Below are positions 1-64,000 of a stretch of 64,000 nt of DNA, piece after piece. Origin of the DNA: Halorientalis marina (GTDB taxonomy: Archaea > Halobacteriota > Halobacteria > Halobacteriales > Haloarculaceae). Made by a program: the position numbers and the translations under genes. Every line of letters begins with the position of its first letter. Position 1 is the first letter of the stretch. The notes below the pieces were generated by a model that made no database searches, was not told the DNA's origin, and saw nothing but the letters and a program-made list of their open reading frames with translations. The stretch lies in contig NZ_CP095489.1 in NCBI RefSeq assembly GCF_023028345.1, forward strand, positions 1-64,000. The letters are read 5' to 3'.

Positions 1-24
1 TTCCAACGGAAGTAGATTATCAGT

Positions 25-1221
25 ATGGCGGCTTTCGCAACGGTCTACGAGGTCAAGGATTCTGAAGCTGTGATCCAGCTCGGGAATGGCACTCGTATGA
101 CTATGGATTTGCCTGTTTCGTCTGATCTGAGTATTGGTGATGTGGTGGAGATCGACGAGCAGGACGGCAGTTTTCTTGACCGTGTTGCGGAGAATGGTCT
201 TGAGAGGGGAAATTCCGTAGCTGTGGTTGAGAAGGTTCTCGATGAAGACGTGCTTGTGAATAAAAATGGAGTGATCACTAAGGTCGCTAACCCAGAGAAC
301 CGGGATGTTAGAAAGGGTAATACTGTAGAACTGACCGGTGCAGACACTATCCGTAGTGTTCTAAGTGAGGAACCTGTTTCGTCTCTTTCCAATCTGCCTG
401 AGGAAACCGATGTTGAGAAAATAGTGAGTTCACTTCGGAAGCAGTCGGATGATCTTGATGTCGGGTTTGATGATTTCGGCGGAATGTCTGATCAAATTCG
501 GCAGGTCCAGGAACGTGTAGAACTGTATTTACAAGAGCGTGAGAGGCTTGAAGAGATAGGTACTGAGACCAATATGGGTGCGATTTTCTATGGCCCTGCT
601 GGGACTGGAAAGACGCATTTTGCGAGGATCTTGGCTAATGAATCAGACGCCACGTTCTACCGGATTCGAGGTCCGGAAATCGTCACGAAGTGGGTTGGGG
701 ATACGGAAGAGATTATTCGTGCTTTGTTTAGAGACGCTGCTAAGGATGAGAATGAACCATCGATAGTCTACTTTGACGAGATCGATAGCTTAGGAAGCGA
801 GAGGGGAGATGATGCAAATCAACAGTTCGGGAACAGGGTAGTGGCACAATTACTCTCTGAGATGGATGGTTTCGAACAAGACGATGAGAGCATCATGGTA
901 ATCGCGTCTACAAACCGGATTGAGGACATTGATGATGCTCTTCTTAGGTCAGGCCGTTTCGATTGGAAGATTCCTTTTCCAGAGCCGACACCCGAGGAAC
1001 GGGTGGAAATATTCGACACCCTGCGGGAGCAGTATGAGATCTCCGAGGAAGTGTCTTCGGAGCAAATCGCGGGTATGACGGATGAATGGACTGGTGCTGA
1101 GCTGAAATCCCTTCTGAATGAGGCAGGCGCACTCTGTGTAGCAGATGATCGTTCTGAGATCAAACTAGTGGATCTAATCAAAAGTTATGAGCGGAGACAG
1201 AGACAGAGGGTGAATAAATAA
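25..1221 (+). CDS. PAN-like AAA+ ATPase
   Basis: 398 aa. The N-terminal ~110 residues are beta-rich and resemble the OB domain of proteasome-activating nucleotidases. The AAA core carries Walker A GPAGTGKT (190-197), Walker B VYFDEID (248-254), a sensor-1 Asn in ASTN (about 297), the SRH/arginine-finger segment RSGRFD (309-313) and a C-terminal helical lid (GAELKSLLNEAG). Family knowledge: a hexameric unfoldase or remodelling ATPase. The C terminus (QRVNK) lacks the HbYX motif that docks PAN to the 20S proteasome, so a dedicated non-proteasomal role is likely (inference). The stop overlaps the next start by one base (TAATG), indicating translational coupling with the DUF6414-like gene. The start is the first ATG, only 24 bases from the window edge, so an upstream start cannot be excluded. 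Confidence 0.85.
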   Translation: MAAFATVYEVKDSEAVIQLGNGTRMTMDLPVSSDLSIGDVVEIDEQDGSFLDRVAENGLERGNSVAVVEKVLDEDVLVNKNGVITKVANPENRDVRKGNTVELTGADTIRSVLSEEPVSSLSNLPEETDVEKIVSSLRKQSDDLDVGFDDFGGMSDQIRQVQERVELYLQERERLEEIGTETNMGAIFYGPAGTGKTHFARILANESDATFYRIRGPEIVTKWVGDTEEIIRALFRDAAKDENEPSIVYFDEIDSLGSERGDDANQQFGNRVVAQLLSEMDGFEQDDESIMVIASTNRIEDIDDALLRSGRFDWKIPFPEPTPEERVEIFDTLREQYEISEEVSSEQIAGMTDEWTGAELKSLLNEAGALCVADDRSEIKLVDLIKSYERRQRQRVNK

Positions 1222-2570
1222 TGGTAATAACAAGATCTGTCTTTCTCTTACTTCGGTTGAAAAACTGGATTTGGAAAAAGCTTGGATGGACAAGCCTGCC
1301 GCCTCTCCGTGAGTTTGTATATATGGAGGAAGACACCGTCATCAGTCTTTTAGCCTCTACTACTGGCGGAATTACGGAACAACAGACGACAGGCCAAAAG
1401 AAGAGAATCTCCAGCAGTATTACTGGGAATCTGGGTGTCAGCCAGGCGGGTGTCAAGTCTAGTATCGGTGCTTCGAAGGAGGAATCCTCAGAAGTTGTCC
1501 GGCAATACGTGATAGAGTCAAATTTTAAAGAGCTCTATGATATGCGGGAAGACAAGCTTGTTATCTCGGATAACACCGAGCTAGACTATGATAATCCATC
1601 TGTCATAACTAACGGCTCTGAGAAAGAGGATGATCCCTCCTTTTCTGAGGCAAAGACCGAGGAATTGGAGAGAGGAAATCTGATTGAGGTTGATGTGGAA
1701 CTGGGCTCGGCAGAGGTTTTCGATTATTACCGGGTGATTCAGGCGTTCGATAATATATTCGAGACCATCTCTTCAAAGTCCGATCTCAGAGAACAATTGG
1801 ACGCTCAAGATCTATCTTCTGAAGAGATTGAGATGGTTATCGAACTAATGGAAATTCTGATGGCGGATTTGATCCCTATCGTAGGCACTGCCAAGAACTA
1901 TGGTGTGGCTGAAAATTCGGAGGTTATTGTTGACAAGACGTGGGTAGATCAAAATGGCATTGGGTACGAGGAGTTAGATGTAGTGGGATTCGTGGATGAA
2001 GACAATCTTTGGTTAGATCCTACTCGTGTATTGTTTGATGATGCCGAATTTACAGTATAAGCGCGTGTGGATAACCCTCTGGTTCGGGGCGAGTGGATGC
2101 CGATGAAGCTTCTTGATGTCGTGGACAAAGTGTTCCCTGGTATAGGAGACGATATCAAAAATCTGCCCGATGCATTCAGTGATGTAGAAACGGATGGACA
2201 ACGGTCTTTGAACACTTCTGATAGTCAGCTACCTATCCAGTCGTCTCTACGTGATGATTTGTCGGCCTATATCGAAGAGATTGAAGCAGAGCTCGATCTG
2301 GAGATTGACGACGAGGATAAGGAGGCTATCGTAGAAGAGGTGGGAGAGACCATAGATAGAACGGGTGAGGTAGATGATAGAATTGGGGCCTTCCAAGAAG
2401 TTGAGGAGAAATTGAGAGACAAGGATTATGATATCCAAGTGGATGAGGACCTTAGCGTTGAATTAGCTAGCCGTGTTTGGAGGGAAGATGAGGTTGATCT
2501 GGGCGAATCTGATGAGGCAGAGGACGATGGTTACTATTTGGAGACCAGCTTCGTCGCAATCTATTGGTAG
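1221..2570 (+). pseudogene. DUF6414-like protein interrupted by one in-frame TAA
   Basis: Two open stretches in the same frame (1221-2060 and 2067-2570) are separated only by TAA at 2058-2060 and the codons GCG CGT. Reading through gives about 449 residues, with the junction FTV-stop-ARVDNPLVRGEW; a Tyr codon (TAC or TAT) differs from the stop by one base. The N-terminal section (LREFVYMEEDTVISLLASTTGGITEQ) resembles DUF6414 proteins as I remember them; function is unknown in that family. A glycine/serine-rich segment follows, then an acidic C-terminal half. It starts inside the stop of the AAA ATPase gene, so the two form an operon. Either a very recent nonsense mutation, a sequencing error, or two separately translated pieces (GTG at 2067). 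The DUF assignment is moderate; the common frame is certain. Confidence 0.7.
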
Positions 2571-2707
2571 GCCTGAGCTCCCAGTCGTTTAAATAGCTAC
2601 GTGGAATCTCGGTACTTCTCCATACTGCAACTCAACCTCATCCGTGTCCAAGTCTCAACGCTTTGCATCGAAGTTCGCCACCTGTAAACGGAGAGTCGGG
2701 TGGTTGA

Positions 2708-2914
2708 TCAGGGAGCAGCTGCCCGTACAAACGAGATGATAACAGCCGCAAAGACCCCAATAACAGCGACACCAGCGGCCAGCTTGACAACCACGGTAAT
2801 GAGGCCACTCACAACCCCCGCATTCGCTCCGAGAATAATAGCGGCAGCACCAAAACAGACAGCCAGAACCATAGCGGCGACTGCTGCTTCGACGATCTGT
2901 TCGGTCATATTCAT
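2708..2914 (-). CDS. small two-helix membrane protein
   Basis: 68 aa, almost entirely hydrophobic, with two predicted transmembrane segments (about residues 8-33 and 38-64) rich in Ala, Val and Ile, and a short polar start MNMTEQ. No family recognised. It lies just downstream of a larger protein on the same strand (2952-3911, gap 37 bp), which also begins with a membrane anchor, so the two may be an operon. The opposite-strand reading frame over the same stretch is Thr/Ala rich and is taken as a shadow. Confidence 0.5.
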   Translation of the reverse strand: MNMTEQIVEAAVAAMVLAVCFGAAAIILGANAGVVSGLITVVVKLAAGVAVIGVFAAVIISFVRAAAP

Positions 2915-2951
2915 ATCTTTGAGGAAACCTTCATAAGTTTTCTGTGGCGTT

Positions 2952-3911
2952 TTAATTAGTTATGACCTGGCGCGCCTCGAAAAAGTAGTTGAGAGCTGTA
3001 TTAGCCACAGCACGCCGTTCTTGCTCAGGGACAGACCCATCACAAACATCAAGCAGTTTGGATACACCTTCACGTCGCAGGTCCAACAGTGTCGCGTGCT
3101 GATCAAGCGAAAGACCAGCATGAGACAAGCGGTAGGAGACTTCAGTTCGTGGAATTCCCGAGGAGAGCGACTCACGGGCTTGACTCAGTTTGGACTGGGC
3201 CGTATCGTATTGCGACTGTTCGTAGGCTCGGATGCCTGATTCAATCGTCATTGCCGTATCAAGATAGGTTTGCTGAGCAGTGAGGTGTCGGTCAAACACA
3301 TCGCGCTGAACACGAAGGGAATCGATGACTTGGCTCTGATCTGGGACAAGCTTGCGACCGTTTGAGGTGATAGTCTCAGGATCCTTTTTCGACTGGCTAA
3401 GTCGCGTGATAAACTCCTCGAATGATCCAAGGTCGAATGCGGTTACAGGATCATACCCGATGCTTCGCCTATGGCGGAGTACCTCCAGTTCAGACTCAGC
3501 CACCTGTGACAGGAGGGTTGTCCCCGTATTTAGCGTCCTTACGAGCGTGTCATAATAGTCTATCGCAGCATTAAGAGCGGAGACCTGTTGCTCGGTTTGT
3601 GTTCCCCCCGAGTCGTGTTGATCGAGAGTATCAGTAACCGATTTCAGCGCTTGAGTGATCTCATTGTAGAGGACGGGGACTTCCCGAGGATTGGCCATAT
3701 CTGCGTCGTTGACCTGTCCAGCAACGTCTTCAAGCCGGGTTTCGGCCTGAGCGAGCTCGTCAGTATCTTTCGTTTGTGTGGAATCCGATTGAGTAATGAG
3801 AATCGACCCACCGCCCAGCGCGGCCACACCTAACAATAATTTCCGACGGACAACCTCCTCACGGAGGTCCTCAAAATCGAATCCGTCAGTAGATCGATCC
3901 GAATCTCCCAC
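2952..3911 (-). CDS. Tat-like N-terminally anchored helical protein
   Basis: 319 aa from a GTG start. Residues about 22-40 carry twin arginines followed by a hydrophobic stretch (VRRKLLLGVAALGGGSILI), matching a haloarchaeal Tat-type signal or N-terminal anchor, so most of the chain is probably extracytoplasmic. The remainder is predicted alpha-helical and polar, with many Gln, Asp and Thr, and no recognisable catalytic motif. It is divergent from the gene starting at 3933 with only 21 bp between starts, so the two probably share a control region. Function unknown. Confidence 0.65.
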   Translation of the reverse strand: MGDSDRSTDGFDFEDLREEVVRRKLLLGVAALGGGSILITQSDSTQTKDTDELAQAETRLEDVAGQVNDADMANPREVPVLYNEITQALKSVTDTLDQHDSGGTQTEQQVSALNAAIDYYDTLVRTLNTGTTLLSQVAESELEVLRHRRSIGYDPVTAFDLGSFEEFITRLSQSKKDPETITSNGRKLVPDQSQVIDSLRVQRDVFDRHLTAQQTYLDTAMTIESGIRAYEQSQYDTAQSKLSQARESLSSGIPRTEVSYRLSHAGLSLDQHATLLDLRREGVSKLLDVCDGSVPEQERRAVANTALNYFFEARQVITN

Positions 3912-3932
3912 TACACCAGTCTACTGTATATA

Positions 3933-4892
3933 ATGTTTAAATTCTTCCGGGGCAACCACCCGTTAGTGGCAGAACCGATCCCGAACCGAGTGGCAGATGT
4001 GCAGTCCAGTATCCAATCAGGACTGCGAGTACACGCACGGGGAGAGCGACGTATTCAGTCAGTCCAACTGGCCGATGAGCTGGCTTCGGTTTACGATCAA
4101 ATTACCGACGCTCAGCTCCCGGCCACTACCGAGACTACTGACATCAGAGCGTTCTTCAGTGGTGTCGACAGAGATCTACAACGGACACGGAAGGCCGTCG
4201 AGGTCGTAGAAGATAGCCTCCAGATCGGCCTGGGCCACAGCAAACTGGCCCGTATTGCGATGACGGGCGCACAGTTGAGTTCCGGAGTAGCACTAGTAAT
4301 TGCAGGACACAATCTTTTGATAAGCGCAGACAAACTGGATCGTGCGCACACCTCTATCGGGTCAGTTCAGGATATCGCTGCAAAACGATTCCACGAATTC
4401 TACCGTGCCATCGGTTTGTTCGTTGCGGAAGCGATTCTGTTCACAACTCCTCTCAATTATCGGATGGCTTGGAAGGGCACGCGTTATCTAAACAATAGAT
4501 TCCTGTACTCGCTTCGTCATAGTGGGTTCTCTGGCTCGGTAGATGTGGCGTTGAAAGGCCTTCATCGTCTAATGCTCAGCGAGATTCATTACGCGATCCG
4601 GGGGATTCTGCCCGCAGCACTCCGAACCCCCGATGAGTTCGTAACATATCTAACCTCGATGGCAACACAGACGCTGGCGATACTCCGCGAATTCTCGGAT
4701 CTGGGACTCGAAGACATTCCGGCCAAGGCGGAGGAGGTCGTCCACGAGTACCGGACGTTCGCTGAGAATACGTACGAAGTGGTGACCGCCGATGTTGATG
4801 TTGAGTCGGTAATTCAGGATGTGATCACACAGCTCTCAGGAGATGTTGACTTCTTCTCAGTCTCATCCCCCAACAAGAATACGAATCTGTAG
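3933..4892 (+). CDS. hypothetical protein with two membrane segments
   Basis: 319 aa, the same length as its divergent neighbour, though I see no obvious sequence similarity between them. Residues 1-105 are polar and helical. Two hydrophobic segments follow (about 108-132, AQLSSGVALVIAGHNLLI, and 155-175, GLFVAEAILFTTPLNY), then a cytoplasmic-type helical C-terminal half ending in a Ser/Asn-rich tail. No known family recognised. Position suggests a membrane-linked function shared with 2708-3911. The start is the first ATG, with almost no leader. Confidence 0.6.
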   Translation: MFKFFRGNHPLVAEPIPNRVADVQSSIQSGLRVHARGERRIQSVQLADELASVYDQITDAQLPATTETTDIRAFFSGVDRDLQRTRKAVEVVEDSLQIGLGHSKLARIAMTGAQLSSGVALVIAGHNLLISADKLDRAHTSIGSVQDIAAKRFHEFYRAIGLFVAEAILFTTPLNYRMAWKGTRYLNNRFLYSLRHSGFSGSVDVALKGLHRLMLSEIHYAIRGILPAALRTPDEFVTYLTSMATQTLAILREFSDLGLEDIPAKAEEVVHEYRTFAENTYEVVTADVDVESVIQDVITQLSGDVDFFSVSSPNKNTNL

Positions 4893-4916
4893 TTAACACC
4901 TATTGGAACCCAGGAT

Positions 4917-6341
4917 TTAGCGTTGCCAACACACAGCGTCCACCAATAGTGTCGGATGAATTCCCTGCGCCTGTGTGAAATGGAGGTAGTTCAGAGCGAA
5001 TCTATCTTCCCCCTCATTCAGATATCCCCCAGAGACCTGAAAGGGAACTCGATCAATCGCCCCGAGTCCTCTAGTCAAGTGATCCGGTATCGGATCTTCA
5101 AGCTCTGATTGGACCGTCTCTGGCCAGTTTGAAAACGGGTTATCTGCGGTAATGTACAACGGACCAGGAAGATCACCTTCCGTTAACGGGGTGAGCGTAG
5201 GATTCTGTAGCGGTTCTACCTGGCTACCCTGGAACGTTACGAACTGTAGACCATGTCTATGGTCGTATACTGGGGGAGACGTCCCAATATCATCGTAGAA
5301 CTCCTTGAGTGGGCTATCATCGAACGGGAGGTCTTGGAGAATGAGACCAAGATTTGAGCGAGTGAAACTCTCTGTTTCACGCTGCAGCTCAAACCAAAGG
5401 AGTCCGTAGTCAACAGGGAGAACACCGGCAATTACTGGTCCATAGTTCCAGCCCCGCTCAGTAGCGTCATCAAGCCGGGTGTAGATATCATCAAGACGAC
5501 CGAGATCCATATAAAGGGATTCACTAGCCCGACCGATAAGATGAATATCGGCAACTCGAATCGAGTATCCGAATTGGCGTCCTATTTTCCCACCAAGATG
5601 TTCCTCAGCAGCTTCAAGAACGTCTGGGATATCTGCATATCCAGTCTGACCGGGGAACTGAGTTCGGAGCCGAACCGTGTGGGACTTGCGAATATAGTCG
5701 TGGAAGAACCCAAACCCGAACACGGCTGTATGGGTGTCGTTGGTGCGAATGGTGGCGCGTCGCTCGAATAGGTTGGACCTATTATCGTCACTAGAAAGAG
5801 GTTCAGGAGTGAAATTCAGATGCTCAGTTCGTTCAACCAGCGAACTCGGGACTGCTTCCTCACGTTGTGCCCGTCGCTGATAGAACTGATCGATTTCGCC
5901 AGAGGTCATTTCTCGCATCCCATCCTCATCCCGAATCCAGACCTGATATTCTCCATCATAGTCAACCTGTATGAGCCTCTGCTGAACTTGGTCGACATCG
6001 ATACGGAGGACCCGATGTCCCATACACTCCTCAAATGAGATGTCCCAGAAGTTCTGTAGCTGCGGACTGGTGTACTGCTGAGCAATATGGGTAAGTTCTT
6101 GACGGGGTTCGTCGTCCGGTGAGAATGTTTGGTATAATAAGCCACCATCTTGGTGCCGAACTCCGATGATCATCGTTCCCCCCGCCTGATTGGCCATCGC
6201 CGACAGGATACGGACGACTTTCTTCTTTTGACCTGTCGTCTGGAGAATCTCCTTCGATTTGAATTCTAATCGAGAGTGCTCAGCCCCCGGATTTTCAGCA
6301 AATTCCGTCAGAAGATCCTCAGTATCGCGCTGAATCGTCAT
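4917..6341 (-). CDS. AlbA_2 (Schlafen-type) domain DNA-binding protein
   Basis: About 474 aa. Residues about 15-140 match the AlbA_2 putative DNA-binding domain: an acidic N-terminal part, then SRLEFKSKEI, a helix ending in ILSAMANQAGG, and the strand TMIIGVRHQDG, the typical E-F-K ... N-A-x-GG ... iGV signature. The C-terminal ~330 residues are of no recognised family. AlbA_2 proteins occur in regulators and in defence-type genes. The frame stays open to 6470, but a start there would overlap the TFB start on the other strand, so the internal ATG at 6341 (MTIQRDTEDLL) is preferred. Convergent with 3933-4892 and divergent from the TFB gene. Confidence 0.7.
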   Translation of the reverse strand: MTIQRDTEDLLTEFAENPGAEHSRLEFKSKEILQTTGQKKKVVRILSAMANQAGGTMIIGVRHQDGGLLYQTFSPDDEPRQELTHIAQQYTSPQLQNFWDISFEECMGHRVLRIDVDQVQQRLIQVDYDGEYQVWIRDEDGMREMTSGEIDQFYQRRAQREEAVPSSLVERTEHLNFTPEPLSSDDNRSNLFERRATIRTNDTHTAVFGFGFFHDYIRKSHTVRLRTQFPGQTGYADIPDVLEAAEEHLGGKIGRQFGYSIRVADIHLIGRASESLYMDLGRLDDIYTRLDDATERGWNYGPVIAGVLPVDYGLLWFELQRETESFTRSNLGLILQDLPFDDSPLKEFYDDIGTSPPVYDHRHGLQFVTFQGSQVEPLQNPTLTPLTEGDLPGPLYITADNPFSNWPETVQSELEDPIPDHLTRGLGAIDRVPFQVSGGYLNEGEDRFALNYLHFTQAQGIHPTLLVDAVCWQR

Positions 6342-6463
6342 ATACGCGTGATTGGGTCCGGATGGGATAAGATTAGGCAGTGAGCGAAGAGCAGCGCGTG
6401 AGTTTGTCAGGCCCTGATGGGTGAGGACCCTCTCGAAACGGGTCCCGAACACAGGTGAGAACA

Positions 6464-7384
6464 ATGGCAATCAGAGACATCTACGAAACTGGCTTCGACG
6501 AAGACGTCCAAACGGAATCGAGCGCGAACCAGTGTCCCGAGTGCAACGGGCACGTCACCACGAACCTCAAGGAAACGGTCTGCGAGGACTGTGGCCTCGT
6601 TATTGAAGAGCAACGCCTCGATCACGGCCCGGAGTGGCGGGCGTTCGATGAGAACGAACGCGAGCGAACAGGTGCACCCCTGACTGCGGCCCGCCACGAT
6701 CGAGGCCTCTCGACGGAGATCGGCCACGGAACCGATGCACACGGCAACGAACTCTCAGGGCAGAAACGCCGGCGGCTGGCCCGGATGCGGCGTGAGCAGA
6801 CCCGTGGTCGCTGGCGATCCAAAGCAGAACGGAATCTCGCCCACGGACTCGGCGAGGTGCGCCGGCTGGCGAGTGCGCTCGAACTCTCCAAGTCGATTCG
6901 TGACCAGGCGTGCCAGTTCTTCCGAAGCGCTCAGAGTGAAGATCTGCTTCGTGGCAGATCTATCGAAGCCATCGGCGCAGCGAGTATCTACGGCACCTGC
7001 CGATGTAATCAACACCCGCTTCTCCTCGAGGACATCGTCGACGCCGCCCGAGTCGAGTCCACTCGTGTCACCAACGCCTACCGAACACTGAATCGCGAAT
7101 TGGAACTTCCGACACCACCAATGCGCCCGACGTCGTTCATTCCGCGCCTGATCTCGGAGCTAAATTTAGACCACGACATTCGCCGCCGCGCGAACGAACT
7201 CGCAGAACACGCCGAAGGGACAGCCCTCACGAACGGCTGTCAGCCATCGGGCGTCGCGGCCGCCTGCGTCTATCTGGCCGCCCAAGAGCAGGGCGCGTTG
7301 ATTACCCAATCCACCGTCGCGTCGGCAGCAGAGGTGTCAGTCGTGACGCTCCGAAGCCGGCGGGACGAACTCCAAGCGATCTGA
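6464..7384 (+). CDS. tfb: transcription initiation factor IIB (TFB)
   Basis: 306 aa. The N-terminal zinc ribbon has C24-x2-C27 and C40-x2-C43, followed by a B-finger-like linker and two cyclin-fold repeats (about 105-200 and 200-306; IEAIGAASIYGTCR and SGVAAACVYLAAQ are the matching helices). It recruits RNA polymerase to TBP-TATA-BRE complexes. The ATG at 6464 is preferred over GTG at 6455: it gives the common haloarchaeal N terminus MAIRDIYETGFDE and has GGTGAG about 8 bp upstream. Haloarchaea carry several TFBs; this copy is at the head of an accessory block whose genes share an unusual upstream element, so it could be a dedicated factor (inference). Confidence 0.93.
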   Translation: MAIRDIYETGFDEDVQTESSANQCPECNGHVTTNLKETVCEDCGLVIEEQRLDHGPEWRAFDENERERTGAPLTAARHDRGLSTEIGHGTDAHGNELSGQKRRRLARMRREQTRGRWRSKAERNLAHGLGEVRRLASALELSKSIRDQACQFFRSAQSEDLLRGRSIEAIGAASIYGTCRCNQHPLLLEDIVDAARVESTRVTNAYRTLNRELELPTPPMRPTSFIPRLISELNLDHDIRRRANELAEHAEGTALTNGCQPSGVAAACVYLAAQEQGALITQSTVASAAEVSVVTLRSRRDELQAI

Positions 7385-7437
7385 GACGCCTCCAGTAGAG
7401 GAGCACCTACATACAGGAAGAGAGTCTACCAAGGAGT

Positions 7438-7542
7438 ATGGATCTGGAAGAGACTGTCGAGTATCTGTCGACAGAGCTCGATATCGAGCGGAGTGAGCAC
7501 GTTCGCGAGGTTGGTCGAGCGGTCGCCAAGCTCCGAGACTGA
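7438..7542 (+). CDS. very small acidic protein downstream of TFB
   Basis: 34 codons from ATG, reading MDLEETVEYL ... VAKLRD, with haloarchaeal composition and one predicted amphipathic helix. AAGGAG at 7431-7436 is a strong Shine-Dalgarno match but sits only one base before the ATG, closer than usual. It lies 53 bp after the TFB stop in the same direction and could be co-transcribed. No family recognised; it may be a chance ORF. Confidence 0.35.
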   Translation: MDLEETVEYLSTELDIERSEHVREVGRAVAKLRD

Positions 7543-7610
7543 CTCGGTCTCAGGCGACCAGATTTATCCCGTCATCGCCGAATCCGTTCCCGCGTTTTCT
7601 CACCCTTGAG

Positions 7611-7618
7611 TTTAAATA
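7611..7618 (+). promoter_or_regulatory. TATA box for the gene at 7648
   Basis: TTTAAATA centred about 33 bp before the ATG at 7648. This is a canonical haloarchaeal TATA box predicting a transcript starting a few bases before the start codon, which supports the ATG at 7648 over the longer open frame from 7606. Confidence 0.6.
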
Positions 7619-7647
7619 CCAAACCGGGGGAAACGCGGACCGAATCG

Positions 7648-8517
7648 ATGACTGACCGTAACTCAGACCGAGACGCGTTCCAACCTGTCGGGGAAGGCGC
7701 TCTCGTGCCGGACCCAGCGCTGGATCAGCCAGCGGACGGCCAGCCAACCCGCCAGCGTGAAGCCGCGCATTCGGGTGGGTATCCGGATGGAACAACCGAC
7801 ACAGACCGAGCCTGTGTCTCCTGTGGCGCATCGATCCCGGCGTCGCAACGAAAATGCCGGTTCTGTCTCGAACACGAACTCGACGCCGCGTCAGCGTCGG
7901 GTGCTGCGAGTTCCGAGCAAACACTCCGTGGTGTGATCCAGTTCCTCGTCGAATCCGGGATGTTCTATGGTGCAGTCGCGAAAGGGGCAGCTGCAGCGAC
8001 ACTCCTCACGTCAGGTCACGACGAGCCGATCGACGACTGTACGCTCATCTACGATCTCGACGACGAGCCCGCACCCCAGTTAACCGAGCGCTGGCCTACG
8101 CTCCCCGCTACTACTGAGGTGACCACAGCGGCTGGCGACGCGTTACTAACAGCGGCCCGTGAGCGGACAGCGTGGAACGAGAGGAGCGATCGTTCTCAGA
8201 CGGAGATTCCACGCGTCTATGACGAGCGTGGCCAGGGAATTCGTGATGAGTCGTCCCTCGAGCACACGCTCGACGACAGCGATCAGCTCTGGATCGTCCC
8301 AGCAATCGCTGTTGAAACAGTACCCCACGAAACGGAATCCAGCAGTGCCGGAGCCGAAATTCCGACCGTGACAGCCCTCGAGTGCCAGCACTGTACGAGA
8401 GAAACAGAACATCGGTTCAGGACACGCGAGTCGCTCCCTGACGAGACCTGGACGGGCCAACCAATATGGGAGTGCGAGGTGTGTGGCACAGGTCGCTACG
8501 GGCCTGCTCCCGAATAG
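7648..8517 (+). CDS. haloarchaeal double zinc-ribbon protein
   Basis: 289 aa. A first zinc knuckle CVSCGASIPASQRKCRFC lies near residues 55-75 and a second pair (CQHC ... CEVCG) in the last 45 residues. Between them is an Ala-rich helix (VAKGAAAATLL) and acidic sequence. The stretch SLEHTLDDSDQLWIVP is echoed in the protein at 12150-12641 (QLDQVLEESEELWIVP), suggesting a shared module. Function unknown; zinc ribbons suggest nucleic-acid or protein binding. Start chosen from the TATA box at 7611. Confidence 0.6.
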   Translation: MTDRNSDRDAFQPVGEGALVPDPALDQPADGQPTRQREAAHSGGYPDGTTDTDRACVSCGASIPASQRKCRFCLEHELDAASASGAASSEQTLRGVIQFLVESGMFYGAVAKGAAAATLLTSGHDEPIDDCTLIYDLDDEPAPQLTERWPTLPATTEVTTAAGDALLTAARERTAWNERSDRSQTEIPRVYDERGQGIRDESSLEHTLDDSDQLWIVPAIAVETVPHETESSSAGAEIPTVTALECQHCTRETEHRFRTRESLPDETWTGQPIWECEVCGTGRYGPAPE

Positions 8518-8767
8518 GGCAGGAGGAATCTCGATGGTTAACCAACAGTCTCCGATAGAGATGACTTCTGTTGGTTAATACGGTGAGTACCCTCAAGTCC
8601 GACGTCAGTCACGGCGGGCGTTCATTCGGCAGGGTTCGGAGCGGCTTGCCTCCACAAATCGGGGCGGGAACAGGGGTAGTGGGTAACGCACCGTGACATC
8701 GACGAGTCCGGAACGTCACGCCGACCACGGCACGGACGCATCATCAGAGGCTCGATGAACTCGCTGT
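8518..8767. other. intergenic stretch holding an inverted repeat
   Basis: 250 bp between convergent genes. Apart from the long inverted repeat at 8538-8578 no gene or RNA is seen. Confidence 0.5.
8538..8578. repeat. inverted repeat TTAACCAACA/TGTTGGTTAA, copy 1
   Basis: TTAACCAACAG at 8538-8548 and CTGTTGGTTAA at 8568-8578 (11-bp perfect arms, 19-bp spacer). First of six copies in the window with overall length 40-42 bp, so the half-sites lie about three helical turns apart. Likely a binding site for a dimeric or cooperatively bound protein. Confidence 0.75.
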
Positions 8768-9256
8768 CTAGACGGGCCAGGTCGGGAGCGAGGGCGCTCC
8801 ATTCTTCCAGTGAATTGCATCTAGCGCGGGCGGGAACTGTTGTAGTCGGTCATCGAGGACGGCGAGTGGATGGGCATCGAGAAACGTCGCATTGTTCCGA
8901 TCAACCGGCGTGTCTTCGTGATTGAGTTGGATATGACAGGGCCCAAGGTCCGGATGGTCGGCATCTTGGTGGAATCCGAGCATCAGATTTCGGTCCGGTT
9001 CGACCCAGTTTATGCGGTAGTATTCGTGGTCGACGCCGGCGGGGTACCAGAAGCGAATCTCCAGTCGTGCTGTCGCCGCATCGTAAGAGTCACTCAGGAA
9101 CGTCGTCGGATCGACATCCGCGATGACGTAGCGGGGTCGGCGTCGAGACGGGCGATAGCTGACCTCTTCACACCCCGGCTGGTTCGTCAATCGGTCGTGA
9201 ACGTCGCGGAGGAGGGTCCGCTGTGTATAGCGGTCGCGACCGGCAAGAAAGATCAT
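8768..9256 (-). CDS. TumE-like toxin candidate (DUF6516-like)
   Basis: 162 aa. The middle and C-terminal part (YYRINWVEPDRNL, FHQDADHPDLGPCHIQL) resembles the TumE/DUF6516 pattern as I remember it, in which a strand pair is followed by H-H-P-x-L and a His-containing strand. It is preceded by 17 bp after an HTH-domain gene on the same strand, the usual antitoxin-toxin arrangement of that family. The N-terminal ~50 residues are basic. Family knowledge: TumE is the toxin of a type II system in bacteria and archaea. Assignment rests on memory of a short pattern. Confidence 0.5.
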   Translation of the reverse strand: MIFLAGRDRYTQRTLLRDVHDRLTNQPGCEEVSYRPSRRRPRYVIADVDPTTFLSDSYDAATARLEIRFWYPAGVDHEYYRINWVEPDRNLMLGFHQDADHPDLGPCHIQLNHEDTPVDRNNATFLDAHPLAVLDDRLQQFPPALDAIHWKNGAPSLPTWPV

Positions 9257-9273
9257 TCTATGAGAGATGAGGA

Positions 9274-9825
9274 TTAGCTCGTGGCGCGGTCAGCAACGTC
9301 GATCATCTGTTCGCGGGCGGCTTCGACGTCGGAGTAGAGTTCCAGTGCGTGCTTGATGAGGCGGCGATCCTCCTCGTTCTCACGCCAGAACGCGATGACG
9401 TCGCGGCGGTCCCGGAGCTCCGCACTTGCGAGGTCGCCGTCGGCGAGCGACTGTTCGAGTTCCTCCCACGTCTCGACGTCGTAGGTCGCCTGCCACTCCT
9501 CGATCTCCTCGGTGATCGCGGCCAATTCACTCCGCAGCTCCTCGCGGGTGTTTTCCTCGATGAGCGTGCGGATCTCCTCAAAGAGCAGGCGCGTGTAGTC
9601 CGGCTGGTAGCGCGTCGTCTCGCCGGCCTCGACGCGACGCAACTGGCCCTGGTCGACGAGATCCTGAAGTTCCTCGTTGGTCGTGCTCCAGGCGGCGTCG
9701 GCCTGCTCGCTGATCCAGTTAACTGAGCGGGGTTCGCGAAGTGACTCGGCGACCGCCCGAATGCGGTCGCGGGCGCTCATCGACTCAGTCCACGATTGGA
9801 CCCCATCTCGCGGGGATTCGCTCAT
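9274..9825 (-). CDS. HTH protein, putative antitoxin (DUF7342-like)
   Basis: 183 aa. N-terminal winged-helix-like segment (DRIRAVAESLREPRSVNWISEQADAA, ELQDLVDQGQLRRVE), then a long helical and acidic region with many Glu and Arg (coiled-coil character). Resembles haloarchaeal DUF7342 proteins (number from memory). The frame stays open to 10029, but ATG at 9825 has GAGGTG about 9 bp upstream and a T/A-rich promoter-like stretch before it. It precedes the TumE-like gene by 17 bp, so it is the natural antitoxin and autoregulator candidate. Confidence 0.6.
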   Translation of the reverse strand: MSESPRDGVQSWTESMSARDRIRAVAESLREPRSVNWISEQADAAWSTTNEELQDLVDQGQLRRVEAGETTRYQPDYTRLLFEEIRTLIEENTREELRSELAAITEEIEEWQATYDVETWEELEQSLADGDLASAELRDRRDVIAFWRENEEDRRLIKHALELYSDVEAAREQMIDVADRATS

Positions 9826-10162
9826 GGTTGGCACCTCTTGGGAAAGTGTTCGCACCCCGCTCTCATATATGTTTGTACTGTCTCGCATAATCAAGAGTGT
9901 GATGCGAGCGAAGGCGTCCGGACGTTGAAATGCGATACCGATAGAAGTTATGAGCCAACCGATGTACGACCGATATTCTGACTTTGCAGAACTACGGCCG
10001 ACCGGCGAGGCATCCCACATCCCGGACACGATGCTGGACGACGGGTGTGAGAGTGACCTCCTGGCGCCAACGCGGTGCGACGAGCACTGGTGGCGACGCT
10101 GATGCGCCGACGACAGTCTCGTAAGGAGTCTTTCTGCGCCGGCGAGTGGTGAGGCGCTTCCG

Positions 10163-10351
10163 ATGAATCAGCAAGTCGAACAAGGCTACCGGATGCATTG
10201 TGTGCTCAGCAATCTCAGCCGGCTCGATGTCGACCAGTTGGACGACGCGGATCGAGAGCGAGTCGAGACTGCAAGAGACCTCCTGGAAGAAGTGAGTCTA
10301 CTCACGCGACCAGAGGACGGGAGCGGACCAGACGCCCCAACAGACGACTGA
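10163..10351 (+). CDS. small acidic helical protein
   Basis: 62 aa with a polar N terminus, a central helix (DQLDDADRERVETARDLLEEV) and an acidic disordered tail. GGTGAGG about 12 bp before the ATG supports the start. Small proteins of this type are common in haloarchaeal plasmids; no function known. Confidence 0.55.
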   Translation: MNQQVEQGYRMHCVLSNLSRLDVDQLDDADRERVETARDLLEEVSLLTRPEDGSGPDAPTDD

Positions 10352-10390
10352 TCGTCATCGCCGTCGAGGCCAGGGGCACTTCCAGTGTCG

Positions 10391-10420
10391 GTTTATCGCC
10401 CCCCAAGAGGGGTGCGGGGC
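10391..10420 (+). promoter_or_regulatory. T-run plus GC inverted repeat element, copy a
   Basis: GTTTATCG followed by CCCCC-AAGA-GGGGTGCGGGG, ending 18 bp before the ATG at 10438. Same layout as about ten other elements in this block: a TATA-like T-rich core, then a GC-rich palindrome where the transcription start would be expected. Confidence 0.6.
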
Positions 10421-10437
10421 TTCCCGCGAGTCCAGAC

Positions 10438-10818
10438 ATGGCGACACTACAAGCTGCGACGACGTCAACCGGCGCGATCGTATCGGATCCGCAGGCAGTC
10501 CGCGAACTCTGTGAGAACTACTGCTTCGGGACGCTCGACTGGGAGGTCACGGAGGAGGGCGAGCTCACTATCTGGGGATACGACGACTTCGAGGTATACG
10601 AGGCGCGGGAGAACGGCCTGCCGGACTACGAGGGCGGCATCGTGACCCACGAATTCTTGCGAGAACTCGCCGACCACCTCGAAGCCGACGAGGAACTCGA
10701 CATCCAGACAGCGGGGTTCACGAAGTGTCGCTTCCCAGTACTGGCGAAGCGGTACGTCGTTCGCGACGGCGAAGTCCTCCACACGGACCTCAGTTCCCCC
10801 GAACCGATCGACGAGTAG
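10438..10818 (+). CDS. hypothetical acidic protein
   Basis: 126 aa starting MATLQAATTSTG. Alternating strands and helices (CFGTLDWEVTEEGELTIWGYDDFEVYE; HEFLRELADHLEADEELDIQTAGFTKCRFPVLAKRY are represented in order), suggesting a small alpha/beta fold. The longer upstream open frame is rejected because the conserved element at 10391 lies inside it. No family recognised; the gene belongs to the series of small genes that each have their own upstream element. Confidence 0.6.
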   Translation: MATLQAATTSTGAIVSDPQAVRELCENYCFGTLDWEVTEEGELTIWGYDDFEVYEARENGLPDYEGGIVTHEFLRELADHLEADEELDIQTAGFTKCRFPVLAKRYVVRDGEVLHTDLSSPEPIDE

Positions 10819-10819
10819 C

Positions 10820-10850
10820 GTTGTTCATCCCCCGGGAGGGGTGCGGGGCG
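10820..10850 (+). promoter_or_regulatory. T-run plus GC inverted repeat element, copy b
   Basis: GTTGTTCAT then CCCCC-GGGA-GGGGTGCGGGG, directly after the stop at 10818 and 38 bp before the ATG at 10888. Confidence 0.6.
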
Positions 10851-10887
10851 ATCCAGTCGTGGGGCGCCCTGCGAGGTGATTGTTCAA

Positions 10888-11550
10888 ATGGGTCACCGCG
10901 CACTCGTTGCGTACGAACGGACAGACGGACAGTACACGCTCCACTACTCTCATTGGGGTGCTGCGAACCTGAAGCTCAAGCACCGAATCTCGGCTGAGTC
11001 GCCGTTCGGTGGCGACAACACCGACTCAAAGTGGGCGAAACAGCTGCTGGCTGAACTGGCCGATGGCCTCGAGGCGGATGCCGTCGACGGCTACCTCACC
11101 GGCGAAGACCGCCCATCGACGGTCGTCGAGCCGAAGCCCCACGGCACCGACCTCACCCTCGAGGAGATCATCGCTGACCATCTCGACTACCTCCATCACG
11201 AGGCGTTCTACGTGGTGTCACCGACCTTCGAGGTGACCGCCTACCGGACGCTGTGGTTCGGCCTGCAGTACGATTCGGAGACAATCGACCACGGTGAGAC
11301 GGTCGGGAACGGGGCGCTCGCGACCGTTCGGTGGCACGACGGCGAACCGGTCGGCGACGGACATCTGAAGGGGCAGTTCCGGGCGCTGAAGGACGTCGTC
11401 GGCGATATGGTCGACAAGGGTGTGTTCACCCAGTCGACTGCTCGCCAGTACCTCAAGCAGAAACTCGGCGAGTGGGTCGGGAAGCGGCAGGAGTTGCGCA
11501 TCCCGAGCGGTGAAGTACCGTCTCCGGACGCGACACTCAGCCGCTCGTAG
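10888..11550 (+). CDS. DUF6735-like haloarchaeal protein
   Basis: 220 aa beginning MGHRALVAYERTDGQYTLHYSHWGA, the hallmark N terminus of the haloarchaeal DUF6735 family. Mixed alpha/beta throughout, with acidic patches and no evident catalytic motif. Family members occur on haloarchaeal plasmids and genomic islands; function unknown. The in-frame ATG four codons upstream (10876) is less likely because family members start at MGHRA. Confidence 0.75.
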   Translation: MGHRALVAYERTDGQYTLHYSHWGAANLKLKHRISAESPFGGDNTDSKWAKQLLAELADGLEADAVDGYLTGEDRPSTVVEPKPHGTDLTLEEIIADHLDYLHHEAFYVVSPTFEVTAYRTLWFGLQYDSETIDHGETVGNGALATVRWHDGEPVGDGHLKGQFRALKDVVGDMVDKGVFTQSTARQYLKQKLGEWVGKRQELRIPSGEVPSPDATLSRS

Positions 11551-11573
11551 ACCGATCTGCGTCGAAGCAGATG

Positions 11574-11606
11574 GTGTTTTTCTGGGGCAGAAAGGACTGA
11601 GCCCTA
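11574..11606 (+). promoter_or_regulatory. T-run plus GC inverted repeat element, copy c (weak)
   Basis: GTGTTTTTC then GGGGCAG ... CTGAGCCCT, ending 19 bp before the ATG at 11625. The arms differ in sequence from the CCCC/GGGG type but layout and position match. Confidence 0.4.
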
Positions 11607-11624
11607 CCGTAGGCTCGTGATTGG

Positions 11625-12047
11625 ATGCCCGAGAAACCAGACGACGACCCATTCCACGATTGCGAACTAGGTCCCGACGCAGTCCTCGGGACACGCACCT
11701 TCCACGATGTCCTGTTCACCGACGATACCGAGACACCGGTGAACGTGCTCACCGGCGAGACGCCCGCACATTCGCAGGCGACCGTCGAGGAAGCGAAGGC
11801 GTTCGCTGCGAGTATCGACACGGACACACCACAAATCGCGCTCCCGGCCTCTGTCGAGACGCAGGTCGAGACCCAGAGCAAGCCCTACACCTCAGCTGCG
11901 TTCTTCCACTTCAAGGCGACGGGGTCACTCGAACGACACCGTGCCTACCACGCCGCGTACGACTCGGATGCGTTCACCGTCGACTTCGAGGCCGACTACG
12001 CGTCGGGCGATCTAACCATCACAGTCGAGCGAGCGAACGAGTCCTAA
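11625..12047 (+). CDS. hypothetical acidic protein
   Basis: 140 aa. Acidic N terminus (PEKPDDDPFHDCELGPDAVLGTRTFHDV is the region), then a Thr/Ala-rich middle and a beta-rich C terminus (FTVDFEADYASGDLTITVE). No family or motif recognised. Preceded by its own upstream element at 11574. Confidence 0.5.
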   Translation: MPEKPDDDPFHDCELGPDAVLGTRTFHDVLFTDDTETPVNVLTGETPAHSQATVEEAKAFAASIDTDTPQIALPASVETQVETQSKPYTSAAFFHFKATGSLERHRAYHAAYDSDAFTVDFEADYASGDLTITVERANES

Positions 12048-12065
12048 GAATCGACCGCTAGATCA

Positions 12066-12098
12066 GGTTTTTCGAGCGCCGGCGATGGGTGCCGGCGC
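12066..12098 (+). promoter_or_regulatory. T-run plus GC inverted repeat element, copy d
   Basis: GGTTTTTCGA then GCGCCGGCG-ATGG-GTGCCGGCGC, about 50 bp before the ATG at 12150. The arms are complementary but differ in sequence from the CCCC/GGGG copies, so pairing rather than sequence seems conserved. Confidence 0.5.
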
Positions 12099-12149
12099 AG
12101 CAGGAGCGAGCAACGACTCCCGGTGCGTCGGCGCTTCGAGGTGTTCGAG

Positions 12150-12641
12150 ATGCACATGGTCATTTACAGTCTGGTAGAAGCATCGACAGAAGACGAAGCA
12201 CTATCCACCGGAAAGACGGTGTTCGACCGCCTGGTCGGCGCGGACCCACATGCCGGCGCCGTCTTCGACTACCACGTGACTTTCGATGAGGAGGACACGT
12301 CCGTTGCGGGGAAGGCGCGATGGGGTGAGTTGCCGACTGCAGCCCCCATCGACTCTGATGACGGCCAAGACCTGCTTGAGCGTGGATGGGAGGCGACGAA
12401 AGAGGAGTTCGAGCGGAATCTCGAACGGGTGAGAGAAGCACTTGACGAACTCTCCGACGAGGAGATTATGCGCGACGAAGATCTCGCTCGGCACGCCTTC
12501 CACCAAGTCGGCGCCTACGACGGGCCAACAATCTTCCTGTACAACGAATATGCGAACGGTATCCGTCACCGTGAGCAGCTGGATCAAGTGCTGGAGGAGA
12601 GCGAGGAGCTCTGGATCGTGCCCGCCGACGTCCACTTCTAA
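12150..12641 (+). CDS. hypothetical acidic protein
   Basis: 163 aa from MHMVIYSLVEASTEDEAL. N-terminal beta-alpha segment, then a long acidic helix (LLERGWEATKEEFERNLERV), then HQVGAYDGPTIFLYNEYANG. The C terminus QLDQVLEESEELWIVPADVHF resembles the C-terminal stretch of the zinc-ribbon protein at 7648-8517. No known function. It ends 3 bp before the next start, so it is co-transcribed with 12645-13010. Confidence 0.55.
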   Translation: MHMVIYSLVEASTEDEALSTGKTVFDRLVGADPHAGAVFDYHVTFDEEDTSVAGKARWGELPTAAPIDSDDGQDLLERGWEATKEEFERNLERVREALDELSDEEIMRDEDLARHAFHQVGAYDGPTIFLYNEYANGIRHREQLDQVLEESEELWIVPADVHF

Positions 12642-12644
12642 CAG

Positions 12645-13010
12645 ATGTCCCGGATCACAAATTGGAAGCGGAAGAGCCGCACGCCCACACTCGCATACCG
12701 GAATACCGAGACCGGAGCTCGGGCTGTCTTACACCGAGCCCCGGGCTCGTACCGCTACAAATGGCGTGGCGCAATCCTCGTCGACGGCTACCCGGTGTGG
12801 TCGCGGGGGTACGAGACAAAAGACGCGAAATCGTTCCGTGACGAGCTCCGTGACCGGCCAGCTCCCGAACTGAGTTGTCCCGAGTGTCCGAACAGCGACG
12901 TGGCAATCGGTGGGAAAACGGCTGACGGCGCGAAGGTTCAGCGCTGGTTCGAGTGTCGGAACTGTGGGTACGAAACATCCTCGAGAATCGTGTACGGCGC
13001 CGAGCGCTGA
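12645..13010 (+). CDS. DUF7568-like zinc-ribbon protein
   Basis: 121 aa beginning MSRITNWKRKSRTPTLAYRN. The N-terminal ~70 residues are basic and aromatic (HRAPGSYRYKWRGAILVDGYPVWSRGYETKDA, in that order). The C-terminal zinc ribbon has CPECPNSD ... RWFECRNCGYE (C-x2-C ... C-x2-C). Matches a conserved haloarchaeal family I remember as DUF7568 (number unverified). Likely nucleic-acid binding. In an operon with 12150-12641 (gap 3 bp). Confidence 0.7.
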   Translation: MSRITNWKRKSRTPTLAYRNTETGARAVLHRAPGSYRYKWRGAILVDGYPVWSRGYETKDAKSFRDELRDRPAPELSCPECPNSDVAIGGKTADGAKVQRWFECRNCGYETSSRIVYGAER

Positions 13011-13035
13011 TTGATTGGAACGTATCTGCGGTGAC

Positions 13036-13064
13036 GTTTATTTTGGGCCGGGATGGGTGGCCCG
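13036..13064 (+). promoter_or_regulatory. T-run plus GC inverted repeat element, copy e
   Basis: GTTTATTTT then GGGCCGGGATGGGTGGCCC, 24 bp before the ATG at 13088. The GGGCC/GGCCC arms again preserve the palindrome rather than the exact bases. Confidence 0.45.
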
Positions 13065-13087
13065 TCTCAATCGGGCCAGATCCACAG

Positions 13088-13483
13088 ATGAGTCTGGAAG
13101 TCATCGACCGCCACAGCGAAGCACTGTTCGAGTTCCTCTGGTGCCCCGTCTGCGGGCACCAGGTATTCAGCCACATTCCCTTCGAGGGGGTGTTCTGCAA
13201 GAACTGCAACACGCAGGTTGAACTCCAAGAATCACGGGAGACACGCGGCTACGAGGAGGCTGTCCTCGCTTGCTTCGACACGGATTCGACGTGGAACCTT
13301 CACGTCGACGAAAAACTGCGTCGTGACCTGCCTGATGGGTCGGCACGGGTGAAAATCCTCGGTGCACCGGGTGCCTACGAGGTTGACTGGTGGAGTCCAG
13401 CACCCGGTGATGACTGGCAGCCGGTCGAACGAGGCGAGTTCGACGATGTCGACGAACCAGCCGATATCTCCCATCTCGCGTAG
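13088..13483 (+). CDS. DUF7567-like zinc-ribbon protein
   Basis: 131 aa beginning MSLEVIDRHSEALFEFLWCPVCGH. A treble-clef-like zinc site (CPVCG ... CKNCN) occupies residues 19-45; the remainder reads VELQESRETRGYEEAVLACFD and an aromatic acidic tail. The extended open frame from 12953 overlaps the previous gene and is rejected because the family start and the upstream element both fit 13088. Haloarchaeal family remembered as DUF7567. Role unknown. Confidence 0.7.
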   Translation: MSLEVIDRHSEALFEFLWCPVCGHQVFSHIPFEGVFCKNCNTQVELQESRETRGYEEAVLACFDTDSTWNLHVDEKLRRDLPDGSARVKILGAPGAYEVDWWSPAPGDDWQPVERGEFDDVDEPADISHLA

Positions 13484-13503
13484 GGGCAAGCAGTCCCTGG
13501 GAC

Positions 13504-13533
13504 TGTTTTTCACCCCCTGAGGGGTGCGGGGGT
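13504..13533 (+). promoter_or_regulatory. T-run plus GC inverted repeat element, copy f
   Basis: GTTTTTCA then CCCCC-TGA-GGGGTGCGGGGG, 30 bp before the ATG at 13563. One of the best matches to the consensus. Confidence 0.65.
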
Positions 13534-13562
13534 GCTCGAACGAGTAGCTCCCGAACAGACCG

Positions 13563-13964
13563 ATGAGGAGACCTAGCGACACACACTCGATTGAACAGAC
13601 ACGCCCAGCGAGCGACTGCGACATCGCCTACGTCGGGTATCGGCAGAGCGGGCAGGCTATCGTTGAGAAACGTCCCGGCCAAGAACGGCTCACACCAGAG
13701 CGGAGTCTCGCGCTGGTGAATCACAGTCCCTCGGGATTCGAATGGGGATATGGTGGTAGTGGTCCGGCACAACTCGCGCTCGCACTCCTCCTCGACTACA
13801 CGGGAGACGAGGCGTTCGCCCTCGACCACTACCAGGAGTTCAAAACCGAGGTCGTGAGCCAACTGGACTGTGCTGGGTCTGCTGGAAGCTGGCGACTCAC
13901 CGGGCCCGAGATCGACGCAGTCCTTCACGAAACACCCGGCGAGCCAGCCGCACCGTCCATCTAA
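13563..13964 (+). CDS. DUF6166 protein, copy 1
   Basis: 133 aa. Contains the DUF6166 core: YVGYRQSGQAIVEKR, LTPERSLALVNHSPSGFEWGYG, GSGPAQLALALLLDYTGDE, YQEFKTEVVSQL. The family is widespread in haloarchaea and some bacteria, without known function. A second, longer copy is at 15036-15731 in the same block. It ends 23 bp before the next gene. Confidence 0.8.
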   Translation: MRRPSDTHSIEQTRPASDCDIAYVGYRQSGQAIVEKRPGQERLTPERSLALVNHSPSGFEWGYGGSGPAQLALALLLDYTGDEAFALDHYQEFKTEVVSQLDCAGSAGSWRLTGPEIDAVLHETPGEPAAPSI

Positions 13965-13987
13965 ATACCAATCACCGAAAGTAACCC

Positions 13988-14263
13988 ATGTCAGAACATA
14001 CCCAACCATCTCGTACGGATGGCGAATCGGCTGAATCGAGCGAACAGACGACACGAACGGAGTACGTCGAACGCAGTGACGTCGGCGTCTCCCTCACCAT
14101 AAAGCTCAAGCGTGGAACCGGTACCAGAGATCAGGACGAGGTAATCGCGAAAGCGAAAGGCAAGACCCTCGAAGACGCTCGCGAGGACATGGAAACCCTC
14201 AGAGAATACATCCACGATCTCGCAGAGGACGCTCGCCAAATCCAACCCGAAGAAGACGGGTAA
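13988..14263 (+). CDS. DUF7389-like small protein
   Basis: 91 aa. A Ser/Thr/Glu-rich N terminus of about 28 residues precedes a conserved core (YVERSDVGVSLTIKLKRGTGTRDQDE) and a C-terminal acidic helix (EDAREDMETLREYIHDLAED). Matches a haloarchaeal family remembered as DUF7389. Likely co-transcribed with the DUF6166 gene ahead of it. Function unknown. Confidence 0.65.
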   Translation: MSEHTQPSRTDGESAESSEQTTRTEYVERSDVGVSLTIKLKRGTGTRDQDEVIAKAKGKTLEDAREDMETLREYIHDLAEDARQIQPEEDG

Positions 14264-14274
14264 CGACGAGGGCC

Positions 14275-14306
14275 GTTTTTTGTCGCCTCAGCAGTGGCGG
14301 AGGCGA
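14275..14306 (+). promoter_or_regulatory. T-run plus GC inverted repeat element, copy g
   Basis: GTTTTTTG then TCGCCTC-AGCAGTGGC-GGAGGCGA, 11 bp after the stop at 14263 and 6 bp before the GTG at 14313. The T6 run could also end the upstream transcript. Confidence 0.5.
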
Positions 14307-14312
14307 TTATCA

Positions 14313-14534
14313 GTGAGCAATCCAGACGGTCAAACAACAGACACAAGCGATCTTTCGCCAGAACAACGGCTCGAGCCCCCGAATACGCGACTCATCAACG
14401 CTGGTATCGTGACGATCAACGATATGGAGACGCTGCGAGCCTGCGTCGCCTACGAGAACGCGAATCAGCAACGGGTCCAAATCCTCCGCCGGCTTGAACA
14501 GCGGGCCAGCGAACTCCGCGCACAAGACGATTGA
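14313..14534 (+). CDS. hypothetical small helical protein
   Basis: 73 aa from GTG. Reads SNPDGQTTDTSDLSPEQ, then NTRLINAGIVTINDMETLRA and a C-terminal helix with Arg and Glu (QILRRLEQRASELRAQDD). The longer frame from 14280 would run through the upstream element, so the GTG is preferred. The phrase INAGIVTINDMETLRACVAYE looks like a helix-hairpin domain, but I cannot assign a family. Confidence 0.5.
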   Translation: MSNPDGQTTDTSDLSPEQRLEPPNTRLINAGIVTINDMETLRACVAYENANQQRVQILRRLEQRASELRAQDD

Positions 14535-14587
14535 CCCAACGCCCGGAGGTGTCTGTCGGAGCCTCGGTGGGTGGAGGCTCAATCCAG

Positions 14588-14887
14588 ATGAGCGATCGAC
14601 CAGAGATCGAGATTCAACGACAGACCGCATTCGGTGACGATGGTCAACTCGAAGTAACCGAAACAAGCGTCGAGACCTCGCTTGAGGACTTCGGCGCTGA
14701 CGTGGATCATCGTGACCGGGATTCGCGTCTTGATCACCCCGAGGCGAGTGAGTTCGGCGTCGACGATCGACCCGAAGTTGAGCAAACATCCGAGGGAGAT
14801 CAGTCAACACTCTTCGCTGATACGGACGAGGATCAGCAGACCCTCACTGGCGACGATGCAGCCGCTCGCTGTCTCTTCGAAGAATAG
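14588..14887 (+). CDS. hypothetical acidic protein
   Basis: 99 aa from MSDRPEIEIQRQTAFGDDGQ. Highly acidic and low in hydrophobic residues, so probably disordered. The final stretch DQSTLFADTDEDQQTLTGDDAAARCLFEE contains two QxTLF/QxTLT-like pieces that resemble clamp-binding (PIP-type) peptides, which is only a suggestion. The frame continues upstream to a TTG at 14531, which is a weaker start. Confidence 0.45.
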   Translation: MSDRPEIEIQRQTAFGDDGQLEVTETSVETSLEDFGADVDHRDRDSRLDHPEASEFGVDDRPEVEQTSEGDQSTLFADTDEDQQTLTGDDAAARCLFEE

Positions 14888-14990
14888 ACTTGCCTCTATC
14901 GATTGATTGTCTGATGAATTGTTGTAGTCTGGACTATAATAGTCTGAATTCTAATTTTGAAGCGACGCTGAGGGGCTAATAGCCGGTGGT

Positions 14991-15020
14991 GGTTTTTCGA
15001 CCCCCAGCAGGGGCGTGGGG
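14991..15020 (+). promoter_or_regulatory. T-run plus GC inverted repeat element, copy h
   Basis: GGTTTTTCGA then CCCCC-AGCAG-GGGCGTGGGG, 15 bp before the ATG at 15036. Predicted start of transcription would fall at the end of the palindrome. Confidence 0.6.
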
Positions 15021-15035
15021 AATCCGAACGCCCGC

Positions 15036-15731
15036 ATGCAACCGATGGAGATGAATTCGACTACCGACCCACGAGCAGTCGTACAGGATGCGAGTGAGCG
15101 ATGGCAGGCGAGTGCAGACTGCGTTGAGTACGTCGGAATGCGTGTCGACGGAACGCCAGTGGTCCTGAACCTCACCGCACACGAACGCCTCTCCCCAAAT
15201 CGAAGTCTCGGTCTCGTGCGGCATAGCCCGGCGGGATTCGACTGGGGCTATACGGAAAGCGGACCGGCACAGCTCGCCTGTGCGCTCCTCCTCGATTACA
15301 CCGACAACGAAACTGTCGCCCAGCAACACTACATCCAGTTCCGCAACGACGTGGTCAGTCAGCTGGTGTGTGATGGCCCGGCCGACTGCTGGCACCTCAC
15401 CGGGGAGGATATCGAGGCGGCACTCGCCGAATTCGAAGAGTACCGAGCACTCACGCCAGATGGTGGGACGCCGTCATCGTCACTGCCGGCGAATTGGAGT
15501 GCGGTGAGCCGGACAAATCGGACAGTCTTCCAACGTCGAGATATCGACCACTACGTCGTCCTCGCCGAAGGGAGCGAAGAGTGGTTGATCATACTTTGTG
15601 CGCAGGGGGACCGGGCGTATCCCGCCCCGCTTGACCATCGAACACTTCCGGTCGAGAACGACCCTGCCTCAGCTGTTCAGGCACTCGTCGCTGAGAGTAA
15701 CGACCTCGTCGAGCCAGAGGAGGCCAACTGA
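15036..15731 (+). CDS. DUF6166 protein, copy 2, with C-terminal extension
   Basis: 231 aa. The DUF6166 core (YVGMRVDGTPVVLNL, LSPNRSLGLVRHSPAGFDWGYT, SGPAQLACALLLDYTDNE) is followed by about 95 extra residues with beta-strand character (VFQRRDIDHYVVLAEGSEEWLIILC). Paralogue of 13563-13964. Several in-frame ATGs lie close together (15036, 15045, 15051); the first is given. The stop overlaps the next start as TGATG. Confidence 0.75.
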   Translation: MQPMEMNSTTDPRAVVQDASERWQASADCVEYVGMRVDGTPVVLNLTAHERLSPNRSLGLVRHSPAGFDWGYTESGPAQLACALLLDYTDNETVAQQHYIQFRNDVVSQLVCDGPADCWHLTGEDIEAALAEFEEYRALTPDGGTPSSSLPANWSAVSRTNRTVFQRRDIDHYVVLAEGSEEWLIILCAQGDRAYPAPLDHRTLPVENDPASAVQALVAESNDLVEPEEAN

Positions 15732-15886
15732 TGGAGAAATTCCGACTTTCGCGAGCAACGTACCAGCTCATCGAACGCGCTGTCACGGCGCTGGAGTGCA
15801 TCGGCCGAGAACTCGAGCGATACAACGACCGGCACGAGCGAACAGCTGGGAAAGACACAGACGAGACGAATCCCGGCGAATCATGA
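15731..15886 (+). CDS. small coupled protein between two overlapping genes
   Basis: 51 aa, MEKFRLSRAT ... NPGES. A basic helical N-terminal half (YQLIERAVTALECIGRELERY) and an acidic polar tail. Its ATG overlaps the stop of the DUF6166 gene (TGATG) and its TGA overlaps the ATG of the next gene (ATGA), so it is locked in an operon by translational coupling on both sides; this supports it being real. No family recognised. Confidence 0.6.
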   Translation: MEKFRLSRATYQLIERAVTALECIGRELERYNDRHERTAGKDTDETNPGES

Positions 15887-16419
15887 CTGGCGAAGCGACG
15901 CTTGACGACTTCGAGACCGAGAATTCAGCTGGTAAGTCCCGCTCGCTCACGCTGGAAGAGCGACTCCTCACCCTGATCTCTCCGTCCATCGGTCTGCGAG
16001 TGATTCCCGGTCGCGGCACTCCGCTCTATCTCCAAAATCGGGGAAGAGAGCGGTATCTCTTCCGCGACGACCACGATCGGTGGTTCATCCTCCAACCGTC
16101 GGCGAAAGACTCTGAACAGGCGTTCGTCCGCTGGGTGTATCTCCCAGCAGACAGGCCCGAACGGCTGGTGCAGTCGGCGCTTCGTCGACGGACGGTGATC
16201 GGGTACGACTACGTCCGGCGGTCGGTTGCACCAGACCCAATCAGATCAACGGTGACGGCGATGTTCGTCACGGAACGCTGGCCCGAGACAGCCTACGAAT
16301 GTGGATCGTGTGAGACGCTGTTCGATACAGCACGAGAGCACGCCCTCCATTGCTGGGATGTTCATCCCTGGGTGCCGAATCCAGAGCAGGTACGCCGGCG
16401 GCGTCAGCCCGACGAGTGA
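15883..16419 (+). CDS. hypothetical protein with C-terminal C2H2-like finger
   Basis: 178 aa starting MTGEATLDDFETENS. A beta-rich middle (LRVIPGRGTPLYLQNRGRERYLFRDDHDRWFIL in order) and a C-terminal metal-binding motif YECGSCETLFDTAREHALHCWDVH (C-x2-C-x11-H with a following His pair). Third gene of an overlapping operon with 15036 and 15731. The frame is open further upstream but the ATGA overlap defines the start. Confidence 0.6.
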   Translation: MTGEATLDDFETENSAGKSRSLTLEERLLTLISPSIGLRVIPGRGTPLYLQNRGRERYLFRDDHDRWFILQPSAKDSEQAFVRWVYLPADRPERLVQSALRRRTVIGYDYVRRSVAPDPIRSTVTAMFVTERWPETAYECGSCETLFDTAREHALHCWDVHPWVPNPEQVRRRRQPDE

Positions 16420-16459
16420 GTTGGAAAATCCTGGGCAGGTATCGAAGCCGTCCAGATAA

Positions 16460-16500
16460 TTAACCAACAAAGTGCGAGTTCTGGATTTAATGTTGGTTAA
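16460..16500. repeat. inverted repeat TTAACCAACA/TGTTGGTTAA, copy 2
   Basis: Perfect 10-bp arms (16460-16469 and 16491-16500), total 41 bp. It lies directly upstream of the element at 16518 and the DUF6610 gene, where an operator or activator site would be expected. Confidence 0.75.
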
Positions 16501-16517
16501 TAGCGGACCGCGGCTCC

Positions 16518-16548
16518 GTTTATTGCCCCTCTGAGAGGGTGCAGGGCG
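16518..16548 (+). promoter_or_regulatory. T-run plus GC inverted repeat element, copy i
   Basis: GTTTATTG then CCCCTC-TGA-GAGGGTGCAGGGCG, 29 bp before the ATG at 16577 and 17 bp after the inverted repeat copy 2. Confidence 0.6.
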
Positions 16549-16576
16549 GGCGGATTCGCCCTCGCAGACCACATTC

Positions 16577-17578
16577 ATGTCGCTCGATATCAGCCCCAGC
16601 AGCAGCACTGAACGCGAGATTGCCGCTGCCAGACAAGCCGACAGCGTGGCGTTCCTTCATCGAGCGCCGTTCTCTCTGGATGCCTACAGGCTCGGCTACC
16701 TACCTGGGTTCCGAGAGGACTGCGGATATCAGCAGACTCAGTTCAAGCATTTGGACATCCCCGTCGGGATGTTGGATAACGACTTTCGGAATCCCGATCT
16801 GGATCGATACGTCGCCCAGTTTTTCGAACACGAACCCAAGGTCGGCGTGATTGGGGACGTGTACGATCCCGACGACGTCGATAGATACGTGGCCGCCGCA
16901 CGCGAGATACAGGCGAGCTATCCCGATGCAGACCTCGTCATCGTCCCCAAGTGCCGCAAGGTGATCGACATGATTCCCGACGACCTCGTGCTCGGCTACT
17001 CACGAGGGTATGCCGACCGATTGGCGCATGAGTTCTCCGAGCCGACCGACTGGCGTGGCCGCCGTGTGCATATCCTCGGTGGCAGCCCACCGAAACAGTG
17101 GGACGTTATCCAGCAGCTGACCCGACCGACACTAACCGACGACCCACCGGCCGACATCGTCGGCCTCGATTGGAACGGGCTGCATCGCGGCGCGCAGTTC
17201 GGGGAGTTCTGGACAGCTGATGGGTGGGATGATAGCGGACGTGACGCCTCCCACGTCACAGTTCGGAAGACAGTCCGACACAGTCTCGTCCGGATCAAGG
17301 CCTTCTGGCAGTCTCACGGTGTGTGGCCCGACTCGACACCACATAACGACATCCTCGAAATCGAGTACGAGGGCCCGTCACCAACCGATCTCGATAGTGC
17401 TGTGTGTACCGAATGCGAAGCGAACGTCTGGACGACTCAGCGCGGTCCATTCGTCGCCGAGTATGATACCGGCGCAGTCTGTGGCTACTGCAGTTACGAC
17501 TGCTACTTTGCCCACCGCCATCGAAATAACCTTGAGGAAATCGCCGGCGAGCAGAGCGTCTACCTCCCGCCGGCGTGA
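16577..17578 (+). CDS. DUF6610-like protein
   Basis: 333 aa. The N-terminal two thirds looks like a beta/alpha barrel-type domain with runs such as KVGVIGDVYDPDDVDRYV, DLVIVPKCRKVIDMIP and VHILGGSPPKQWDVI, which in order recall tRNA-guanine transglycosylase-like folds; the haloarchaeal family is remembered as DUF6610. A C-terminal zinc site CTECEAN ... CGYCSYDC follows. Role unknown. Controlled by inverted repeat copy 2 and element i, judged from position. Confidence 0.65.
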   Translation: MSLDISPSSSTEREIAAARQADSVAFLHRAPFSLDAYRLGYLPGFREDCGYQQTQFKHLDIPVGMLDNDFRNPDLDRYVAQFFEHEPKVGVIGDVYDPDDVDRYVAAAREIQASYPDADLVIVPKCRKVIDMIPDDLVLGYSRGYADRLAHEFSEPTDWRGRRVHILGGSPPKQWDVIQQLTRPTLTDDPPADIVGLDWNGLHRGAQFGEFWTADGWDDSGRDASHVTVRKTVRHSLVRIKAFWQSHGVWPDSTPHNDILEIEYEGPSPTDLDSAVCTECEANVWTTQRGPFVAEYDTGAVCGYCSYDCYFAHRHRNNLEEIAGEQSVYLPPA

Positions 17579-17588
17579 CGCTACGAGT

Positions 17589-17618
17589 GGTTTTTCGCGC
17601 CCCGGAGGGGGCGAGGGC
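17589..17618 (+). promoter_or_regulatory. T-run plus GC inverted repeat element, copy j
   Basis: GGTTTTTCG then CGCCCC-GGA-GGGGGCGAGGGC, 11 bp after the stop at 17578 and 35 bp before the GTG at 17654. Confidence 0.6.
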
Positions 17619-17653
17619 TTGATCCAAAGAGTCCTCCGAGAAGGTGATTTTCC

Positions 17654-18001
17654 GTGAGTCAACAACAGCGTCCGAACAACGTCTCGATCGACGACATTCC
17701 AGTCGACGTATCGAACACCCAATCAGGCGAGGTCGATCCCGCTGAGGTACCCGAGGAGATCCGGTCGATCACCCGTGGACTCGCGAGCGAGCAGCCGCCG
17801 ACGAATCCGCTCGTCGTCCTGAAGGCCGCCCGCTGGTGGTATATACATGGCAAGGGCGGAACCGATCCCGCGTTCCAGTGGGCCATCGAATGGGCACGAC
17901 ACCTCGCGACGGACACGCCGAGCGATGTCGACCAGTTCGATGCGTTCCTCGAGTATCTCGTCACGATCAGCTTCGCTGACGAGAAGGCGGCGCTTCGATA
18001 A
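17654..18001 (+). CDS. hypothetical protein
   Basis: 115 aa from GTG, with AAGGTGA (17641-17647) at good Shine-Dalgarno distance. Polar N terminus, then a helical domain with many Trp (LKAARWWYIHGKGGTDPAFQWAIEWARHLA in order) and an acidic helical C terminus. No family recognised; conserved-looking Trp residues suggest a folded domain. Confidence 0.55.
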   Translation: MSQQQRPNNVSIDDIPVDVSNTQSGEVDPAEVPEEIRSITRGLASEQPPTNPLVVLKAARWWYIHGKGGTDPAFQWAIEWARHLATDTPSDVDQFDAFLEYLVTISFADEKAALR

Positions 18002-18095
18002 CCGATCCCCATTCACATTGCGGGGTGTTTGACCGGGCACTATCTCGAACAGAAACGAGTCTGACTGCAACCTGCCCAGATAGGAGGACGTGTAC

Positions 18096-18251
18096 TTAGA
18101 ACTGGTAGCACACAACGTCTTCTCCACCACAGGTCGGACACGTTTCGGCGTCCTCGGAAAGGGTCGTTCCGCAGTGGCGGCACTCATACAGAGTGGATGT
18201 CGTGGACGTGCGAGTACCAACGACCCCGCGGAGCGTTTCGACGAGACCCAT
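18096..18251 (-). CDS. small zinc-ribbon protein
   Basis: 51 aa, MGLVETLRGVVGTRTSTTS then YECRHCGTTLSEDAETCPTCGGEDV. Two C-x2-C pairs spaced as in rubredoxin/zinc-ribbon knuckles. GGGAGG lies just upstream of the ATG at 18251. The frame continues upstream but only with shadow-like sequence. Haloarchaeal genomes carry many such one-domain proteins; they may act as protein-protein adaptors or RNA binders. Confidence 0.65.
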   Translation of the reverse strand: MGLVETLRGVVGTRTSTTSTLYECRHCGTTLSEDAETCPTCGGEDVVCYQF

Positions 18252-18332
18252 CCTCCCGGTAATTGTATCGCACTGGTTGTTAATCCCAGCTTCCGATAGC
18301 AACCCCGGCATAAACCCCGCAGTCGCGCCGTC

Positions 18333-18364
18333 GTTTATTGTGCGCCCCCGAGGGGTGCGGCGCG
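18333..18364 (+). promoter_or_regulatory. T-run plus GC inverted repeat element, copy k
   Basis: GTTTATTGTG then CGCCCCC-GA-GGGGTGCGGCGCG, 36 bp before the ATG at 18401. Confidence 0.6.
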
Positions 18365-18400
18365 TCCTGACTTCTCGGAGACATCGTCGTACTCGATGTG

Positions 18401-19339
18401 ATGCAATCCATGCTGACAACCAGTGAGTCGGAGGTCTCGTTCGAGGAGACCGACACCCGACACGACGAGATGCACAGTACCATCGAAGACTGGATCGACG
18501 AGCTCATTGCAGACGTCGGTGAGGCAAAAGCCAGCCAACAGTTCCAGAAGTGGCTCGATGTCCAGTCCCGATTCCATGACTACTCACATCGCAACACCCT
18601 CCTGATCAAACTCCAGTGTCCCGAGGCGACCCGCGTGGCGGGCTACAATACGTGGAGATCGGAGTTCGACCGGCACGTCCAAGAGGGCGAACAGGCGATC
18701 TGGATCTGGGCACCCATTATTACGAAGCAGTGCCCCGAGTGCGAGAACTCACCGAGCTACCACGAGCAAAGCGACTGTGACTATGACGAGACATCGCCCG
18801 AGGAGTGGTCGAAAGGACTGGTTGGATTCAAACCAACGGCAGTCTTCGATGTGTCTCAAACCGAGGGCGAACCGCTCCCCGAACTGGAAACCGAGGCAGC
18901 TGGTGACGCCAACGACCTGGTGCCAGCGCTCCTCCATGCGGCAACTACGCTCGATATCGACGTCCGTGTCGTTGACGCTGCCGAGTGGGAGCATGGCGAC
19001 GCGAAAGGCGTCTGCAAACACCGGACTCTCCACGAGGGCCAGCCCGTCGTCGAAGCGAAAGCCCGCTCAAATCAGGCCGATCTCGCGGTGACATTGGTTC
19101 ACGAGTATGCCCACGCGCTGCTCCATTTCGATGTCGACGACGAGCCCGAGCGCGCAAAACGCGAGGTCGAAGCGGAAGCCGTTGCGTACATCGTCGGGCG
19201 GTATTTCAACCTGGATACGAGCGGGTCAGCGTTCTATCTTGCCGCGTGGCAGGACGACGATGCGGAGAGCATTCAGGAGCGTCTCGGCCGGATCAGTTCG
19301 ACCGCTCAGGAGATCATCGACACAGTTGTAGAGGGCTGA
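18401..19339 (+). CDS. ArdC-like protein with ImmA/IrrE-type metallopeptidase domain
   Basis: 312 aa. The N-terminal ~115 residues (FQKWLDVQSRFHDYSHRNTLLI, GYNTWRSEF, IWIWAPII) match the ArdC ssDNA-binding domain seen in plasmid antirestriction proteins. A zinc-knuckle-like insert (CPECENS) follows. The C-terminal part has the zinc-peptidase motif HEYAHALLHF (HExxH) with a downstream acidic helix (EVEAEAVAYIVGRY) as in ImmA/IrrE-type domains. Such fusions protect mobile DNA on entry or process regulators. GTG at 18398 is an alternative start. Confidence 0.75.
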   Translation: MQSMLTTSESEVSFEETDTRHDEMHSTIEDWIDELIADVGEAKASQQFQKWLDVQSRFHDYSHRNTLLIKLQCPEATRVAGYNTWRSEFDRHVQEGEQAIWIWAPIITKQCPECENSPSYHEQSDCDYDETSPEEWSKGLVGFKPTAVFDVSQTEGEPLPELETEAAGDANDLVPALLHAATTLDIDVRVVDAAEWEHGDAKGVCKHRTLHEGQPVVEAKARSNQADLAVTLVHEYAHALLHFDVDDEPERAKREVEAEAVAYIVGRYFNLDTSGSAFYLAAWQDDDAESIQERLGRISSTAQEIIDTVVEG

Positions 19340-19357
19340 ACACCCCCTCCCCGGCTG

Positions 19358-19397
19358 TTAACCAACGCCTTGGGTACTATCCCACTCTGTTGGTTAA
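19358..19397. repeat. inverted repeat TTAACCAACA/TGTTGGTTAA, copy 3
   Basis: Left arm TTAACCAACg at 19358-19367, right arm TGTTGGTTAA at 19388-19397; 40 bp overall. Located between the convergent ArdC-like and nucleotidyltransferase genes, so not in an obvious promoter. Confidence 0.7.
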
Positions 19398-19462
19398 TTC
19401 GTTCGGCGTCCCGACCCCGTGTGTTTCGATCGGTCCCGAGACATACCCATCGACAGTCGATG

Positions 19463-20158
19463 TTATCGTTCAGAATCGATTCGGCGCTGCTGGTCACGAA
19501 GGAACTCGACGACAGCATCGATATCCTGGTCGGGAACCGTTTGCTGTTCGAAGACTCCTTTGAATGCGTCCGCGAAATCCTCCGACGTGAGGCGGTTGAG
19601 GACAGTCTCGATGCGACCAGCGAGCTTCTTGGATTTCCCGCGATGCAGATGAGTCGCGATCCGGTCGAAATCCGCGCCAGCAGCCAGCACCACCAGATCC
19701 CGAGAGTCTGCCTTGCGGCCACTGTGGAGTTTCACCGCGAACAGCAACTCCCGTTCCGGAATCCTGGCTGTTACCGGGCGCCCGGTTCGCAGTTCCTCGG
19801 TGACAGAGTGCTGGGCCAGATAGCGATACGACCATTCAGCTTCCGTCTGGCGACAGCCCAGCGCGTCCACCATCGCGTCGAACTGAACCGGATTCCCGAT
19901 ATCTTTCGTAAACCGGATAGTCCGGCCCTCGTAGAGCTCGTTTCGCTCGACATCGGCCGTTTTCTCGTAGCCGCGGTCGGTGAGAAGGTCCGTGTAGTCG
20001 TCGACCGCTTGGGCCGGAATGACGACGTCGACGTCCGTGGTGAAGCGTTGATTGAACGCCGCGATTGCCCACCCACCGACGAGGACGTATGGCAGGTCAG
20101 CGTCAATAACGGCCTCCAGCGTATCCAGCAGCTCGTCTTCGCGTTCACCGAGACTCAT
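19463..20158 (-). CDS. AbiEii-like nucleotidyltransferase, copy 1
   Basis: 231 aa. The nucleotidyltransferase signature is VLVGGWAIAAFNQRFTTDVDVVI (GG, then T-D-x-D), followed by AVKLHSGRKADSRDL and a helical C terminus. Resembles DUF6036/AbiEii toxins of type IV toxin-antitoxin systems, in which the NTase modifies tRNA or other targets (family knowledge). Its ATG overlaps the stop of the upstream HTH gene by 4 bp (ATGA). A second pair with identical protein lengths is at 38669-40035. Confidence 0.7.
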   Translation of the reverse strand: MSLGEREDELLDTLEAVIDADLPYVLVGGWAIAAFNQRFTTDVDVVIPAQAVDDYTDLLTDRGYEKTADVERNELYEGRTIRFTKDIGNPVQFDAMVDALGCRQTEAEWSYRYLAQHSVTEELRTGRPVTARIPERELLFAVKLHSGRKADSRDLVVLAAGADFDRIATHLHRGKSKKLAGRIETVLNRLTSEDFADAFKGVFEQQTVPDQDIDAVVEFLRDQQRRIDSER

Positions 20159-20826
20159 ACGTTCAAACGCGGATCCTCGTGGGACGCGTCAATATCGCGG
20201 TCATATTCATCGGCGATCATCTCCAACGCCGGCTCGTAGTTCACCCGGTACTCCAACATGTGCTCGATTGCCTCGTCCAACGGAATAACCGGATTGCCGT
20301 CAACCCACTCGCGAGTGATCTCCCCACTCGTCGGGAACAACACGTACGAGACGGTCGCGTCGTAGTCGGTCGCATCCGGCCGCTCTTCGATCCGGCTCGG
20401 AATCCCGAACTCATCAAAGAATGCCGTCCACTGCTCGACGTCTTGGTCGGCGACCTGGATGAAGATCGGATAGTCGTCGTGGCCGCGGGCGATCTGATAG
20501 CCGCCGTGGGTCCAGACGTAGACGCCGTCGATTTTCGTGTACGCAAAGGGCATCCCGGCGAAGTGCGGAATGACGTAGCCGTCGTCGATCGAGGGAGGAA
20601 TCGAGCGGGAAATAGCGGCGACGAGATCGTAGTAGCGATCCCTGACAGCGTAATTCTCGATGTAGACGCCGCCCTCACGCCGGATGAAGCCTGCGTCCTC
20701 CAACCGCTCGATCCAGTCGTAGACCCAGGAGTAGGAGCCGTCGATCTTCTGGGCGATTCGACGAATCGAGTCGCCCGGCCGGGCCGCGACCATGATTTTC
20801 GCCGCGGTCACGTCGACGTACTCCAT
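20155..20826 (-). CDS. AbiEi-like winged-helix antitoxin, copy 1
   Basis: 223 aa (MEYVDVTAAKIMVAARPGDS; an ATG one codon earlier is possible). N-terminal winged helix with SIRRIAQKIDGSYSWVYDWIERLEDAGFI, then a C-terminal domain with IPHFAGMPFAYTKIDGVYVWTHGGYQIARGHDDYPIF in order. Domain order, size and ATGA overlap with the NTase match AbiEi-AbiEii. Likely autoregulator of the pair. Paralogue of 39361-40035. Confidence 0.65.
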   Translation of the reverse strand: MEYVDVTAAKIMVAARPGDSIRRIAQKIDGSYSWVYDWIERLEDAGFIRREGGVYIENYAVRDRYYDLVAAISRSIPPSIDDGYVIPHFAGMPFAYTKIDGVYVWTHGGYQIARGHDDYPIFIQVADQDVEQWTAFFDEFGIPSRIEERPDATDYDATVSYVLFPTSGEITREWVDGNPVIPLDEAIEHMLEYRVNYEPALEMIADEYDRDIDASHEDPRLNV

Positions 20827-20960
20827 CATCGCTAGTTATCGGTATCGCATCTAACGGTATTAGTCTTGTCCCCCGTATTCCCTATGACGTTATCGCTATA
20901 CAGATATACTATTCTTGGCTCCGGTAGTCCGATCCGGCTCAGCATTTGAGCAGAGGTCAA

Positions 20961-21002
20961 TTAACCAACAGAGGATGCGACTGATCGCTATTCGTTGGTT
21001 AA
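20961..21002. repeat. inverted repeat TTAACCAACA/TGTTGGTTAA, copy 4
   Basis: TTAACCAACA at 20961-20970 and CGTTGGTTAA at 20993-21002 (42 bp). The right arm abuts the T-run of the element at 21003, so a bound protein would touch the core promoter of the SWIM gene. Confidence 0.75.
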
Positions 21003-21034
21003 GTTTTTCAGCGCCCGCCGAGGGGCGGAGGCGC
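21003..21034 (+). promoter_or_regulatory. T-run plus GC inverted repeat element, copy l
   Basis: GTTTTTCAG then CGCC-CGCCGAGG-GGCGGAGGCGC, 20 bp before the ATG at 21055 and immediately next to inverted repeat copy 4. Confidence 0.6.
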
Positions 21035-21054
21035 AGTCCCGTCTCCACCGACCC

Positions 21055-21873
21055 ATGACCGACCAATATCTAACGACCGTTCTCGACAAGGCAGAGCGAG
21101 TCGCAGAGCACCACGAGCAGGTCGCCCAATCTTCGGATCATCCGGAACACGAGTATCTTCGGTACGCCGTCCTTCGGCTGCTCGAAGGCAAGGCTGACGA
21201 GACATCGGTGGAAGTACCGCAGATTGACGGCGTGACTGTCGGCTACGGAGAGGACGACGCGATGTGCAACAGCTGGGACGACGACGTCGAGTGGTGGGAG
21301 ACGGTTCCGCCGCAGGAGGCATGTACTCGCTTCCGGGTATTCTACCCCGACGAATACGACGCTGTTCCGCGAGTCATCGTCGACGTGATGGCAGCACTCG
21401 GGGCGTGGCGTGTCTGGATCGGGAGCGCTGCCGACTGTGGCTCCTACGACCATCGCGAGCGGCGGGAAGTCCACTATCTGTGGCCGGAGGGGCATCCGGT
21501 CGAGGCCCTGCTTGCGAATCGGCTCCAGGATCCCGAAGCTGCGGTTGCCCCAGACGGTGGCCGCTCCGGCGACGTGCGCGATCGGATGGTCGTCACGGAG
21601 CACTCGCCCCAGCACGACGACCTCGAGCCGCGAACCAGCCGTGCCGTCGACGAATCGATGGCCGTCTCGCTGCTCGAAAAGGGTGGCCGCTATGAGATCC
21701 GATCGGCGTCCGGAAACTGGTATGAAGTCGACGTGATCAGCGAGTCGTGTACGTGTCCAGACTGGCGGAAGCGTACGCCCGAGGGCGGCTGTAAACACCT
21801 CCGGCGAGTCGATCAAGAGATCAAGCAGGGGCGGGTCCCACGACCTGATGGGCGTCTCCCCTCGAACTTGTAG
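21055..21873 (+). CDS. SWIM zinc-finger protein
   Basis: 272 aa. The C-terminal part carries a SWIM motif CTCPDWRKRTPEGGCKHL (C-x-C-x(n)-C-x-H) at about residues 230-250, preceded by ESGGRYEIRSASGNWYEVDV-type strands. The N-terminal ~190 residues are acidic alpha/beta with a conserved-looking Trp cluster (SWDDDVEWWETV). SWIM domains bind DNA or proteins. The start at 21055 is set by the upstream element; the frame is open to 20995. Confidence 0.75.
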   Translation: MTDQYLTTVLDKAERVAEHHEQVAQSSDHPEHEYLRYAVLRLLEGKADETSVEVPQIDGVTVGYGEDDAMCNSWDDDVEWWETVPPQEACTRFRVFYPDEYDAVPRVIVDVMAALGAWRVWIGSAADCGSYDHRERREVHYLWPEGHPVEALLANRLQDPEAAVAPDGGRSGDVRDRMVVTEHSPQHDDLEPRTSRAVDESMAVSLLEKGGRYEIRSASGNWYEVDVISESCTCPDWRKRTPEGGCKHLRRVDQEIKQGRVPRPDGRLPSNL

Positions 21874-21991
21874 AATCGCCCAGCGTTCGAGATCTCCCGT
21901 GGCTACTGTAACATCAGACGAAACTCCTTGATGGAGAGTTTCGAGTAGTGAGACGGCTGCTGGAGAACCGATGAGAACAGTTGGCAGCGGC

Positions 21992-22032
21992 TTAACCAAC
22001 AAAACTATGCAGTTTGCGCCTGTGTTGGTTAA
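21992..22032. repeat. inverted repeat TTAACCAACA/TGTTGGTTAA, copy 5
   Basis: Perfect 10-bp arms (21992-22001, 22023-22032), 41 bp. The right arm ends 13 bp before the ATG at 22046, so it overlaps the position of the expected promoter of that gene. Confidence 0.75.
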
Positions 22033-22045
22033 CACAGATCGGCCC

Positions 22046-22369
22046 ATGTCCTACGAGCCACCGACGCCCCCAGCGGACCTCCCCACCGACGTCATCGACA
22101 CACTCAACGGCTATTCACCCGAGCTGCTCCGAGACGTTTCCCACTATGCCGAGGACCTCGCCGAGCATCGCGAGCGCGAGGCCCGCCTTGCCGAAGCGGA
22201 GGAGGAAGACGAGATCGACGAGCGACCCGATGACCTCCCCTATGATGTCCCGACGAAGGCGACGATCACGATCAAGGAAATCAACGACAACCGCTACTAC
22301 TACTGGCAGTGGCGGGACGGCGACAAAATCCGTTCTCAGTACAAAGGTCCCGTCAATCCTGACGGATAG
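22046..22369 (+). CDS. DUF6788-like small protein
   Basis: 107 aa. Helical acidic N-terminal two thirds, then a C-terminal domain TITIKEINDNRYYYWQWRDGDKIRSQYKGPV, which matches the short Tyr-rich motif of DUF6788 proteins (number from memory). Function unknown; often found in archaeal accessory regions. Only gene of the block with the long inverted repeat but no GC palindrome in front. Confidence 0.6.
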   Translation: MSYEPPTPPADLPTDVIDTLNGYSPELLRDVSHYAEDLAEHREREARLAEAEEEDEIDERPDDLPYDVPTKATITIKEINDNRYYYWQWRDGDKIRSQYKGPVNPDG

Positions 22370-22443
22370 ACGAGATAACGCCACAGTCGGATGACCGATG
22401 GTTCAGGGAGACACCCCGTCTGCGAAGTGAAAGACGGGAGCTG

Positions 22444-22854
22444 TTAGCGCTCGGGTCGCGGGGCAGTCTCGTACCGTTCGATGTCGTCGGTCTTCTCCAC
22501 CCGGTCGTAGATCTCGCGAAGCGTGTCTTGTGCCCGGAGGAGTTTGTGCTCATCGAGGAACTGCCGACCACTCCCACTGATTCCGTAGAACTTGTACGGG
22601 AGGTCGTTCCTTCGGCAGTCCTCGGGCAGGAGGACTTCCTCGACGATGCCAGCGTCGACGAGTTGCTGGAGGTGCTGACGAATCGTCGTCTGGCTCTTGC
22701 TCGGGTTGACGTAGTCGAGTTCCTTCAGCGTCGGCAGTTCCGACGGATGCCCGAGGATGTCCTGGAGGAGCGCGAATCGTGTCTCCTGGGTGACGACGTT
22801 GAGCCGCTCTCGAACGGACTCCAAGTCGCTTGGCGGATGATCGGACGTACTCAT
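22444..22854 (-). CDS. winged-helix transcriptional regulator
   Basis: 136 aa. Winged-helix fold: VVTQETRFALLQDILGHPSELPTLKELDYV, then SQTTIRQHLQQLVDAGIVEEV (recognition helix) and a wing (PYKFYGISGSGRQFL). ArsR-like haloarchaeal regulators have this layout. Divergent from 22976-23572; the 121 bp between them holds the likely shared operator (ACGAAATG-type sequences seen, none decisive). Confidence 0.75.
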   Translation of the reverse strand: MSTSDHPPSDLESVRERLNVVTQETRFALLQDILGHPSELPTLKELDYVNPSKSQTTIRQHLQQLVDAGIVEEVLLPEDCRRNDLPYKFYGISGSGRQFLDEHKLLRAQDTLREIYDRVEKTDDIERYETAPRPER

Positions 22855-22975
22855 TACACCACATTTCGTGTAGTGCGTGCAAAAGCGTTTCGCTCAAATA
22901 CGAATCGGTCTTTTGCGATACGGTCACCGATGTATTCGCCACATTGAAGCAGGGTACGGGAGAAGTCCCGGGTAG

Positions 22976-23572
22976 ATGAGTGAGGAACCGGTTACTGTCG
23001 ATGAACTCGCCGAGAAAGCCGACGAGTATCTGCACGAGGCCTCACTCACACCGGAGGAGTACGAAGCGCTCAAACAGAGTGTTGCGGAGCTCACGCCGAT
23101 CTTCTCAGCTAAGAATTCGTATTTCGTTCTCGGCAGCTACGGGAAACCCGAGATCCGTCGTCTCCAGCTCGTGAAAGATCGCCTCAACCGGCAGCCCGGT
23201 GCGTACGCGTTCCTGATGGTCGACATTCGAAGCGAGTGGACGAATACCTACCTCAAGTTCCGACTGCTCGCCGATTACACGGACATCATCGTGGGTGTCG
23301 CCGAACACGCCCAGGGCGGCTTCCTCGTCGAGCAGGGCTACTTTACGGCTCTCGAGGAGTACTTCGCGAAGACTCACGTGTTCAAACGCGAGTATGACTC
23401 GTTGGATGCGGACGCGATCGACACGAACGTCGACGTCGATAATCCCTACAGCGGAATGCAGACCGCGATCTTCGAGATGCTCGACGAGGCTGGACGTCTC
23501 TGTCGGTGGACGACTGAGGACGATCTGGTCGAGTGTGCCGAGGCTCTCGTGAGTGATCTGGAATACCCGTAG
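22976..23572 (+). CDS. DUF7509-like protein
   Basis: 198 aa. After an acidic helical N terminus comes FVLGSYGKPEIRRLQLVKDRLNR, AFLMVDIRSEW, TDIIVGVAEHAQGGFLVEQGYF: an alpha/beta pattern of a conserved haloarchaeal family remembered as DUF7509. The pattern resembles nucleotide- or NAD-hydrolase-type sensor domains (speculative). Divergent from the winged-helix gene, which may regulate it. Confidence 0.6.
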   Translation: MSEEPVTVDELAEKADEYLHEASLTPEEYEALKQSVAELTPIFSAKNSYFVLGSYGKPEIRRLQLVKDRLNRQPGAYAFLMVDIRSEWTNTYLKFRLLADYTDIIVGVAEHAQGGFLVEQGYFTALEEYFAKTHVFKREYDSLDADAIDTNVDVDNPYSGMQTAIFEMLDEAGRLCRWTTEDDLVECAEALVSDLEYP

Positions 23573-23816
23573 ACAGAGACGAATCGGTAACTCACACCCC
23601 CGACGTTTCTGTCGTTTCTCCACGAAATCCGGTTCACCGATGGCCCAGACAACGAATGAACTCTAACAGGAAGACACCCCCCGTTTTCGAGTAGTAAGTG
23701 CGGGGTGAATCCGTGCAAGATTGGAACTTCGAACCACGAATCCTTTCGGGATGAGTAGTCCACTGGAGAGTGATTACAAATGCTCGTAAATGAAATTTTG
23801 TTTAGATGTTGTCAGA

Positions 23817-23836
23817 CACTCCACTATTGCCAGTAA
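23817..23836 (-). repeat. origin-box-like repeat 1
   Basis: Read on the minus strand: TTACTGGCAATAGTGGAGTG. Identical over 20 bp to the box at 25392-25411. Together they bracket the orc1/cdc6 gene. Confidence 0.65.
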
Positions 23837-23917
23837 AATCGGAGGACAAGACGCTATTAGATGAAATTGGCAACGGTGGTCCTGGTAGTAACTAGTCGGA
23901 TTGATTGGGGCAGGGGG

Positions 23918-23937
23918 TTACTGGCAACACCGGAGAG
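23918..23937 (+). repeat. origin-box-like repeat 2
   Basis: TTACTGGCAACACCGGAGAG; matches the consensus TTACTGGCAAnnGTGGAGWG at 18 of 20 positions or better. Confidence 0.55.
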
Positions 23938-23971
23938 GGTACTGGATAAACTGGCACTGACGGTTGCGCGG

Positions 23972-23991
23972 TTACTGGCAAAAGTGGAGAG
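23972..23991 (+). repeat. origin-box-like repeat 3
   Basis: TTACTGGCAAAAGTGGAGAG; full match to the consensus core. Same orientation as repeat 2, 54 bp apart. Confidence 0.6.
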
Positions 23992-24025
23992 GGTATTGGC
24001 AGTACTGGTGTTGGCGGTTGAGAAG

Positions 24026-25282
24026 TTACTCCAGAACCCGATGCCGCTTGGCAGTTTCACGAATATCGTCGAGCTCTCCGAGTTCACTTTCGAGTGCGTC
24101 GAGGGCCGACGACAGGGAGACATCAAGCTCGTATTCGTTGTAGTTTCCGCGTCCACTCGACGAGTCGACCAACCGTAAAATCCCGTGGAGGCTCAAATCC
24201 GACAAGTGGTCGTGTACCCGCCTGCGTTTCAGTGGTTCACTACCGTGATTTCGAAGAACTGCTTGATATCGCTCATAGATCAGTTTCGTTCGTTCAGGCG
24301 TTTCACCTTCTGCCGCTAGCTGGCAGACAGTCAGGAGCACATACTGCCCCTGCCGGGTCAACGAATGCATCCCTTCGACAACCTGTTGTCGCTGGATCTG
24401 ATGCTTGGCCTCCCGAACGTGGTCTTCGGTGATTTCCGCCTCTCCACCCGCCATCGCGTCGTTCTCGGCGATATCGGCTGCTTTCCGGAGTAACCGTAAC
24501 GCCTGCCGAGCAGATCCCGAGTCCTGTGCAGAGAATGCGGCGCACAGTGGGATTACATCTGATTCGAGGACATCGTCGTAGAGCGCGATATCGGCTCGCT
24601 GCTTGAGAATATTCTGCAGTTCAGTCGCGTCGTACGGAGGGAACAAGATTTCCTCTTCGCAAAGAGTGTCCTTGACTTTCGGAGAGAGGTTTTCTCGGAA
24701 CTTGAAGTCGTTCGAGATGCCGACCACACCGATTTTCACATCGAGATCCAATTGCGAGCGTGCTCGTGGAAGCTCGTACAGAATATCGTCATCCGAGCCG
24801 ATGTTATCGATCTCGTCCAGAACCACGAGAATAGTCCCACCGATCGACTCAAGGTCGTTGTAGAGTTCGTTGAAGATGCGTTTTTGTTGATACCCGGTTT
24901 CGCTCATCGGTTCGCGCGAAGACGAGACTGTGGTGAGAGGGTGAGAAGGAGAGCGAATCTCGTTCACGAGATTGACCGCTACCTGATAGGATGTGGTGCA
25001 GCCAGTACAGTTGAGTTCAATAACGTTGAGATCGACGTCGTCGTACTCTCCGGCGGATTCTTGCAGCTCCTCAAGAAGATCGTGCGTAGCAGCTGTCTTC
25101 CCGACGCCGGTAACGCCATACAGAAAGACGTTGTTCGGTTGCCAGCCCTGAATGACAGGACGGAGAGCGGCCGCATATTCGTCGAGTTCTTCGTCCCGCT
25201 CCTCGAGTGTCTCTGGCTGGTAATCATCCCGGAGGACGTCTTTATCCTGGATGATGAACGATTCTCGATTGAATCGGCCCAT
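24026..25282 (-). CDS. orc1: Orc1/Cdc6-type replication initiator
   Basis: 418 aa. AAA+ module with Walker A GVTGVGKT (56-63) and Walker B ILVVLDEIDNIG (151-162), followed by a lid and a C-terminal winged helix (LTRQGQYVLLTVCQLAAEGE ... VHDHLSDLSLHGILRLVDS). Family role: binds origin boxes next to its own gene and opens the origin. ATG 25282 (MGRFNRESF) is preferred over 25294 because a TATA-like TTTTATGA lies about 29 bp upstream. Flanked by 20-bp repeats on both sides, so it is the cognate initiator of this origin. Confidence 0.93.
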   Translation of the reverse strand: MGRFNRESFIIQDKDVLRDDYQPETLEERDEELDEYAAALRPVIQGWQPNNVFLYGVTGVGKTAATHDLLEELQESAGEYDDVDLNVIELNCTGCTTSYQVAVNLVNEIRSPSHPLTTVSSSREPMSETGYQQKRIFNELYNDLESIGGTILVVLDEIDNIGSDDDILYELPRARSQLDLDVKIGVVGISNDFKFRENLSPKVKDTLCEEEILFPPYDATELQNILKQRADIALYDDVLESDVIPLCAAFSAQDSGSARQALRLLRKAADIAENDAMAGGEAEITEDHVREAKHQIQRQQVVEGMHSLTRQGQYVLLTVCQLAAEGETPERTKLIYERYQAVLRNHGSEPLKRRRVHDHLSDLSLHGILRLVDSSSGRGNYNEYELDVSLSSALDALESELGELDDIRETAKRHRVLE

Positions 25283-25391
25283 AGGCGGACTCAAGACGAA
25301 GAGCCATCATAAAACCAGGGGTTCCAGTATCACCACTAACCCACCACTCGGACCAGTTATGCCAGTACCGCCCTCGGTTATAAAACACACA

Positions 25392-25411
25392 CACTCCACT
25401 ATTGCCAGTAA
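25392..25411 (-). repeat. origin-box-like repeat 4
   Basis: Minus-strand TTACTGGCAATAGTGGAGTG, identical to repeat 1. Confidence 0.7.
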
Positions 25412-25589
25412 ACCTTTGCAACAACTGGAGGGGGTCGTTGACCCCCTCTCTAATTAGCGGTGCTTTTAATACATTGTATGTTAAACCGAATCCGTACTAG
25501 TGAAAACTCGACTAGCTATAGTAGGTTTAGATAACAGTAACTAGACTAGAGACGTGGCATCTTCTGCCCTCCTGTCCATTCTCCCCTCG

Positions 25590-25609
25590 TTACTGGCAAT
25601 GGTGGAGTG
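25590..25609 (+). repeat. origin-box-like repeat 5
   Basis: TTACTGGCAATGGTGGAGTG, one base different from repeats 1 and 4, opposite orientation to repeat 4 across the AT-rich stretch. Confidence 0.7.
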
Positions 25610-25860
25610 AGAGAGGTACTTAAACGACGGTGTTATTGGCAATACTGGCAACTCTGGTTACCCTTTCCCTGCTACCATCGTTGCCTACCCGATATTCCAG
25701 TCGAAATCTACCCTTCCCGACACCAATCGATCGATGACCGTGGACCTCTTTTCACATGTTTCGCTCGTTCCCACTTCCCGATGATGACCGTTTCTGAATC
25801 TACTCTCCGTGATCCCTACCGTTCATCGTGATTCGAATTTCGACCGATACAGATCATCGA

Positions 25861-25900
25861 TTAACCAACAAAGCGCATGTATTGACGGTATGTTGGTTAA
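25861..25900. repeat. inverted repeat TTAACCAACA/TGTTGGTTAA, copy 6
   Basis: Perfect 10-bp arms (25861-25870, 25891-25900), 40 bp. It lies between the origin and the broken orc1/cdc6, far from any clear start codon. Confidence 0.75.
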
Positions 25901-26024
25901 CTATTCATGGCCTATGCTCGATTCGCGGTCGGCACTCAGTACTAGTACCGTGATTTCGGCGTTTCGCGATTCCGCAAGGGTTCGTTTGATTGCCGCTCGA
26001 TCTCACCCAATCGGAGACAGGATA

Positions 26025-27052
26025 TTACTGCATTGGCGACGCAGTTTCCGAACCGACGGGTGAGTACTCCCGGTCCCGGCTCGTGCCTTCCGCATCAAGG
26101 AGGTTGTACTGGACCATCTTGGAGAGATACGTCCGCACTGTCCGTTTCGTCCGAGGATCGTCGACCTTCTCGGTATAGCGCTCGTGAATCTCGCTCGGCC
26201 CGACCGGGCCGTGCTCGCGAACGATGTCGTAGACGACGCGCTGGTGCGGCGTGAGCGAGTCGAGACTCTTCTGCTTGATCTGGGCCCGAGCATCCTCGGC
26301 GGCGTCCAGGAGAATATCGTCGGTGATGCGCTCGTGGTTCTCGCGATCGGCCTTGCCGGCGGCCGTTCGGAGGATACCGATTGCGAGACGGGCGTCGCCG
26401 GCGGCCGCGTCGGCGATCCGGTAGAGCTGGTCGTCGGTGATGACGTCCTCGTCGAGCCCCATTTCGCCCGCGCACTCAGAATGTCGTACAGCTGCTCGTC
26501 GTGGTACTTGTCCATCCGGACGTGCTCGCTGGAGCGCAGCCGGCTCACGAGGCGATCGTCGACGCGGCTGAACAGCTCCTCTTCCTTGTTCGCGATGCAG
26601 ATGATCGCGAATTGCGGGAGGCTGTGGAGGTCGTAGATGACGCTGGGGTCCTCCAGTTGGTCGACCTCGTCGAGGATGACGACGGTTCGCGGGCCGTCAT
26701 GCTGCTGGAGGCGGTCGACGAGTTCGTCGTGCGGTGTCGACTGCCGGTGGATGTCGATGGTGGCGCCGAGGTCGTCGAGGATCTGGTAGAGCGTCCGGAA
26801 TCGGGTGTAGTTGCGCCAGCAGTTGACGTAGGTGGTCTCGACGTCGAGGACCTCTTCCCGGAGTCGTTCGGTGACGAACTTGGAGATGCAGGTCTTACCG
26901 GTGCCGCTGGGGCCGGTGACGATGGCCGTGTCGGTGGGTTCGCCGTTCGTGATGGGCTCGAGGACGCTAGAGAGATGGTTGACCTCAGCGTCGCGATGCT
27001 CAACTTCCCGAGGGACGAACCCGGCGCGGAGAACGCGAGCATCGCGGATCAT
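26025..27052 (-). pseudogene. second orc1/cdc6, broken by a single-base frameshift
   Basis: The N-terminal part from ATG 27052 has Walker A GPSGTGKT and Walker B VVILDEVDQLED, reading to LYDILSARAK. The expected continuation GLDEDVITDDQLYRIADAAAGDARLAIG and the winged-helix C terminus (LTPHQRVVYDIVREHGPVGPSEIHERY) are in another frame (26025-26462). On the coding strand GCGAAATGGGG occurs where GCGGAAATGGGG would restore ARAEMGLDED, so one G is missing near 26465. Restored protein is about 342 aa, shorter than the intact paralogue. A genuine pseudogene or a sequencing error. Confidence 0.85.
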
Positions 27053-27241
27053 CGTTACTTGATAGACTGATTTTCTGGCTAGTACTAAAAACGTGACCGG
27101 GGTGTTTCCGGAAAGTACTATTCAATCTCAGTTCAATCCGAGTTTGACCACGCTGTGATGCGGTTCGTTTTGAGGAAACCAAGCATTTCCGGAAACACCT
27201 GAGGTCGAACGTAATGTGGCGTTTGGCAAGGCAATGCCACG

Positions 27242-27391
27242 TCAATCATACCCCAGTGCTTCAAAAAACCGCGATATCATAGTCGCTGTCTTGTACGTGA
27301 CGAGCATCTGGTTGCCGGAATTGTACTTTTCAGCAAACCAGTCCACGACATCATACAGTAGCTGTGCTTCGGCTTTGTATGTCGAGTCCAT
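27242..27391 (-). CDS. possible small protein
   Basis: 49 codons, MDSTYKAEAQLLYDVVDWFA ... FFEALGYD. Composition looks protein-like and a stop directly precedes the ATG. No Shine-Dalgarno or TATA box is clear. Rest of 27053-27683 (630 bp) shows no other gene; TTTTTAATAG at 27593 and TGTATAAGA at 27660 may be promoter elements for the next gene. Confidence 0.3.
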   Translation of the reverse strand: MDSTYKAEAQLLYDVVDWFAEKYNSGNQMLVTYKTATMISRFFEALGYD

Positions 27392-27683
27392 TCAAAATCG
27401 TACTCTCCGTCCGGGGACAGGACGACGGGGGAGACGTGTCCGATACGATAGCAACGGGAATTCAGTGTTCCGGTCGGTTGAACTACGGTTCAGGGGCGGC
27501 GAAAATTGTTTCATTGTCGAGAGCGACACGGTCATGTCATAGGTGTCACAATACCCCACCTCAAATTCCAGTAATTTACCCAACACGACAAATTTTTAAT
27601 AGCGGCCAAGGGGATGGATAATGGCGCCGTGACTGGTTAAGGGATAGAACAAAGTATCCTGTATAAGAAAGAACCCAATATCC

Positions 27684-30600
27684 TTGCCGACTAATCAGCA
27701 CTCTCTCTTCGACGCGGACCTAGTGGATGAGTACTTACAGCAACAGGAAGTCGAACGCCCAGTCGATACCGACGACATTGTTGATGCCGTGGAAGGCTGG
27801 ACGGGAACGAGCACGTCACTCACTGAGCGCAACCTGCAGCAATCGTTCGTAAGTGACATTTTCAGCGATGTACTTGGATACACTCGACCGCGCGGCAGCG
27901 CCGGTGAATTCCAGCTCCTCCCTGAATCACTCTCCGAAGGCGGTGACGGGTTCCCCGACGTTCTACTCGGTCACTTCGAACAGGACGACGGGGATCTCAC
28001 TGAAGACGTCAGGAAAGTCGTCGGAGAGCTGAAAGACCCGGGGACGGACCTCGATAAAGTCGATCCATCGCGCCTCAAATCACCGGTGGAGCAGGCATTC
28101 GAGTACGCGATCACGAACGGTCTGTCCGTTCGGTGGGTTGTCGCGTCGAACATGGAAGTAGTCAGGTTGTACCACCACGGCAGTATCGACCATTACGAGG
28201 AGTGGGAGATCGACGAGTTCCTTGACGCCGACGGTGAGTTGACCGAGACGTTCTGGGAATTCTACTTCATTATGCACCGACGGTTCCTAATCGGTGAGGA
28301 TGCCGATTCGGACATCGAGGACCTCATGGCGCAGAACCTGTCCGAACGGTTGGAACTCACCGAGGACTTCTACCAATTCTACCGGGAAGCTGTGGAGGAC
28401 GTGTACGAGGAAATTATCAACGAAGCCCCGGAACTCGGCGAATCCAGCGACGGGCAACTCGCCGCGATTCAAGCCGCTCAAACCCTGATACACCGCGGTC
28501 TCGTAATTTGCTTCTTCTCAGACCACCCGTCCGGACTACTCCCGGACGACCTGCTTGAGGACGTCGTCAGCACCGGCGCGACACTCCCGACGCTGGACGA
28601 CCGGAAAATCTACCCGCTCATTCAGGATATGTTCAGAGTCATCGACACTGGGAGCCCGGACGAGTACCCGTACGATATCTTCGGGTACGACGGCGGGTTG
28701 TTCGAGGAGGACGAAGTGCTGCAGTCAGTGACCCTCCCGGACGAGTTGTTCACTCGGGAATACGAGATCGGGGATACGACGATTAACGGCGTGTACGGGT
28801 TCTACGAGTACGACTTCCACCAAGACCTGAATGAGCACGTTCTCGGCCGTATCTTCGAGGAGAGCGTGGGTGATATCGAGCAGGTGCGAGCGAACCTCGC
28901 AGAAGGCGAATCGAACCCGTTCAGCGGTGACCGAGGGGACTATGGCCTGTACTTCACGCGGGAGGGTCTCACCGAGTACGTCGCCGAGCACGCGATACAG
29001 GACCTTCTACAGGACAAGCGCACGAAGATTCGGGACGAGTTAGACCTTGAGAACGGGGAGATGGAGATGGAGAACCCCGACAAGGAATTCCTTGAAGCCT
29101 ACCTGAAGGAAATTGTCAACATCCGAATCGCGGACATCGCGTGCGGGTCCGGTGCGTTCCTGGTTTCTTGTTTCAACCACTTGAGTCGTGAGGCGCGACG
29201 GGTGCACGAAAAGCTCCGATCCGCACGAGCGACCGGATCCGACGGTCACTACCAAGTTTCACTTGAATCGTACGAGCAGACTGAAATCGACATTCTCGAC
29301 AAATCGCTGCATGGTAACGACCTGCTGCAGGAAGCGATTGAAATCTCGAAACTCTCCGTGTGGCTACGCAGCGCGCGGAAGAATACGTCGCTCGGTATGC
29401 TTACTGGGAATTTCGCGTCGCAAGACGCACTCGACGGTGAAATCCAATTCGAAGACGAGGATGAAACGCCCGGATTCGGCGAATTCGACCTGATTATCGG
29501 GAATCCGCCGTGGGGCGGGCAGGTGAGTCCCGAAGCCGCGGAGTGGTTGAGTGACGAGTTCGGCGACGAATTCGACGTCGATAATCTCGACACGTACGAA
29601 CTGTTCATTCTCGTCGCACTGAAATACTTGAACGACGACGGACGGTTAGCGTTCGTACTCCCGCAAACCCTGTTGAATCCGGACCACTCCGGTGTCCGCG
29701 AGCACTTACTGGAGAACTACACGTTCGAACGGTACCATATGATCGGAGCCGACTGGTTCGGTCCAGAAATCCGGATGAACACCACGACGCTGCAAGTCCG
29801 GAACGAGGATCCGAGCGACGGGAATACGTTCCGTAGCATGACGCTCGTAGACGATGACCGGCGAGCGGCGATAGAAGGTGAGTTGAGCCTGTCACAGCTG
29901 GAGTCGGCGTATTCATTCGATATCCCGCAGGACCGGTGCATCGAGTCCGGGGAGATCGAGCCGTTCCGCTACACTACAGACGACGAGATACTCGGGACGA
30001 TGCAGTCGAACTCAATTCCGCTCGGTGCGTTATGTGAATCACACCGCGGAGTTGAGCTTAACAAAGCCGGGCACATCATTCAGTGCCCCGCATGCGGAGT
30101 GTGGATGCCGCCGCCGCGAGGACGTGACCCGGACACGAAGAAAACGTGCCCCGACTGTGAGACTGAATTCGAGTACCAGAACAAGCTCGGGGAAGAGTAC
30201 ATCGTTTCCGACGACCCGGCAGACGGTGATGTGACGTACATGGACGGGGATTCCTTCGGGGAACGGTACGATCACTTGACGCTAAAAGGGTTAGACACCG
30301 GGTACAACGGAATTCAGTACAAGGACGAGGAGATCTATCGCGGGGATAAAGTGTTCATCAGGCAAGCCGGTGTAGGTCTGTCCGTCGCGTACCACGGTGA
30401 TCCCGTGTACTGCCCGCAAAGCGTCTACATCTACAAAATCCGGGACGACCGGAGTGAAATGCGGAACTGGTACGTTGACATTGACCCTGATGACGAGGAG
30501 TATGACGGGAAGTGGACCGTCCCGGAGAATATCCCAGACGGATTGAACACGGAAACGTACCACAAGTTCCTGTTAGGCGCGTTGAACTCCCGCGTATTCC

Positions 30601-30998
30601 ATTACTACGTGTTCAAACGGTTCGGTGAAATTGATGCTGCGCAGGCATTCGCTAAGCTGACACAGACGAAAATCCGGTCGCTCCCGATCCCTGTTGCGAA
30701 GCTAACGACAGAGGAGGGCGTGGAGACGGCAGAGAAAATCGCAGAGTGTGTCGAGGAGTTGCTGGCCGGTGACGGGGAGTTAGGTGGAGAAACGGACTGG
30801 AAGATCGAGCAAGCACTACAGGACTTGTACGGTCTCGACGGAAGCGACATGGTCCATATCTCTAACCAGATGGGTCTCGTCGCGTATCATCAAACGATGC
30901 AGGAGCTGTACCCTGATGGGAAGCCGCCGGCACCGGAGCGGAAGCAGGACGTGACGTTGAACGTGGACGCCGCGGAAGCGGCCGAAGCGGACGATTAG
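27684..30998 (+). CDS. type IIG restriction enzyme/N6-adenine methyltransferase
   Basis: 1104 aa. N-terminal PD-(D/E)xK nuclease-like pattern GFPDVLLG (about 89-96) ... VGELK (112-116). Methyltransferase motif [12 protein letters not shown] (about 484-494), motif IV GNPPWGG (606-612), then a target-recognition region with a zinc site CPACGVW ... CPDCE (about 800-824). This Eco57I-like arrangement cuts and methylates DNA with one chain. The start is TTG; no ATG fits better. High-GC neighbour genes 31011-37683 form a possible defence island. Confidence 0.85.
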
Positions 30999-31010
30999 AC
31001 GGCGACGCGG

Positions 31011-31262
31011 CTACTCTTCGGGGACGAGATCTGCGTGCCGAAATTCGACGGGAAGTACGCCACCGTCCTCAACGGCGCGTACACGGTACGTGAACCGGTC
31101 CGAGTCGCGCCCGCTCTCTCGGTCTAAGTCGTCGGCGAACCGGTCTACGACCTCGCAGCGGACGCCGTGGAAGCGACTGTCCGGGTCATCCGGGTCGAGA
31201 TACACGCGCACTGTGTCGTCCGGGTCGTACGGGTCCGGTGAGGGTTGCGGGATGTCTTCCAT
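31011..31262 (-). CDS. small acidic beta-rich protein
   Basis: 83 aa, MEDIPQPSPDPYDPDDTVRVYLDPDDPDSRF ... VRAVEDGGVLPVEFRHADLVPEE in order. Pattern of short strands around 'VRVYLDPDDPDSRFHG' and 'LPVEFRHADLVP' suggests an SH3/KOW-like barrel. It is convergent with the type IIG gene, 12 bp apart. The start at 31262 is preferred to 31292. No family recognised; may regulate or assist the enzyme (inference). Confidence 0.45.
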   Translation of the reverse strand: MEDIPQPSPDPYDPDDTVRVYLDPDDPDSRFHGVRCEVVDRFADDLDRESGRDSDRFTYRVRAVEDGGVLPVEFRHADLVPEE

Positions 31263-31321
31263 TCCCTGTCTTCGAGTACCCCGACCACCCATTTATTATC
31301 AACGAGTGACGGTTAACCAGT

Positions 31322-32098
31322 ATGTTCGAACGTTTCCGTGACTATATCCCTCAATTCAGCTTTACTGCAGTGAAGGCCGTTTTCGTCGAGAACTTCGTCT
31401 TCTGGCAGTCAAATACTGAGGTTCCGACCGAGGACCTGCAAGACACTATCGAGCGGCAAAGCAAACCAGTCGTGAAGAGTCGAAGGAGGGAGACCCAGTC
31501 GAAAAGCGGCCGAGGCAGCACGTTCGATATTCTCACGATCCAGCTGGAAAATCTCGGTGAAGGCGTCGCTCAGAACCTGTATGTTCGGCCCACACTCGTC
31601 GTCAGTTACGATCCAGACCCCGGAGAAGGGACGCCTATCGACATAGAGGACGCGTGTTTCCTCACTCCCGCCGGTGACGGATTCGAGATCCTCCCAAGAT
31701 ACTTCCCGTTGAACAGGACCGAGGGAGACCAGTTTGAAAATAACTCACGGGAGGGCGGGGTGTTAAGCCCAAATGAAGGCCGTGTCGAGTTCAGCACGCA
31801 AGTTGAGTTTGAGGAGGTGTTCCACGGCGAAGAGGGTCGAGCCGAGTACGTCCGGTCGCCAGTGTTTGAGACAACTCAGCGACTGTATGACGCCGGGATT
31901 CGATATGTTTCCTTCCAGCTACACGTGCTGTATACGGACGTGAACGAGAACGTGTATTTTAATCAGGTGATGGGGAAGCCAGGTGAGATTACTGGTGGGG
32001 TGACGCTGGAGGATATCCGCGAATTCCGATTCTCGTCGGAGTCTTCAGATCACAAGTTGCAACGACGGGTCGAAGAGACATTCAAGTACCCGCCGTGA
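31322..32098 (+). CDS. hypothetical protein between IIG and AddB-like genes
   Basis: 258 aa. Short N-terminal hydrophobic patch (IPQFSFTAVKAVFVENFVFW), possibly membrane- or surface-associated, then beta-rich sequence with NLGEGVAQNLYVRPTLVVSY and a segment resembling bacterial 'neighbour of defence' unknowns. No catalytic motif. Divergent from 31011-31262 with a 59-bp gap. Confidence 0.5.
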   Translation: MFERFRDYIPQFSFTAVKAVFVENFVFWQSNTEVPTEDLQDTIERQSKPVVKSRRRETQSKSGRGSTFDILTIQLENLGEGVAQNLYVRPTLVVSYDPDPGEGTPIDIEDACFLTPAGDGFEILPRYFPLNRTEGDQFENNSREGGVLSPNEGRVEFSTQVEFEEVFHGEEGRAEYVRSPVFETTQRLYDAGIRYVSFQLHVLYTDVNENVYFNQVMGKPGEITGGVTLEDIREFRFSSESSDHKLQRRVEETFKYPP

Positions 32099-32220
32099 GT
32101 TGTGAGCGGTGTTTGTGAGGTTTGAATCTTCCATTCATACAGAACGACGGTCCGGGCTATAGGACTCACGACCGTCGTTCTGAAGCTGTACATTTCCAAA
32201 GCCTGATCTAACTGACAAAG

Positions 32221-32228
32221 ATTTAACC
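32221..32228 (+). promoter_or_regulatory. TATA box for the AddB-like gene
   Basis: ATTTAACC, centred about 28 bp before the GTG at 32252, predicting a leaderless transcript and supporting the GTG start. Confidence 0.5.
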
Positions 32229-32251
32229 GACATCACTGACTGTCTCTGAGC

Positions 32252-34837
32252 GTGCCATTTCCCCGCGCCAAATCGCCAGGCCAACTCTACGAAGAGGTTC
32301 GATCGTACGACCGGGTTATCACTCCGGATGGGCCGCTTGCAAGTGCTCTCAACCGCCACCTCGATCGTTCGCATCTCGGTCCGTTCGCGATCCCACCACG
32401 CCGACTTGCAGTTGGTCGACGCCAAGAGTCCGAGGACCGTCTCGCTTTCCTCGGTATGCTTGATCACGAGGACCTCTCCTGGAAGCGCTGTGCATACGCG
32501 GTTGGGAATATCCTCCAGTGTTGGGAACACCGAGGGTCACACGACGCTATCTTCGAGTACGACGGCTACGTCGACGATGCCACCGAACGAGCTGTGGAGC
32601 GAATCGCGAAACTCGAGACCGCCTCGATGAAGCTCACAAACGAGACCATCGATCCGAATTTCGACGTGGTCGTCGTCGAGCCGGCGATGCTCACCCAGCT
32701 CGAACGAGCGTATCTGCCTGCCGAGTACGACACGGTCGACCTCTTCGCTGATACCGAGTTCGAGCTCCCGCCGTTCCGTATACACGATTCGCCGACTGCG
32801 ATCGTCGAGACCGTCGTCGATTCCGTCGATGACGAGAACGCTGATAACGTCGGGATTGTTCTCGATCAGGAAAGCGAATACTCACCGATTATCGAGTCCG
32901 CGCTCGAAGCGGCCGATATCCCGTTTTTCGGCGGGCCGGGATTCACAGATCGCAGCGAACACCGGTTGTTCCTCCACCTCCTCCGGACCGCCCACCGGGG
33001 GACTGATACCCGAATAAGCGAGATCCGGTCGCTGTTGACGGTCTTCGATTGTGACGTCGTCGACGCTGACACAAACAAGCGACTGCACGAGCTTGACGAT
33101 GGAGATCTCAAGTGGCTGATCGACTTCTGCCACGATGTCCAAGAGTACACGTTCTCGGATGCCCTTTCAGTGTTTGAACGCCACGCCGGCGACACGCTGG
33201 ATGCCTTCCGGGAGGAACTGGAGACACTCACCATCGCGGACGAATCCATCACGGAAGCGCGCCTCGACGATTTGTCGTTCTATCTCCAGACCTACGAGGT
33301 GCCGGTCGATCGAGAGAACGAGGGTGTCTTGCTCGCCGATGCGAAATCAGCGTCGTACGTGGGTCGTGAGGTTGTCTTCTACCTAGGGCTTGACGACCGC
33401 TGGACCCACTCGGCCCCACGTCGTCCGTGGGTCGACCAGGACGCCCAGTTCACACGGAATCTTAAGAGCTTCCAGCTGCTGTTGCAGAGCGGCAGCCAGC
33501 AACACTATCTCGTCCAAGATGCGACCGGCGGATCACCCGTTACGCCGTGCCTGTACTTCGAAGAGCTTCTCGAACCGGAGTACGACCGCTTCTCCGATCT
33601 ACCTTCGACAAGTCATCAGATCGAAACCGCAGCACGAGCTGGTGACGGATTCGAGAACGAACCTGTCGGTGTGACTTCCGACCCGGTCGAGACGATCAGC
33701 AAGTCGAGTCTCAACACCTACGTGAACTCACCGCGAGACTACTACTTCAGCCGGATAGTCGACGGTCCGGAGAAGGCGTATCTCACCAAGGGCAACCTGC
33801 TCCACGACTTCGCGGAGTTCTACGTCAACCATCCGGACGAGATTGACGAAGAGACACTCTCGGAGGTCGTCGAACTTATGCTCGAGGACGTCCGTCCGCT
33901 GGTTCGCTCCGTCGACGAACGGACCCGGCGCACTGAATATCGTGCGAGCCTCGAAACGATTGTCTCATATCTTGACGCGAACCAGCCGACCGAGGGCGCG
34001 TTTCTGACGCCGTCCAGTGGGGGTGATAATGCCGTCGCTGCTCACTTCGGTCGGGATGTCGACTCTCCCGTGACTGAACGTCGGTTTACTGACGAAGAAC
34101 TGGGCATCAACGGAATGATCGACCTCGTTCAGTCGCAGCAAGAACTGCTCGACTACAAGAGTGGCAGCGAGAGCAGCGCCACCTCAATCGTCAAACACGC
34201 CGCGATTGACGAGCCGACAGACGAGCCTGACTTTCAGGCAGCACTCTATCTCACCTATTGGCGATCACAACGTCCGGGTGACCAACTCTCGTTCACCTTC
34301 TTCTACGTCACCGAACTCGTCGACGACGTGATCGCCGGCGACGCCGACATCGACGACGCGTTGACGACTGTAACATACTACCCTGAATCGCTCACCGAGC
34401 ACGTGCAACGTGAGGAGTTCTTCGAGTATCTCCGTGAGGAGGGGGCACAGAAGTGCCAAAAGATCCTCTCGAAGATCGACTATCAGACATACGCCGCGCT
34501 CTTCGATGCTGCGCCGCTTGTCGAGACGACTGACAGCGACGAACTCATCGACTCCGAGTTCGGAGAGACGATGATTGACCGGCTCGAAGCCGAGATTGGC
34601 GAGTACAAGTATGTGACAACAGGGAGCAAGCAGGTGATGCGAGCAATCGTCGACCGACAGAAGGGTGCATTCTTCAAGAGTGATCTCGATGCGTTCGAAT
34701 CGTTTGTCGACGAGCGACTGGCGGAACTCAACCGACGCCGCACTGGCGACGAGGCATTCCCAATCGAGGGGATCGCGGGTGAGCCGAACTACCGACGGGT
34801 TGACAACCGGGATCTCCTCCTGGAGGGTGAACAATGA
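32252..34837 (+). CDS. AddB-like protein with C-terminal PD-(D/E)xK nuclease
   Basis: 861 aa from GTG. The N-terminal half resembles an AddB/RecC-type helicase fold but has no GxGKT Walker A motif (TPDGPLASALNRHLD in its place), so it is probably not an ATPase. The C-terminal RecB-family nuclease has GNLLHDFAEFYV (about 513), INGMIDLV (about 619) and LLDYKSGSE (about 632). Forms a translationally coupled pair (ATGA overlap) with the UvrD-type helicase-nuclease, as in AddAB. Role: double-strand-end processing or foreign-DNA degradation. Confidence 0.7.
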   Translation: MPFPRAKSPGQLYEEVRSYDRVITPDGPLASALNRHLDRSHLGPFAIPPRRLAVGRRQESEDRLAFLGMLDHEDLSWKRCAYAVGNILQCWEHRGSHDAIFEYDGYVDDATERAVERIAKLETASMKLTNETIDPNFDVVVVEPAMLTQLERAYLPAEYDTVDLFADTEFELPPFRIHDSPTAIVETVVDSVDDENADNVGIVLDQESEYSPIIESALEAADIPFFGGPGFTDRSEHRLFLHLLRTAHRGTDTRISEIRSLLTVFDCDVVDADTNKRLHELDDGDLKWLIDFCHDVQEYTFSDALSVFERHAGDTLDAFREELETLTIADESITEARLDDLSFYLQTYEVPVDRENEGVLLADAKSASYVGREVVFYLGLDDRWTHSAPRRPWVDQDAQFTRNLKSFQLLLQSGSQQHYLVQDATGGSPVTPCLYFEELLEPEYDRFSDLPSTSHQIETAARAGDGFENEPVGVTSDPVETISKSSLNTYVNSPRDYYFSRIVDGPEKAYLTKGNLLHDFAEFYVNHPDEIDEETLSEVVELMLEDVRPLVRSVDERTRRTEYRASLETIVSYLDANQPTEGAFLTPSSGGDNAVAAHFGRDVDSPVTERRFTDEELGINGMIDLVQSQQELLDYKSGSESSATSIVKHAAIDEPTDEPDFQAALYLTYWRSQRPGDQLSFTFFYVTELVDDVIAGDADIDDALTTVTYYPESLTEHVQREEFFEYLREEGAQKCQKILSKIDYQTYAALFDAAPLVETTDSDELIDSEFGETMIDRLEAEIGEYKYVTTGSKQVMRAIVDRQKGAFFKSDLDAFESFVDERLAELNRRRTGDEAFPIEGIAGEPNYRRVDNRDLLLEGEQ

Positions 34838-37683
34838 GCGGCGTCGACCCGAACCGGGAGCAACGCGAACTCATAGAGGCGACTGATGGCCTCTATCTCG
34901 TCGACGCGGGTGCTGGCACCGGGAAGACGTTCACCGTTACCCGGCGATACGCAAACATTGTCGCCCAAGATGGCGTCGATCCCGAAGACGTGCTGTTGGT
35001 GACCTTTACGAACAACGCGGCCGAGGAGATGCGAGAGCGGATTGTCCGTCACAGCGAGTACGGGATGCGGGAACTCGCGAACGCGCCGATCCAAACGTTC
35101 CACTCGCTGTCACACGACTTGCTCGACGAATACGGACACGACGCACCGATGTCCCTCGGGATTGATGAGACGATCACTGGCTCGACACGGATTATCGAAG
35201 ACGAAATCATCGAACAGGCGCTGTTTCGTGAGTTCATCGGCCAGTTCATCGATAATCACCCAGAGTATGACGAGTTCTTCACGGCACTGTCGGAGACGTC
35301 GGAGCTACTCGATCTGATCAAGGAACTGTCCGCAAAAGGTGTGTTCCCCACTGCGGATGGCTGGTACCGGGACAGCGAGTCACACCTCGATGGGGACTTT
35401 GAGGCGTTCGAGACGCTGTTCACCGACCGGAATGAACCACGGAACGGCGGGAGCAAGCAATCGAAGCTTCGAAAGAAGCTCTATCAGTATGGTGAAGACA
35501 AGACGTATCTCCCGGAGGCGCCCGCAAAGTGGGACATCCGCGGCGATGGCAAGCAAGTCCCGGCGGATCTCGTCGAACGCGTCTTCGAGGAGGACCGAAC
35601 GGCTCTCAAGCGGTTCGTCCACGACGTGTATCACGCCTATCTTGAGTTCGCGCTTCGGCGGAACTACCTGAATTTCGGGTTCCTTCAGCTGTTCGCGTTC
35701 GTGCTTCTGTGTGAGGATCACGACCTCCGAGAGCAGCTGGGGTACGAGTACGTGATGGTCGACGAGTTCCAGGACTCCAGTGAGATCCAGTTCAAACTCA
35801 CGCTGCTGCTTGCCGGCACGAACAACATCTGCGTGGTCGGCGACTGGAAACAGAGCATCTACAGTTTCCAGTACGCGGACGTCGACAATATCCGCGAGTT
35901 CGACGATCGGCTCGAACGATTTACCGCGGAGCTGAATCGGGACGTAGATCGAGTCACGTTCCAGACGACGCCGGTTGATGACAAGCAGCTGACGCGGAAT
36001 TACCGGTCGACACAGTCCATCTTGGACTTCTCTACCCACGCGCTGACTGCCCGTGCGACAAAGAACGAATCTCTGGATGCGGAGGCTATCTCCGAGCAGG
36101 TTACACCACTGACTGCCGATACAGATCGAGATGATAGCTACATCGAGGCGCTCACGAGTGAGGACGAACACGAGGCCATTCTCGCAAAGATCGACGCAAT
36201 CGTCGACAACGATGATTACGCCGTCGAAGGCGACGACGGCACGTATCGCGCTCCGGAGTACGGCGACATCGCTGTGTTGACGCGAACCCGCGACTTCGGT
36301 CGGGATCTGCTCGATACGGCGAGTAAGTTCGGTCTGCCGATGGCCTACGAGGGTGGGATCGAGGTCTTCCGGACCGACGCCGCGAAGCTGGTGTTAGCGT
36401 GGTTGCGTATCCTCGAACGTGACGCTGAACGCGGGTGGGCACTCGTCCTCGAAGAGGCTGGCTACACGATTGACGAGACGAAGACGATCATCGAGCGTGA
36501 GGCATATCCCGAAGCTATGGTCGCATTCCGAGAGGATCTACGGGATTTGGAGACGTTCGGCGGCGTCGCCCGACGCGTGTTCGAACAGTACGGCCATTCC
36601 GGCCCGACCGCAGACGTCGTTCTCGACACTATTCAGTCGGTTCACGGGACGACGACGTTCACCCGTGGAGAGCTGATCCGATTCATCGAGGAGGCGATTG
36701 CTGATGGGAGTACACACGACGTCGACGCCGGGGCTGGGACGAACGCGGTGACTGTCCAAACGATCCACGCGACGAAAGGGCTCGAATACCCAATCGTCAT
36801 CCTCGCAAATATGAACGCGAACAAATTCCCGTCTTCCGGTGGCAGCGGAAGCGATATCGCCTACACCGACCCGATTGGCCTCCGTCAGCGGAAGGTGTAC
36901 TCAGAGGACGCACACGGCGTTCCACACGTCTACGACGACTGGAAGACTGACGTTCTTAATCGCTGCCTCCCCCAGAACTACGACGAGGAACGTCGGCTTC
37001 TCTATGTGGCTGTCACGCGTGCTGAGAGCCACCTCGTCTTGACTGGCGGTACTGACCCAAATTCGTTCCTCGATTCACTCCCCGTTGATGTCGAAGATAT
37101 CGACCCCGATCTATCTGCGTTCGACCCAGAACCCGGCGAGCATTCGACCTACACGGTCGATATTCCGGAGCCTGATGGACCGGCAAGCTACTCACCACAC
37201 ACCTTCATCGATGACGCAGTCTTCGAAGGGAATACCGGCGGCCGGGGAATGGAGTTCGGGTCAGACGTCCACGAGTTTGCGGAACGGTATGTTCTCGGTG
37301 AAGCAGTCGAAACTGGCGATAACCCTGACAAAGAGCACGTCAAGGCGTTACTCGACTCACTCGAGGGTGAGACGAGAGCCGAGATCGATGCGTTCCTTCC
37401 ACTTACCGTCGACGGCGAGAAGGTAACGATCGGCGGCATCATCGACTTGCTCCACGTGACATCTGACCGTGTTGAGATCATCGACTACAAAACCGATCTC
37501 ACAACGCACGCAGAAGGTGAATACCGGAAACAGCTCAGTATCTACTACCATGTCGTCGCCGACCAATATCCAGAGCGATCGGTCACTGCGTCTATTTTCT
37601 ACACCGATGATGGCACTCGGCACAATATTACCCCTCTCGATAAGGCGGCTCTTCGAGAGCTAGTGGTAACACATAGTGTTTAA
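34834..37683 (+). CDS. AddA-like UvrD/Rep helicase-nuclease
   Basis: 949 aa. Superfamily 1A motifs: Walker A DAGAGTGKTF (25-34), motif II VMVDEFQDSSE (about 308), motif IV/III region LTRNYRST (about 385), motif VI LYVAVTRAESHLVLTGG (about 723). The C-terminal RecB nuclease has GSDVHEFAERYV (809), GGIIDLL (866) and IIDYKTDL (882). Domain order is that of AddA. Cooperates with the AddB-like partner (4-bp overlap). Whether it repairs DNA or defends against phage cannot be told from sequence; the neighbour IIG enzyme favours defence. Confidence 0.88.
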   Translation: MSGVDPNREQRELIEATDGLYLVDAGAGTGKTFTVTRRYANIVAQDGVDPEDVLLVTFTNNAAEEMRERIVRHSEYGMRELANAPIQTFHSLSHDLLDEYGHDAPMSLGIDETITGSTRIIEDEIIEQALFREFIGQFIDNHPEYDEFFTALSETSELLDLIKELSAKGVFPTADGWYRDSESHLDGDFEAFETLFTDRNEPRNGGSKQSKLRKKLYQYGEDKTYLPEAPAKWDIRGDGKQVPADLVERVFEEDRTALKRFVHDVYHAYLEFALRRNYLNFGFLQLFAFVLLCEDHDLREQLGYEYVMVDEFQDSSEIQFKLTLLLAGTNNICVVGDWKQSIYSFQYADVDNIREFDDRLERFTAELNRDVDRVTFQTTPVDDKQLTRNYRSTQSILDFSTHALTARATKNESLDAEAISEQVTPLTADTDRDDSYIEALTSEDEHEAILAKIDAIVDNDDYAVEGDDGTYRAPEYGDIAVLTRTRDFGRDLLDTASKFGLPMAYEGGIEVFRTDAAKLVLAWLRILERDAERGWALVLEEAGYTIDETKTIIEREAYPEAMVAFREDLRDLETFGGVARRVFEQYGHSGPTADVVLDTIQSVHGTTTFTRGELIRFIEEAIADGSTHDVDAGAGTNAVTVQTIHATKGLEYPIVILANMNANKFPSSGGSGSDIAYTDPIGLRQRKVYSEDAHGVPHVYDDWKTDVLNRCLPQNYDEERRLLYVAVTRAESHLVLTGGTDPNSFLDSLPVDVEDIDPDLSAFDPEPGEHSTYTVDIPEPDGPASYSPHTFIDDAVFEGNTGGRGMEFGSDVHEFAERYVLGEAVETGDNPDKEHVKALLDSLEGETRAEIDAFLPLTVDGEKVTIGGIIDLLHVTSDRVEIIDYKTDLTTHAEGEYRKQLSIYYHVVADQYPERSVTASIFYTDDGTRHNITPLDKAALRELVVTHSV

Positions 37684-37719
37684 ATCATTGTCTCGTGGGT
37701 ACTGAGCACTAGAAACTCA

Positions 37720-38154
37720 ATGGTCGAAATTCCCAGCTCCCTTCGCTCTCTGTTCAGTGCTCCAATTAATGAGCAGGATGGGACGTACATAGTGGAGGTC
37801 CCTTCGAATGAAATCAACTATGAAGCGTTATCAGATGACGAAACATATCGCGTAGCTATTCTGGAATCTTCTGTCTCGACGGAGTCGTCAGTACAACAGG
37901 GGTCACAGAGAGCACCTTCTCGTGAGACTGCGAGCCATTCTTCCTCAGGACCTCCCGTAGAGGAAGGCGAAATACGTGATACGACTATCGAGACAGTCGG
38001 CGATCAGGGCGATGGTATCGCAAAAGTCGAACGTGGCTACGTCGTGATCGTTCCCGGCGCTCAACCCGGCGACGAGCCAACAGTCGAAATCGAACAAGTT
38101 AAGGAGAACGTCGCGTTTGCGAGCATCGTCGATAGCGATCAGCAATCACTCTAA
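37720..38154 (+). CDS. TRAM-domain protein, copy 1
   Basis: 144 aa. N terminus EIPSSLRSLFSAPINEQDGTYIVEVP, a Ser-rich linker, then a C-terminal TRAM domain (EIRDTTIETVGDQGDGIAKVERGYVVIVPGAQPGDEPTVEIEQVKENVAFA in order), a beta-barrel that binds RNA. The haloarchaeal family with this N terminus is widespread; TRAM proteins can act as RNA chaperones. A paralogue is at 41833-42246, so two copies lie 4 kb apart on either side of the nucleotidyltransferase and partition genes. Confidence 0.8.
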   Translation: MVEIPSSLRSLFSAPINEQDGTYIVEVPSNEINYEALSDDETYRVAILESSVSTESSVQQGSQRAPSRETASHSSSGPPVEEGEIRDTTIETVGDQGDGIAKVERGYVVIVPGAQPGDEPTVEIEQVKENVAFASIVDSDQQSL

Positions 38155-38278
38155 CCCATTGTCCCTTCTGTGGATCGGTCTTCTTCTCGGTAAACCATCG
38201 ATGTGAGAAGGCTCCGTTCGAGTTTGTCTGATGGAGGTGGTTCTGAAAGTCACGTCACGTTTTCTTCACGCGTTCGCG

Positions 38279-38584
38279 ATGGCACAACCTTCGAAGGCCG
38301 ATATTCAATCTATGACAAAGGAACCGATTGAGGTACTCGACGACTTGGCCGACCAGGTCGCCGATAAGTTCGAGGCGTATAGACAGCCGGACGAATTCAA
38401 GGATGTCTCGCTCGTGATCGAGAACAGCGACAAGGAGCGTCCGACGCTAATCGTCCACGTCGATAGGGAGGATGCGGAGGCTCTTGCGGACCGCATTGAT
38501 GAGTTCCTCCGCGAGCACGGTGCTCGTACTGAACGGGAACGACACTCAGCTACGGATGTCCGTGTGTTAGCGACGGTCGACTGA
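38279..38584 (+). CDS. hypothetical small protein
   Basis: 101 aa from MAQPSKADIQSMTKEPIEVL. Two helices around a beta segment (LVIENSDKERPTLIVHV) and a C-terminal helix with ADRIDEFLREHGARTERERH. The upstream start at 38231 is possible. No family recognised; acidic-basic pattern suggests DNA or RNA contact is unlikely. It follows the TRAM gene by 124 bp. Confidence 0.5.
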   Translation: MAQPSKADIQSMTKEPIEVLDDLADQVADKFEAYRQPDEFKDVSLVIENSDKERPTLIVHVDREDAEALADRIDEFLREHGARTERERHSATDVRVLATVD

Positions 38585-38668
38585 CACCGCCCCTCCAATT
38601 TTTTGACTGACTGCAAGCACCGCTGAAGGGCCTTATCTTCACTTCTGGTCAAGGGAGTCCCGACCGCT

Positions 38669-39364
38669 TCAGCTCAGCTGGTCAATCTGTGCGGACAGAT
38701 ACTCTTGGAGAGCGGTGACAGTTTCTTCTGAGACAGCTGAGGCCCCGAAGTCACTCCGAAATCCGTGCTTGAGTTCGTCGCTCTCCAAGATATCCAGTCC
38801 ACGCTCAAGTTGCTCCCGTAGGGCATTGTCGTCCCCTCGCCGCAGGTGAGGCGTGACAGCGTTGAGGTCGATCTCTTCAGCCACTGCCAGGACGTCCCGG
38901 AGGTCTGTTTCGCGGCCGCTGTGGAGCTTTGCCGCCACGAGGACGGCCCCATCGATCACTCTGGCCGTCGTCGTCACTATGCCCCCGCTCACCTCCTGTT
39001 GGTGGCTGTGGTCGTACAGGTAGTCGAACGACCACTGTGCCTCCGTCTGGCGACACCCGAGTCCGTTCACCAAGAGGTCGAAGCCGATCGGCTGTTGCGG
39101 CGTGAGCCGCTTCTCGTACTCGATGACTTCGGTGTCGTAGAACCACTCCTTGGCGTGGCTGTCCGTCTCCTCGAATCCCTGCTGTTCGAGGAACTCGACG
39201 AAGTCAGCCTTTGAGTCCGGCGCGACGACGATATCGAGGTCGGTGGAGAAGCGAGCATTGAACGCTGAGACAGCGTAGCCGCCGACGAGAACGTACTCGT
39301 GCCCCTCTTGGGTGAGTTCCTCGAGCAGTTCGATGAGTGCGTCGCTTCGGTTGGTGAAGCTCAT
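38669..39364 (-). CDS. AbiEii-like nucleotidyltransferase, copy 2
   Basis: 231 aa, the same length as copy 1 at 19463-20158. Signature YVLVGGYAVSAFNARFSTDLDIVV (GG ... T-D-x-D), followed by QQPIGFDLLVNGLGCRQTEAQWSFDYL and VLVAAKLHSGRETDLRDVL. Diverged from copy 1 but alignable throughout. Its ATG overlaps the upstream HTH gene by 4 bp. Candidate toxin of a type IV-like toxin-antitoxin module. Confidence 0.7.
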   Translation of the reverse strand: MSFTNRSDALIELLEELTQEGHEYVLVGGYAVSAFNARFSTDLDIVVAPDSKADFVEFLEQQGFEETDSHAKEWFYDTEVIEYEKRLTPQQPIGFDLLVNGLGCRQTEAQWSFDYLYDHSHQQEVSGGIVTTTARVIDGAVLVAAKLHSGRETDLRDVLAVAEEIDLNAVTPHLRRGDDNALREQLERGLDILESDELKHGFRSDFGASAVSEETVTALQEYLSAQIDQLS

Positions 39365-40035
39365 GGCTGTGCCCGTTCTGTCTCTCGATACGTGACGCCG
39401 AGGTCGAGATCCTCGTACATCCGGTCGAGCATCGCGAGCGCCGACTGGAACTGGGCGTAATTCTCGCGCATATACTCGATTGTCTCAGCTCTCGGGATCA
39501 CCGGGTACCCCCCGACGTCCTCGATATCGAGTGAGGGGCGTGGCTCGAGGACGACCTGTAGCGGTCCGTCCAGCTCGTCTCGGGGCTGTCGCTCAACTGC
39601 GGTCGGGAGGTCGAAGGACTCGAAAAACGCCTCCCATGCGTCGACGTCCTGCTCGCGGACAGCAAGGAACAGCGGATAGTCGTCTGGATTCCGACCGACC
39701 TGGTAGCCGCCCTGAGTCCACACGTAGACGGCGTCGATCCGCGTGAACGCGAACGGCCAGTCACTGAACTGCGGGATGACGTAGGCTTCCTCGATAGAGG
39801 GTGGACTGACGCCGGCGCTGGCAGCCACGAGCTCGCGTGCGGCGTCCCTCACGCGCTCGTCGACGACAGTGAGGCCGTCATCATAGGCAACGTAGCCTGC
39901 GTCTTCGAGACGGTTGACGGCCTGTCTCACCGTCTCGTACGGCGTGTGGAGGTGTTGGGCGACACGGCGAATAGAGTCACCACTCTCGATGGCGAGGATG
40001 GTCTGTGCCGCCGTGTCGTCGAGCACCTCATACAT
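39361..40035 (-). CDS. AbiEi-like winged-helix antitoxin, copy 2
   Basis: 224 aa. Winged helix SIRRVAQHLHTPYETVRQAVNRLEDAGYVAYD and a C-terminal domain with VIPQFSDWPFAFTRIDAVYVWTQGGYQVGRNPDDYPLF in order, closely parallel to copy 1 (same motif order and residue spacing). Likely antitoxin and regulator. Next to the partition locus, where toxin-antitoxin genes often stabilise plasmids. Confidence 0.65.
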   Translation of the reverse strand: MYEVLDDTAAQTILAIESGDSIRRVAQHLHTPYETVRQAVNRLEDAGYVAYDDGLTVVDERVRDAARELVAASAGVSPPSIEEAYVIPQFSDWPFAFTRIDAVYVWTQGGYQVGRNPDDYPLFLAVREQDVDAWEAFFESFDLPTAVERQPRDELDGPLQVVLEPRPSLDIEDVGGYPVIPRAETIEYMRENYAQFQSALAMLDRMYEDLDLGVTYRETERAQP

Positions 40036-40149
40036 CTGGTGGTTACCAATAATCCGGTAACAGTTAAAAGTCTTACTCGAATGGCCATGAAGCCACTATC
40101 TCTCTCCATACTCTCGAAGGTAGTCCTGATTCCCGCTGAAAACACGTGG

Positions 40150-40438
40150 AACGATTATAACGAATTCAACGAACAAAACGAACTGAACGAGAAAAACGAA
40201 TGTATTGAACGCATTCTGAGGAACGAACTGGCACCCTCTGCCCGATGAACAAAACGAAGGAAACGAACGTAACGAACAGAATGAATGAGTTGATGGCAAC
40301 GAGTGAGTTTGCTTCAACGAGTGGAACGAACAGTTGGTTTTAACACCGTAGTAATCCTCTCACCGAGTGAAACACCCTCACCGAACGCACCGAACTAAAC
40401 GAGAAAAACGAACGAAACGAACACAACGAGAGAAACGA
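40150..40438 (+). repeat. AACGA iteron array, 9-bp period (centromere candidate)
   Basis: AACGA recurs at 40150, 40159, 40168, 40177, 40186, 40195 (strict 9-bp steps), then 40222, then 40253, 40262, 40271, with degenerate copies and 40298, 40316, 40325 in the same 9-bp phase, then 40398, 40407, 40416, 40425, 40434. The array ends six bases before the parA ATG. It is best read as the plasmid centromere or a ParB-type binding region that also covers the parA promoter. Confidence 0.85.
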
Positions 40439-40443
40439 AGATA

Positions 40444-41262
40444 ATGACCGACACCAATACCGCACGAATCACGGTGGCGAATCAAAAGGGAGGCGCGGGG
40501 AAAACAACTGACGTCATTCATACTGGCGGCGCACTTTCCGCCCGAGGCCACGACGTCCTCCTGGTCGATATCGATTATCACGGCGGGCTCACCTGCTCAC
40601 TCGGCTACAACGATCTGTACTACGATACCGACCGTACGACACTGTTCGACGTTCTCGACTTCGACCAGATGGAGTCGGTGAACGATATCATCGTCGAGCA
40701 CGAGGAATTCGACATCCTTCCCGCCAGCGAGAAGCTCGCGAACAACAAGAACATCCAGACGCTGCTTGAGGCGCCGAAGAGTCGCGAGCGGTTGGAGATG
40801 ACTCTGGACGAGCTCGACAAGGACTACGACTACATCATCGTCGACACGCCGCCATCTCTGAACGTCCTCACCGACAACGCCCTGGTCGCGACCGGCAACG
40901 TAGTCATCCCCGTCATTCCCGAGAAGCTCAACGCCAACAGCCTCCAGATTTTCGCAAAGCAGCTGAGTTCCCTCGAACAGGCGTACGGAGACATCAATCG
41001 GCTCGCAATTGTCTGTAACCGCGTCGAGCAGAACGCTGAACACCGCGACACCATCGAGGAGATCAAGTCGGCGTACTCCCTCCCGGTGTTCGAGATCCCG
41101 AAGCGGACCGACCTCTCTCAGTCGATTGGCGAGGGTGTGTCCGTCTTCGGCTTCGGCAAGGAGAACCAGCGCGTCGAGGATGCACGCGACCTGTTCAACG
41201 AGATCGCCGACCTGTTCGACGAGACGTTTGAGAAGACTGCGCCTGAGGAGGTGGAAGCATGA
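40444..41262 (+). CDS. parA: ParA/Soj-type partition ATPase
   Basis: 272 aa. Deviant Walker A VANQKGGAGKTTD (about 12-24), Walker A' LLVDIDYHGG (switch I region), and Walker B DYIIVDTPPS (about 130-140). Standard single-domain ParA size, without an N-terminal HTH. It separates replicon copies by ATP-driven movement on the nucleoid. The start is right after the iterons, and the stop overlaps the next ATG (ATGA). One of the clearest plasmid markers in the window. Confidence 0.93.
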   Translation: MTDTNTARITVANQKGGAGKTTDVIHTGGALSARGHDVLLVDIDYHGGLTCSLGYNDLYYDTDRTTLFDVLDFDQMESVNDIIVEHEEFDILPASEKLANNKNIQTLLEAPKSRERLEMTLDELDKDYDYIIVDTPPSLNVLTDNALVATGNVVIPVIPEKLNANSLQIFAKQLSSLEQAYGDINRLAIVCNRVEQNAEHRDTIEEIKSAYSLPVFEIPKRTDLSQSIGEGVSVFGFGKENQRVEDARDLFNEIADLFDETFEKTAPEEVEA

Positions 41263-41663
41263 CCGACGGCTGGGGCGATGCTTCCGGCATCGAGGGCAAC
41301 TACGAAGAGGGGGACGAGGCTGATTCCAGCGAAACGAGCGATGTGAGTGAAACGGTGGAATCCAGTTCATCGACCGAAACGACCGAATCGACTTCAACGA
41401 GTGAAACGAACGAAACGAGCAAAACGAAGACGAACATCAAGGACGAGTGGAACGGGCGGACGATCTACATTCCCGACGATGTCCTCGACGAGATGGAGGA
41501 CACCTACCTCGAGTCCCAGCTGAAGCTCCGCAAGGCGGGTCAGGACGAGTTTAAGAAGAACCGCCACTTCTACCCGCTACTCGTTCAGTTCGGTGTTGAG
41601 GCGCTCTCTGAGGCAGATGCCGAGGAAATCCAGACTCGGCTCTCGGAACTCGGCGACGAATGA
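41259..41663 (+). CDS. ParB-like partner with repeat-coded linker
   Basis: 134 aa. N-terminal acidic tail, a low-complexity linker of Ser/Thr/Glu/Asn triplets (SETSDVSETVES ... TSETNETSKTKTN), and a C-terminal domain WNGRTIYIPDDVLDEMEDTYLE resembling ribbon-helix-helix DNA binders used as centromere-binding partners. The linker is encoded by AACGA repeats in 9-bp phase (41333, 41378, 41396, 41405, 41414, 41423), the same pattern as the upstream iterons. ATGA overlap with parA confirms the operon. Confidence 0.7.
   Translation: MTDGWGDASGIEGNYEEGDEADSSETSDVSETVESSSSTETTESTSTSETNETSKTKTNIKDEWNGRTIYIPDDVLDEMEDTYLESQLKLRKAGQDEFKKNRHFYPLLVQFGVEALSEADAEEIQTRLSELGDE
41333..41427 (+). repeat. in-gene AACGA iterons, 9-bp phase
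   Basis: AACGA at 41333, 41378, 41396, 41405, 41414, 41423 and AACGG at 41351; all spacings are multiples of nine. The triplet reading frame turns each into a codon pair in a Glu-Thr-x repeat. Confidence 0.8.
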
Positions 41664-41832
41664 CCTCGCAGAGAACGAGGCCTGACAGTAGTTGAGGCCG
41701 GCCGTCTCAATGCATATGCTCTCACCTGTCTACCTGTTTCTTGAACTGGATCGTAGACTGGATACTCAATCAGCTACTGTATTCGCACCCTGTTAGGGAA
41801 GCAGAGAAAGGGATACCACTACCTCCAGAAAC

Positions 41833-42246
41833 TTAGTCGTAATAGTGCAGACGTTCGACAACCTCCGCGAAGGCAACGTTTGTCTGGACATCAGTGATCT
41901 CGACAGTAACACGTTCGCCCTGTTCGGTATTGGGAACTATGACGACGAAGCCGCGCTCGACACGGGTAATGCCGTCGCCCTGCTCGCCGATATCTTCGAT
42001 TTCGACAGTCCGTTGCTCTCCCTCTTCAACGGGCGGCGCCTGTGGAGTATGCGTGGACTGGGGTTTCGTGTCGGTCCCACCGGCAGTATCCGATGTCGGT
42101 GTGGCCAGCACAGCTACACGATACGTCTGACCGGGCTGGAGATCACCACTCTGAACCTCCTGTTCTGGGACTTCGATAACAGACGAGCCGTTGCGTTTCT
42201 CGACAGACGCAGAGAACAGACAACGAAGTTGGTCAGGAATATCCAT
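41833..42246 (-). CDS. TRAM-domain protein, copy 2
   Basis: 137 aa from MDIPDQLRCLFSASVEKRNGSSVIEVP. Same plan as copy 1 at 37720: an N-terminal module, a Ser/Thr/Pro linker, and a TRAM barrel (TVEIEDIGEQGDGITRVERGFVVIVPNTEQGERVTVEI). The open frame begins at 42387 but ATG 42246 matches the N terminus of the paralogue. Probable RNA chaperone. Just downstream of the partition genes, opposite strand. Confidence 0.8.
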   Translation of the reverse strand: MDIPDQLRCLFSASVEKRNGSSVIEVPEQEVQSGDLQPGQTYRVAVLATPTSDTAGGTDTKPQSTHTPQAPPVEEGEQRTVEIEDIGEQGDGITRVERGFVVIVPNTEQGERVTVEITDVQTNVAFAEVVERLHYYD

Positions 42247-42361
42247 CAGTCGTAACCTACACAGCTTGTCTAGCGGAAAACACTTGATTCTACTCCTCAA
42301 CAGTCCGTCAGACGATCTCGGGCAGATGGGAAGCCACAAATCCAAGGAATCACATCGGCAC

Positions 42362-42526
42362 ATGATGAGCGACTGCCTTTCTCTCAAAGAACAGGCAGCA
42401 GATCATCTCAGGACAGCCCTCAACGCGGACGATCCTGACACGAAAAATTTCCACATCCGGAGTGCGCTTCAGTTCGAGGAGTGCATCGAGGCGACAGAAC
42501 GAACTGAACACGCCCAAGCCGATTGA
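42362..42526 (+). CDS. small helical acidic protein
   Basis: 54 aa, MMSDCLSLKEQAADHLRTAL ... HAQAD. Predicted as two helices (SLKEQAADHLRTALNADDPDTKNFHIRSALQFEECIEA in order), typical of haloarchaeal small proteins with a DxxxKNFHIRSALQ pattern. Divergent from the TRAM gene. No function known. Confidence 0.5.
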   Translation: MMSDCLSLKEQAADHLRTALNADDPDTKNFHIRSALQFEECIEATERTEHAQAD

Positions 42527-42534
42527 CGCTGGGG

Positions 42535-42690
42535 TTACTGTTCCGGCGCAACGACATCTTCACACACCGGGCACTCAGCCCAAATGCCCTGAGTGCTGTC
42601 ATTCTTCTCGTATTCGACAAGGAGCCACGCCTCAGAGATCTGCTTGCCACACGCCGGACAGCGACCGAGAGACGAGTCGTCGGTGTTCAT
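42535..42690 (-). CDS. small zinc protein (DUF7837-like)
   Basis: 51 aa, MNTDDSSLGRCPACGKQISE then AWLLVEYEKNDSTQGIWAECPVCEDVV. Two C-x2-C pairs and the phrase LVEYE ... WAECPVC match a conserved haloarchaeal single-domain family, remembered as DUF7837. The stop is 9 bp from the convergent gene's stop. Likely metal-binding; function unknown. Confidence 0.6.
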   Translation of the reverse strand: MNTDDSSLGRCPACGKQISEAWLLVEYEKNDSTQGIWAECPVCEDVVAPEQ

Positions 42691-42869
42691 ACAGGGTGGA
42701 AGGAGCGTGTGACTGATTCCTCCGAATTGATAGTGGAGCGTCCTCGAATGTAAGAGTTCGGCAGACAGCCACTCTCCAAGACACCGTGTTTCCGGTGGAC
42801 TTGATTGTCTGCCACAGCTATAGTCTCCGATAAAACTTTTTACTCGATTTGTGTTGCAGTAGATTATTA

Positions 42870-43182
42870 ATCATCTCAACGAGATCTCTATCGAAGAACT
42901 GCAAAGAGTCCTCGACAATGTTGAGGGAAAAAGCTTATCGAGAGGCTGTTAGCGGCAATTGCGTAGAAGAATGGTGTAACATAAGCTGAATTATCCGAGT
43001 GGTACGACATCCAGCGGTGCACGATCTATAACTGGTTCAAGCGACTCGACACTGACGAGTCGCTTGAGCAGGCTATGTCTGATGATAAACGAGCTGAGAG
43101 AAAGCGCAAGCTATCAGAAGCACCGCAAGAAGAATTCGAAGAGACTATTCACGATCCACCTAAAGAAGTCGAATCAACGCGC
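42870..43182 (+). pseudogene. IS630-type transposase relic, N-terminal part
   Basis: Translations in two frames give HLNEISIEELQRVLDNVEGK, IERLLAAIA, then AELSEWYDIQRCTIYNWFKRLDTDESLEQ and DDKRAERKRKLSEAPQEEFEETIHDPPKEV, matching the N-terminal HTH of IS630-type transposases, with a frameshift near 42935 and in-frame stops. It continues after the IS6-type insert at 43183-43877 with VEYSIRCRRLLKEAGLS. Confidence 0.65.
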
Positions 43183-43877
43183 GGCATTGTTCAGATTAGA
43201 TGGTTCCACGCGAACGCAAAGGTTTGAAGCCATGTTTCGGCGGAGTCAGCTGAGGCGTGGCAGAAATGGTTTGCAAACTGCTCCGTTCGTCTATTTACCT
43301 CTTTAAAACACGTTCGACGGCATGCCGATTTCCATGGGTGACGTGCTGAGATCGGATATTTTTCCTCGAACAGCGCGGCTTGCTACCATGGTGTGCCATC
43401 GACGAGAAACACGGCGTCAGGGACGCCATATTTCTCTTGGGGTTCCTGCAAGAACTTTTTGTTAGGACGATTGCTCGGGTCGAAAACAGCCGTACATGCA
43501 AAAACCCATTTGTTTCGGGATTGACTGCAGTGTACAGCCAGAATCGTTGATCGTAGAGTTGAACTACGGTTTCGTCGACTGCGACGTGATTCGGGAGTTT
43601 GCCGTCCTCTGGCTGTAAATCGGCTTTCTACACCCAGCTGTGAACGGTGGATCGAGCGCGTTGGACACCAAAAATATAGAGCAATCAAATAGTATTCAAA
43701 ATCGATAATTCTACCGCATAGAGGTGGATACTGAATTCCATCAACGGCTCCCGTGTTGCTTCTCGCTCAATGAAATCTAACTCGATACAGTCGCTAAGGC
43801 TGCTGAGACAGGCGAAATCAGGCATAGGAACTTATATTTCGGCCCCCTCGTTCCTCAGACCTTATCTGAACAGTGCC
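43183..43877 (-). mobile_element. IS6-type element relic, copy 1
   Basis: Ends read GGCATTGTTCAGATTAG on the left and GGCACTGTTCAGATAAGG on the right (reverse strand), an IS6-like terminal repeat. The transposase on the minus strand keeps fragments (VHSWV, QTPESRRSRRN, NKKFLQEPQEKYGVPDAVFLVDGTPW) in several frames with stops. Length 695 bp, inserted in the IS630-type relic. No clear target duplication remains. Confidence 0.65.
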
Positions 43878-44219
43878 ACGTGTCGGCGCCCACGCCGGCG
43901 ATTGCCTAAGAATATCTTCAGGAAGCGTATGATGTCGAATACTCAATCCGTTGTCGGCGGTTGCTCAAAGAAGCGGGATTGAGTTGTCAAAAATCCCGCC
44001 GGAAAGCCGCCGAAGCCGACAAAGACGAGCGAGAAGCGCTCCACGACGGACTCAAAAAGCGGCAGGTGGTGGACACCACCGTAGTCTGTATTGACCAAAC
44101 CAGAAATCCGTGCAAGTTGAGCCGCGTGGTTCCGCGCGGCATGCGGCCCTCTGTCAAACTCTCTGGCCAACGTGACAGGGTCTGCTAGGTGCGATCATCG
44201 AGGATGGCGATTCCTTTTT
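43878..44219 (+). pseudogene. IS630-type transposase relic, middle part
   Basis: YLQEAYDVEYSI, CRRLLKEAGLSCQKSRRKAAEADKDEREALHDG, then VVCIDQT (first Asp of the catalytic triad) and RPSVKLSGQRD, and LLGAIIEDGDSFF up to the IS1595 insertion. Frame slips are present. The same gene resumes at 45216. Confidence 0.65.
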
Positions 44220-45215
44220 CGCTCTTGCGAAGTAGATTGTTGATAGCGAGAGCTGCGGCTGAAAGTCGAAGAGGGCAAGGGCACCGCGCCAGCGGTGCCC
44301 GATATGTTCCCAATACGCCGGTTTGTGTCGGAATCGGCTGCAGCGGACCTGCTCCAACAGGTTCGCTGGCGTGATGGCGTCGAGTGCCCCCGCTGCCGTT
44401 CTGACCTGACGGTCAGAAACGGCAGCTATCGGGTGTATCAACGGTATTTGTGTAAGAATTGCGGTCGAACATTCAACGACAAGACCGGCACGATCTTCGC
44501 CCACTCGAAACTCTCGCTGAAAGAATGGTACTTCACGATCTACGTGTTCTTACGGTTCAACACGAGTATTCAACAGATTGAGGCGGAACTCGATCTTTCG
44601 TACAGAACGGTCAGACGGCGCGTCGAGCGCTTCGCGAGAGCGCTCGACGCGCCTTCGATCACGCTGTCTGGACCGGTCGAAATTGACGAAGTGTACGTCT
44701 CTGCTGGCCTCAAAGGCCGCGAGCGCGACCAGGAGTCGCGCTCGCGTGGCCTGTCCACGCGTGGCCGAGGATCGTACGACGGCGATAAACCGCCGGTGTT
44801 TACGCTGGCCGATCGTGGTTCTGGCGACCGGTACGTCGTGCCAGCGAAATCCGCCGACGAATCGACGATTCGACTCCTGCTTGCTGACCACGACGAGGAG
44901 TCGCTGACCGTCTATACGGACGGATTTCGGGCCTACGATCCGCTCGAAGAAGACGACGCTTTCACCCGCAAATACGTCGTCCACGGCGATGGAGAATACG
45001 CTGACGGCGACATCCACGTCAATACCTGCGAGAGCCACGCGTCGCTGACGCGACGGTGGCTCTCGCCCCACCGAGGAGTGTCAAAAGACAAACTAACACC
45101 GTATCTCAGAGCCTTTCAGCTCCGGCAAGAACTCTACAGAAAACCAGGTGACGAAGCACTCAAACATGCTCTCGACGCTGCCCTCTGAAAATCAACAACG
45201 TGCTTCACAAGAGCG
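44220..45215 (+). mobile_element. intact IS1595-type element
   Basis: 996 bp. Left end CGCTCTTGCGAAGTAGATTG and right end, on the reverse strand, CGCTCTTGTGAAGCACGTTG, a 20+ bp imperfect terminal repeat. Flanked on both sides by TTCCTTTTT (44211-44219 and 45216-45224), a 9-bp (or 8-bp plus T-run slippage) target duplication. It contains one complete transposase gene. It split an IS630-type relic. Confidence 0.8.
44295..45188 (+). CDS. IS1595-type transposase
   Basis: 297 aa. N-terminal zinc ribbon CPRCRSDLT ... RYLCKNCGRTFND, HTH-like helix (QQIEAELDLSYRTVRRRVERF), then the DDE core PVEIDEVYVSAGLKG, LTVYTDGFRAY and the NTCESHASLTRRWLSPHRGVSKDKL end motif with the final Asn/His triad variant. 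Domain order fits the IS1595 family (ISXO2-like). Appears intact and may be mobile. Confidence 0.85.
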   Translation: MPDMFPIRRFVSESAAADLLQQVRWRDGVECPRCRSDLTVRNGSYRVYQRYLCKNCGRTFNDKTGTIFAHSKLSLKEWYFTIYVFLRFNTSIQQIEAELDLSYRTVRRRVERFARALDAPSITLSGPVEIDEVYVSAGLKGRERDQESRSRGLSTRGRGSYDGDKPPVFTLADRGSGDRYVVPAKSADESTIRLLLADHDEESLTVYTDGFRAYDPLEEDDAFTRKYVVHGDGEYADGDIHVNTCESHASLTRRWLSPHRGVSKDKLTPYLRAFQLRQELYRKPGDEALKHALDAAL

Positions 45216-45554
45216 TTCCTTTTTTTTTTTCTCCCAATTCAAAGAGTACGTCACCGCCTTCCACGCCGAACATATCATGCTTATATTAAGTGAAGAGTTC
45301 GAAGATGACCTGCTCGTGGTGCTGGATGAAGCGCTGTACTTCTAGGCGTCGGCCGTCACGGACCTAACCACCCGTGACCCCGCCTTCGTGACGTTACCGG
45401 CTATTCGCTAGAACTGAACCCGGTCGGAGAGTGCTGGAGACAGCTTCAAGCGTCTCTTAGCAACCGCCTCTTTAAGTCACTCGACGAGCTGACAACAGCG
45501 ATTGATACAGCTCTCGACCAACTCTCTATTCCAAAAGTGAGTAGCTATTTCTAA
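45216..45554 (+). pseudogene. IS630-type transposase relic, C-terminal part
   Basis: SQFKEYVTAFHAEHI, EEFEDDLLVVLDEALYF (second Asp), a stop, then NPVGECWRQLQASLSNRLFKSLDELTTAIDTALDQL (the Glu of the triad is in ECWRQLQ) and a stop at 45552. Completes the relic begun at 42870, which is interrupted twice. Confidence 0.7.
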
Positions 45555-45598
45555 TGACTACTATAGTGATTGGGTGAGACGCTCCAGTCGTTCGGTTA

Positions 45599-45790
45599 GT
45601 GTTCACACTGGTGAATTACCTGTTGCGGAATCTGTGGCTGATTGCCCGCTGGGGCGGGCGAGCACTATCCGTCTGCTTTGAGGTATTCTGGAGGTGGATC
45701 GACCACGCCCTCGATGAGATGCTTCGTCGGAAGTGGGAAGTTCTGACCGATGGTGTTGGGGTTCCTACGATATATAGCCTACTGAACGGG
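45599..45790 (+). pseudogene. possible IS4-type transposase tail
   Basis: LVNYLLRNLWLIARWGGRALSVCFEVFWRW and LRRKWEVLTDGVGVPTIYS resemble the C-terminal end of haloarchaeal IS4/ISH8-type transposases. Only this fragment is present; the rest of the frame looks random. Low confidence. Confidence 0.35.
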
Positions 45791-45970
45791 GGGTCAGTCA
45801 CTCCACATCCAGTTGTAGCTCTCTGGAGAGCGACCGCTTTGACTCTCACATGTGACGACTGTGCTCTCACTACTGTGAGACAACCATCTCCGCATCCGTC
45901 GTCCAAGTTTCTGGGAGGACCCAACCTCTCTTCCCCGGAAAATCGAGTTAGCCGTCAGGAACGATGTGAA

Positions 45971-46720
45971 CTAACGATAATAGAGTTCGACTTCAATAAC
46001 ATTTGCGGCCTCTAACAAAGAGTCAATAATGTCCTTCTGGTGTGACTTCTTAGCAGGGACATACATTGATATTGCGCCCGCGACTTCTCCACTCTCTGAG
46101 TCAGTGATTGCTGTTCCTATTCCTTGTAATCCGATACCAATCTCCTCGCGATCAATTGCGTATTCTTGGTTTCTTATGTTTCTCAGTTCGCTTTGTAACT
46201 CATTTTCATCAGTAATAGTCTGGTCAGTAACCGCTGCAAGCCCCCGAGATTCAATTATGTCCTCTACTTTTTCTTCTGGGGAATGGGCGAGAATTGCTTT
46301 TCCAGGTGCAGCTGAATGAAGAAGAAAATGTGTTCCTTCGTGGATTAGTGCGTTCTGCATATTCTCTCCGCTTACTGTATAAAGGACAACACCGTATCCG
46401 CGTTCTTCGATAGTCAGTACTACTGGTGCACCTTTTGAGGTAGCGAGATCTCTAAGTACCGGTCTAGCCGTTCGAAACAACTCATTTCGTTTCCGTCGGT
46501 TTCCTCCCAGGTTCAAAAATTTGTGACTCAGACAATATTCACCATTCAAATTGATGACATAACCTTCCTCTGTGAGGGTCCGTAAATAATCGTGGACAGT
46601 GCTTCGGTTCATCTCTAGCTCATCAGCAAGCTTCGTAGCTGTTAGATTGCTGAACTCCGAGAGTAGTTGGATTATATCGAATGCGGTTCGGACCGACTTT
46701 ATCGATTTTGAGGAGGTCAT
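45971..46720 (-). CDS. IclR-family transcriptional regulator
   Basis: 249 aa. N-terminal winged HTH (FSNLTATKLADELEMNRSTVHDYLRTLTEEGYV) and C-terminal effector-binding domain (FLLHSAAPGKAILAHSPEEKVEDII ... AIDREEIGIGLQGIGTAI). IclR regulators respond to small acids, often in aromatic or acyl-CoA pathways; this one lies next to acyl-CoA degradation genes. ATG at 46720 is chosen because a TATA box (AATATTTAAG, 46741-46750) lies about 27 bp upstream; the open frame extends to 46849. A palindrome at 46751-46767 sits directly upstream of the TATA box. Confidence 0.9.
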   Translation of the reverse strand: MTSSKSIKSVRTAFDIIQLLSEFSNLTATKLADELEMNRSTVHDYLRTLTEEGYVINLNGEYCLSHKFLNLGGNRRKRNELFRTARPVLRDLATSKGAPVVLTIEERGYGVVLYTVSGENMQNALIHEGTHFLLHSAAPGKAILAHSPEEKVEDIIESRGLAAVTDQTITDENELQSELRNIRNQEYAIDREEIGIGLQGIGTAITDSESGEVAGAISMYVPAKKSHQKDIIDSLLEAANVIEVELYYR

Positions 46721-46740
46721 GTGGAATTCTATCAGTGGTG

Positions 46741-46750
46741 AATATTTAAG
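46741..46750 (-). promoter_or_regulatory. TATA box for the IclR gene
   Basis: On the minus strand CTTAAATATT, about 27 bp before the ATG at 46720; suggests a leaderless transcript. Confidence 0.55.
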
Positions 46751-46767
46751 TGTTGATGATGTCGACA
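46751..46767. promoter_or_regulatory. palindrome, probable IclR operator
   Basis: TGTTGATGATGTCGACA, matching two other 17-bp palindromes at 50604 and 50709 (TGTTGATRATATCRACA). Position at the BRE/TATA of the IclR gene suits autorepression. Confidence 0.5.
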
Positions 46768-46923
46768 AGGCAGTGTTTAGATACTTGAGTTCAAACGCTG
46801 GATGATTATCAAATATACTAGCAACAGCAGACGAACTTATACTGGTCACACTATCGATGTTCGGTTAACACTGGCAGTAATATTTCCAAGGTGGATGCCA
46901 CCCTGACCTCAGCAGCTGAAATC

Positions 46924-47619
46924 GGTAGTGTTCAGATAAGTTGGTTCCATGCGAAAGCGAACGCTTGAAGCCAATTTTCGACGCTGCTTGCTTTGGAGTG
47001 GCTGAAGCAGTTTGAGAACTGGTTTGTTCGTCGTTTTAGTTCTTGAAAGACACGTTCGACGCTGTTCCGATTACCATGTTTTTCGTATCTGTAATTGAGG
47101 CCGTATCGGTGCAGTGTTGCTTGCAGCCACGGTGCAGAATCGACGAGAACGACCGCGTCGTCGACGAGATATTTGTCGCGGAGTTCAATAAGAAATATCT
47201 CGATAATCGCTTGATTTCTAGTCGGAGAAAGCTTGACGTTCAGCAAGCGGTTCGTGTTGGAATCGACAGCAGCGTACAGCCAGGACCGTTCGTCGTTCAG
47301 CTGGATCACGGTCTCGTCAACCGCGACATGATCCGGGTTCGCGCCATCGAGCGGCTGTAGTTTGGCCTTTTACACCCAGTTGTGAACGGTTGTTCGACAG
47401 CGTTTGACACCCAATATGTCAAGAATTGAACTATAATAGAATGTGATAGTCAGGCCAGATGGAGTCGGATACCGAGCTTCTTCGCGGGTTCGGGTGTCGC
47501 CTCTCGCTCCAGAAAATCTAACTCGAAGCAGGCGCTACCTCTGATGAGGCGGGCGATTTCTGGCATTGACCACTAGAAGTTCGCTCCGCCTCACTCTTCA
47601 TCCTTATTCGAACACCGCC
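46924..47619 (-). mobile_element. IS6-type element relic, copy 2
   Basis: Ends GGTAGTGTTCAGATAAG and, reverse, GGCGGTGTTCGAATAAGG. The transposase reading on the minus strand keeps VQLN-type motifs (IQLNDERSWLYAAVDSNTNRLLNVKL, VDDAVVLVDSAPWLQATLHRYGL, EKHGNRNSVERVFQELKRRT), but the 5' part is broken by stops and frame slips. Sibling of copies 1 and 3. Confidence 0.7.
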
Positions 47620-48142
47620 TAGAATCTTGCTTTCGGCTATTTGGTCGCCTGCAGTTAGAGTTCGAGACTTGGCAAATCGGCACTTACTGCCTTAATCCTA
47701 CTTCGGGGGTTTAATCTTGATCCGTCCGAGCCACTGTAAAATCGATCGAATGTACTGTATCCACCGAGCTGAGCAACTGACGTTTGCCCGAGCGAACACA
47801 TCTGTTGAGCGGAAGAAATACCCGTTAGTTTGCTGAATGACTGGTACTGCTTCGGACGGCAAGCGGCATCTTTCGTTCGGATACGGCTGAATCACGGTTC
47901 TATCGCCTATTTGGACTTGAGTAGCTGAACCGCGGAAGTAAGATTAACCGAACACAAATGGCCAGCTCCGGGAATCATCCTGGTGTTCGCCATCTCGAAC
48001 ACCGAACCGTTGTTTGAGCTTCTATAACCGTGACTTAACAACTATTCAACGCAGCACGACAATCTACGAGAAAAAATTCTAACGGTTACTATAGAACGGA
48101 TGGCCCCCATCTTGTCCCAACAGAAACTCACGGCTTCATTTA
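47620..48142. other. non-coding stretch
   Basis: 520 bp between the IS relic and the acyl-CoA dehydrogenase gene. A 65-codon frame on the minus strand (47698-47895) has no support. Nothing else identified. Confidence 0.4.
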
Positions 48143-49285
48143 TTAATGGAAAAGTTGCTCTGCGATGGTGTTCCGGAGGACCTCGCTGGTGCCCTCGTAA
48201 ATCTCGTTGAGCTTCGCGTCGCGGTAGTAGCGCTCCACGGGGAAGTCCTTCGTGTAGCCGTAGCCGCCGTGGATCTGGATGCCCTCATTGGCGACCTCGC
48301 GGCTCACCTCGCTCGCGTAGAGTTTGGCCTGTGCGGCCTCCTTGATGAAGTTCTCCCCGCGAATCTTCTTGTCGGCGGCGTCGTGCATCAGCAGGCGCGC
48401 GGCGCGGGTCTTCGTGTCCATGTCGGCGAGTTTGTGCTGGATGGACTGGAAGTTCGAGATGGGCTGGTCGAACTGCTCCCGGTCCTGGCTGTACTCGAGG
48501 GCGGCGTCGAGCGCGGCCTGTGCGATGCCGACCGAGCGGGCAGCGATGGTGATGCGCCCGCCGTTGAGTGTCTTGAGCGCGTGGACGAACCCGCGGCCTT
48601 CCTCGCCGAGCAGCCGGTCCTCGGGAATCCACATGTCGTCGAACCGGAGTTCGGCGGTCGGACAGCCCTTGTCGCCGACCTTGTCCTCCGTCCCCTCAAC
48701 GATGAAGCCGTCGTCCTCCTCCGGGCGGACGACGAACGAGGAGATGCCCTTGTTGCCGGCGTCGGGGTCCGTCTTCGCGAACAGCGTGACGGTGTCCGCG
48801 ACCGAGCCGTTCGAGATCCAGAGCTTGTTGCCGTTGACGAGGTAGCCGTCGCCGTCCTTCTCGGCGGTCGTCTCCATCGCGGGGACGTCGGAGCCGGCGC
48901 CCGGCTCGGAGAGAGCGAACGCGCCGATGTCCTCCCCCTCCGCGAGCGGGGTGAGGTACTCCTCCTTCTGGGCTTCGTCGCCGAAGGCGTACACCATGTT
49001 GCCGGCCAGCGAGATGTGCGCGGCGACGATGGTGCCGAGGCCGCCCGAGCCCCGGGCGATCTCCTCGAGCGCCATCGGGTAGCTGTGGTAGTCGAGGCCG
49101 GCGCCGCCGTACTCCTCGGGGAACGGCATCCCCATCAGCCCGAGGTCGGCGAGTTCGTCGACGAGGTCCCTCGGGAACTCGTCCTCGTGGTCGATTTCCG
49201 AGGCCCGCGGGACGACCTCCTCGTCCACGAACTCGGAGACCATGTCCTTGATTTGCTTCTGCTCCGGCGAGAGACTGAGATGCAT
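48143..49285 (-). CDS. acyl-CoA dehydrogenase, copy 1
   Basis: 380 aa. N-terminal alpha domain ([26 protein letters not shown]), FAD/substrate segment [16 protein letters not shown] and [18 protein letters not shown], and C-terminal [43 protein letters not shown]; the [15 protein letters not shown] motif with the catalytic Glu is visible. It oxidises acyl-CoA to enoyl-CoA. It is markedly GC-rich compared with the surrounding 45-60 kb region. ATG 49285 is preferred to upstream codons on family length. Separated from the rest of the gene set by an IS insertion. Confidence 0.92.
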
Positions 49286-49549
49286 GAATCTAAATGCAGA
49301 GGGCTTCATGATATATCTTAATATAACGTCGAACGTGTGATAAACTCTATCAATGCTTTGAGCATCTCCCAGCCAAGTTTTCTCCGCGTTCATAGTTGGT
49401 GATTGCGACGACGAGTCGAAAGGACAGCGTAAGAAACCGGCAAGCGAGTCGAGTGTCACGTGCATCGCCCTCTTCTGAGGCTTGTTTGCTCTCGGTGACC
49501 TCGGCTGCAATCAGACTGGTCGATCCGGTTGAACGATTGGAGAGCTGTA

Positions 49550-50598
49550 GAGCGTGTCATAGAAAGCGTCACGTACGAAGTAGCAGGGGGCGCGAAGTGT
49601 GTCCAACACAAGCGCAACCCTGCAAGACGTAGCTTCGGTAGACGACTTCTTGAATGTCGCGGCTACCGAGACGGTACCGCTGTTCGAGCACCTTGAGTTC
49701 GAGTTTCTGCTGGAGTACGATGTGTTCGCCCCCTCGAAGCGTGGGCGAACACGAGTTCACCAGCCACCAGACCTCTTTCGCGGCTTTCTGCACTGCTACT
49801 ACAAGGACATCTACGGCACACGTCCGGTTGCACGAGAACTCCAGCACGGCCTCGTCTGGTACTACTGCAGACTCGACAAACCACCATCCAGAGACACGAT
49901 TGACCGGTTTCTCACTGACCTTGAACACGTCGTCGACGATATCTTTGAGAGGCTCGTCGAGCAGGCCGCCGCCCGCAGCCTGCTCGACTCGACGTACTCC
50001 ATCGATTCGGCGCACATCGAGGCGGTCCAGTACAACGACGCTGCCTCATGGAACTACGATCTAACAACTGAAGAGTACTACTACGGCTTCGGCTGTACGA
50101 TCGTCTCAACCGGTTCAAAGATCCCAATTGCGGCGGAGTTCACACAGGCCAAACAAGCAGACCAAGAGACGGCGATGCGCGTCACGTGTGACGCGCTCGC
50201 CGTCGATACACCGATCTGGATGCTTGGAGACAGCGCCTACGACATCCTCGATTGGCACGACCACCTGCTGGCCGCAGGGGTCGTGCCAATCGCTCCATAC
50301 AATCCGCGAAATCCTGACGACCCAAAAGCCATCGAGTACAGGGTCGAAGACCAAGTCGAGGATGTTCAGCTGAAAATCCATCTTGGACGAGACGTATAAC
50401 AACCGGATAGGGGTCGAACGAACCAGCGACGTAGTCAAGGACTGCGGCCTCGGGCTCGCGCGAGCCCGAGGCCGCGTCCACGCACGAACAGAAGTGTTCC
50501 TTGCGCTGTCCCTCGGACTCGTTGTTGCGATCACAAACTCCGAGCGAGGAAACGAACCGGGCTGTGAGAAGCTATGAGATGGATTCTATGGCACGCTC
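49550..50598 (+). mobile_element. IS element with terminal repeats, transposase frameshifted
   Basis: Terminal repeat GAGCGTGTCATAGAAAGC at 49550 and, reverse, GAGCGTGCCATAGAATCC at 50581-50598. Carries one transposase gene (49599-50577) broken by a frameshift. Length about 1.05 kb. A short flanking GTAG on both sides may be the target duplication, uncertain. Confidence 0.7.
49599..50577 (+). pseudogene. IS5-like transposase, frameshifted near 50385
   Basis: The first 266 codons carry DLFRGFLHCYYKDIYGTRPVARELQ, DSTYSIDSAHIEAVQ (first catalytic Asp), WMLGDSAYDILDWHDHLL (second Asp) and end at LKIHLGRDV. The expected end ILDETYNNRIGVERTSDVVKDCGLG (ending E-x6-K/R-like motif) continues in another frame to 50577. 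The element is thus probably immobile unless the frameshift is programmed or an error. Confidence 0.7.
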
Positions 50599-50603
50599 GT
50601 AGC

Positions 50604-50620
50604 TGTTGATGATATCGACA
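50604..50620. promoter_or_regulatory. 17-bp palindrome
   Basis: TGTTGATGATATCGACA. Same pattern as the site at the IclR promoter. Just outside the IS element, which may have pushed it away from the acyl-CoA dehydrogenase promoter. Confidence 0.45.
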
Positions 50621-50708
50621 ATAGTAGCTTAGAGATTTCTCATCTATGGGCATAGAATAACAAATGTACTATTGTTATTCCACAGATTCACCCCCCGACC
50701 ATAGCTGG

Positions 50709-50725
50709 TGTTGATAATATCAACA
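50709..50725. promoter_or_regulatory. 17-bp perfect palindrome
   Basis: TGTTGATAATATCAACA, perfect 8-bp arms around a central A; 105 bp (ten helical turns) from the previous copy. Confidence 0.5.
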
Positions 50726-51119
50726 ATCTAGGGTCCGACCATTGTTGTAGTGAGCCTATTCGCTGCCATCAGACGATGCGCAAATTAGTCTTTAGTAATA
50801 CGAAGGGGGTGCGACCTGATGCGGTATTCAATCCACCCCCTGTGGTATTAGTTAAAATGGCTGTGATGAATCGTCGGACGTAGTTTAATTTCACTATGCC
50901 ACCGCCTGCCTGATGTTGTGAACCGTACATATCAGGTCGAGTTCGCGGAACTTTCCGTATATTTTTCGTGAAGCGGGGGATCTTTGACATAATCATCGGC
51001 GGTTTCCCGCTTTATCTCCCTAGTTCTAACGGTAGAAACCGACGCTATCCAGCGATTCACCGGGACCGAATTCGTTAGTATCCACCAGTCAATATTCGTG
51101 CAGTTCCGTCGGGGCCTCT

Positions 51120-53093
51120 CTATCGCTTCCAGTCCGCTTCGCGTTTTTCGAGAAACGCCGCGAGTCCCTTCTCAGCTTCTTCCGACTGCGTCCGTTTGAC
51201 GAGTCGGTCCATCGCCTCGTCAAACCACGTTTCCAGCAGATCGTCTTCCATCCCTGTCCATAGGTCTTTCATTTCGCTAATAGACTTCGGTCCCGATGCA
51301 GTCGTCGAATGAGCGAGTTCACGAACGATATCTTCTACCTGCGTTTCATCAACTGCGTAATTGACGATTCCCATCGATTCCGCTTCAGTAGCGGTGAATT
51401 GATCGCCTGTCAACGACATTTCCATGATCTCTTTCTTTCCGAGACTCATCCGACCGTATGTGAGTCCGATTGGCGGGAGCGCCCCGATCTGTCCTTCTGG
51501 AAGCGCGAAGCTACTGTTCGTAGAGGCGACTGCAAGATCGCAAAGTAGAACGAGCTCACACCCCCCGCCGTTAGCAGCTCCCTCAACTGCCGCAATTATC
51601 GGTTTCGGATGATTGCGAACCGTTTGTACCGTCGGGCCTAGGACCTCTTCGAACATTTCCCTGGCGTCCTCTGTCGACTCAAGGCTTTGGATCTCCGCGA
51701 TGTCGTCGCCAGCACAGAATGCTCGTCCTGCTCCCTGCAGAACTGTCGCTCGCACTTCGTCGTCATTCGCTGCCTTCTCGAGAGCGGCCTTCAGACCGTT
51801 CCAGCTCGACTTGTCAAGCGCGTTGAGTCGATCTGGTCTGTTGAGCGTGATCCATGCAGCGTATTCGCGTCGCTCATATCTAACCGTCTCGAACTCCGCC
51901 TGCTCGTATTCCCACTCGTAGAAGCCGGTTCCTGTCTTCTGCCCGAGTTCCTCGTTCGCCACCAATTCACGAAGGGATGGGTTGGGTTCATACTCATCCC
52001 AACCCGACCGGGCATGCAATTCTTCCAGCGTCTCGACAAGTCGGTCAATCCCGTACTCGTCAGCCATCTCGAGGAGGCCTCGCGGCCAGTTCATTCCGAT
52101 TTGCATCGCCTTGTCGATCTCTGACTTCGTGGTCACGTCGTTCGCCAGCATCCACGCCGCTTCGTTAACAGCAGGCGCGACGAGATGTTTCGGATCGAAG
52201 TCATTGCGACGCTCCTGTGGAATCTCAACACGTGAGTACTCCCCTGGTTCTGGATAGGTGTAGAAACCCTCACCGGTCTTCATACCGTAATTCTCGGCCT
52301 CCTCCTTTTTTTCAAGCAGATCGGGGATGTGCAGGTCGACCCCTCGATCTTGCATCGAGTGGGCAGCCATGGTAGCGACATCTATACCACTGAAGTCGAG
52401 AACCTCGAACGGCCCCATTGGAAGGCCGATTCGCCGGATCGCGGCGTCTATTGTTTTCCTGTCTCGCCCCTCTTGGTCAACCTGACGAACTGCCTCAAGC
52501 CAGAATCGGAGATTGATCCGATTGATAAGGAATCCAGGGATATCCTTCTCAACGAGTACTGGGGTCTTGCCAATCGCCTCGCTGATTGTTTCAGCCGCCT
52601 CAAATATATCGTTGGCCGTTTCCTTACCCCGGATAACCTCGACGATGTCCATAAGCTGAACGGGATTGGAAAAATGCAGGCCGACGACCTTGCTCGGTCG
52701 ATCCGTCGCGGACGCAATTTCGGTGATCGGGAGAGTACTAGTATTGGTCGCTAGAATCGTTCTTTCCGGTGCGTGGTTATCGATCGTACCAAAAACATCC
52801 TGTTTCAAGTCGATGTTCTCAGGCACTGCTTCGACGACAAGATCGGCATCACCGTAGGCTTCTTCCTCTGATGTCGTCGTCTCGATCTGTGCTAATACGG
52901 CATCCGGATCCTCAGTGAGTTTCTCGAGACTTCCTTCGATTTTTTCGAGAGCGGTTTGCAAGACGTCCTCGTCGATGTCGATAATCGTAACGTCGTATCC
53001 AGACATCGCAAAGGTTTGAGCGATACCATGGCCCATTGTTCCGCCTCCGACGACAGTCACAGTCTCTACACTTTCGGTTAGTGACGCACTCAT
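51120..53093 (-). CDS. 3-hydroxyacyl-CoA dehydrogenase/enoyl-CoA hydratase fusion
   Basis: 657 aa. N-terminal Rossmann fold VTVVGGGTMGHGIAQTFAMSGYDVTIID (about 11-38), SNPVQLMDIVEVI and PGFLINRI as in the dehydrogenase; C-terminal crotonase domain GAGRAFCAGDDIAEIQ and EGAANGGGCELVLLCDLAVAS with the oxyanion-hole Gly/Ala residues. In the pathway it hydrates enoyl-CoA and oxidises the hydroxyacyl-CoA. Order (dehydrogenase first) is the archaeal type. A TATA-like AAAATTATAAC lies 36-45 bp upstream on the minus strand, with GGTGA before the ATG. Confidence 0.93.
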   Translation of the reverse strand: MSASLTESVETVTVVGGGTMGHGIAQTFAMSGYDVTIIDIDEDVLQTALEKIEGSLEKLTEDPDAVLAQIETTTSEEEAYGDADLVVEAVPENIDLKQDVFGTIDNHAPERTILATNTSTLPITEIASATDRPSKVVGLHFSNPVQLMDIVEVIRGKETANDIFEAAETISEAIGKTPVLVEKDIPGFLINRINLRFWLEAVRQVDQEGRDRKTIDAAIRRIGLPMGPFEVLDFSGIDVATMAAHSMQDRGVDLHIPDLLEKKEEAENYGMKTGEGFYTYPEPGEYSRVEIPQERRNDFDPKHLVAPAVNEAAWMLANDVTTKSEIDKAMQIGMNWPRGLLEMADEYGIDRLVETLEELHARSGWDEYEPNPSLRELVANEELGQKTGTGFYEWEYEQAEFETVRYERREYAAWITLNRPDRLNALDKSSWNGLKAALEKAANDDEVRATVLQGAGRAFCAGDDIAEIQSLESTEDAREMFEEVLGPTVQTVRNHPKPIIAAVEGAANGGGCELVLLCDLAVASTNSSFALPEGQIGALPPIGLTYGRMSLGKKEIMEMSLTGDQFTATEAESMGIVNYAVDETQVEDIVRELAHSTTASGPKSISEMKDLWTGMEDDLLETWFDEAMDRLVKRTQSEEAEKGLAAFLEKREADWKR

Positions 53094-53330
53094 TTTTTCA
53101 CCGTGATTAAGATGTCTCCGCCGGCCTTGTTATAATTTTCCCTAGTCTCTAATGCTTCATCGGTCATTGGTTGGCTCTATTGCTCTTCCGAGGCCTCTCA
53201 CAATACCATAGGAAAATCACGTTCTAGTGGTTTAATCTCATTCGAGGTACTACCGGGTGCTGCTGGTGATGTAGTGGAAAGTGCGATCTTCGGTGGGCTT
53301 CTAGAGGGCATGAAACAGCCGGCAGAGAAG
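53094..53330. other. non-coding stretch
   Basis: Contains the promoter of the fusion gene (TATA-like TTATAATTTT at about 53129-53138 on the plus strand) and otherwise nothing recognised. Confidence 0.4.
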
Positions 53331-54641
53331 AGGACTCGACGCGCTAGTGTCATTACCGCTAACCCACTCGATTCACGACGGGATACGAAGCTACGAAGGG
53401 ACGCAGCTGGCCAAGCCGCGTCCCTGTCCACACTACAGGGGAAGCGATTACCGCAAACATGATTCACGCCCACGGCGCTTCGCCGTCCTCATCACTGAGG
53501 ACGGCTTTGAGGACGTAACGGTTACCATCCAGCGATACTGGTGCAAGCAGTACGAGAAACGGGTCGACGCAGAGATGTCCGAACGGTTCTACGAGGACTG
53601 TCTCTACTGCAAACCAATCGTCGACCTCTGGCTCTACCATGCCTCGGAGAATCTGTTCAACCGGAGTAAACGGATTCCCCACATCCACTACGGCATCCAG
53701 GTTGACCGGGATACAATCCAGCGGTACGCTGAACTGTTTAGTGGCCGAGTCAACGACCATCACGGTAGTAACTCAGACATGATCTTGAGGAACCGTGCCC
53801 GTAACGCAACGTTAACGACTTACACTCACCAACTCAAAACGACAATTTCTCAAAATGTTTCCTACATCGATAGGGTGACGGTCGCCGACGAACCACTCTC
53901 GCTGAATTTCCTCTCGCTTCTGTTTGGAACGGAAACCGCTGTGGAATTCTGTGAGTAGTATGCCGACGAACTGGCCGCCGAAGACGTGGTCGGTATCGTC
54001 GGGGTTGCGGACGAGACTACCCTGGCTAAGAAGGGAGCGAAGAAGCCATCGCGCGAGGAGCACGCCAAGCAAAAGACACCCGGAGAGCCGAAGAAGCCGT
54101 CCGGCAACGGCTTCTGCGTCGCCGGCAGCTATCTCCCGCAACTGGGCTGTATCGCCAGCCTCTAGTGTCGTAACACCGACTTCGCGTGGCTGCTCACAGC
54201 CATGCTTGTCGCCTCCACTTGAGGGAGTTGACTAATGGATTGCCAGTGGTGAATCTAGCTACAACGACACGGTTGCGCACAAAGAGTCGTGTCTCGTCCA
54301 CGAGTTGCGACAGTTCGTATAATCGGACGGGCTGTCGTAGCCCCCAGAGCTGTCAAGAGGTTCAGAAGTACCACAGCTATCTCCCGGTAGTGTAAGAAGA
54401 GTTGTACGCGGAATGAGTCATGGTCTTCCGCGAGAAGTACCCGGCGTTGTGGGACGAAAAGATCGAGACGTTTAGTGGTCTGGTCAGTACAAATGCGATT
54501 GAGGGCAGCAACTGGCGGTTGAAATACGGGACTCCGAACGCCGTACACGCGGTACCAAACGTGCGTACGGCTCTACTCGCGCTCCACGCGATGTACGATT
54601 TGTTCCGCAATAGGCGTCCTCAGGTAAGTTTCACCCAATGA
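53331..54641 (+). pseudogene. degenerate transposase, multiple stops and slips
   Basis: CPHYRGSDYRKHDSRPRRFAVLITEDGF, YWCKQYEKRVDAEMSERFYEDCLY and IQVDRDTIQRYAELFSG at 53347-53958; a TAG stop at 53956; then in the same frame YADELAAEDVVGIVGVADETTLAKKGAKKP to a stop at 54163; the C terminus FSGLVSTNAIEGSNWRLKYGTPNAV is intact at 54420-54638 in another frame. A haloarchaeal Zn-finger DDE transposase I could not assign to a family; dead. Confidence 0.65.
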
Positions 54642-54810
54642 TTTGGGAACTTCACCTGCGAGGATGTGATGAGCCAGTCGGCGTCACCGACTGGCCCGTC
54701 TCGTCAGCACGGTCTCTCGAAAGGAGCAGCATAGCGTCCCGAAACGAGCAGAAACAGGGCGACTGCGCGTTCCCCCAATGGATACTGCACCACCGCATTA
54801 CCGGCCAAAC

Positions 54811-54820
54811 ACTTATATGC
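54811..54820 (+). promoter_or_regulatory. TATA box for the DUF35 gene
   Basis: ACTTATATGC, centred about 27 bp before the ATG at 54842, predicting a leaderless transcript and supporting that start. Confidence 0.55.
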
Positions 54821-54841
54821 ACAGCATCAATTTGGGAGCGT

Positions 54842-55276
54842 ATGCGACAAGTGCATCCCGACTATAATGAGTCGTCGGGACTCGTCGTTGACGGGTCGAT
54901 TCGTATTGCCGCCGATGACAATCCAGTGCTGATAGGGACCGAATGTTCCGAGTGCGAGTACGTTGTCTTTCCATCTCGGCCGTTTTGCCGCAATTGTCTT
55001 TCGGACAACGTCTCTGATGTCGAACTTGCACGAACAGGACAACTCGAGACCTACACCGTCGCACATACTGGTCAAGAAGGAATCGAACCGCCGTACGCAT
55101 TCGGCTTTGTGAACCTGGAAAACGTACAGATTTACTCCCGTTTCACCGAGTGGAAAGAAAGATCACTCGAAGTTGGCGACCAAGTGGAACTGGTACTTGA
55201 AAAAATCAAGACAGATACGGAGACCGGTGAACCGTTGTTTGGCCATATGTTCCGCCCCATGGAGGAAGAACAATGA
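54842..55276 (+). CDS. DUF35 zinc-ribbon/OB-fold acyl-CoA partner protein
   Basis: 144 aa starting MRQVHPDYNESSG. Rubredoxin-like zinc ribbon GTECSECEYVVFPSRPFCRNCLS (four Cys) followed by the OB-fold DUF35 half (LETYTVAHTGQEGIEPPYAFGFVNLENVQIYSRF). Such proteins bind acyl-CoA next to thiolases or hydratases. The stop overlaps the thiolase ATG by 4 bp. Upstream TATA box fits the ATG at 54842; the frame is open to 54638. Confidence 0.85.
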   Translation: MRQVHPDYNESSGLVVDGSIRIAADDNPVLIGTECSECEYVVFPSRPFCRNCLSDNVSDVELARTGQLETYTVAHTGQEGIEPPYAFGFVNLENVQIYSRFTEWKERSLEVGDQVELVLEKIKTDTETGEPLFGHMFRPMEEEQ

Positions 55277-56445
55277 CTGAAAACGAAGTAGCTGTCGTCA
55301 ACGTCGGTCAGTCCGACTTCGGCGAACTGGAGGGACAGCGCGTAACTGAGTTTGGGAGCAGAGCCGTTCGTGAAGCGCTCTTGTCTTCGAGCGTTGAACC
55401 AGATGATATCGAGGAAGCGTATATCGGTAATGTCGCTACTACTGCTCAGGATCAAACCAGTGTTATTGGCCAAGCAATACTCCGAGAAGTAGGGGTAACA
55501 GGTATCCCGATCATCCGAGTTGAGAACGCGTGTGCCAGCTCAACCTGTGCATTCCAAGAGGCCTATAAGAGAGTTCAATCAGGCGAATCCGATATCGTGC
55601 TCGCTATGGGTGTTGAGAAAATGACTGGTGTCCCGACGGAGGTTGCTCTCAAAGATATGGCTGGTGCGGCGGACGCAGAAGTTGAGGGTGCAATGGGGAT
55701 GACGTTCATGGGTCTCTACGGGATGCGCGCTAACGCCTACATGAATCAGTTCGGTAATGTACGCGAGGAATTGGCCGACATCGCGGTCAAAAATCATGAC
55801 AATGGGCTTAAAAATCCACGGGCACATCTTCAGCTCAACGTTGACCGCGACGACATCCTTGAATCCCGCCCAATCTCCGATCCTATCCGGCTGCTTGATG
55901 CCTGTCCAATGTCAGATGGAGCAGCAGCAGCAGTCATCGCACGCACCGAAATCGCCGAAGAGTTGGTTGAAGAACCAATCTACGTCGATGCTGCCGAAAT
56001 GTTGAGCGGCAATTACCTTGAGGAGGTCGAATTCTGGCGTGAAGAACTTGACGAACGCGTGGCCCAAAAGGCCTACAGTGAGGCTGGTATCGGCCCGGAT
56101 GATCTGGATGTTGTCGAAGTTCATGATGCGGCTACCATCGGCGAGCTAATGCATTATGAAGGACTCGGGTTAGCGGATCAAGGGGAAGGTGCTTCACTCG
56201 TCCGGAGTGGTGACGTTATGCTCGATGGTCGTACTCCGGTTAATCCAAGTGGTGGACTCAAGTCACGCGGTCATCCCGTGGGAGCAACGGGGGTGGCCCA
56301 GATCTGTGAACTCGTCTGGCAACTCCGTGGCGAGGCGGGAGCCCGGCAGGTTGAAAATCCGTCTATTGGATTAGCCCAGAACTCGGGTGGCGCACTTGTA
56401 GGTGAAGGCGGCGTATCGACAGTAACGATCCTCAGTAACCGCTGA
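55273..56445 (+). CDS. thiolase (acetyl-CoA acyltransferase, SCP-x type)
   Basis: 390 aa. Active-site Cys in VENACASSTCAFQEAY (about residues 83-98), substrate segments GVEKMTGVP, and C-terminal catalytic His/Cys region NPSGGLKSRGHPVGATGVAQICELVWQL and NSGGALVGEGG. Partner of the DUF35 protein (ATGA overlap), the typical archaeal thiolase-DUF35 pair that cleaves 3-ketoacyl-CoA. Confidence 0.93.
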   Translation: MTENEVAVVNVGQSDFGELEGQRVTEFGSRAVREALLSSSVEPDDIEEAYIGNVATTAQDQTSVIGQAILREVGVTGIPIIRVENACASSTCAFQEAYKRVQSGESDIVLAMGVEKMTGVPTEVALKDMAGAADAEVEGAMGMTFMGLYGMRANAYMNQFGNVREELADIAVKNHDNGLKNPRAHLQLNVDRDDILESRPISDPIRLLDACPMSDGAAAAVIARTEIAEELVEEPIYVDAAEMLSGNYLEEVEFWREELDERVAQKAYSEAGIGPDDLDVVEVHDAATIGELMHYEGLGLADQGEGASLVRSGDVMLDGRTPVNPSGGLKSRGHPVGATGVAQICELVWQLRGEAGARQVENPSIGLAQNSGGALVGEGGVSTVTILSNR

Positions 56446-56562
56446 ACTTTTTTCGTTTTTACTAGATATTCGGTTTCACCTTCCTATCTGAAGATCTGTC
56501 GGTAGACACCTCTGAAAATTGTTTCCCAATCGGCAACAGCAGAATAGGTTGTTACCCCGAAC

Positions 56563-56572
56563 CTATATATAT
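56563..56572 (+). promoter_or_regulatory. TATA box for the acyl-CoA ligase gene
   Basis: CTATATATAT, centred about 27 bp before the ATG at 56594, as expected for a leaderless transcript. Confidence 0.6.
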
Positions 56573-56593
56573 GGGGGCACATAACAAGAATTC

Positions 56594-58243
56594 ATGGAGG
56601 TCATAGATGGATTCCCATCGACTAGTGGAGACGAATATCCGCTCAACACGACAAGATTCATCGAGGCGGCAGCACGAAACGTTCCTGATCGGGAAATCGT
56701 CTCAGGGACAGGTGAAGACCAGTTCCGGTACACCTACGGAGAGGCGTACGAACGGATGCAGCGCTTGGCCAATGCCCTCGAAGAGTTGGGTGTTGAGGCC
56801 GGAGATCGCGTAGGTGTACTTGCGTGGAATGATCACCGTCACTATGAATGCTATTTCGGTATTCCCGGAACCGGTGCCGTTTTCCTTCAGCTCAATCTCC
56901 GACTGCATTCAGATCAACTACAGTATGTGTTAAATCACTCGGAACCGCGATTCTTAGTGGTCGACGAATCCCTTCTGGAAGTCGCTGAAGGTGTCGCCCA
57001 CGAGGTCAGTTCCATAGAGGGATTCGTCGTCATGACTGATAACGATCTCGACGAGGTCGAAACCGATCTCGAGCCGACGTTCTCCTATGAAGATATATTA
57101 ACTGAGGCGGAGCCGGAGTACGATTGGCCATACATCGACGAAACATCGGCATACAGTGCCTGCTACACGACTGGAACGACGGGGCGTCCCAAAGGAGTGT
57201 ACTATTCCCACCGGAACATCTACCTACACACGATGCAGTTGGCGAACTCCGTCGGTATCTCACATGAGGACTCAGTCGCTCAAATCACGCCGATGTTCCA
57301 TGGACAGGGCTGGGGACTGGCCTACGCTGCGACGTACGCTGGCGCAAAGCTCGCGTTCCCGGGCCGATATCAGGCGGAAAATCCCGAACCGCTGGTTGAT
57401 CTCATCCGTGACGAGGACGCGACCGTAACAAACGGGGCACCAGCTATTTTTATGCCGATGCTCGATTACATTCGAGATCTCGACGATATCCCGAACTGGA
57501 ACGATCTACAGATGATGTCTGGAGCAACAGAGCCGCCGCTGGACATGATGCAGGGATACAAAGAACTCACGGGGGCAGAGATCGTCCATGCATATGGCGC
57601 AACTGAGACGACCCCGCTGGTAACGATGAACTTCATCAAGCCGTCGCTTGAAGAAGACCTCTCTGAGGAAGAAAAGCTCGATATGCGGCGCAAGCAGGGA
57701 CTGACTGTCCCGGGTATCGAGATGAAAATAGTCGATCCTACCACAGGCGAGGAACTGCCACACGACGGTGAATCCGCCGGAGAAATTCTCATCCGTGGTC
57801 CATGGGTGACAAGCAGTTACTATGACGACGACCGAACGGAACATTCGTTCACTGACGATGGGTTCTGGGAAAGCGGCGACGCCGGGGTAATCGATAAGGA
57901 AGGATATCTAAAGATTACTGACCGTATCAAGGATGTTATTAAAAGCGGTGGGGAATGGATTTCGTCTGTCGACATGGAAAACCTCCTCATCGAACACCCG
58001 AATGTCAGAGACGCGTGCGTTGTTGGCCTTGAACATCCGGAATGGGAAGAGCGCCCATTCGCACTTGTTGAGGTCGAAGACGATTTCAATCGTGAAGAAC
58101 TCGATGAAATTCTTTCCCAGCGGTTCGCCGACTGGCAGCTCCCCGATGAAATTGAGTTTACCGATGAAATTCCAAAAACAAGTGTGGGGAAAAACAACAA
58201 GAAAGTAATCCGCGAAGAGTACGAAGGTCGATATCTCGATTGA
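56594..58243 (+). CDS. long-chain acyl-CoA ligase (AMP-binding)
   Basis: 549 aa. ANL-superfamily core: P-loop-like YTTGTTGRPKGVYYSHRN (about 193-210), acyl-binding VHAYGATETTPLVTM, ATP-binding GFWESGDAGVIDKEGYLKITDRIKDVIKSGGEWISSVDMENLL and the C-terminal catalytic Lys in KTSVGKNNKKVI. It activates an acid to its CoA thioester, feeding the pathway below. Own promoter upstream; ends 30 bp before the next gene. Confidence 0.92.
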   Translation: MEVIDGFPSTSGDEYPLNTTRFIEAAARNVPDREIVSGTGEDQFRYTYGEAYERMQRLANALEELGVEAGDRVGVLAWNDHRHYECYFGIPGTGAVFLQLNLRLHSDQLQYVLNHSEPRFLVVDESLLEVAEGVAHEVSSIEGFVVMTDNDLDEVETDLEPTFSYEDILTEAEPEYDWPYIDETSAYSACYTTGTTGRPKGVYYSHRNIYLHTMQLANSVGISHEDSVAQITPMFHGQGWGLAYAATYAGAKLAFPGRYQAENPEPLVDLIRDEDATVTNGAPAIFMPMLDYIRDLDDIPNWNDLQMMSGATEPPLDMMQGYKELTGAEIVHAYGATETTPLVTMNFIKPSLEEDLSEEEKLDMRRKQGLTVPGIEMKIVDPTTGEELPHDGESAGEILIRGPWVTSSYYDDDRTEHSFTDDGFWESGDAGVIDKEGYLKITDRIKDVIKSGGEWISSVDMENLLIEHPNVRDACVVGLEHPEWEERPFALVEVEDDFNREELDEILSQRFADWQLPDEIEFTDEIPKTSVGKNNKKVIREEYEGRYLD

Positions 58244-58273
58244 CAGCATCTTAGACGACATTCAAACAGGGAT

Positions 58274-59479
58274 ATGACAGGCATTAATTTCGACGTTGAC
58301 GAAGAGACGCAGCTCGTATTGAACAGCCTTGATGAGTTTATTGAGCGTGAGGTCGCCCCCTTAGCGAGTGGCCTTGAATCGAAACTTAACAATCCCACCT
58401 TGGGTCGACGAGCAAACGGTCAACCCACCGAGGAGATACTCGAAGCGATTCAGAGTATTCGTCAAAAGAGTGGTGAGGCGGGGTTTTACGCCATGCATAT
58501 GCCCGAAGAGGTTGGTGGCCAAGGGGTCTCAAAAATAACGTGGTACGCAGTGAAGCGCCACGTCGCTTCGAAGGGACGAGGGCTCTCTGAGCATGTCCTC
58601 AAGGGGCCGGAGGGGCCAAATGCGCTATTGGGTCTTGCTGAGGGTGAACAGGTCGAACGGTACCTCAAGCCAGTCGTGCGTGGTAAGAAATCGACTGCAT
58701 TCGGTCAAACTGAACCCGATGTCGGTTCTGACTCACCCTCGATGTCGACCGAAGCTGAAAAGAACGGCGACGAATGGATAATCAACGGCCGAAAGCAGTG
58801 GATTACGAACGCGGCATTCTGCGATTTCGCCCTTGTGCTGGCTCGGACAAAGCCGCTGGCGGAGGTCGATCGGCGATACGATGGTATCACTTGTTTCATC
58901 GTCGAACGCGACGAGTTCGAAGTCGGATCAGTCAACAACGCTATTGGCTTGGAGGGTTGGCAAGCCGAAATCCTTCTGGACGACGTTGCCGTATCTGAAT
59001 CACGCGTTCTTGGCCCCAAGCATGGCGCATTTCGAGATGCAATGGAACTATTGACGATGGGTCGACTCGAACTCGGAGCAGAAGCTGTTGGCTACTCGCA
59101 GTATCTGCTTGAGAAGAGCAGGGAGTATGCACGGGAACGTGAGGCGTTCGGGGAGTCCATCGGGTCATTCCAGCAGGTGTCAAGCATGTATGCACGAGGA
59201 CGTGCAAAAACGTATATGGCAGACGCTGGGGGCCTACGAACTGCATGGAATCTGGATCAGGGTAATGACATCGTTGAGGATGTCTCGATCTTCCATTGGT
59301 TCGCGACTAACGCTTTCTGGGAAATTGCGGACAACGCGGTCCAGATTCACGGCGCAAACGGCCTATCAGAGGACAATCCATTTGTTGATCATCTCCATCT
59401 AGCTAGAGTGCTTCGGATCGTAGAAGGAACTGACGAGATCCAACTCAACACGATCGCTAAGCAAAATGATCTCCTATAG
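58274..59479 (+). CDS. acyl-CoA dehydrogenase, copy 2
   Basis: 401 aa. Typical segments FGQTEPDVGSDSPSMSTEA, IINGRKQWITNAAFCDFALVLARTK, and C-terminal VQIHGANGLSEDNPFVDHLHLARVLRIVEGTDEIQLNTIAKQ, where the IVEGTDEIQ motif replaces the IYEGTSE of copy 1. An N-terminal extension (INFDVDEETQLVLNSLDEFIER) is typical of the subgroup acting on branched or long substrates. In one operon with the ligase (30-bp gap). Confidence 0.9.
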   Translation: MTGINFDVDEETQLVLNSLDEFIEREVAPLASGLESKLNNPTLGRRANGQPTEEILEAIQSIRQKSGEAGFYAMHMPEEVGGQGVSKITWYAVKRHVASKGRGLSEHVLKGPEGPNALLGLAEGEQVERYLKPVVRGKKSTAFGQTEPDVGSDSPSMSTEAEKNGDEWIINGRKQWITNAAFCDFALVLARTKPLAEVDRRYDGITCFIVERDEFEVGSVNNAIGLEGWQAEILLDDVAVSESRVLGPKHGAFRDAMELLTMGRLELGAEAVGYSQYLLEKSREYAREREAFGESIGSFQQVSSMYARGRAKTYMADAGGLRTAWNLDQGNDIVEDVSIFHWFATNAFWEIADNAVQIHGANGLSEDNPFVDHLHLARVLRIVEGTDEIQLNTIAKQNDLL

Positions 59480-59489
59480 ACAAAATAAG

Positions 59490-59933
59490 ATGGATTATAA
59501 ATATTACGACGATTTCATCGTCGGCGAAACTCACAAAACCGATGATGTCGAAGTCACCAAGCAGGAAATCCTTGAGTTCGGGCAGAAATACGATCCGCTT
59601 CCGTTCCATATTGACGAAGAGGCAGCAGCGAAAACGCCGTTTAATGGCGTAATCGCCAGTGGACTGCAAACCTTTGCACTCTCCCAGAAACAGGTTGTCG
59701 ATAGTTTCTTTCGAGAAAGCCACCTGCTGGGGAGCGTCGGTTTTGACGAAGCAGAGTTCCCGAATCCTGTTCGTCCCGGAGATATACTTTCCACGACACT
59801 TGAAATCCTTGAGAAGCGCCCATCAAAATCCAATCCTTCCCGAGGACTCGTGACGATTATGCGGAAGGTCGTTAATCAACACGACTCCGTTGTCCTTCGG
59901 GTAACCAATAATGTTCTAGTAGAACGGCAATAG
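59490..59933 (+). CDS. MaoC-type enoyl-CoA hydratase (hotdog fold)
   Basis: 147 aa starting MDYKYYDDFIVGETHKTD. The hydratase motif D-P-L-P-F-H-I-D (FGQKYDPLPFHIDEEAA) and GVIASGLQTFAL are the MaoC/R-hydratase hallmarks. Overlaps the dehydrogenase end if read from 59466, so the ATG at 59490 is preferred. Likely hydrates the enoyl-CoA made by the dehydrogenase. Confidence 0.88.
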   Translation: MDYKYYDDFIVGETHKTDDVEVTKQEILEFGQKYDPLPFHIDEEAAAKTPFNGVIASGLQTFALSQKQVVDSFFRESHLLGSVGFDEAEFPNPVRPGDILSTTLEILEKRPSKSNPSRGLVTIMRKVVNQHDSVVLRVTNNVLVERQ

Positions 59934-60015
59934 GAATAGCATGGTTGGTCCACCGTTCTATTCTGAAGGACGGGGTTGTTTAGACACTCGTCAAAATACG
60001 GTTTAGCGGTCCTAT

Positions 60016-60641
60016 ACTCAGCTTTGCACGTTAGCGTCGGCGGTTGAGTGAACGAAGAGGTGGTCGATCTCTTCCATAAGGGCCACAATCATCGTTGTCT
60101 CGAACCCACGAGAGAAGGTTGTACACTGCTTCCTTCAGGGAATGTTCGAGGTTCGCTCGAAGCGGATAGACTGTTTTGTCGTCAGCGTAGAAGGCGTAGA
60201 TGAGGTCTTGGCCCCAGACAGTATCACCTTCAGCGTGATCGTAGAAGCGGCCAATGCGGGGGACTTCGTCCCCGGCTTTCTCGGTGAAGGTGTCGTCAAG
60301 GATGATGTAACCATCCTTCGACCAGCGCGTTTCACCGTGTTTTTGGAGTTCTTCGAGGCGTTCGTGGTTGAATTGCTGTTCATCCCAGTTGTATTCGGTG
60401 AGGAACTTGTTAAGGGCGCATTTGCTGTTGGCCGGAAGGCCTTCGCGTGCGATACCCGCCACGGTCTTGTCGCTGGCCGCAACAAGACCGGTGGCGTAGG
60501 TTTTCGCGTGACGGCGTTGTGCTGGTGACAGCGACTCGAACTCGTCGAACACGCGCGTACACGACAGGAAGTCCGTAATCGGCATTATCCGTCTTTGCTA
60601 CCGCCTATGTTATGCTCCTACTTCAACGTGCAAAGCTGAGT
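60016..60641 (-). mobile_element. internally deleted IS (non-autonomous)
   Basis: Perfect 17-bp terminal repeats: ACTCAGCTTTGCACGTT at 60016-60032 and its complement at 60625-60641. Total 626 bp. The transposase inside is missing its middle (see 60031-60585), so the element depends on a helper copy elsewhere. A MITE-like deletion derivative. Confidence 0.75.
60031..60585 (-). pseudogene. transposase with in-frame internal deletion
   Basis: 184 aa remain. N-terminal part (MPITDFLSCTRVFDEF ... WSKDGYIILDDTFTEKAGDEVPRIGRFYDHAEG with the first Asp) reads to TVYPLR, then jumps to the C-terminal region LEHSLKEAVYNLLSWVRDN. Full-length relatives are about 400 aa by my recall (IS701/ISH3-like). The reading frame survives the deletion, so a truncated protein could still be made. 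Confidence 0.65.
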
Positions 60642-60721
60642 GAGTTCAAAAACTCGTCTTTGACGCTGTGAGTCTGTAGAAACTGACCCTACCCCGACGC
60701 TGTCTTGCGTTCAACAGGGCA

Positions 60722-61410
60722 AGCGTTGTTCAGATTAGTTGGTTCCACGCGAATGCGAATGTTTGAAACCATAGGCCGATTCGGCTGAGGGGTGTCGGAA
60801 ATGATTCGTAAACTGTTCGGTTCGTAGATTTACCTCTTTGAAAACACGTTCGACAGTACTCCGATTTCCATGGGTGACATGCTGAGATCGGAGTTTCCTT
60901 GAATAGCACGGTTTGTAACCACGGTGCACCATCAACGAGAAACACGGCATCAGCGATGTCGTGTTTCTCTTGGAGTTCCTGCAGGAACTGCTTTGTCAGG
61001 ACGATGGTTCGCGTCGGAAACAGACGCACGTGCAGCAATTCGTTTGTTTCGGGATCGACCGCGGCGTACAGCCAAAATTGTTGACCGTTGAGTTGAATCA
61101 CGGTTTCGTCGACCGCAACGTGATTCGGGTTCTTGCCGTCACGGGGCTGTAAATCGGCTTTCTGTACCTAGTTATGAACAGTGGATCGAGCGCGTTGGAC
61201 ACCAAGACAATCGATAACACCAACAGTATATGAGAGTGACAATTCAGCCGCGTGAAGGTGGATACTGAGCCGCATCAACGGTTGCGGTGTCGCTTCAGCC
61301 TCACAAAATCTAATTCGATGCAGCCGCTAGCCTCCCTTGCCGGACGATTTCTGGCATAGGCACCACAAATTTCGACCGCTTCGTTCTCCAGACCTTAACT
61401 CAACAGTGCC
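60722..61410 (-). mobile_element. IS6-type element relic, copy 3
   Basis: Right end (reverse) GGCACTGTTGAGTTAAGG and left end GCGTTGTTCAGATTAG. The transposase keeps VIQLNGQQFWLYAAVDPETNELLHVRLFP and VFLVDGAPWLQTVLF; the upstream part has a TAG in VHN-stop-VQK (a Trp codon changed) and a frame slip near 61310, so it is dead. Sibling of the copies at 43183 and 46924. Confidence 0.7.
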
Positions 61411-61521
61411 TCATTGGCCTTCCCATGTACCTCTATAGTCAGTCTCTAAGAAGCGAATAGCCGGGATCCTGTATCGAGCAGTTAGATGAATACTTGACTA
61501 CGTCGTTGCCACCGTCCCTCC

Positions 61522-63198
61522 GTGGCTCCAACACGTAAATCTCGCCGCACTGTCTTTCGACAAATCGCCCAACAGCCCTTCACCGACTGGCCTGCGTACG
61601 AGTCCACGCCACTGTTCGACCGCTCATCACTCGCCGCAGTAGAAACAGACGTTCGTATCGTCGCGGAAACCTGGTTCCAACAGGAGGCGCACGAGACGGT
61701 CGAACCGTTCGTCTCCACACTCCCACTCGCATATGTCCGATTCGATGCCCACGACCGATACGCAGGGTCAACGAGCTACGAAATGGAGACACTATTTCGC
61801 CTATTCCTGCTGAAAGAATGCTATGGCTGGGACCACGAGACTGCCCTCGTCGAATACCTCACCCAGCATCCCGAGCTCTGCGAACAGATTGGCCTGCAGT
61901 CAGTACCCGATCAGTCAACCCTGTGGCGCAGCTGGCACCACCGCTTCACTACTGATCTCCAAGATACCGTCGAGACCGCGGCTCGAACAATCCTCATCAA
62001 AGCACAGAATGCTGGTATCTCAGTCCCGTGCGAACCTGAACGGCAGAGCCGCAGACACGGTGACGAGCGTACGGAACCGGACCCCGATGATCAGACCGTA
62101 TTAGAGCAGGCCGAAACAGTCACTGAGAATGTTAGCCGTGTCGCTTTCCCAGCGTTCTCACTGGACCGAGGCGAGGGCTGTGAAATCCACGAGAACGCTT
62201 ACTGGGACCTCCAGACCTATCTGAGGCTTCGAGAGAACTTGGCTGTCAACGAAGGCGCTCGGAGCTTCATCCACGAGTCCAATCGGGAGCGAACACCACT
62301 CGGTCATGCTCATCGCGAGCATCTCCGGGATCTTTCGATCAGGCAAATACGTGAAATGTACCGCCAAGCCGTGAGTCGCCTCTTAGATCGTATCGCAGAG
62401 ACTGAGGAGTTGTTCCGGGCTGGCATCGTCGCGATCAATATCACTGAATCAGACCCGTTCACAGGAGATCGAACCGGGCATGAGGACGAAATTATCGGCA
62501 CGAAGGAGAAAACCGATGAGTACGCCTACCAGTGGGCGACAGTCCAGCTGGTCGGGAATGCTGTCCCAATCGTGTTAGACGCGCGGCCAGTGCGCAAAGG
62601 ATATACGCGCATGGAGATCGTCGAGAACCTCTTGGACTCTGCAGAGAACCTCGTTCATGTCGATAACGTGCTGATGGACCGTGAGTTCGACAGCCAGCAC
62701 ATCCTGGAGATGCTCAGCCAGCGCGGGCTCTCCTACGTGGTGCCCAAGCGGATGCAGACGAGTGAGAAAGCCCAGGCGAAACGACTTCTCAAGCGCAACA
62801 AGGACCGGTACGAGACAGATCGGAAATTGCATCTCGGCGACAACGAATGGCATTCAACGACACTCATCTATCGACGGAATGAGAATTCCGAGCACACCGA
62901 TCATCGGCAGTACTCGGTGTTCATGACGAATCGGAATAGCGGGTTCCTTACTGAGTACGGATACAGATGGGAGATTGAGAGCGGGTACAAGTCGATCAAA
63001 CGATTCATGGGTGCGACGACCTCGAAGAATTTTAGCCTCCGATTCTTCTATTTCGCGTTCGCCTGTCTCCTGTACTCGATCTGGCGAGCGGTTGATTTGC
63101 TTGTGCAGGTACAGTTGACCGGCGAGTACGAACACTCGCCCATTGTGACAGCCGACAACACGCTGACACTGGTGAAGAAGGAAACCGGAATCGGATAG
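61522..63198 (+). CDS. IS4-type transposase, apparently intact
   Basis: 558 aa from GTG or TTG (first residues MAPTRKSRRTVFRQ). The C-terminal part has the IS4 YREK signature: YGYRWEIESGYKSIK fits Y-x2-R-x3-E-x6-K exactly. Other catalytic Asp candidates are in NVLMDREFDSQHILEML and IVAINITESDPFTG. No flanking inverted repeats were found by eye. Full length and no stops, so it may be active. Confidence 0.75.
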   Translation: MAPTRKSRRTVFRQIAQQPFTDWPAYESTPLFDRSSLAAVETDVRIVAETWFQQEAHETVEPFVSTLPLAYVRFDAHDRYAGSTSYEMETLFRLFLLKECYGWDHETALVEYLTQHPELCEQIGLQSVPDQSTLWRSWHHRFTTDLQDTVETAARTILIKAQNAGISVPCEPERQSRRHGDERTEPDPDDQTVLEQAETVTENVSRVAFPAFSLDRGEGCEIHENAYWDLQTYLRLRENLAVNEGARSFIHESNRERTPLGHAHREHLRDLSIRQIREMYRQAVSRLLDRIAETEELFRAGIVAINITESDPFTGDRTGHEDEIIGTKEKTDEYAYQWATVQLVGNAVPIVLDARPVRKGYTRMEIVENLLDSAENLVHVDNVLMDREFDSQHILEMLSQRGLSYVVPKRMQTSEKAQAKRLLKRNKDRYETDRKLHLGDNEWHSTTLIYRRNENSEHTDHRQYSVFMTNRNSGFLTEYGYRWEIESGYKSIKRFMGATTSKNFSLRFFYFAFACLLYSIWRAVDLLVQVQLTGEYEHSPIVTADNTLTLVKKETGIG

Positions 63199-63651
63199 TA
63201 ACGAGACTCTCTCCGCGATAGCGTGTCTTCACAGTGGCGACACTATCCAGAGTCTCCGAAATCCGCTGGAATAGTTGCCTGTGGAACAAGAGCGGCCGTT
63301 CAGAAAGCGATCTGAAGCGGATTCTCCTTTTCGATTCGGCCGATTCCACGCATTACAGGCCCGCTATACCTGCTGTAGTCTCAACTTCCAACGGCTGGCA
63401 TTCGATATAGCGGTATGTGATTTATGACCCCACAGCTCCCGTGTTTTCCTAGTGCTGTGGGGGGTCTCTGTAGGGAATTCGTGGAATTTTGGCGGGAGTG
63501 TGGTTGCTCGTGATTACTCCAATAATCACGACCACTTTGAAGTACCCCGCTGCCGTCGGTGAAGCACGAATGCTGCAACCCCCTCACATCGACGCTTTCC
63601 CCAGGGTAGAGGCACCGAGACCGGACTCGCAGGACGGTGGAGGGCTGGTGG
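63199..63651. other. non-coding stretch with hairpins
   Basis: 450 bp. Inverted repeats CCCCACAGC ... GCTGTGGGG (63431-63461 region) and CGTGATTA-CTCCAA-TAATCACG (63509-63530) precede the recombinase gene. They may be recombinase-binding or attachment sequences, or terminators; no att core can be proposed without the other junction. Confidence 0.4.
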
Positions 63652-64000
63652 ATGTCTGACCGAGCACTTTCGACGCCGCTCGACGATAGCTTTGAGCGCT
63701 ACCTCCTGGACAAGGGGAAAGGCCGAGGGAGCGACGGCGGAAACTACCGACGAAACGCTGCGCGTGAGCTCGAGCGGTTCGCCGAGTGGGCTGCCGGCGA
63801 TAGGGGTAACGACGACTGGACCGGGATCGTCCCCGACGACGTCGACCGCGACTCCACCTTCGAGGACCTCGACGAACGCGTCTTCCGGGAATACGCCCGG
63901 CATCTCGCTGGTGACCGTGGCCTCAAGCAGAACACCGTCCAAACCTATTACCGCTATATCTCCGCGTGGTGTGGCTGGTGTGTCAACGAGGGTTATCTCG
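63652..64000 (+). CDS. tyrosine recombinase/integrase, 5' part
   Basis: Partial, 116 codons, running off the window. MSDRALSTPLDDSFERYLLDKGKG, then an SAM-like (core-binding) domain: RRNAARELERFAEWAA, DLDERVFREYARHLAGDRGLKQNTVQTYYRYISAWCGWCVNEGYL. The catalytic R-H-R-Y domain lies beyond 64000. Likely haloarchaeal XerC/D-like integrase of a mobile element. Start ATG is the only good one; GGTGG lies just upstream. Confidence 0.75.
   Translation, partial: MSDRALSTPLDDSFERYLLDKGKGRGSDGGNYRRNAARELERFAEWAAGDRGNDDWTGIVPDDVDRDSTFEDLDERVFREYARHLAGDRGLKQNTVQTYYRYISAWCGWCVNEGYL

Follow-up and report, generated by a model that had tools for sequence, protein, structure and literature searches.

Does a set of 9-bp repeats that continues from the DNA in front of a haloarchaeal parA gene into the codons of the small gene behind it act as DNA, as protein sequence, or as both? 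The question is posed by contig NZ_CP095489.1 of Halorientalis marina, of which we analysed positions 1 to 64,000 (the window, meaning that whole 64,000-nucleotide stretch). In the in-gene array the DNA letters are held more strictly than the protein letters that they encode, and comparison with relatives indicates that the stretch probably doubles as a protein-binding site and a coding sequence.

The proposed partition operon and its products

The contig is 99,424 bp in size and carries an Orc1/Cdc6 gene, and is therefore most likely a plasmid. The start of the small gene overlaps the stop codon of parA directly upstream (ATGA), and its relatives also sit downstream of ParA, both in plasmid records and in haloarchaeal genomes; its product is referred to here as CBP, for its proposed role (Table 1). 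The ParA protein matches Pfam AAA_31 (2.2e-35, from residue 9), and a Pfam scan of its 272 residues found no separate N-terminal HTH domain. Type Ib ParABS systems have a Walker-type ParA of ~200-270 aa without a large N-terminal HTH domain, a small CBP gene directly downstream of parA and a repeat-type centromere upstream, and their CBP, of ribbon-helix-helix fold, binds the repeats and activates ParA. The H. marina locus has the corresponding ParA size and domain, the small downstream CBP gene, and repeat arrays upstream of parA that constitute a predicted centromere; for the N-terminal and CTPase domain of type Ia and chromosomal ParB, Pfam and NCBIfam scans of CBP gave no match (E<=1). The locus is best explained as an operon for plasmid partition of the ParA type, carried by a haloarchaeal replicon and encoding a small CBP.

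Table 1. Features of the parA-CBP locus and the Orc1/Cdc6 gene, in window coordinates.
Feature	Position	Strand	Remarks
Orc1/Cdc6-type replication protein	24026-25294	-	
Upstream iteron block 1	40150-40226	+	AACGA at 40150, 40159, 40168, 40177, 40186, 40195, 40222
Upstream iteron block 2	40253-40329	+	AACGA at 40253, 40262, 40271, 40298, 40316, 40325
Upstream iteron block 3	40398-40438	+	AACGA at 40398, 40407, 40416, 40425, 40434
parA	40444-41262	+	272-aa Walker-type ATPase, NQKGGAGKTT; from ORF and Pfam AAA_31
Small parB-like gene, proposed centromere-binding protein (CBP)	41259-41663	+	134 aa
Conserved N-terminal segment of CBP, MTDGWGDASGIEGNY	41259-41303	+	A8 to Y15 invariant in 20 aligned sequences
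In-gene iteron array, in codon frame	41333-41427	+	Encodes Ser/Thr/Glu linker; AACGA at 41333, 41378, 41396, 41405, 41414, 41423, AACGG at 41351
Dense in-gene block	41396-41427	+	Four contiguous 9-bp units; S-T-S-E-T-N-E-T-S-K-T-K
C-terminal domain of CBP, proposed DNA-binding	41436-41660	+	Strand(s), then helices

The full-length structural model of CBP is poor (pLDDT 56), with residues 8-61 below 50 and devoid of regular structure, and the model of the C-terminal domain alone has a mean pLDDT of 88 and shows two strands followed by helices. Foldseek searches with both models gave no match at E<=0.001, a PDB sequence search with CBP gave no match to solved structures, and a search of PDB sequences with a profile built from 20 domains found no significant hit, to SegB or otherwise; Pfam RHH_1 matches one of the 20 members (E=0.8). 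In view of these searches, a ribbon-helix-helix fold of the C-terminal domain is putative. The conserved N-terminal segment may contact ParA.

Iterons before and within the genes

The iteron unit reads about AACGARYRA. Upstream of parA it forms three blocks that are each internally phased at 9 bp, with phases that differ between blocks (1, 5 and 6 mod 9); the 40150-40195 copies of block 1 are six contiguous units, and block 3 consists of five contiguous units that end 5 bp before the parA start codon. A sequence-only reading of the window had proposed that centromere-type iterons run on inside the parB-like gene, where they would be translated as a Glu-Thr-x linker. All of the AACGA positions and the 9-bp phase that it listed are correct (the named in-gene copies are all 5 mod 9), and an additional off-phase AACGA at 41409 arises from overlapping AACGAACGA. 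The codon frame reads AACGA as xxA ACG Axx, and every copy therefore yields Thr; Glu-Thr-x holds as the commonest form of the linker, but what is conserved is this DNA pattern. The linker peptide follows from the unit, since the purine-pyrimidine after the core gives Asn or AGY-Ser, and the purine and A that precede the next core give Lys or Glu.

Among the phased counts listed for the 64 kb of the window, three or more AACGA in one 9-bp phase within 110 bp occur only in the upstream region and the in-gene array, and AACGA is the top 5-mer by this phased count. The triple pattern AACGA-N4-AACGA-N4-AACGA has 10 matches in the 4.75-Mb genome, all of them at this locus (eight upstream and two in the gene), and the reversed control pattern has none. 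The triple pattern occurs in 86 of 194 haloarchaeal genomes, and the matches listed include some away from such loci; arrays that are not at a matched CBP locus (e.g. G001:C3:70525-70556, G093:C2:62993-63024 and G039:C6:1123-1145) are possibly other partition or replication sites.

The iterons in front of parA and those in the CBP gene are closely alike. The window linker and the DNA upstream of parA have 59 nine-base windows in common (at most one mismatch), compared with means of 11.1 for 500 synonymous-codon redraws and 28.8 for 500 within-linker codon permutations, and none of the redraws or permutations reaches 59. Spacer base frequencies of upstream and in-gene units correlate at r=0.94 (16 values; 107 and 37 distinct units respectively), and 31 of the 37 distinct in-gene units are found upstream too. 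In the commonest class, with 48 loci, 992 bp separate the final in-gene copy from the final upstream one.

Selection on codons in close relatives

Relatives were drawn from 82 plasmid records found by tblastn, where the organisms among the matches listed are haloarchaea, from a scan of genome contigs that gave 50 loci, and from a profile search with matches in 190 of 391 genomes of the class, from which 30 loci were added together with 100 further regions; the viral collection yielded one relative. CBP was recovered in 190 of 192 sequences (window included), with a same-strand ParA-like ORF upstream in 175 of the 190, and the upstream comparison covers 173 loci, leaving out L049 and L050. As some loci are one genome found in two collections, counts of distinct genes are given as well. 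Type I, the AACGA type to which the window itself belongs, comprises 115 loci with 89 distinct genes.

At 105 type I loci the sequence extends 400 bp or more upstream; all of them carry upstream AACGA arrays, and 104 have at least three phased copies both upstream and in the gene. The sequence-only reading had named freely changing codons and loss of the AACGA phase as evidence against a DNA role, and this is not what the relatives display, as 113 of the 115 loci keep at least four in-phase in-gene copies (L168 has two and L060 three). Its expectation of lowered synonymous change is likewise borne out. On a tree of the 89 distinct genes, built from parA, N-terminal and domain codons with the linker excluded, and only approximate because its parA part was cut out at a constant offset, unaligned, third codon positions within the window's AACGA copies (12 sites) have 2.31 changes per site, versus 10.06 at other linker third positions (31) and 11.52 at third positions of the C-terminal domain (76); the core positions are slower at p=3e-5 and p=1e-6 respectively. 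Choosing cores by their own conservation would be circular, and they were therefore defined from single sequences; cores taken from L009, L044, L047 and L174 give the same direction, with p from 2e-5 to 0.004 against other linker third positions.

Codon usage was counted in 46 distinct linkers (48 loci of the first scan plus the window, with L048-L050 excluded). With the phase set from AACGA itself, which is a choice among three codon phases, in-phase Thr is encoded by ACG in 303 of 354 instances, compared with 31 of 164 for off-phase Thr in the same linkers, 48 of 129 in the rest of the CBP gene and 172 of 521 in parA. Directly before an in-phase Thr, 345 of 354 codons have A as their third base despite differing residues, and Ser after such a Thr is AGY in 160 of 161. 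Linkers with less than 60% identity to that of the window (22 of the 89) have ACG at 133/167 in-phase and 6/61 off-phase Thr.

The dense block was compared across 52 distinct 135-aa genes, and its four Thr codons are ACG in 50/50, 52/52, 52/52 and 52/52 of the genes with Thr at that position. Diversity at its core third positions is 0.021 versus 0.226 in the domain, and at its non-core first and second positions 0.133 (11 sites) versus 0.026 in the domain (148 sites). Spacer residues vary, with Glu, Lys, Ser, Gly, Ala and others before Thr, and Ser, Asn, Lys, Val, Thr and others after it. The usual pattern is reversed here, with frozen synonymous sites and free amino-acid sites in a DNA unit of exactly three codons.

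Distant relatives with other iterons

Some distant relatives have iterons of other sequence. L052, L054 and L056 (pNG200, pHTIA and pHSAL2) have 9-mers like TCACAGAAC before parA, and the pHTIA linker TCA CAG AAC GCA CAG AAC has 19 of 19 bases in common with upstream DNA; the L134 linker has a 22-base match to upstream DNA, with one mismatch and in reverse orientation. An earlier linker-versus-upstream statistic used 450 bp of upstream DNA and is weak for relatives with few iterons. The test reported here covers 32 clusters formed at 75% domain identity; for each, the linker of one member is compared with the 114 bp around the estimated parA start, against synonymous redraws. Likeness has p<0.05 in 12 of the 31 non-type-I clusters, eight of them below 0.01 (Fisher p=1e-8), and the cluster's own upstream DNA ranks first of 32 in six of the 31; control segments (parA and the domain) are below 0.05 in 7 of 160 (Fisher p=0.999). 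Likeness is not significant in the other 19 clusters, eight of which have a TY(M/L)YL strand, and within-linker codon permutation over the 31 clusters is also not significant (Fisher p=0.36). The latter counts against the pattern, although we think that permutation has little power here, most codons of such linkers already fitting the iteron. By the redraw comparison, the linker DNA follows its own, different iteron in part of the distant clusters.

The L092 domain is 45% identical to that of the window, and L092 keeps both the strand WNGRTIYL and AACGA, the latter at parA and in the linker, which suggests that CBP is the reader of the iterons. Clusters with the strands RSFYL, RSIYL and RYMYL have other iterons, a pairing judged by eye. 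The upstream match of L092, L147 and L133 reaches the first parA codons, such that coding DNA is compared with coding DNA; judged by these matches, this is a further case of iterons within coding sequence. The L092 repeat ATGACTGGAACGACTGAAACGATCGAAACG extends into the parA start. The first parA codons of L147, L133, L138 and L139 (e.g. SKPSEPYR) resemble the triplets of their own CBP linkers in both DNA and protein. L092 (from IMG/VR, on a contig classed as viral) and L152 (from a genome) are each on a 46,391-bp contig.

Proposed function of the in-gene array

We consider it likely that CBP binds both arrays and that its linker is translated from a run of the sites that it recognises. The upstream arrays would be CBP binding sites, serving as the centromere and probably as an operator, and the iterons continue in the codon frame of the CBP gene, where they encode the linker that joins the C-terminal domain to the N-terminal segment. 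CBP would most likely coat both blocks, which are ~1 kb apart with parA between them; the two bracket parA and could be bridged. Such coating would enlarge or bridge the complex formed for partition, and might in addition repress the operon or act as a roadblock on it. We infer a partition or autoregulatory role for the in-gene array. A broader proposition, that throughout a large haloarchaeal family of ParA-CBP systems the linker is a translated centromere dictated by the binding domain, such that a change of specificity rewrites array and linker, appears to us evenly balanced. Read in this manner, E-T-S/N would stand for AACGA and S-Q-N and A-Q-N for CACAGAAC, with other triplets elsewhere, on either strand, and protein, binding site and gene would be tied to one another and travel as a single matched unit.

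The main rival for function is that the in-gene array serves only to autoregulate the operon, as an operator or a roadblock, and has no part in partition. Modules of this kind are often autoregulated and often have sites that overlap par promoters, as the parS sites of pSM19035 do (PMC9499535), and the in-gene block is downstream of parA, where bound protein could stop transcription. However, long upstream arrays of the same unit are present at the same locus, and the four contiguous in-gene units equal the minimum described for full ParA activation in pSM19035 (PMC9499535); we regard autoregulation alone as unlikely, if deserving of serious attention. It is more doubtful that the arrays serve replication rather than partition and are read by another protein, either the plasmid Orc1/Cdc6 or a host protein. 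There is an Orc1/Cdc6 gene in the window, but it is ~15 kb away from the arrays, which in the H. marina genome are confined to the parA-CBP locus, and the correspondence by eye between domain strand and iteron, changing in the RSFYL, RSIYL and RYMYL clusters and retained in L092, also speaks against another reader.

That the repeats spread without function, through slippage or through gene conversion acting across the two arrays, is disfavoured and in our estimate very improbable. Both arrays do consist of short direct repeats with a common orientation, but in-gene spacers resemble those of the upstream array at their own locus no more than those at other loci (1.649 and 1.643 of 4 respectively; 80 distinct loci), and cores are frozen while spacers vary; as there is no homogenisation of spacers within a locus, ongoing gene conversion fails to explain the likeness of the units. 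Finally, the Ser/Thr/Glu linker might be conserved for the protein alone, the DNA pattern being incidental. Conservation of the peptide in many close relatives would suit this reading, but within the reach of sequence evidence the codon tests reject it and its probability is negligible, given that codon choice in AACGA is unlike that for the same residues off phase or elsewhere in the operon and that residues vary at the DNA spacer positions.

A review counts among open questions how halophiles manage several replicons and what archaeal centromeres are (PMC5120986), and confirmed binding would provide a defined centromere for haloarchaeal megaplasmids. It would also mean that the sequence of a low-complexity linker is explained by DNA binding instead of protein function, which calls for care in interpreting such linkers elsewhere. 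Dual-use coding DNA is often argued from one genome; here there are dozens of natural variants.

Relation to known partition systems

The pB171 par2 blocks parC1 and parC2 are on either side of the operon and the second block is outside genes, whereas the second block of H. marina is inside the second gene of its operon. The two systems are alike in that pB171 has two centromere blocks for one parAB operon (PMC4270457). The pSM19035 delta/omega system, whose ParB is of ribbon-helix-helix type, also combines ParA with a small non-HTH ParB and has contiguous short direct repeats near the par promoters; as described, its parS repeats are of 7 bp and overlap the promoters of par genes, with a minimum of four contiguous repeats, whereas those of H. 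marina are of 9 bp and one block forms codons of the ParB-like gene (PMC9499535).

Partition sites inside genes are already known. The repABC plasmids carry the partition site parS within the 5' end of repB, which encodes the protein that binds it, but this parS is a single 16-bp palindrome, in contrast to an array with a three-codon period that forms a linker (PMC9040568). The archaeal SegAB system resembles the H. marina locus in pairing a ParA-type ATPase with a small partner protein, which in SegAB is site-specific and is said to contain an RHH domain; SegB sites are reported as mostly intragenic 13-bp motifs scattered over the chromosome, unlike the 9-bp array of H. marina, which is confined to the operon in its genome (PMC12284271). 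Searches of titles and abstract beginnings in the open-licence PMC literature found neither partition-site repeats that encode a CBP linker nor a haloarchaeal plasmid CBP of the H. marina type. What appears to be new is an iteron array of three-codon period that encodes the linker of the protein presumed to bind it and is kept by selection at the DNA level, and, in part of the family, a linker that seems to change with the iteron.

Neighbouring genes

The partition locus is flanked by genes for paralogous small proteins at 37720-38154 (+) and 41833-42387 (-), which are 44% identical over 138 residues; the protein of the former has a TRAM domain. Two adjoining genes upstream of the iterons on the opposite strand (38669-40035, -) encode one protein with a weak nucleotidyltransferase-like match (AbiEii/NTP_transf_5, below cut-off) and another with weak HTH matches, and by context are a possible toxin-antitoxin pair. 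A 54-bp tandem repeat of about two copies (23917-24030) is directly beside the Orc1/Cdc6 gene. The ORF at 44295-45188 (+), near the partition locus, resembles on inspection a zinc-ribbon transposase and is presumably IS1595-like.
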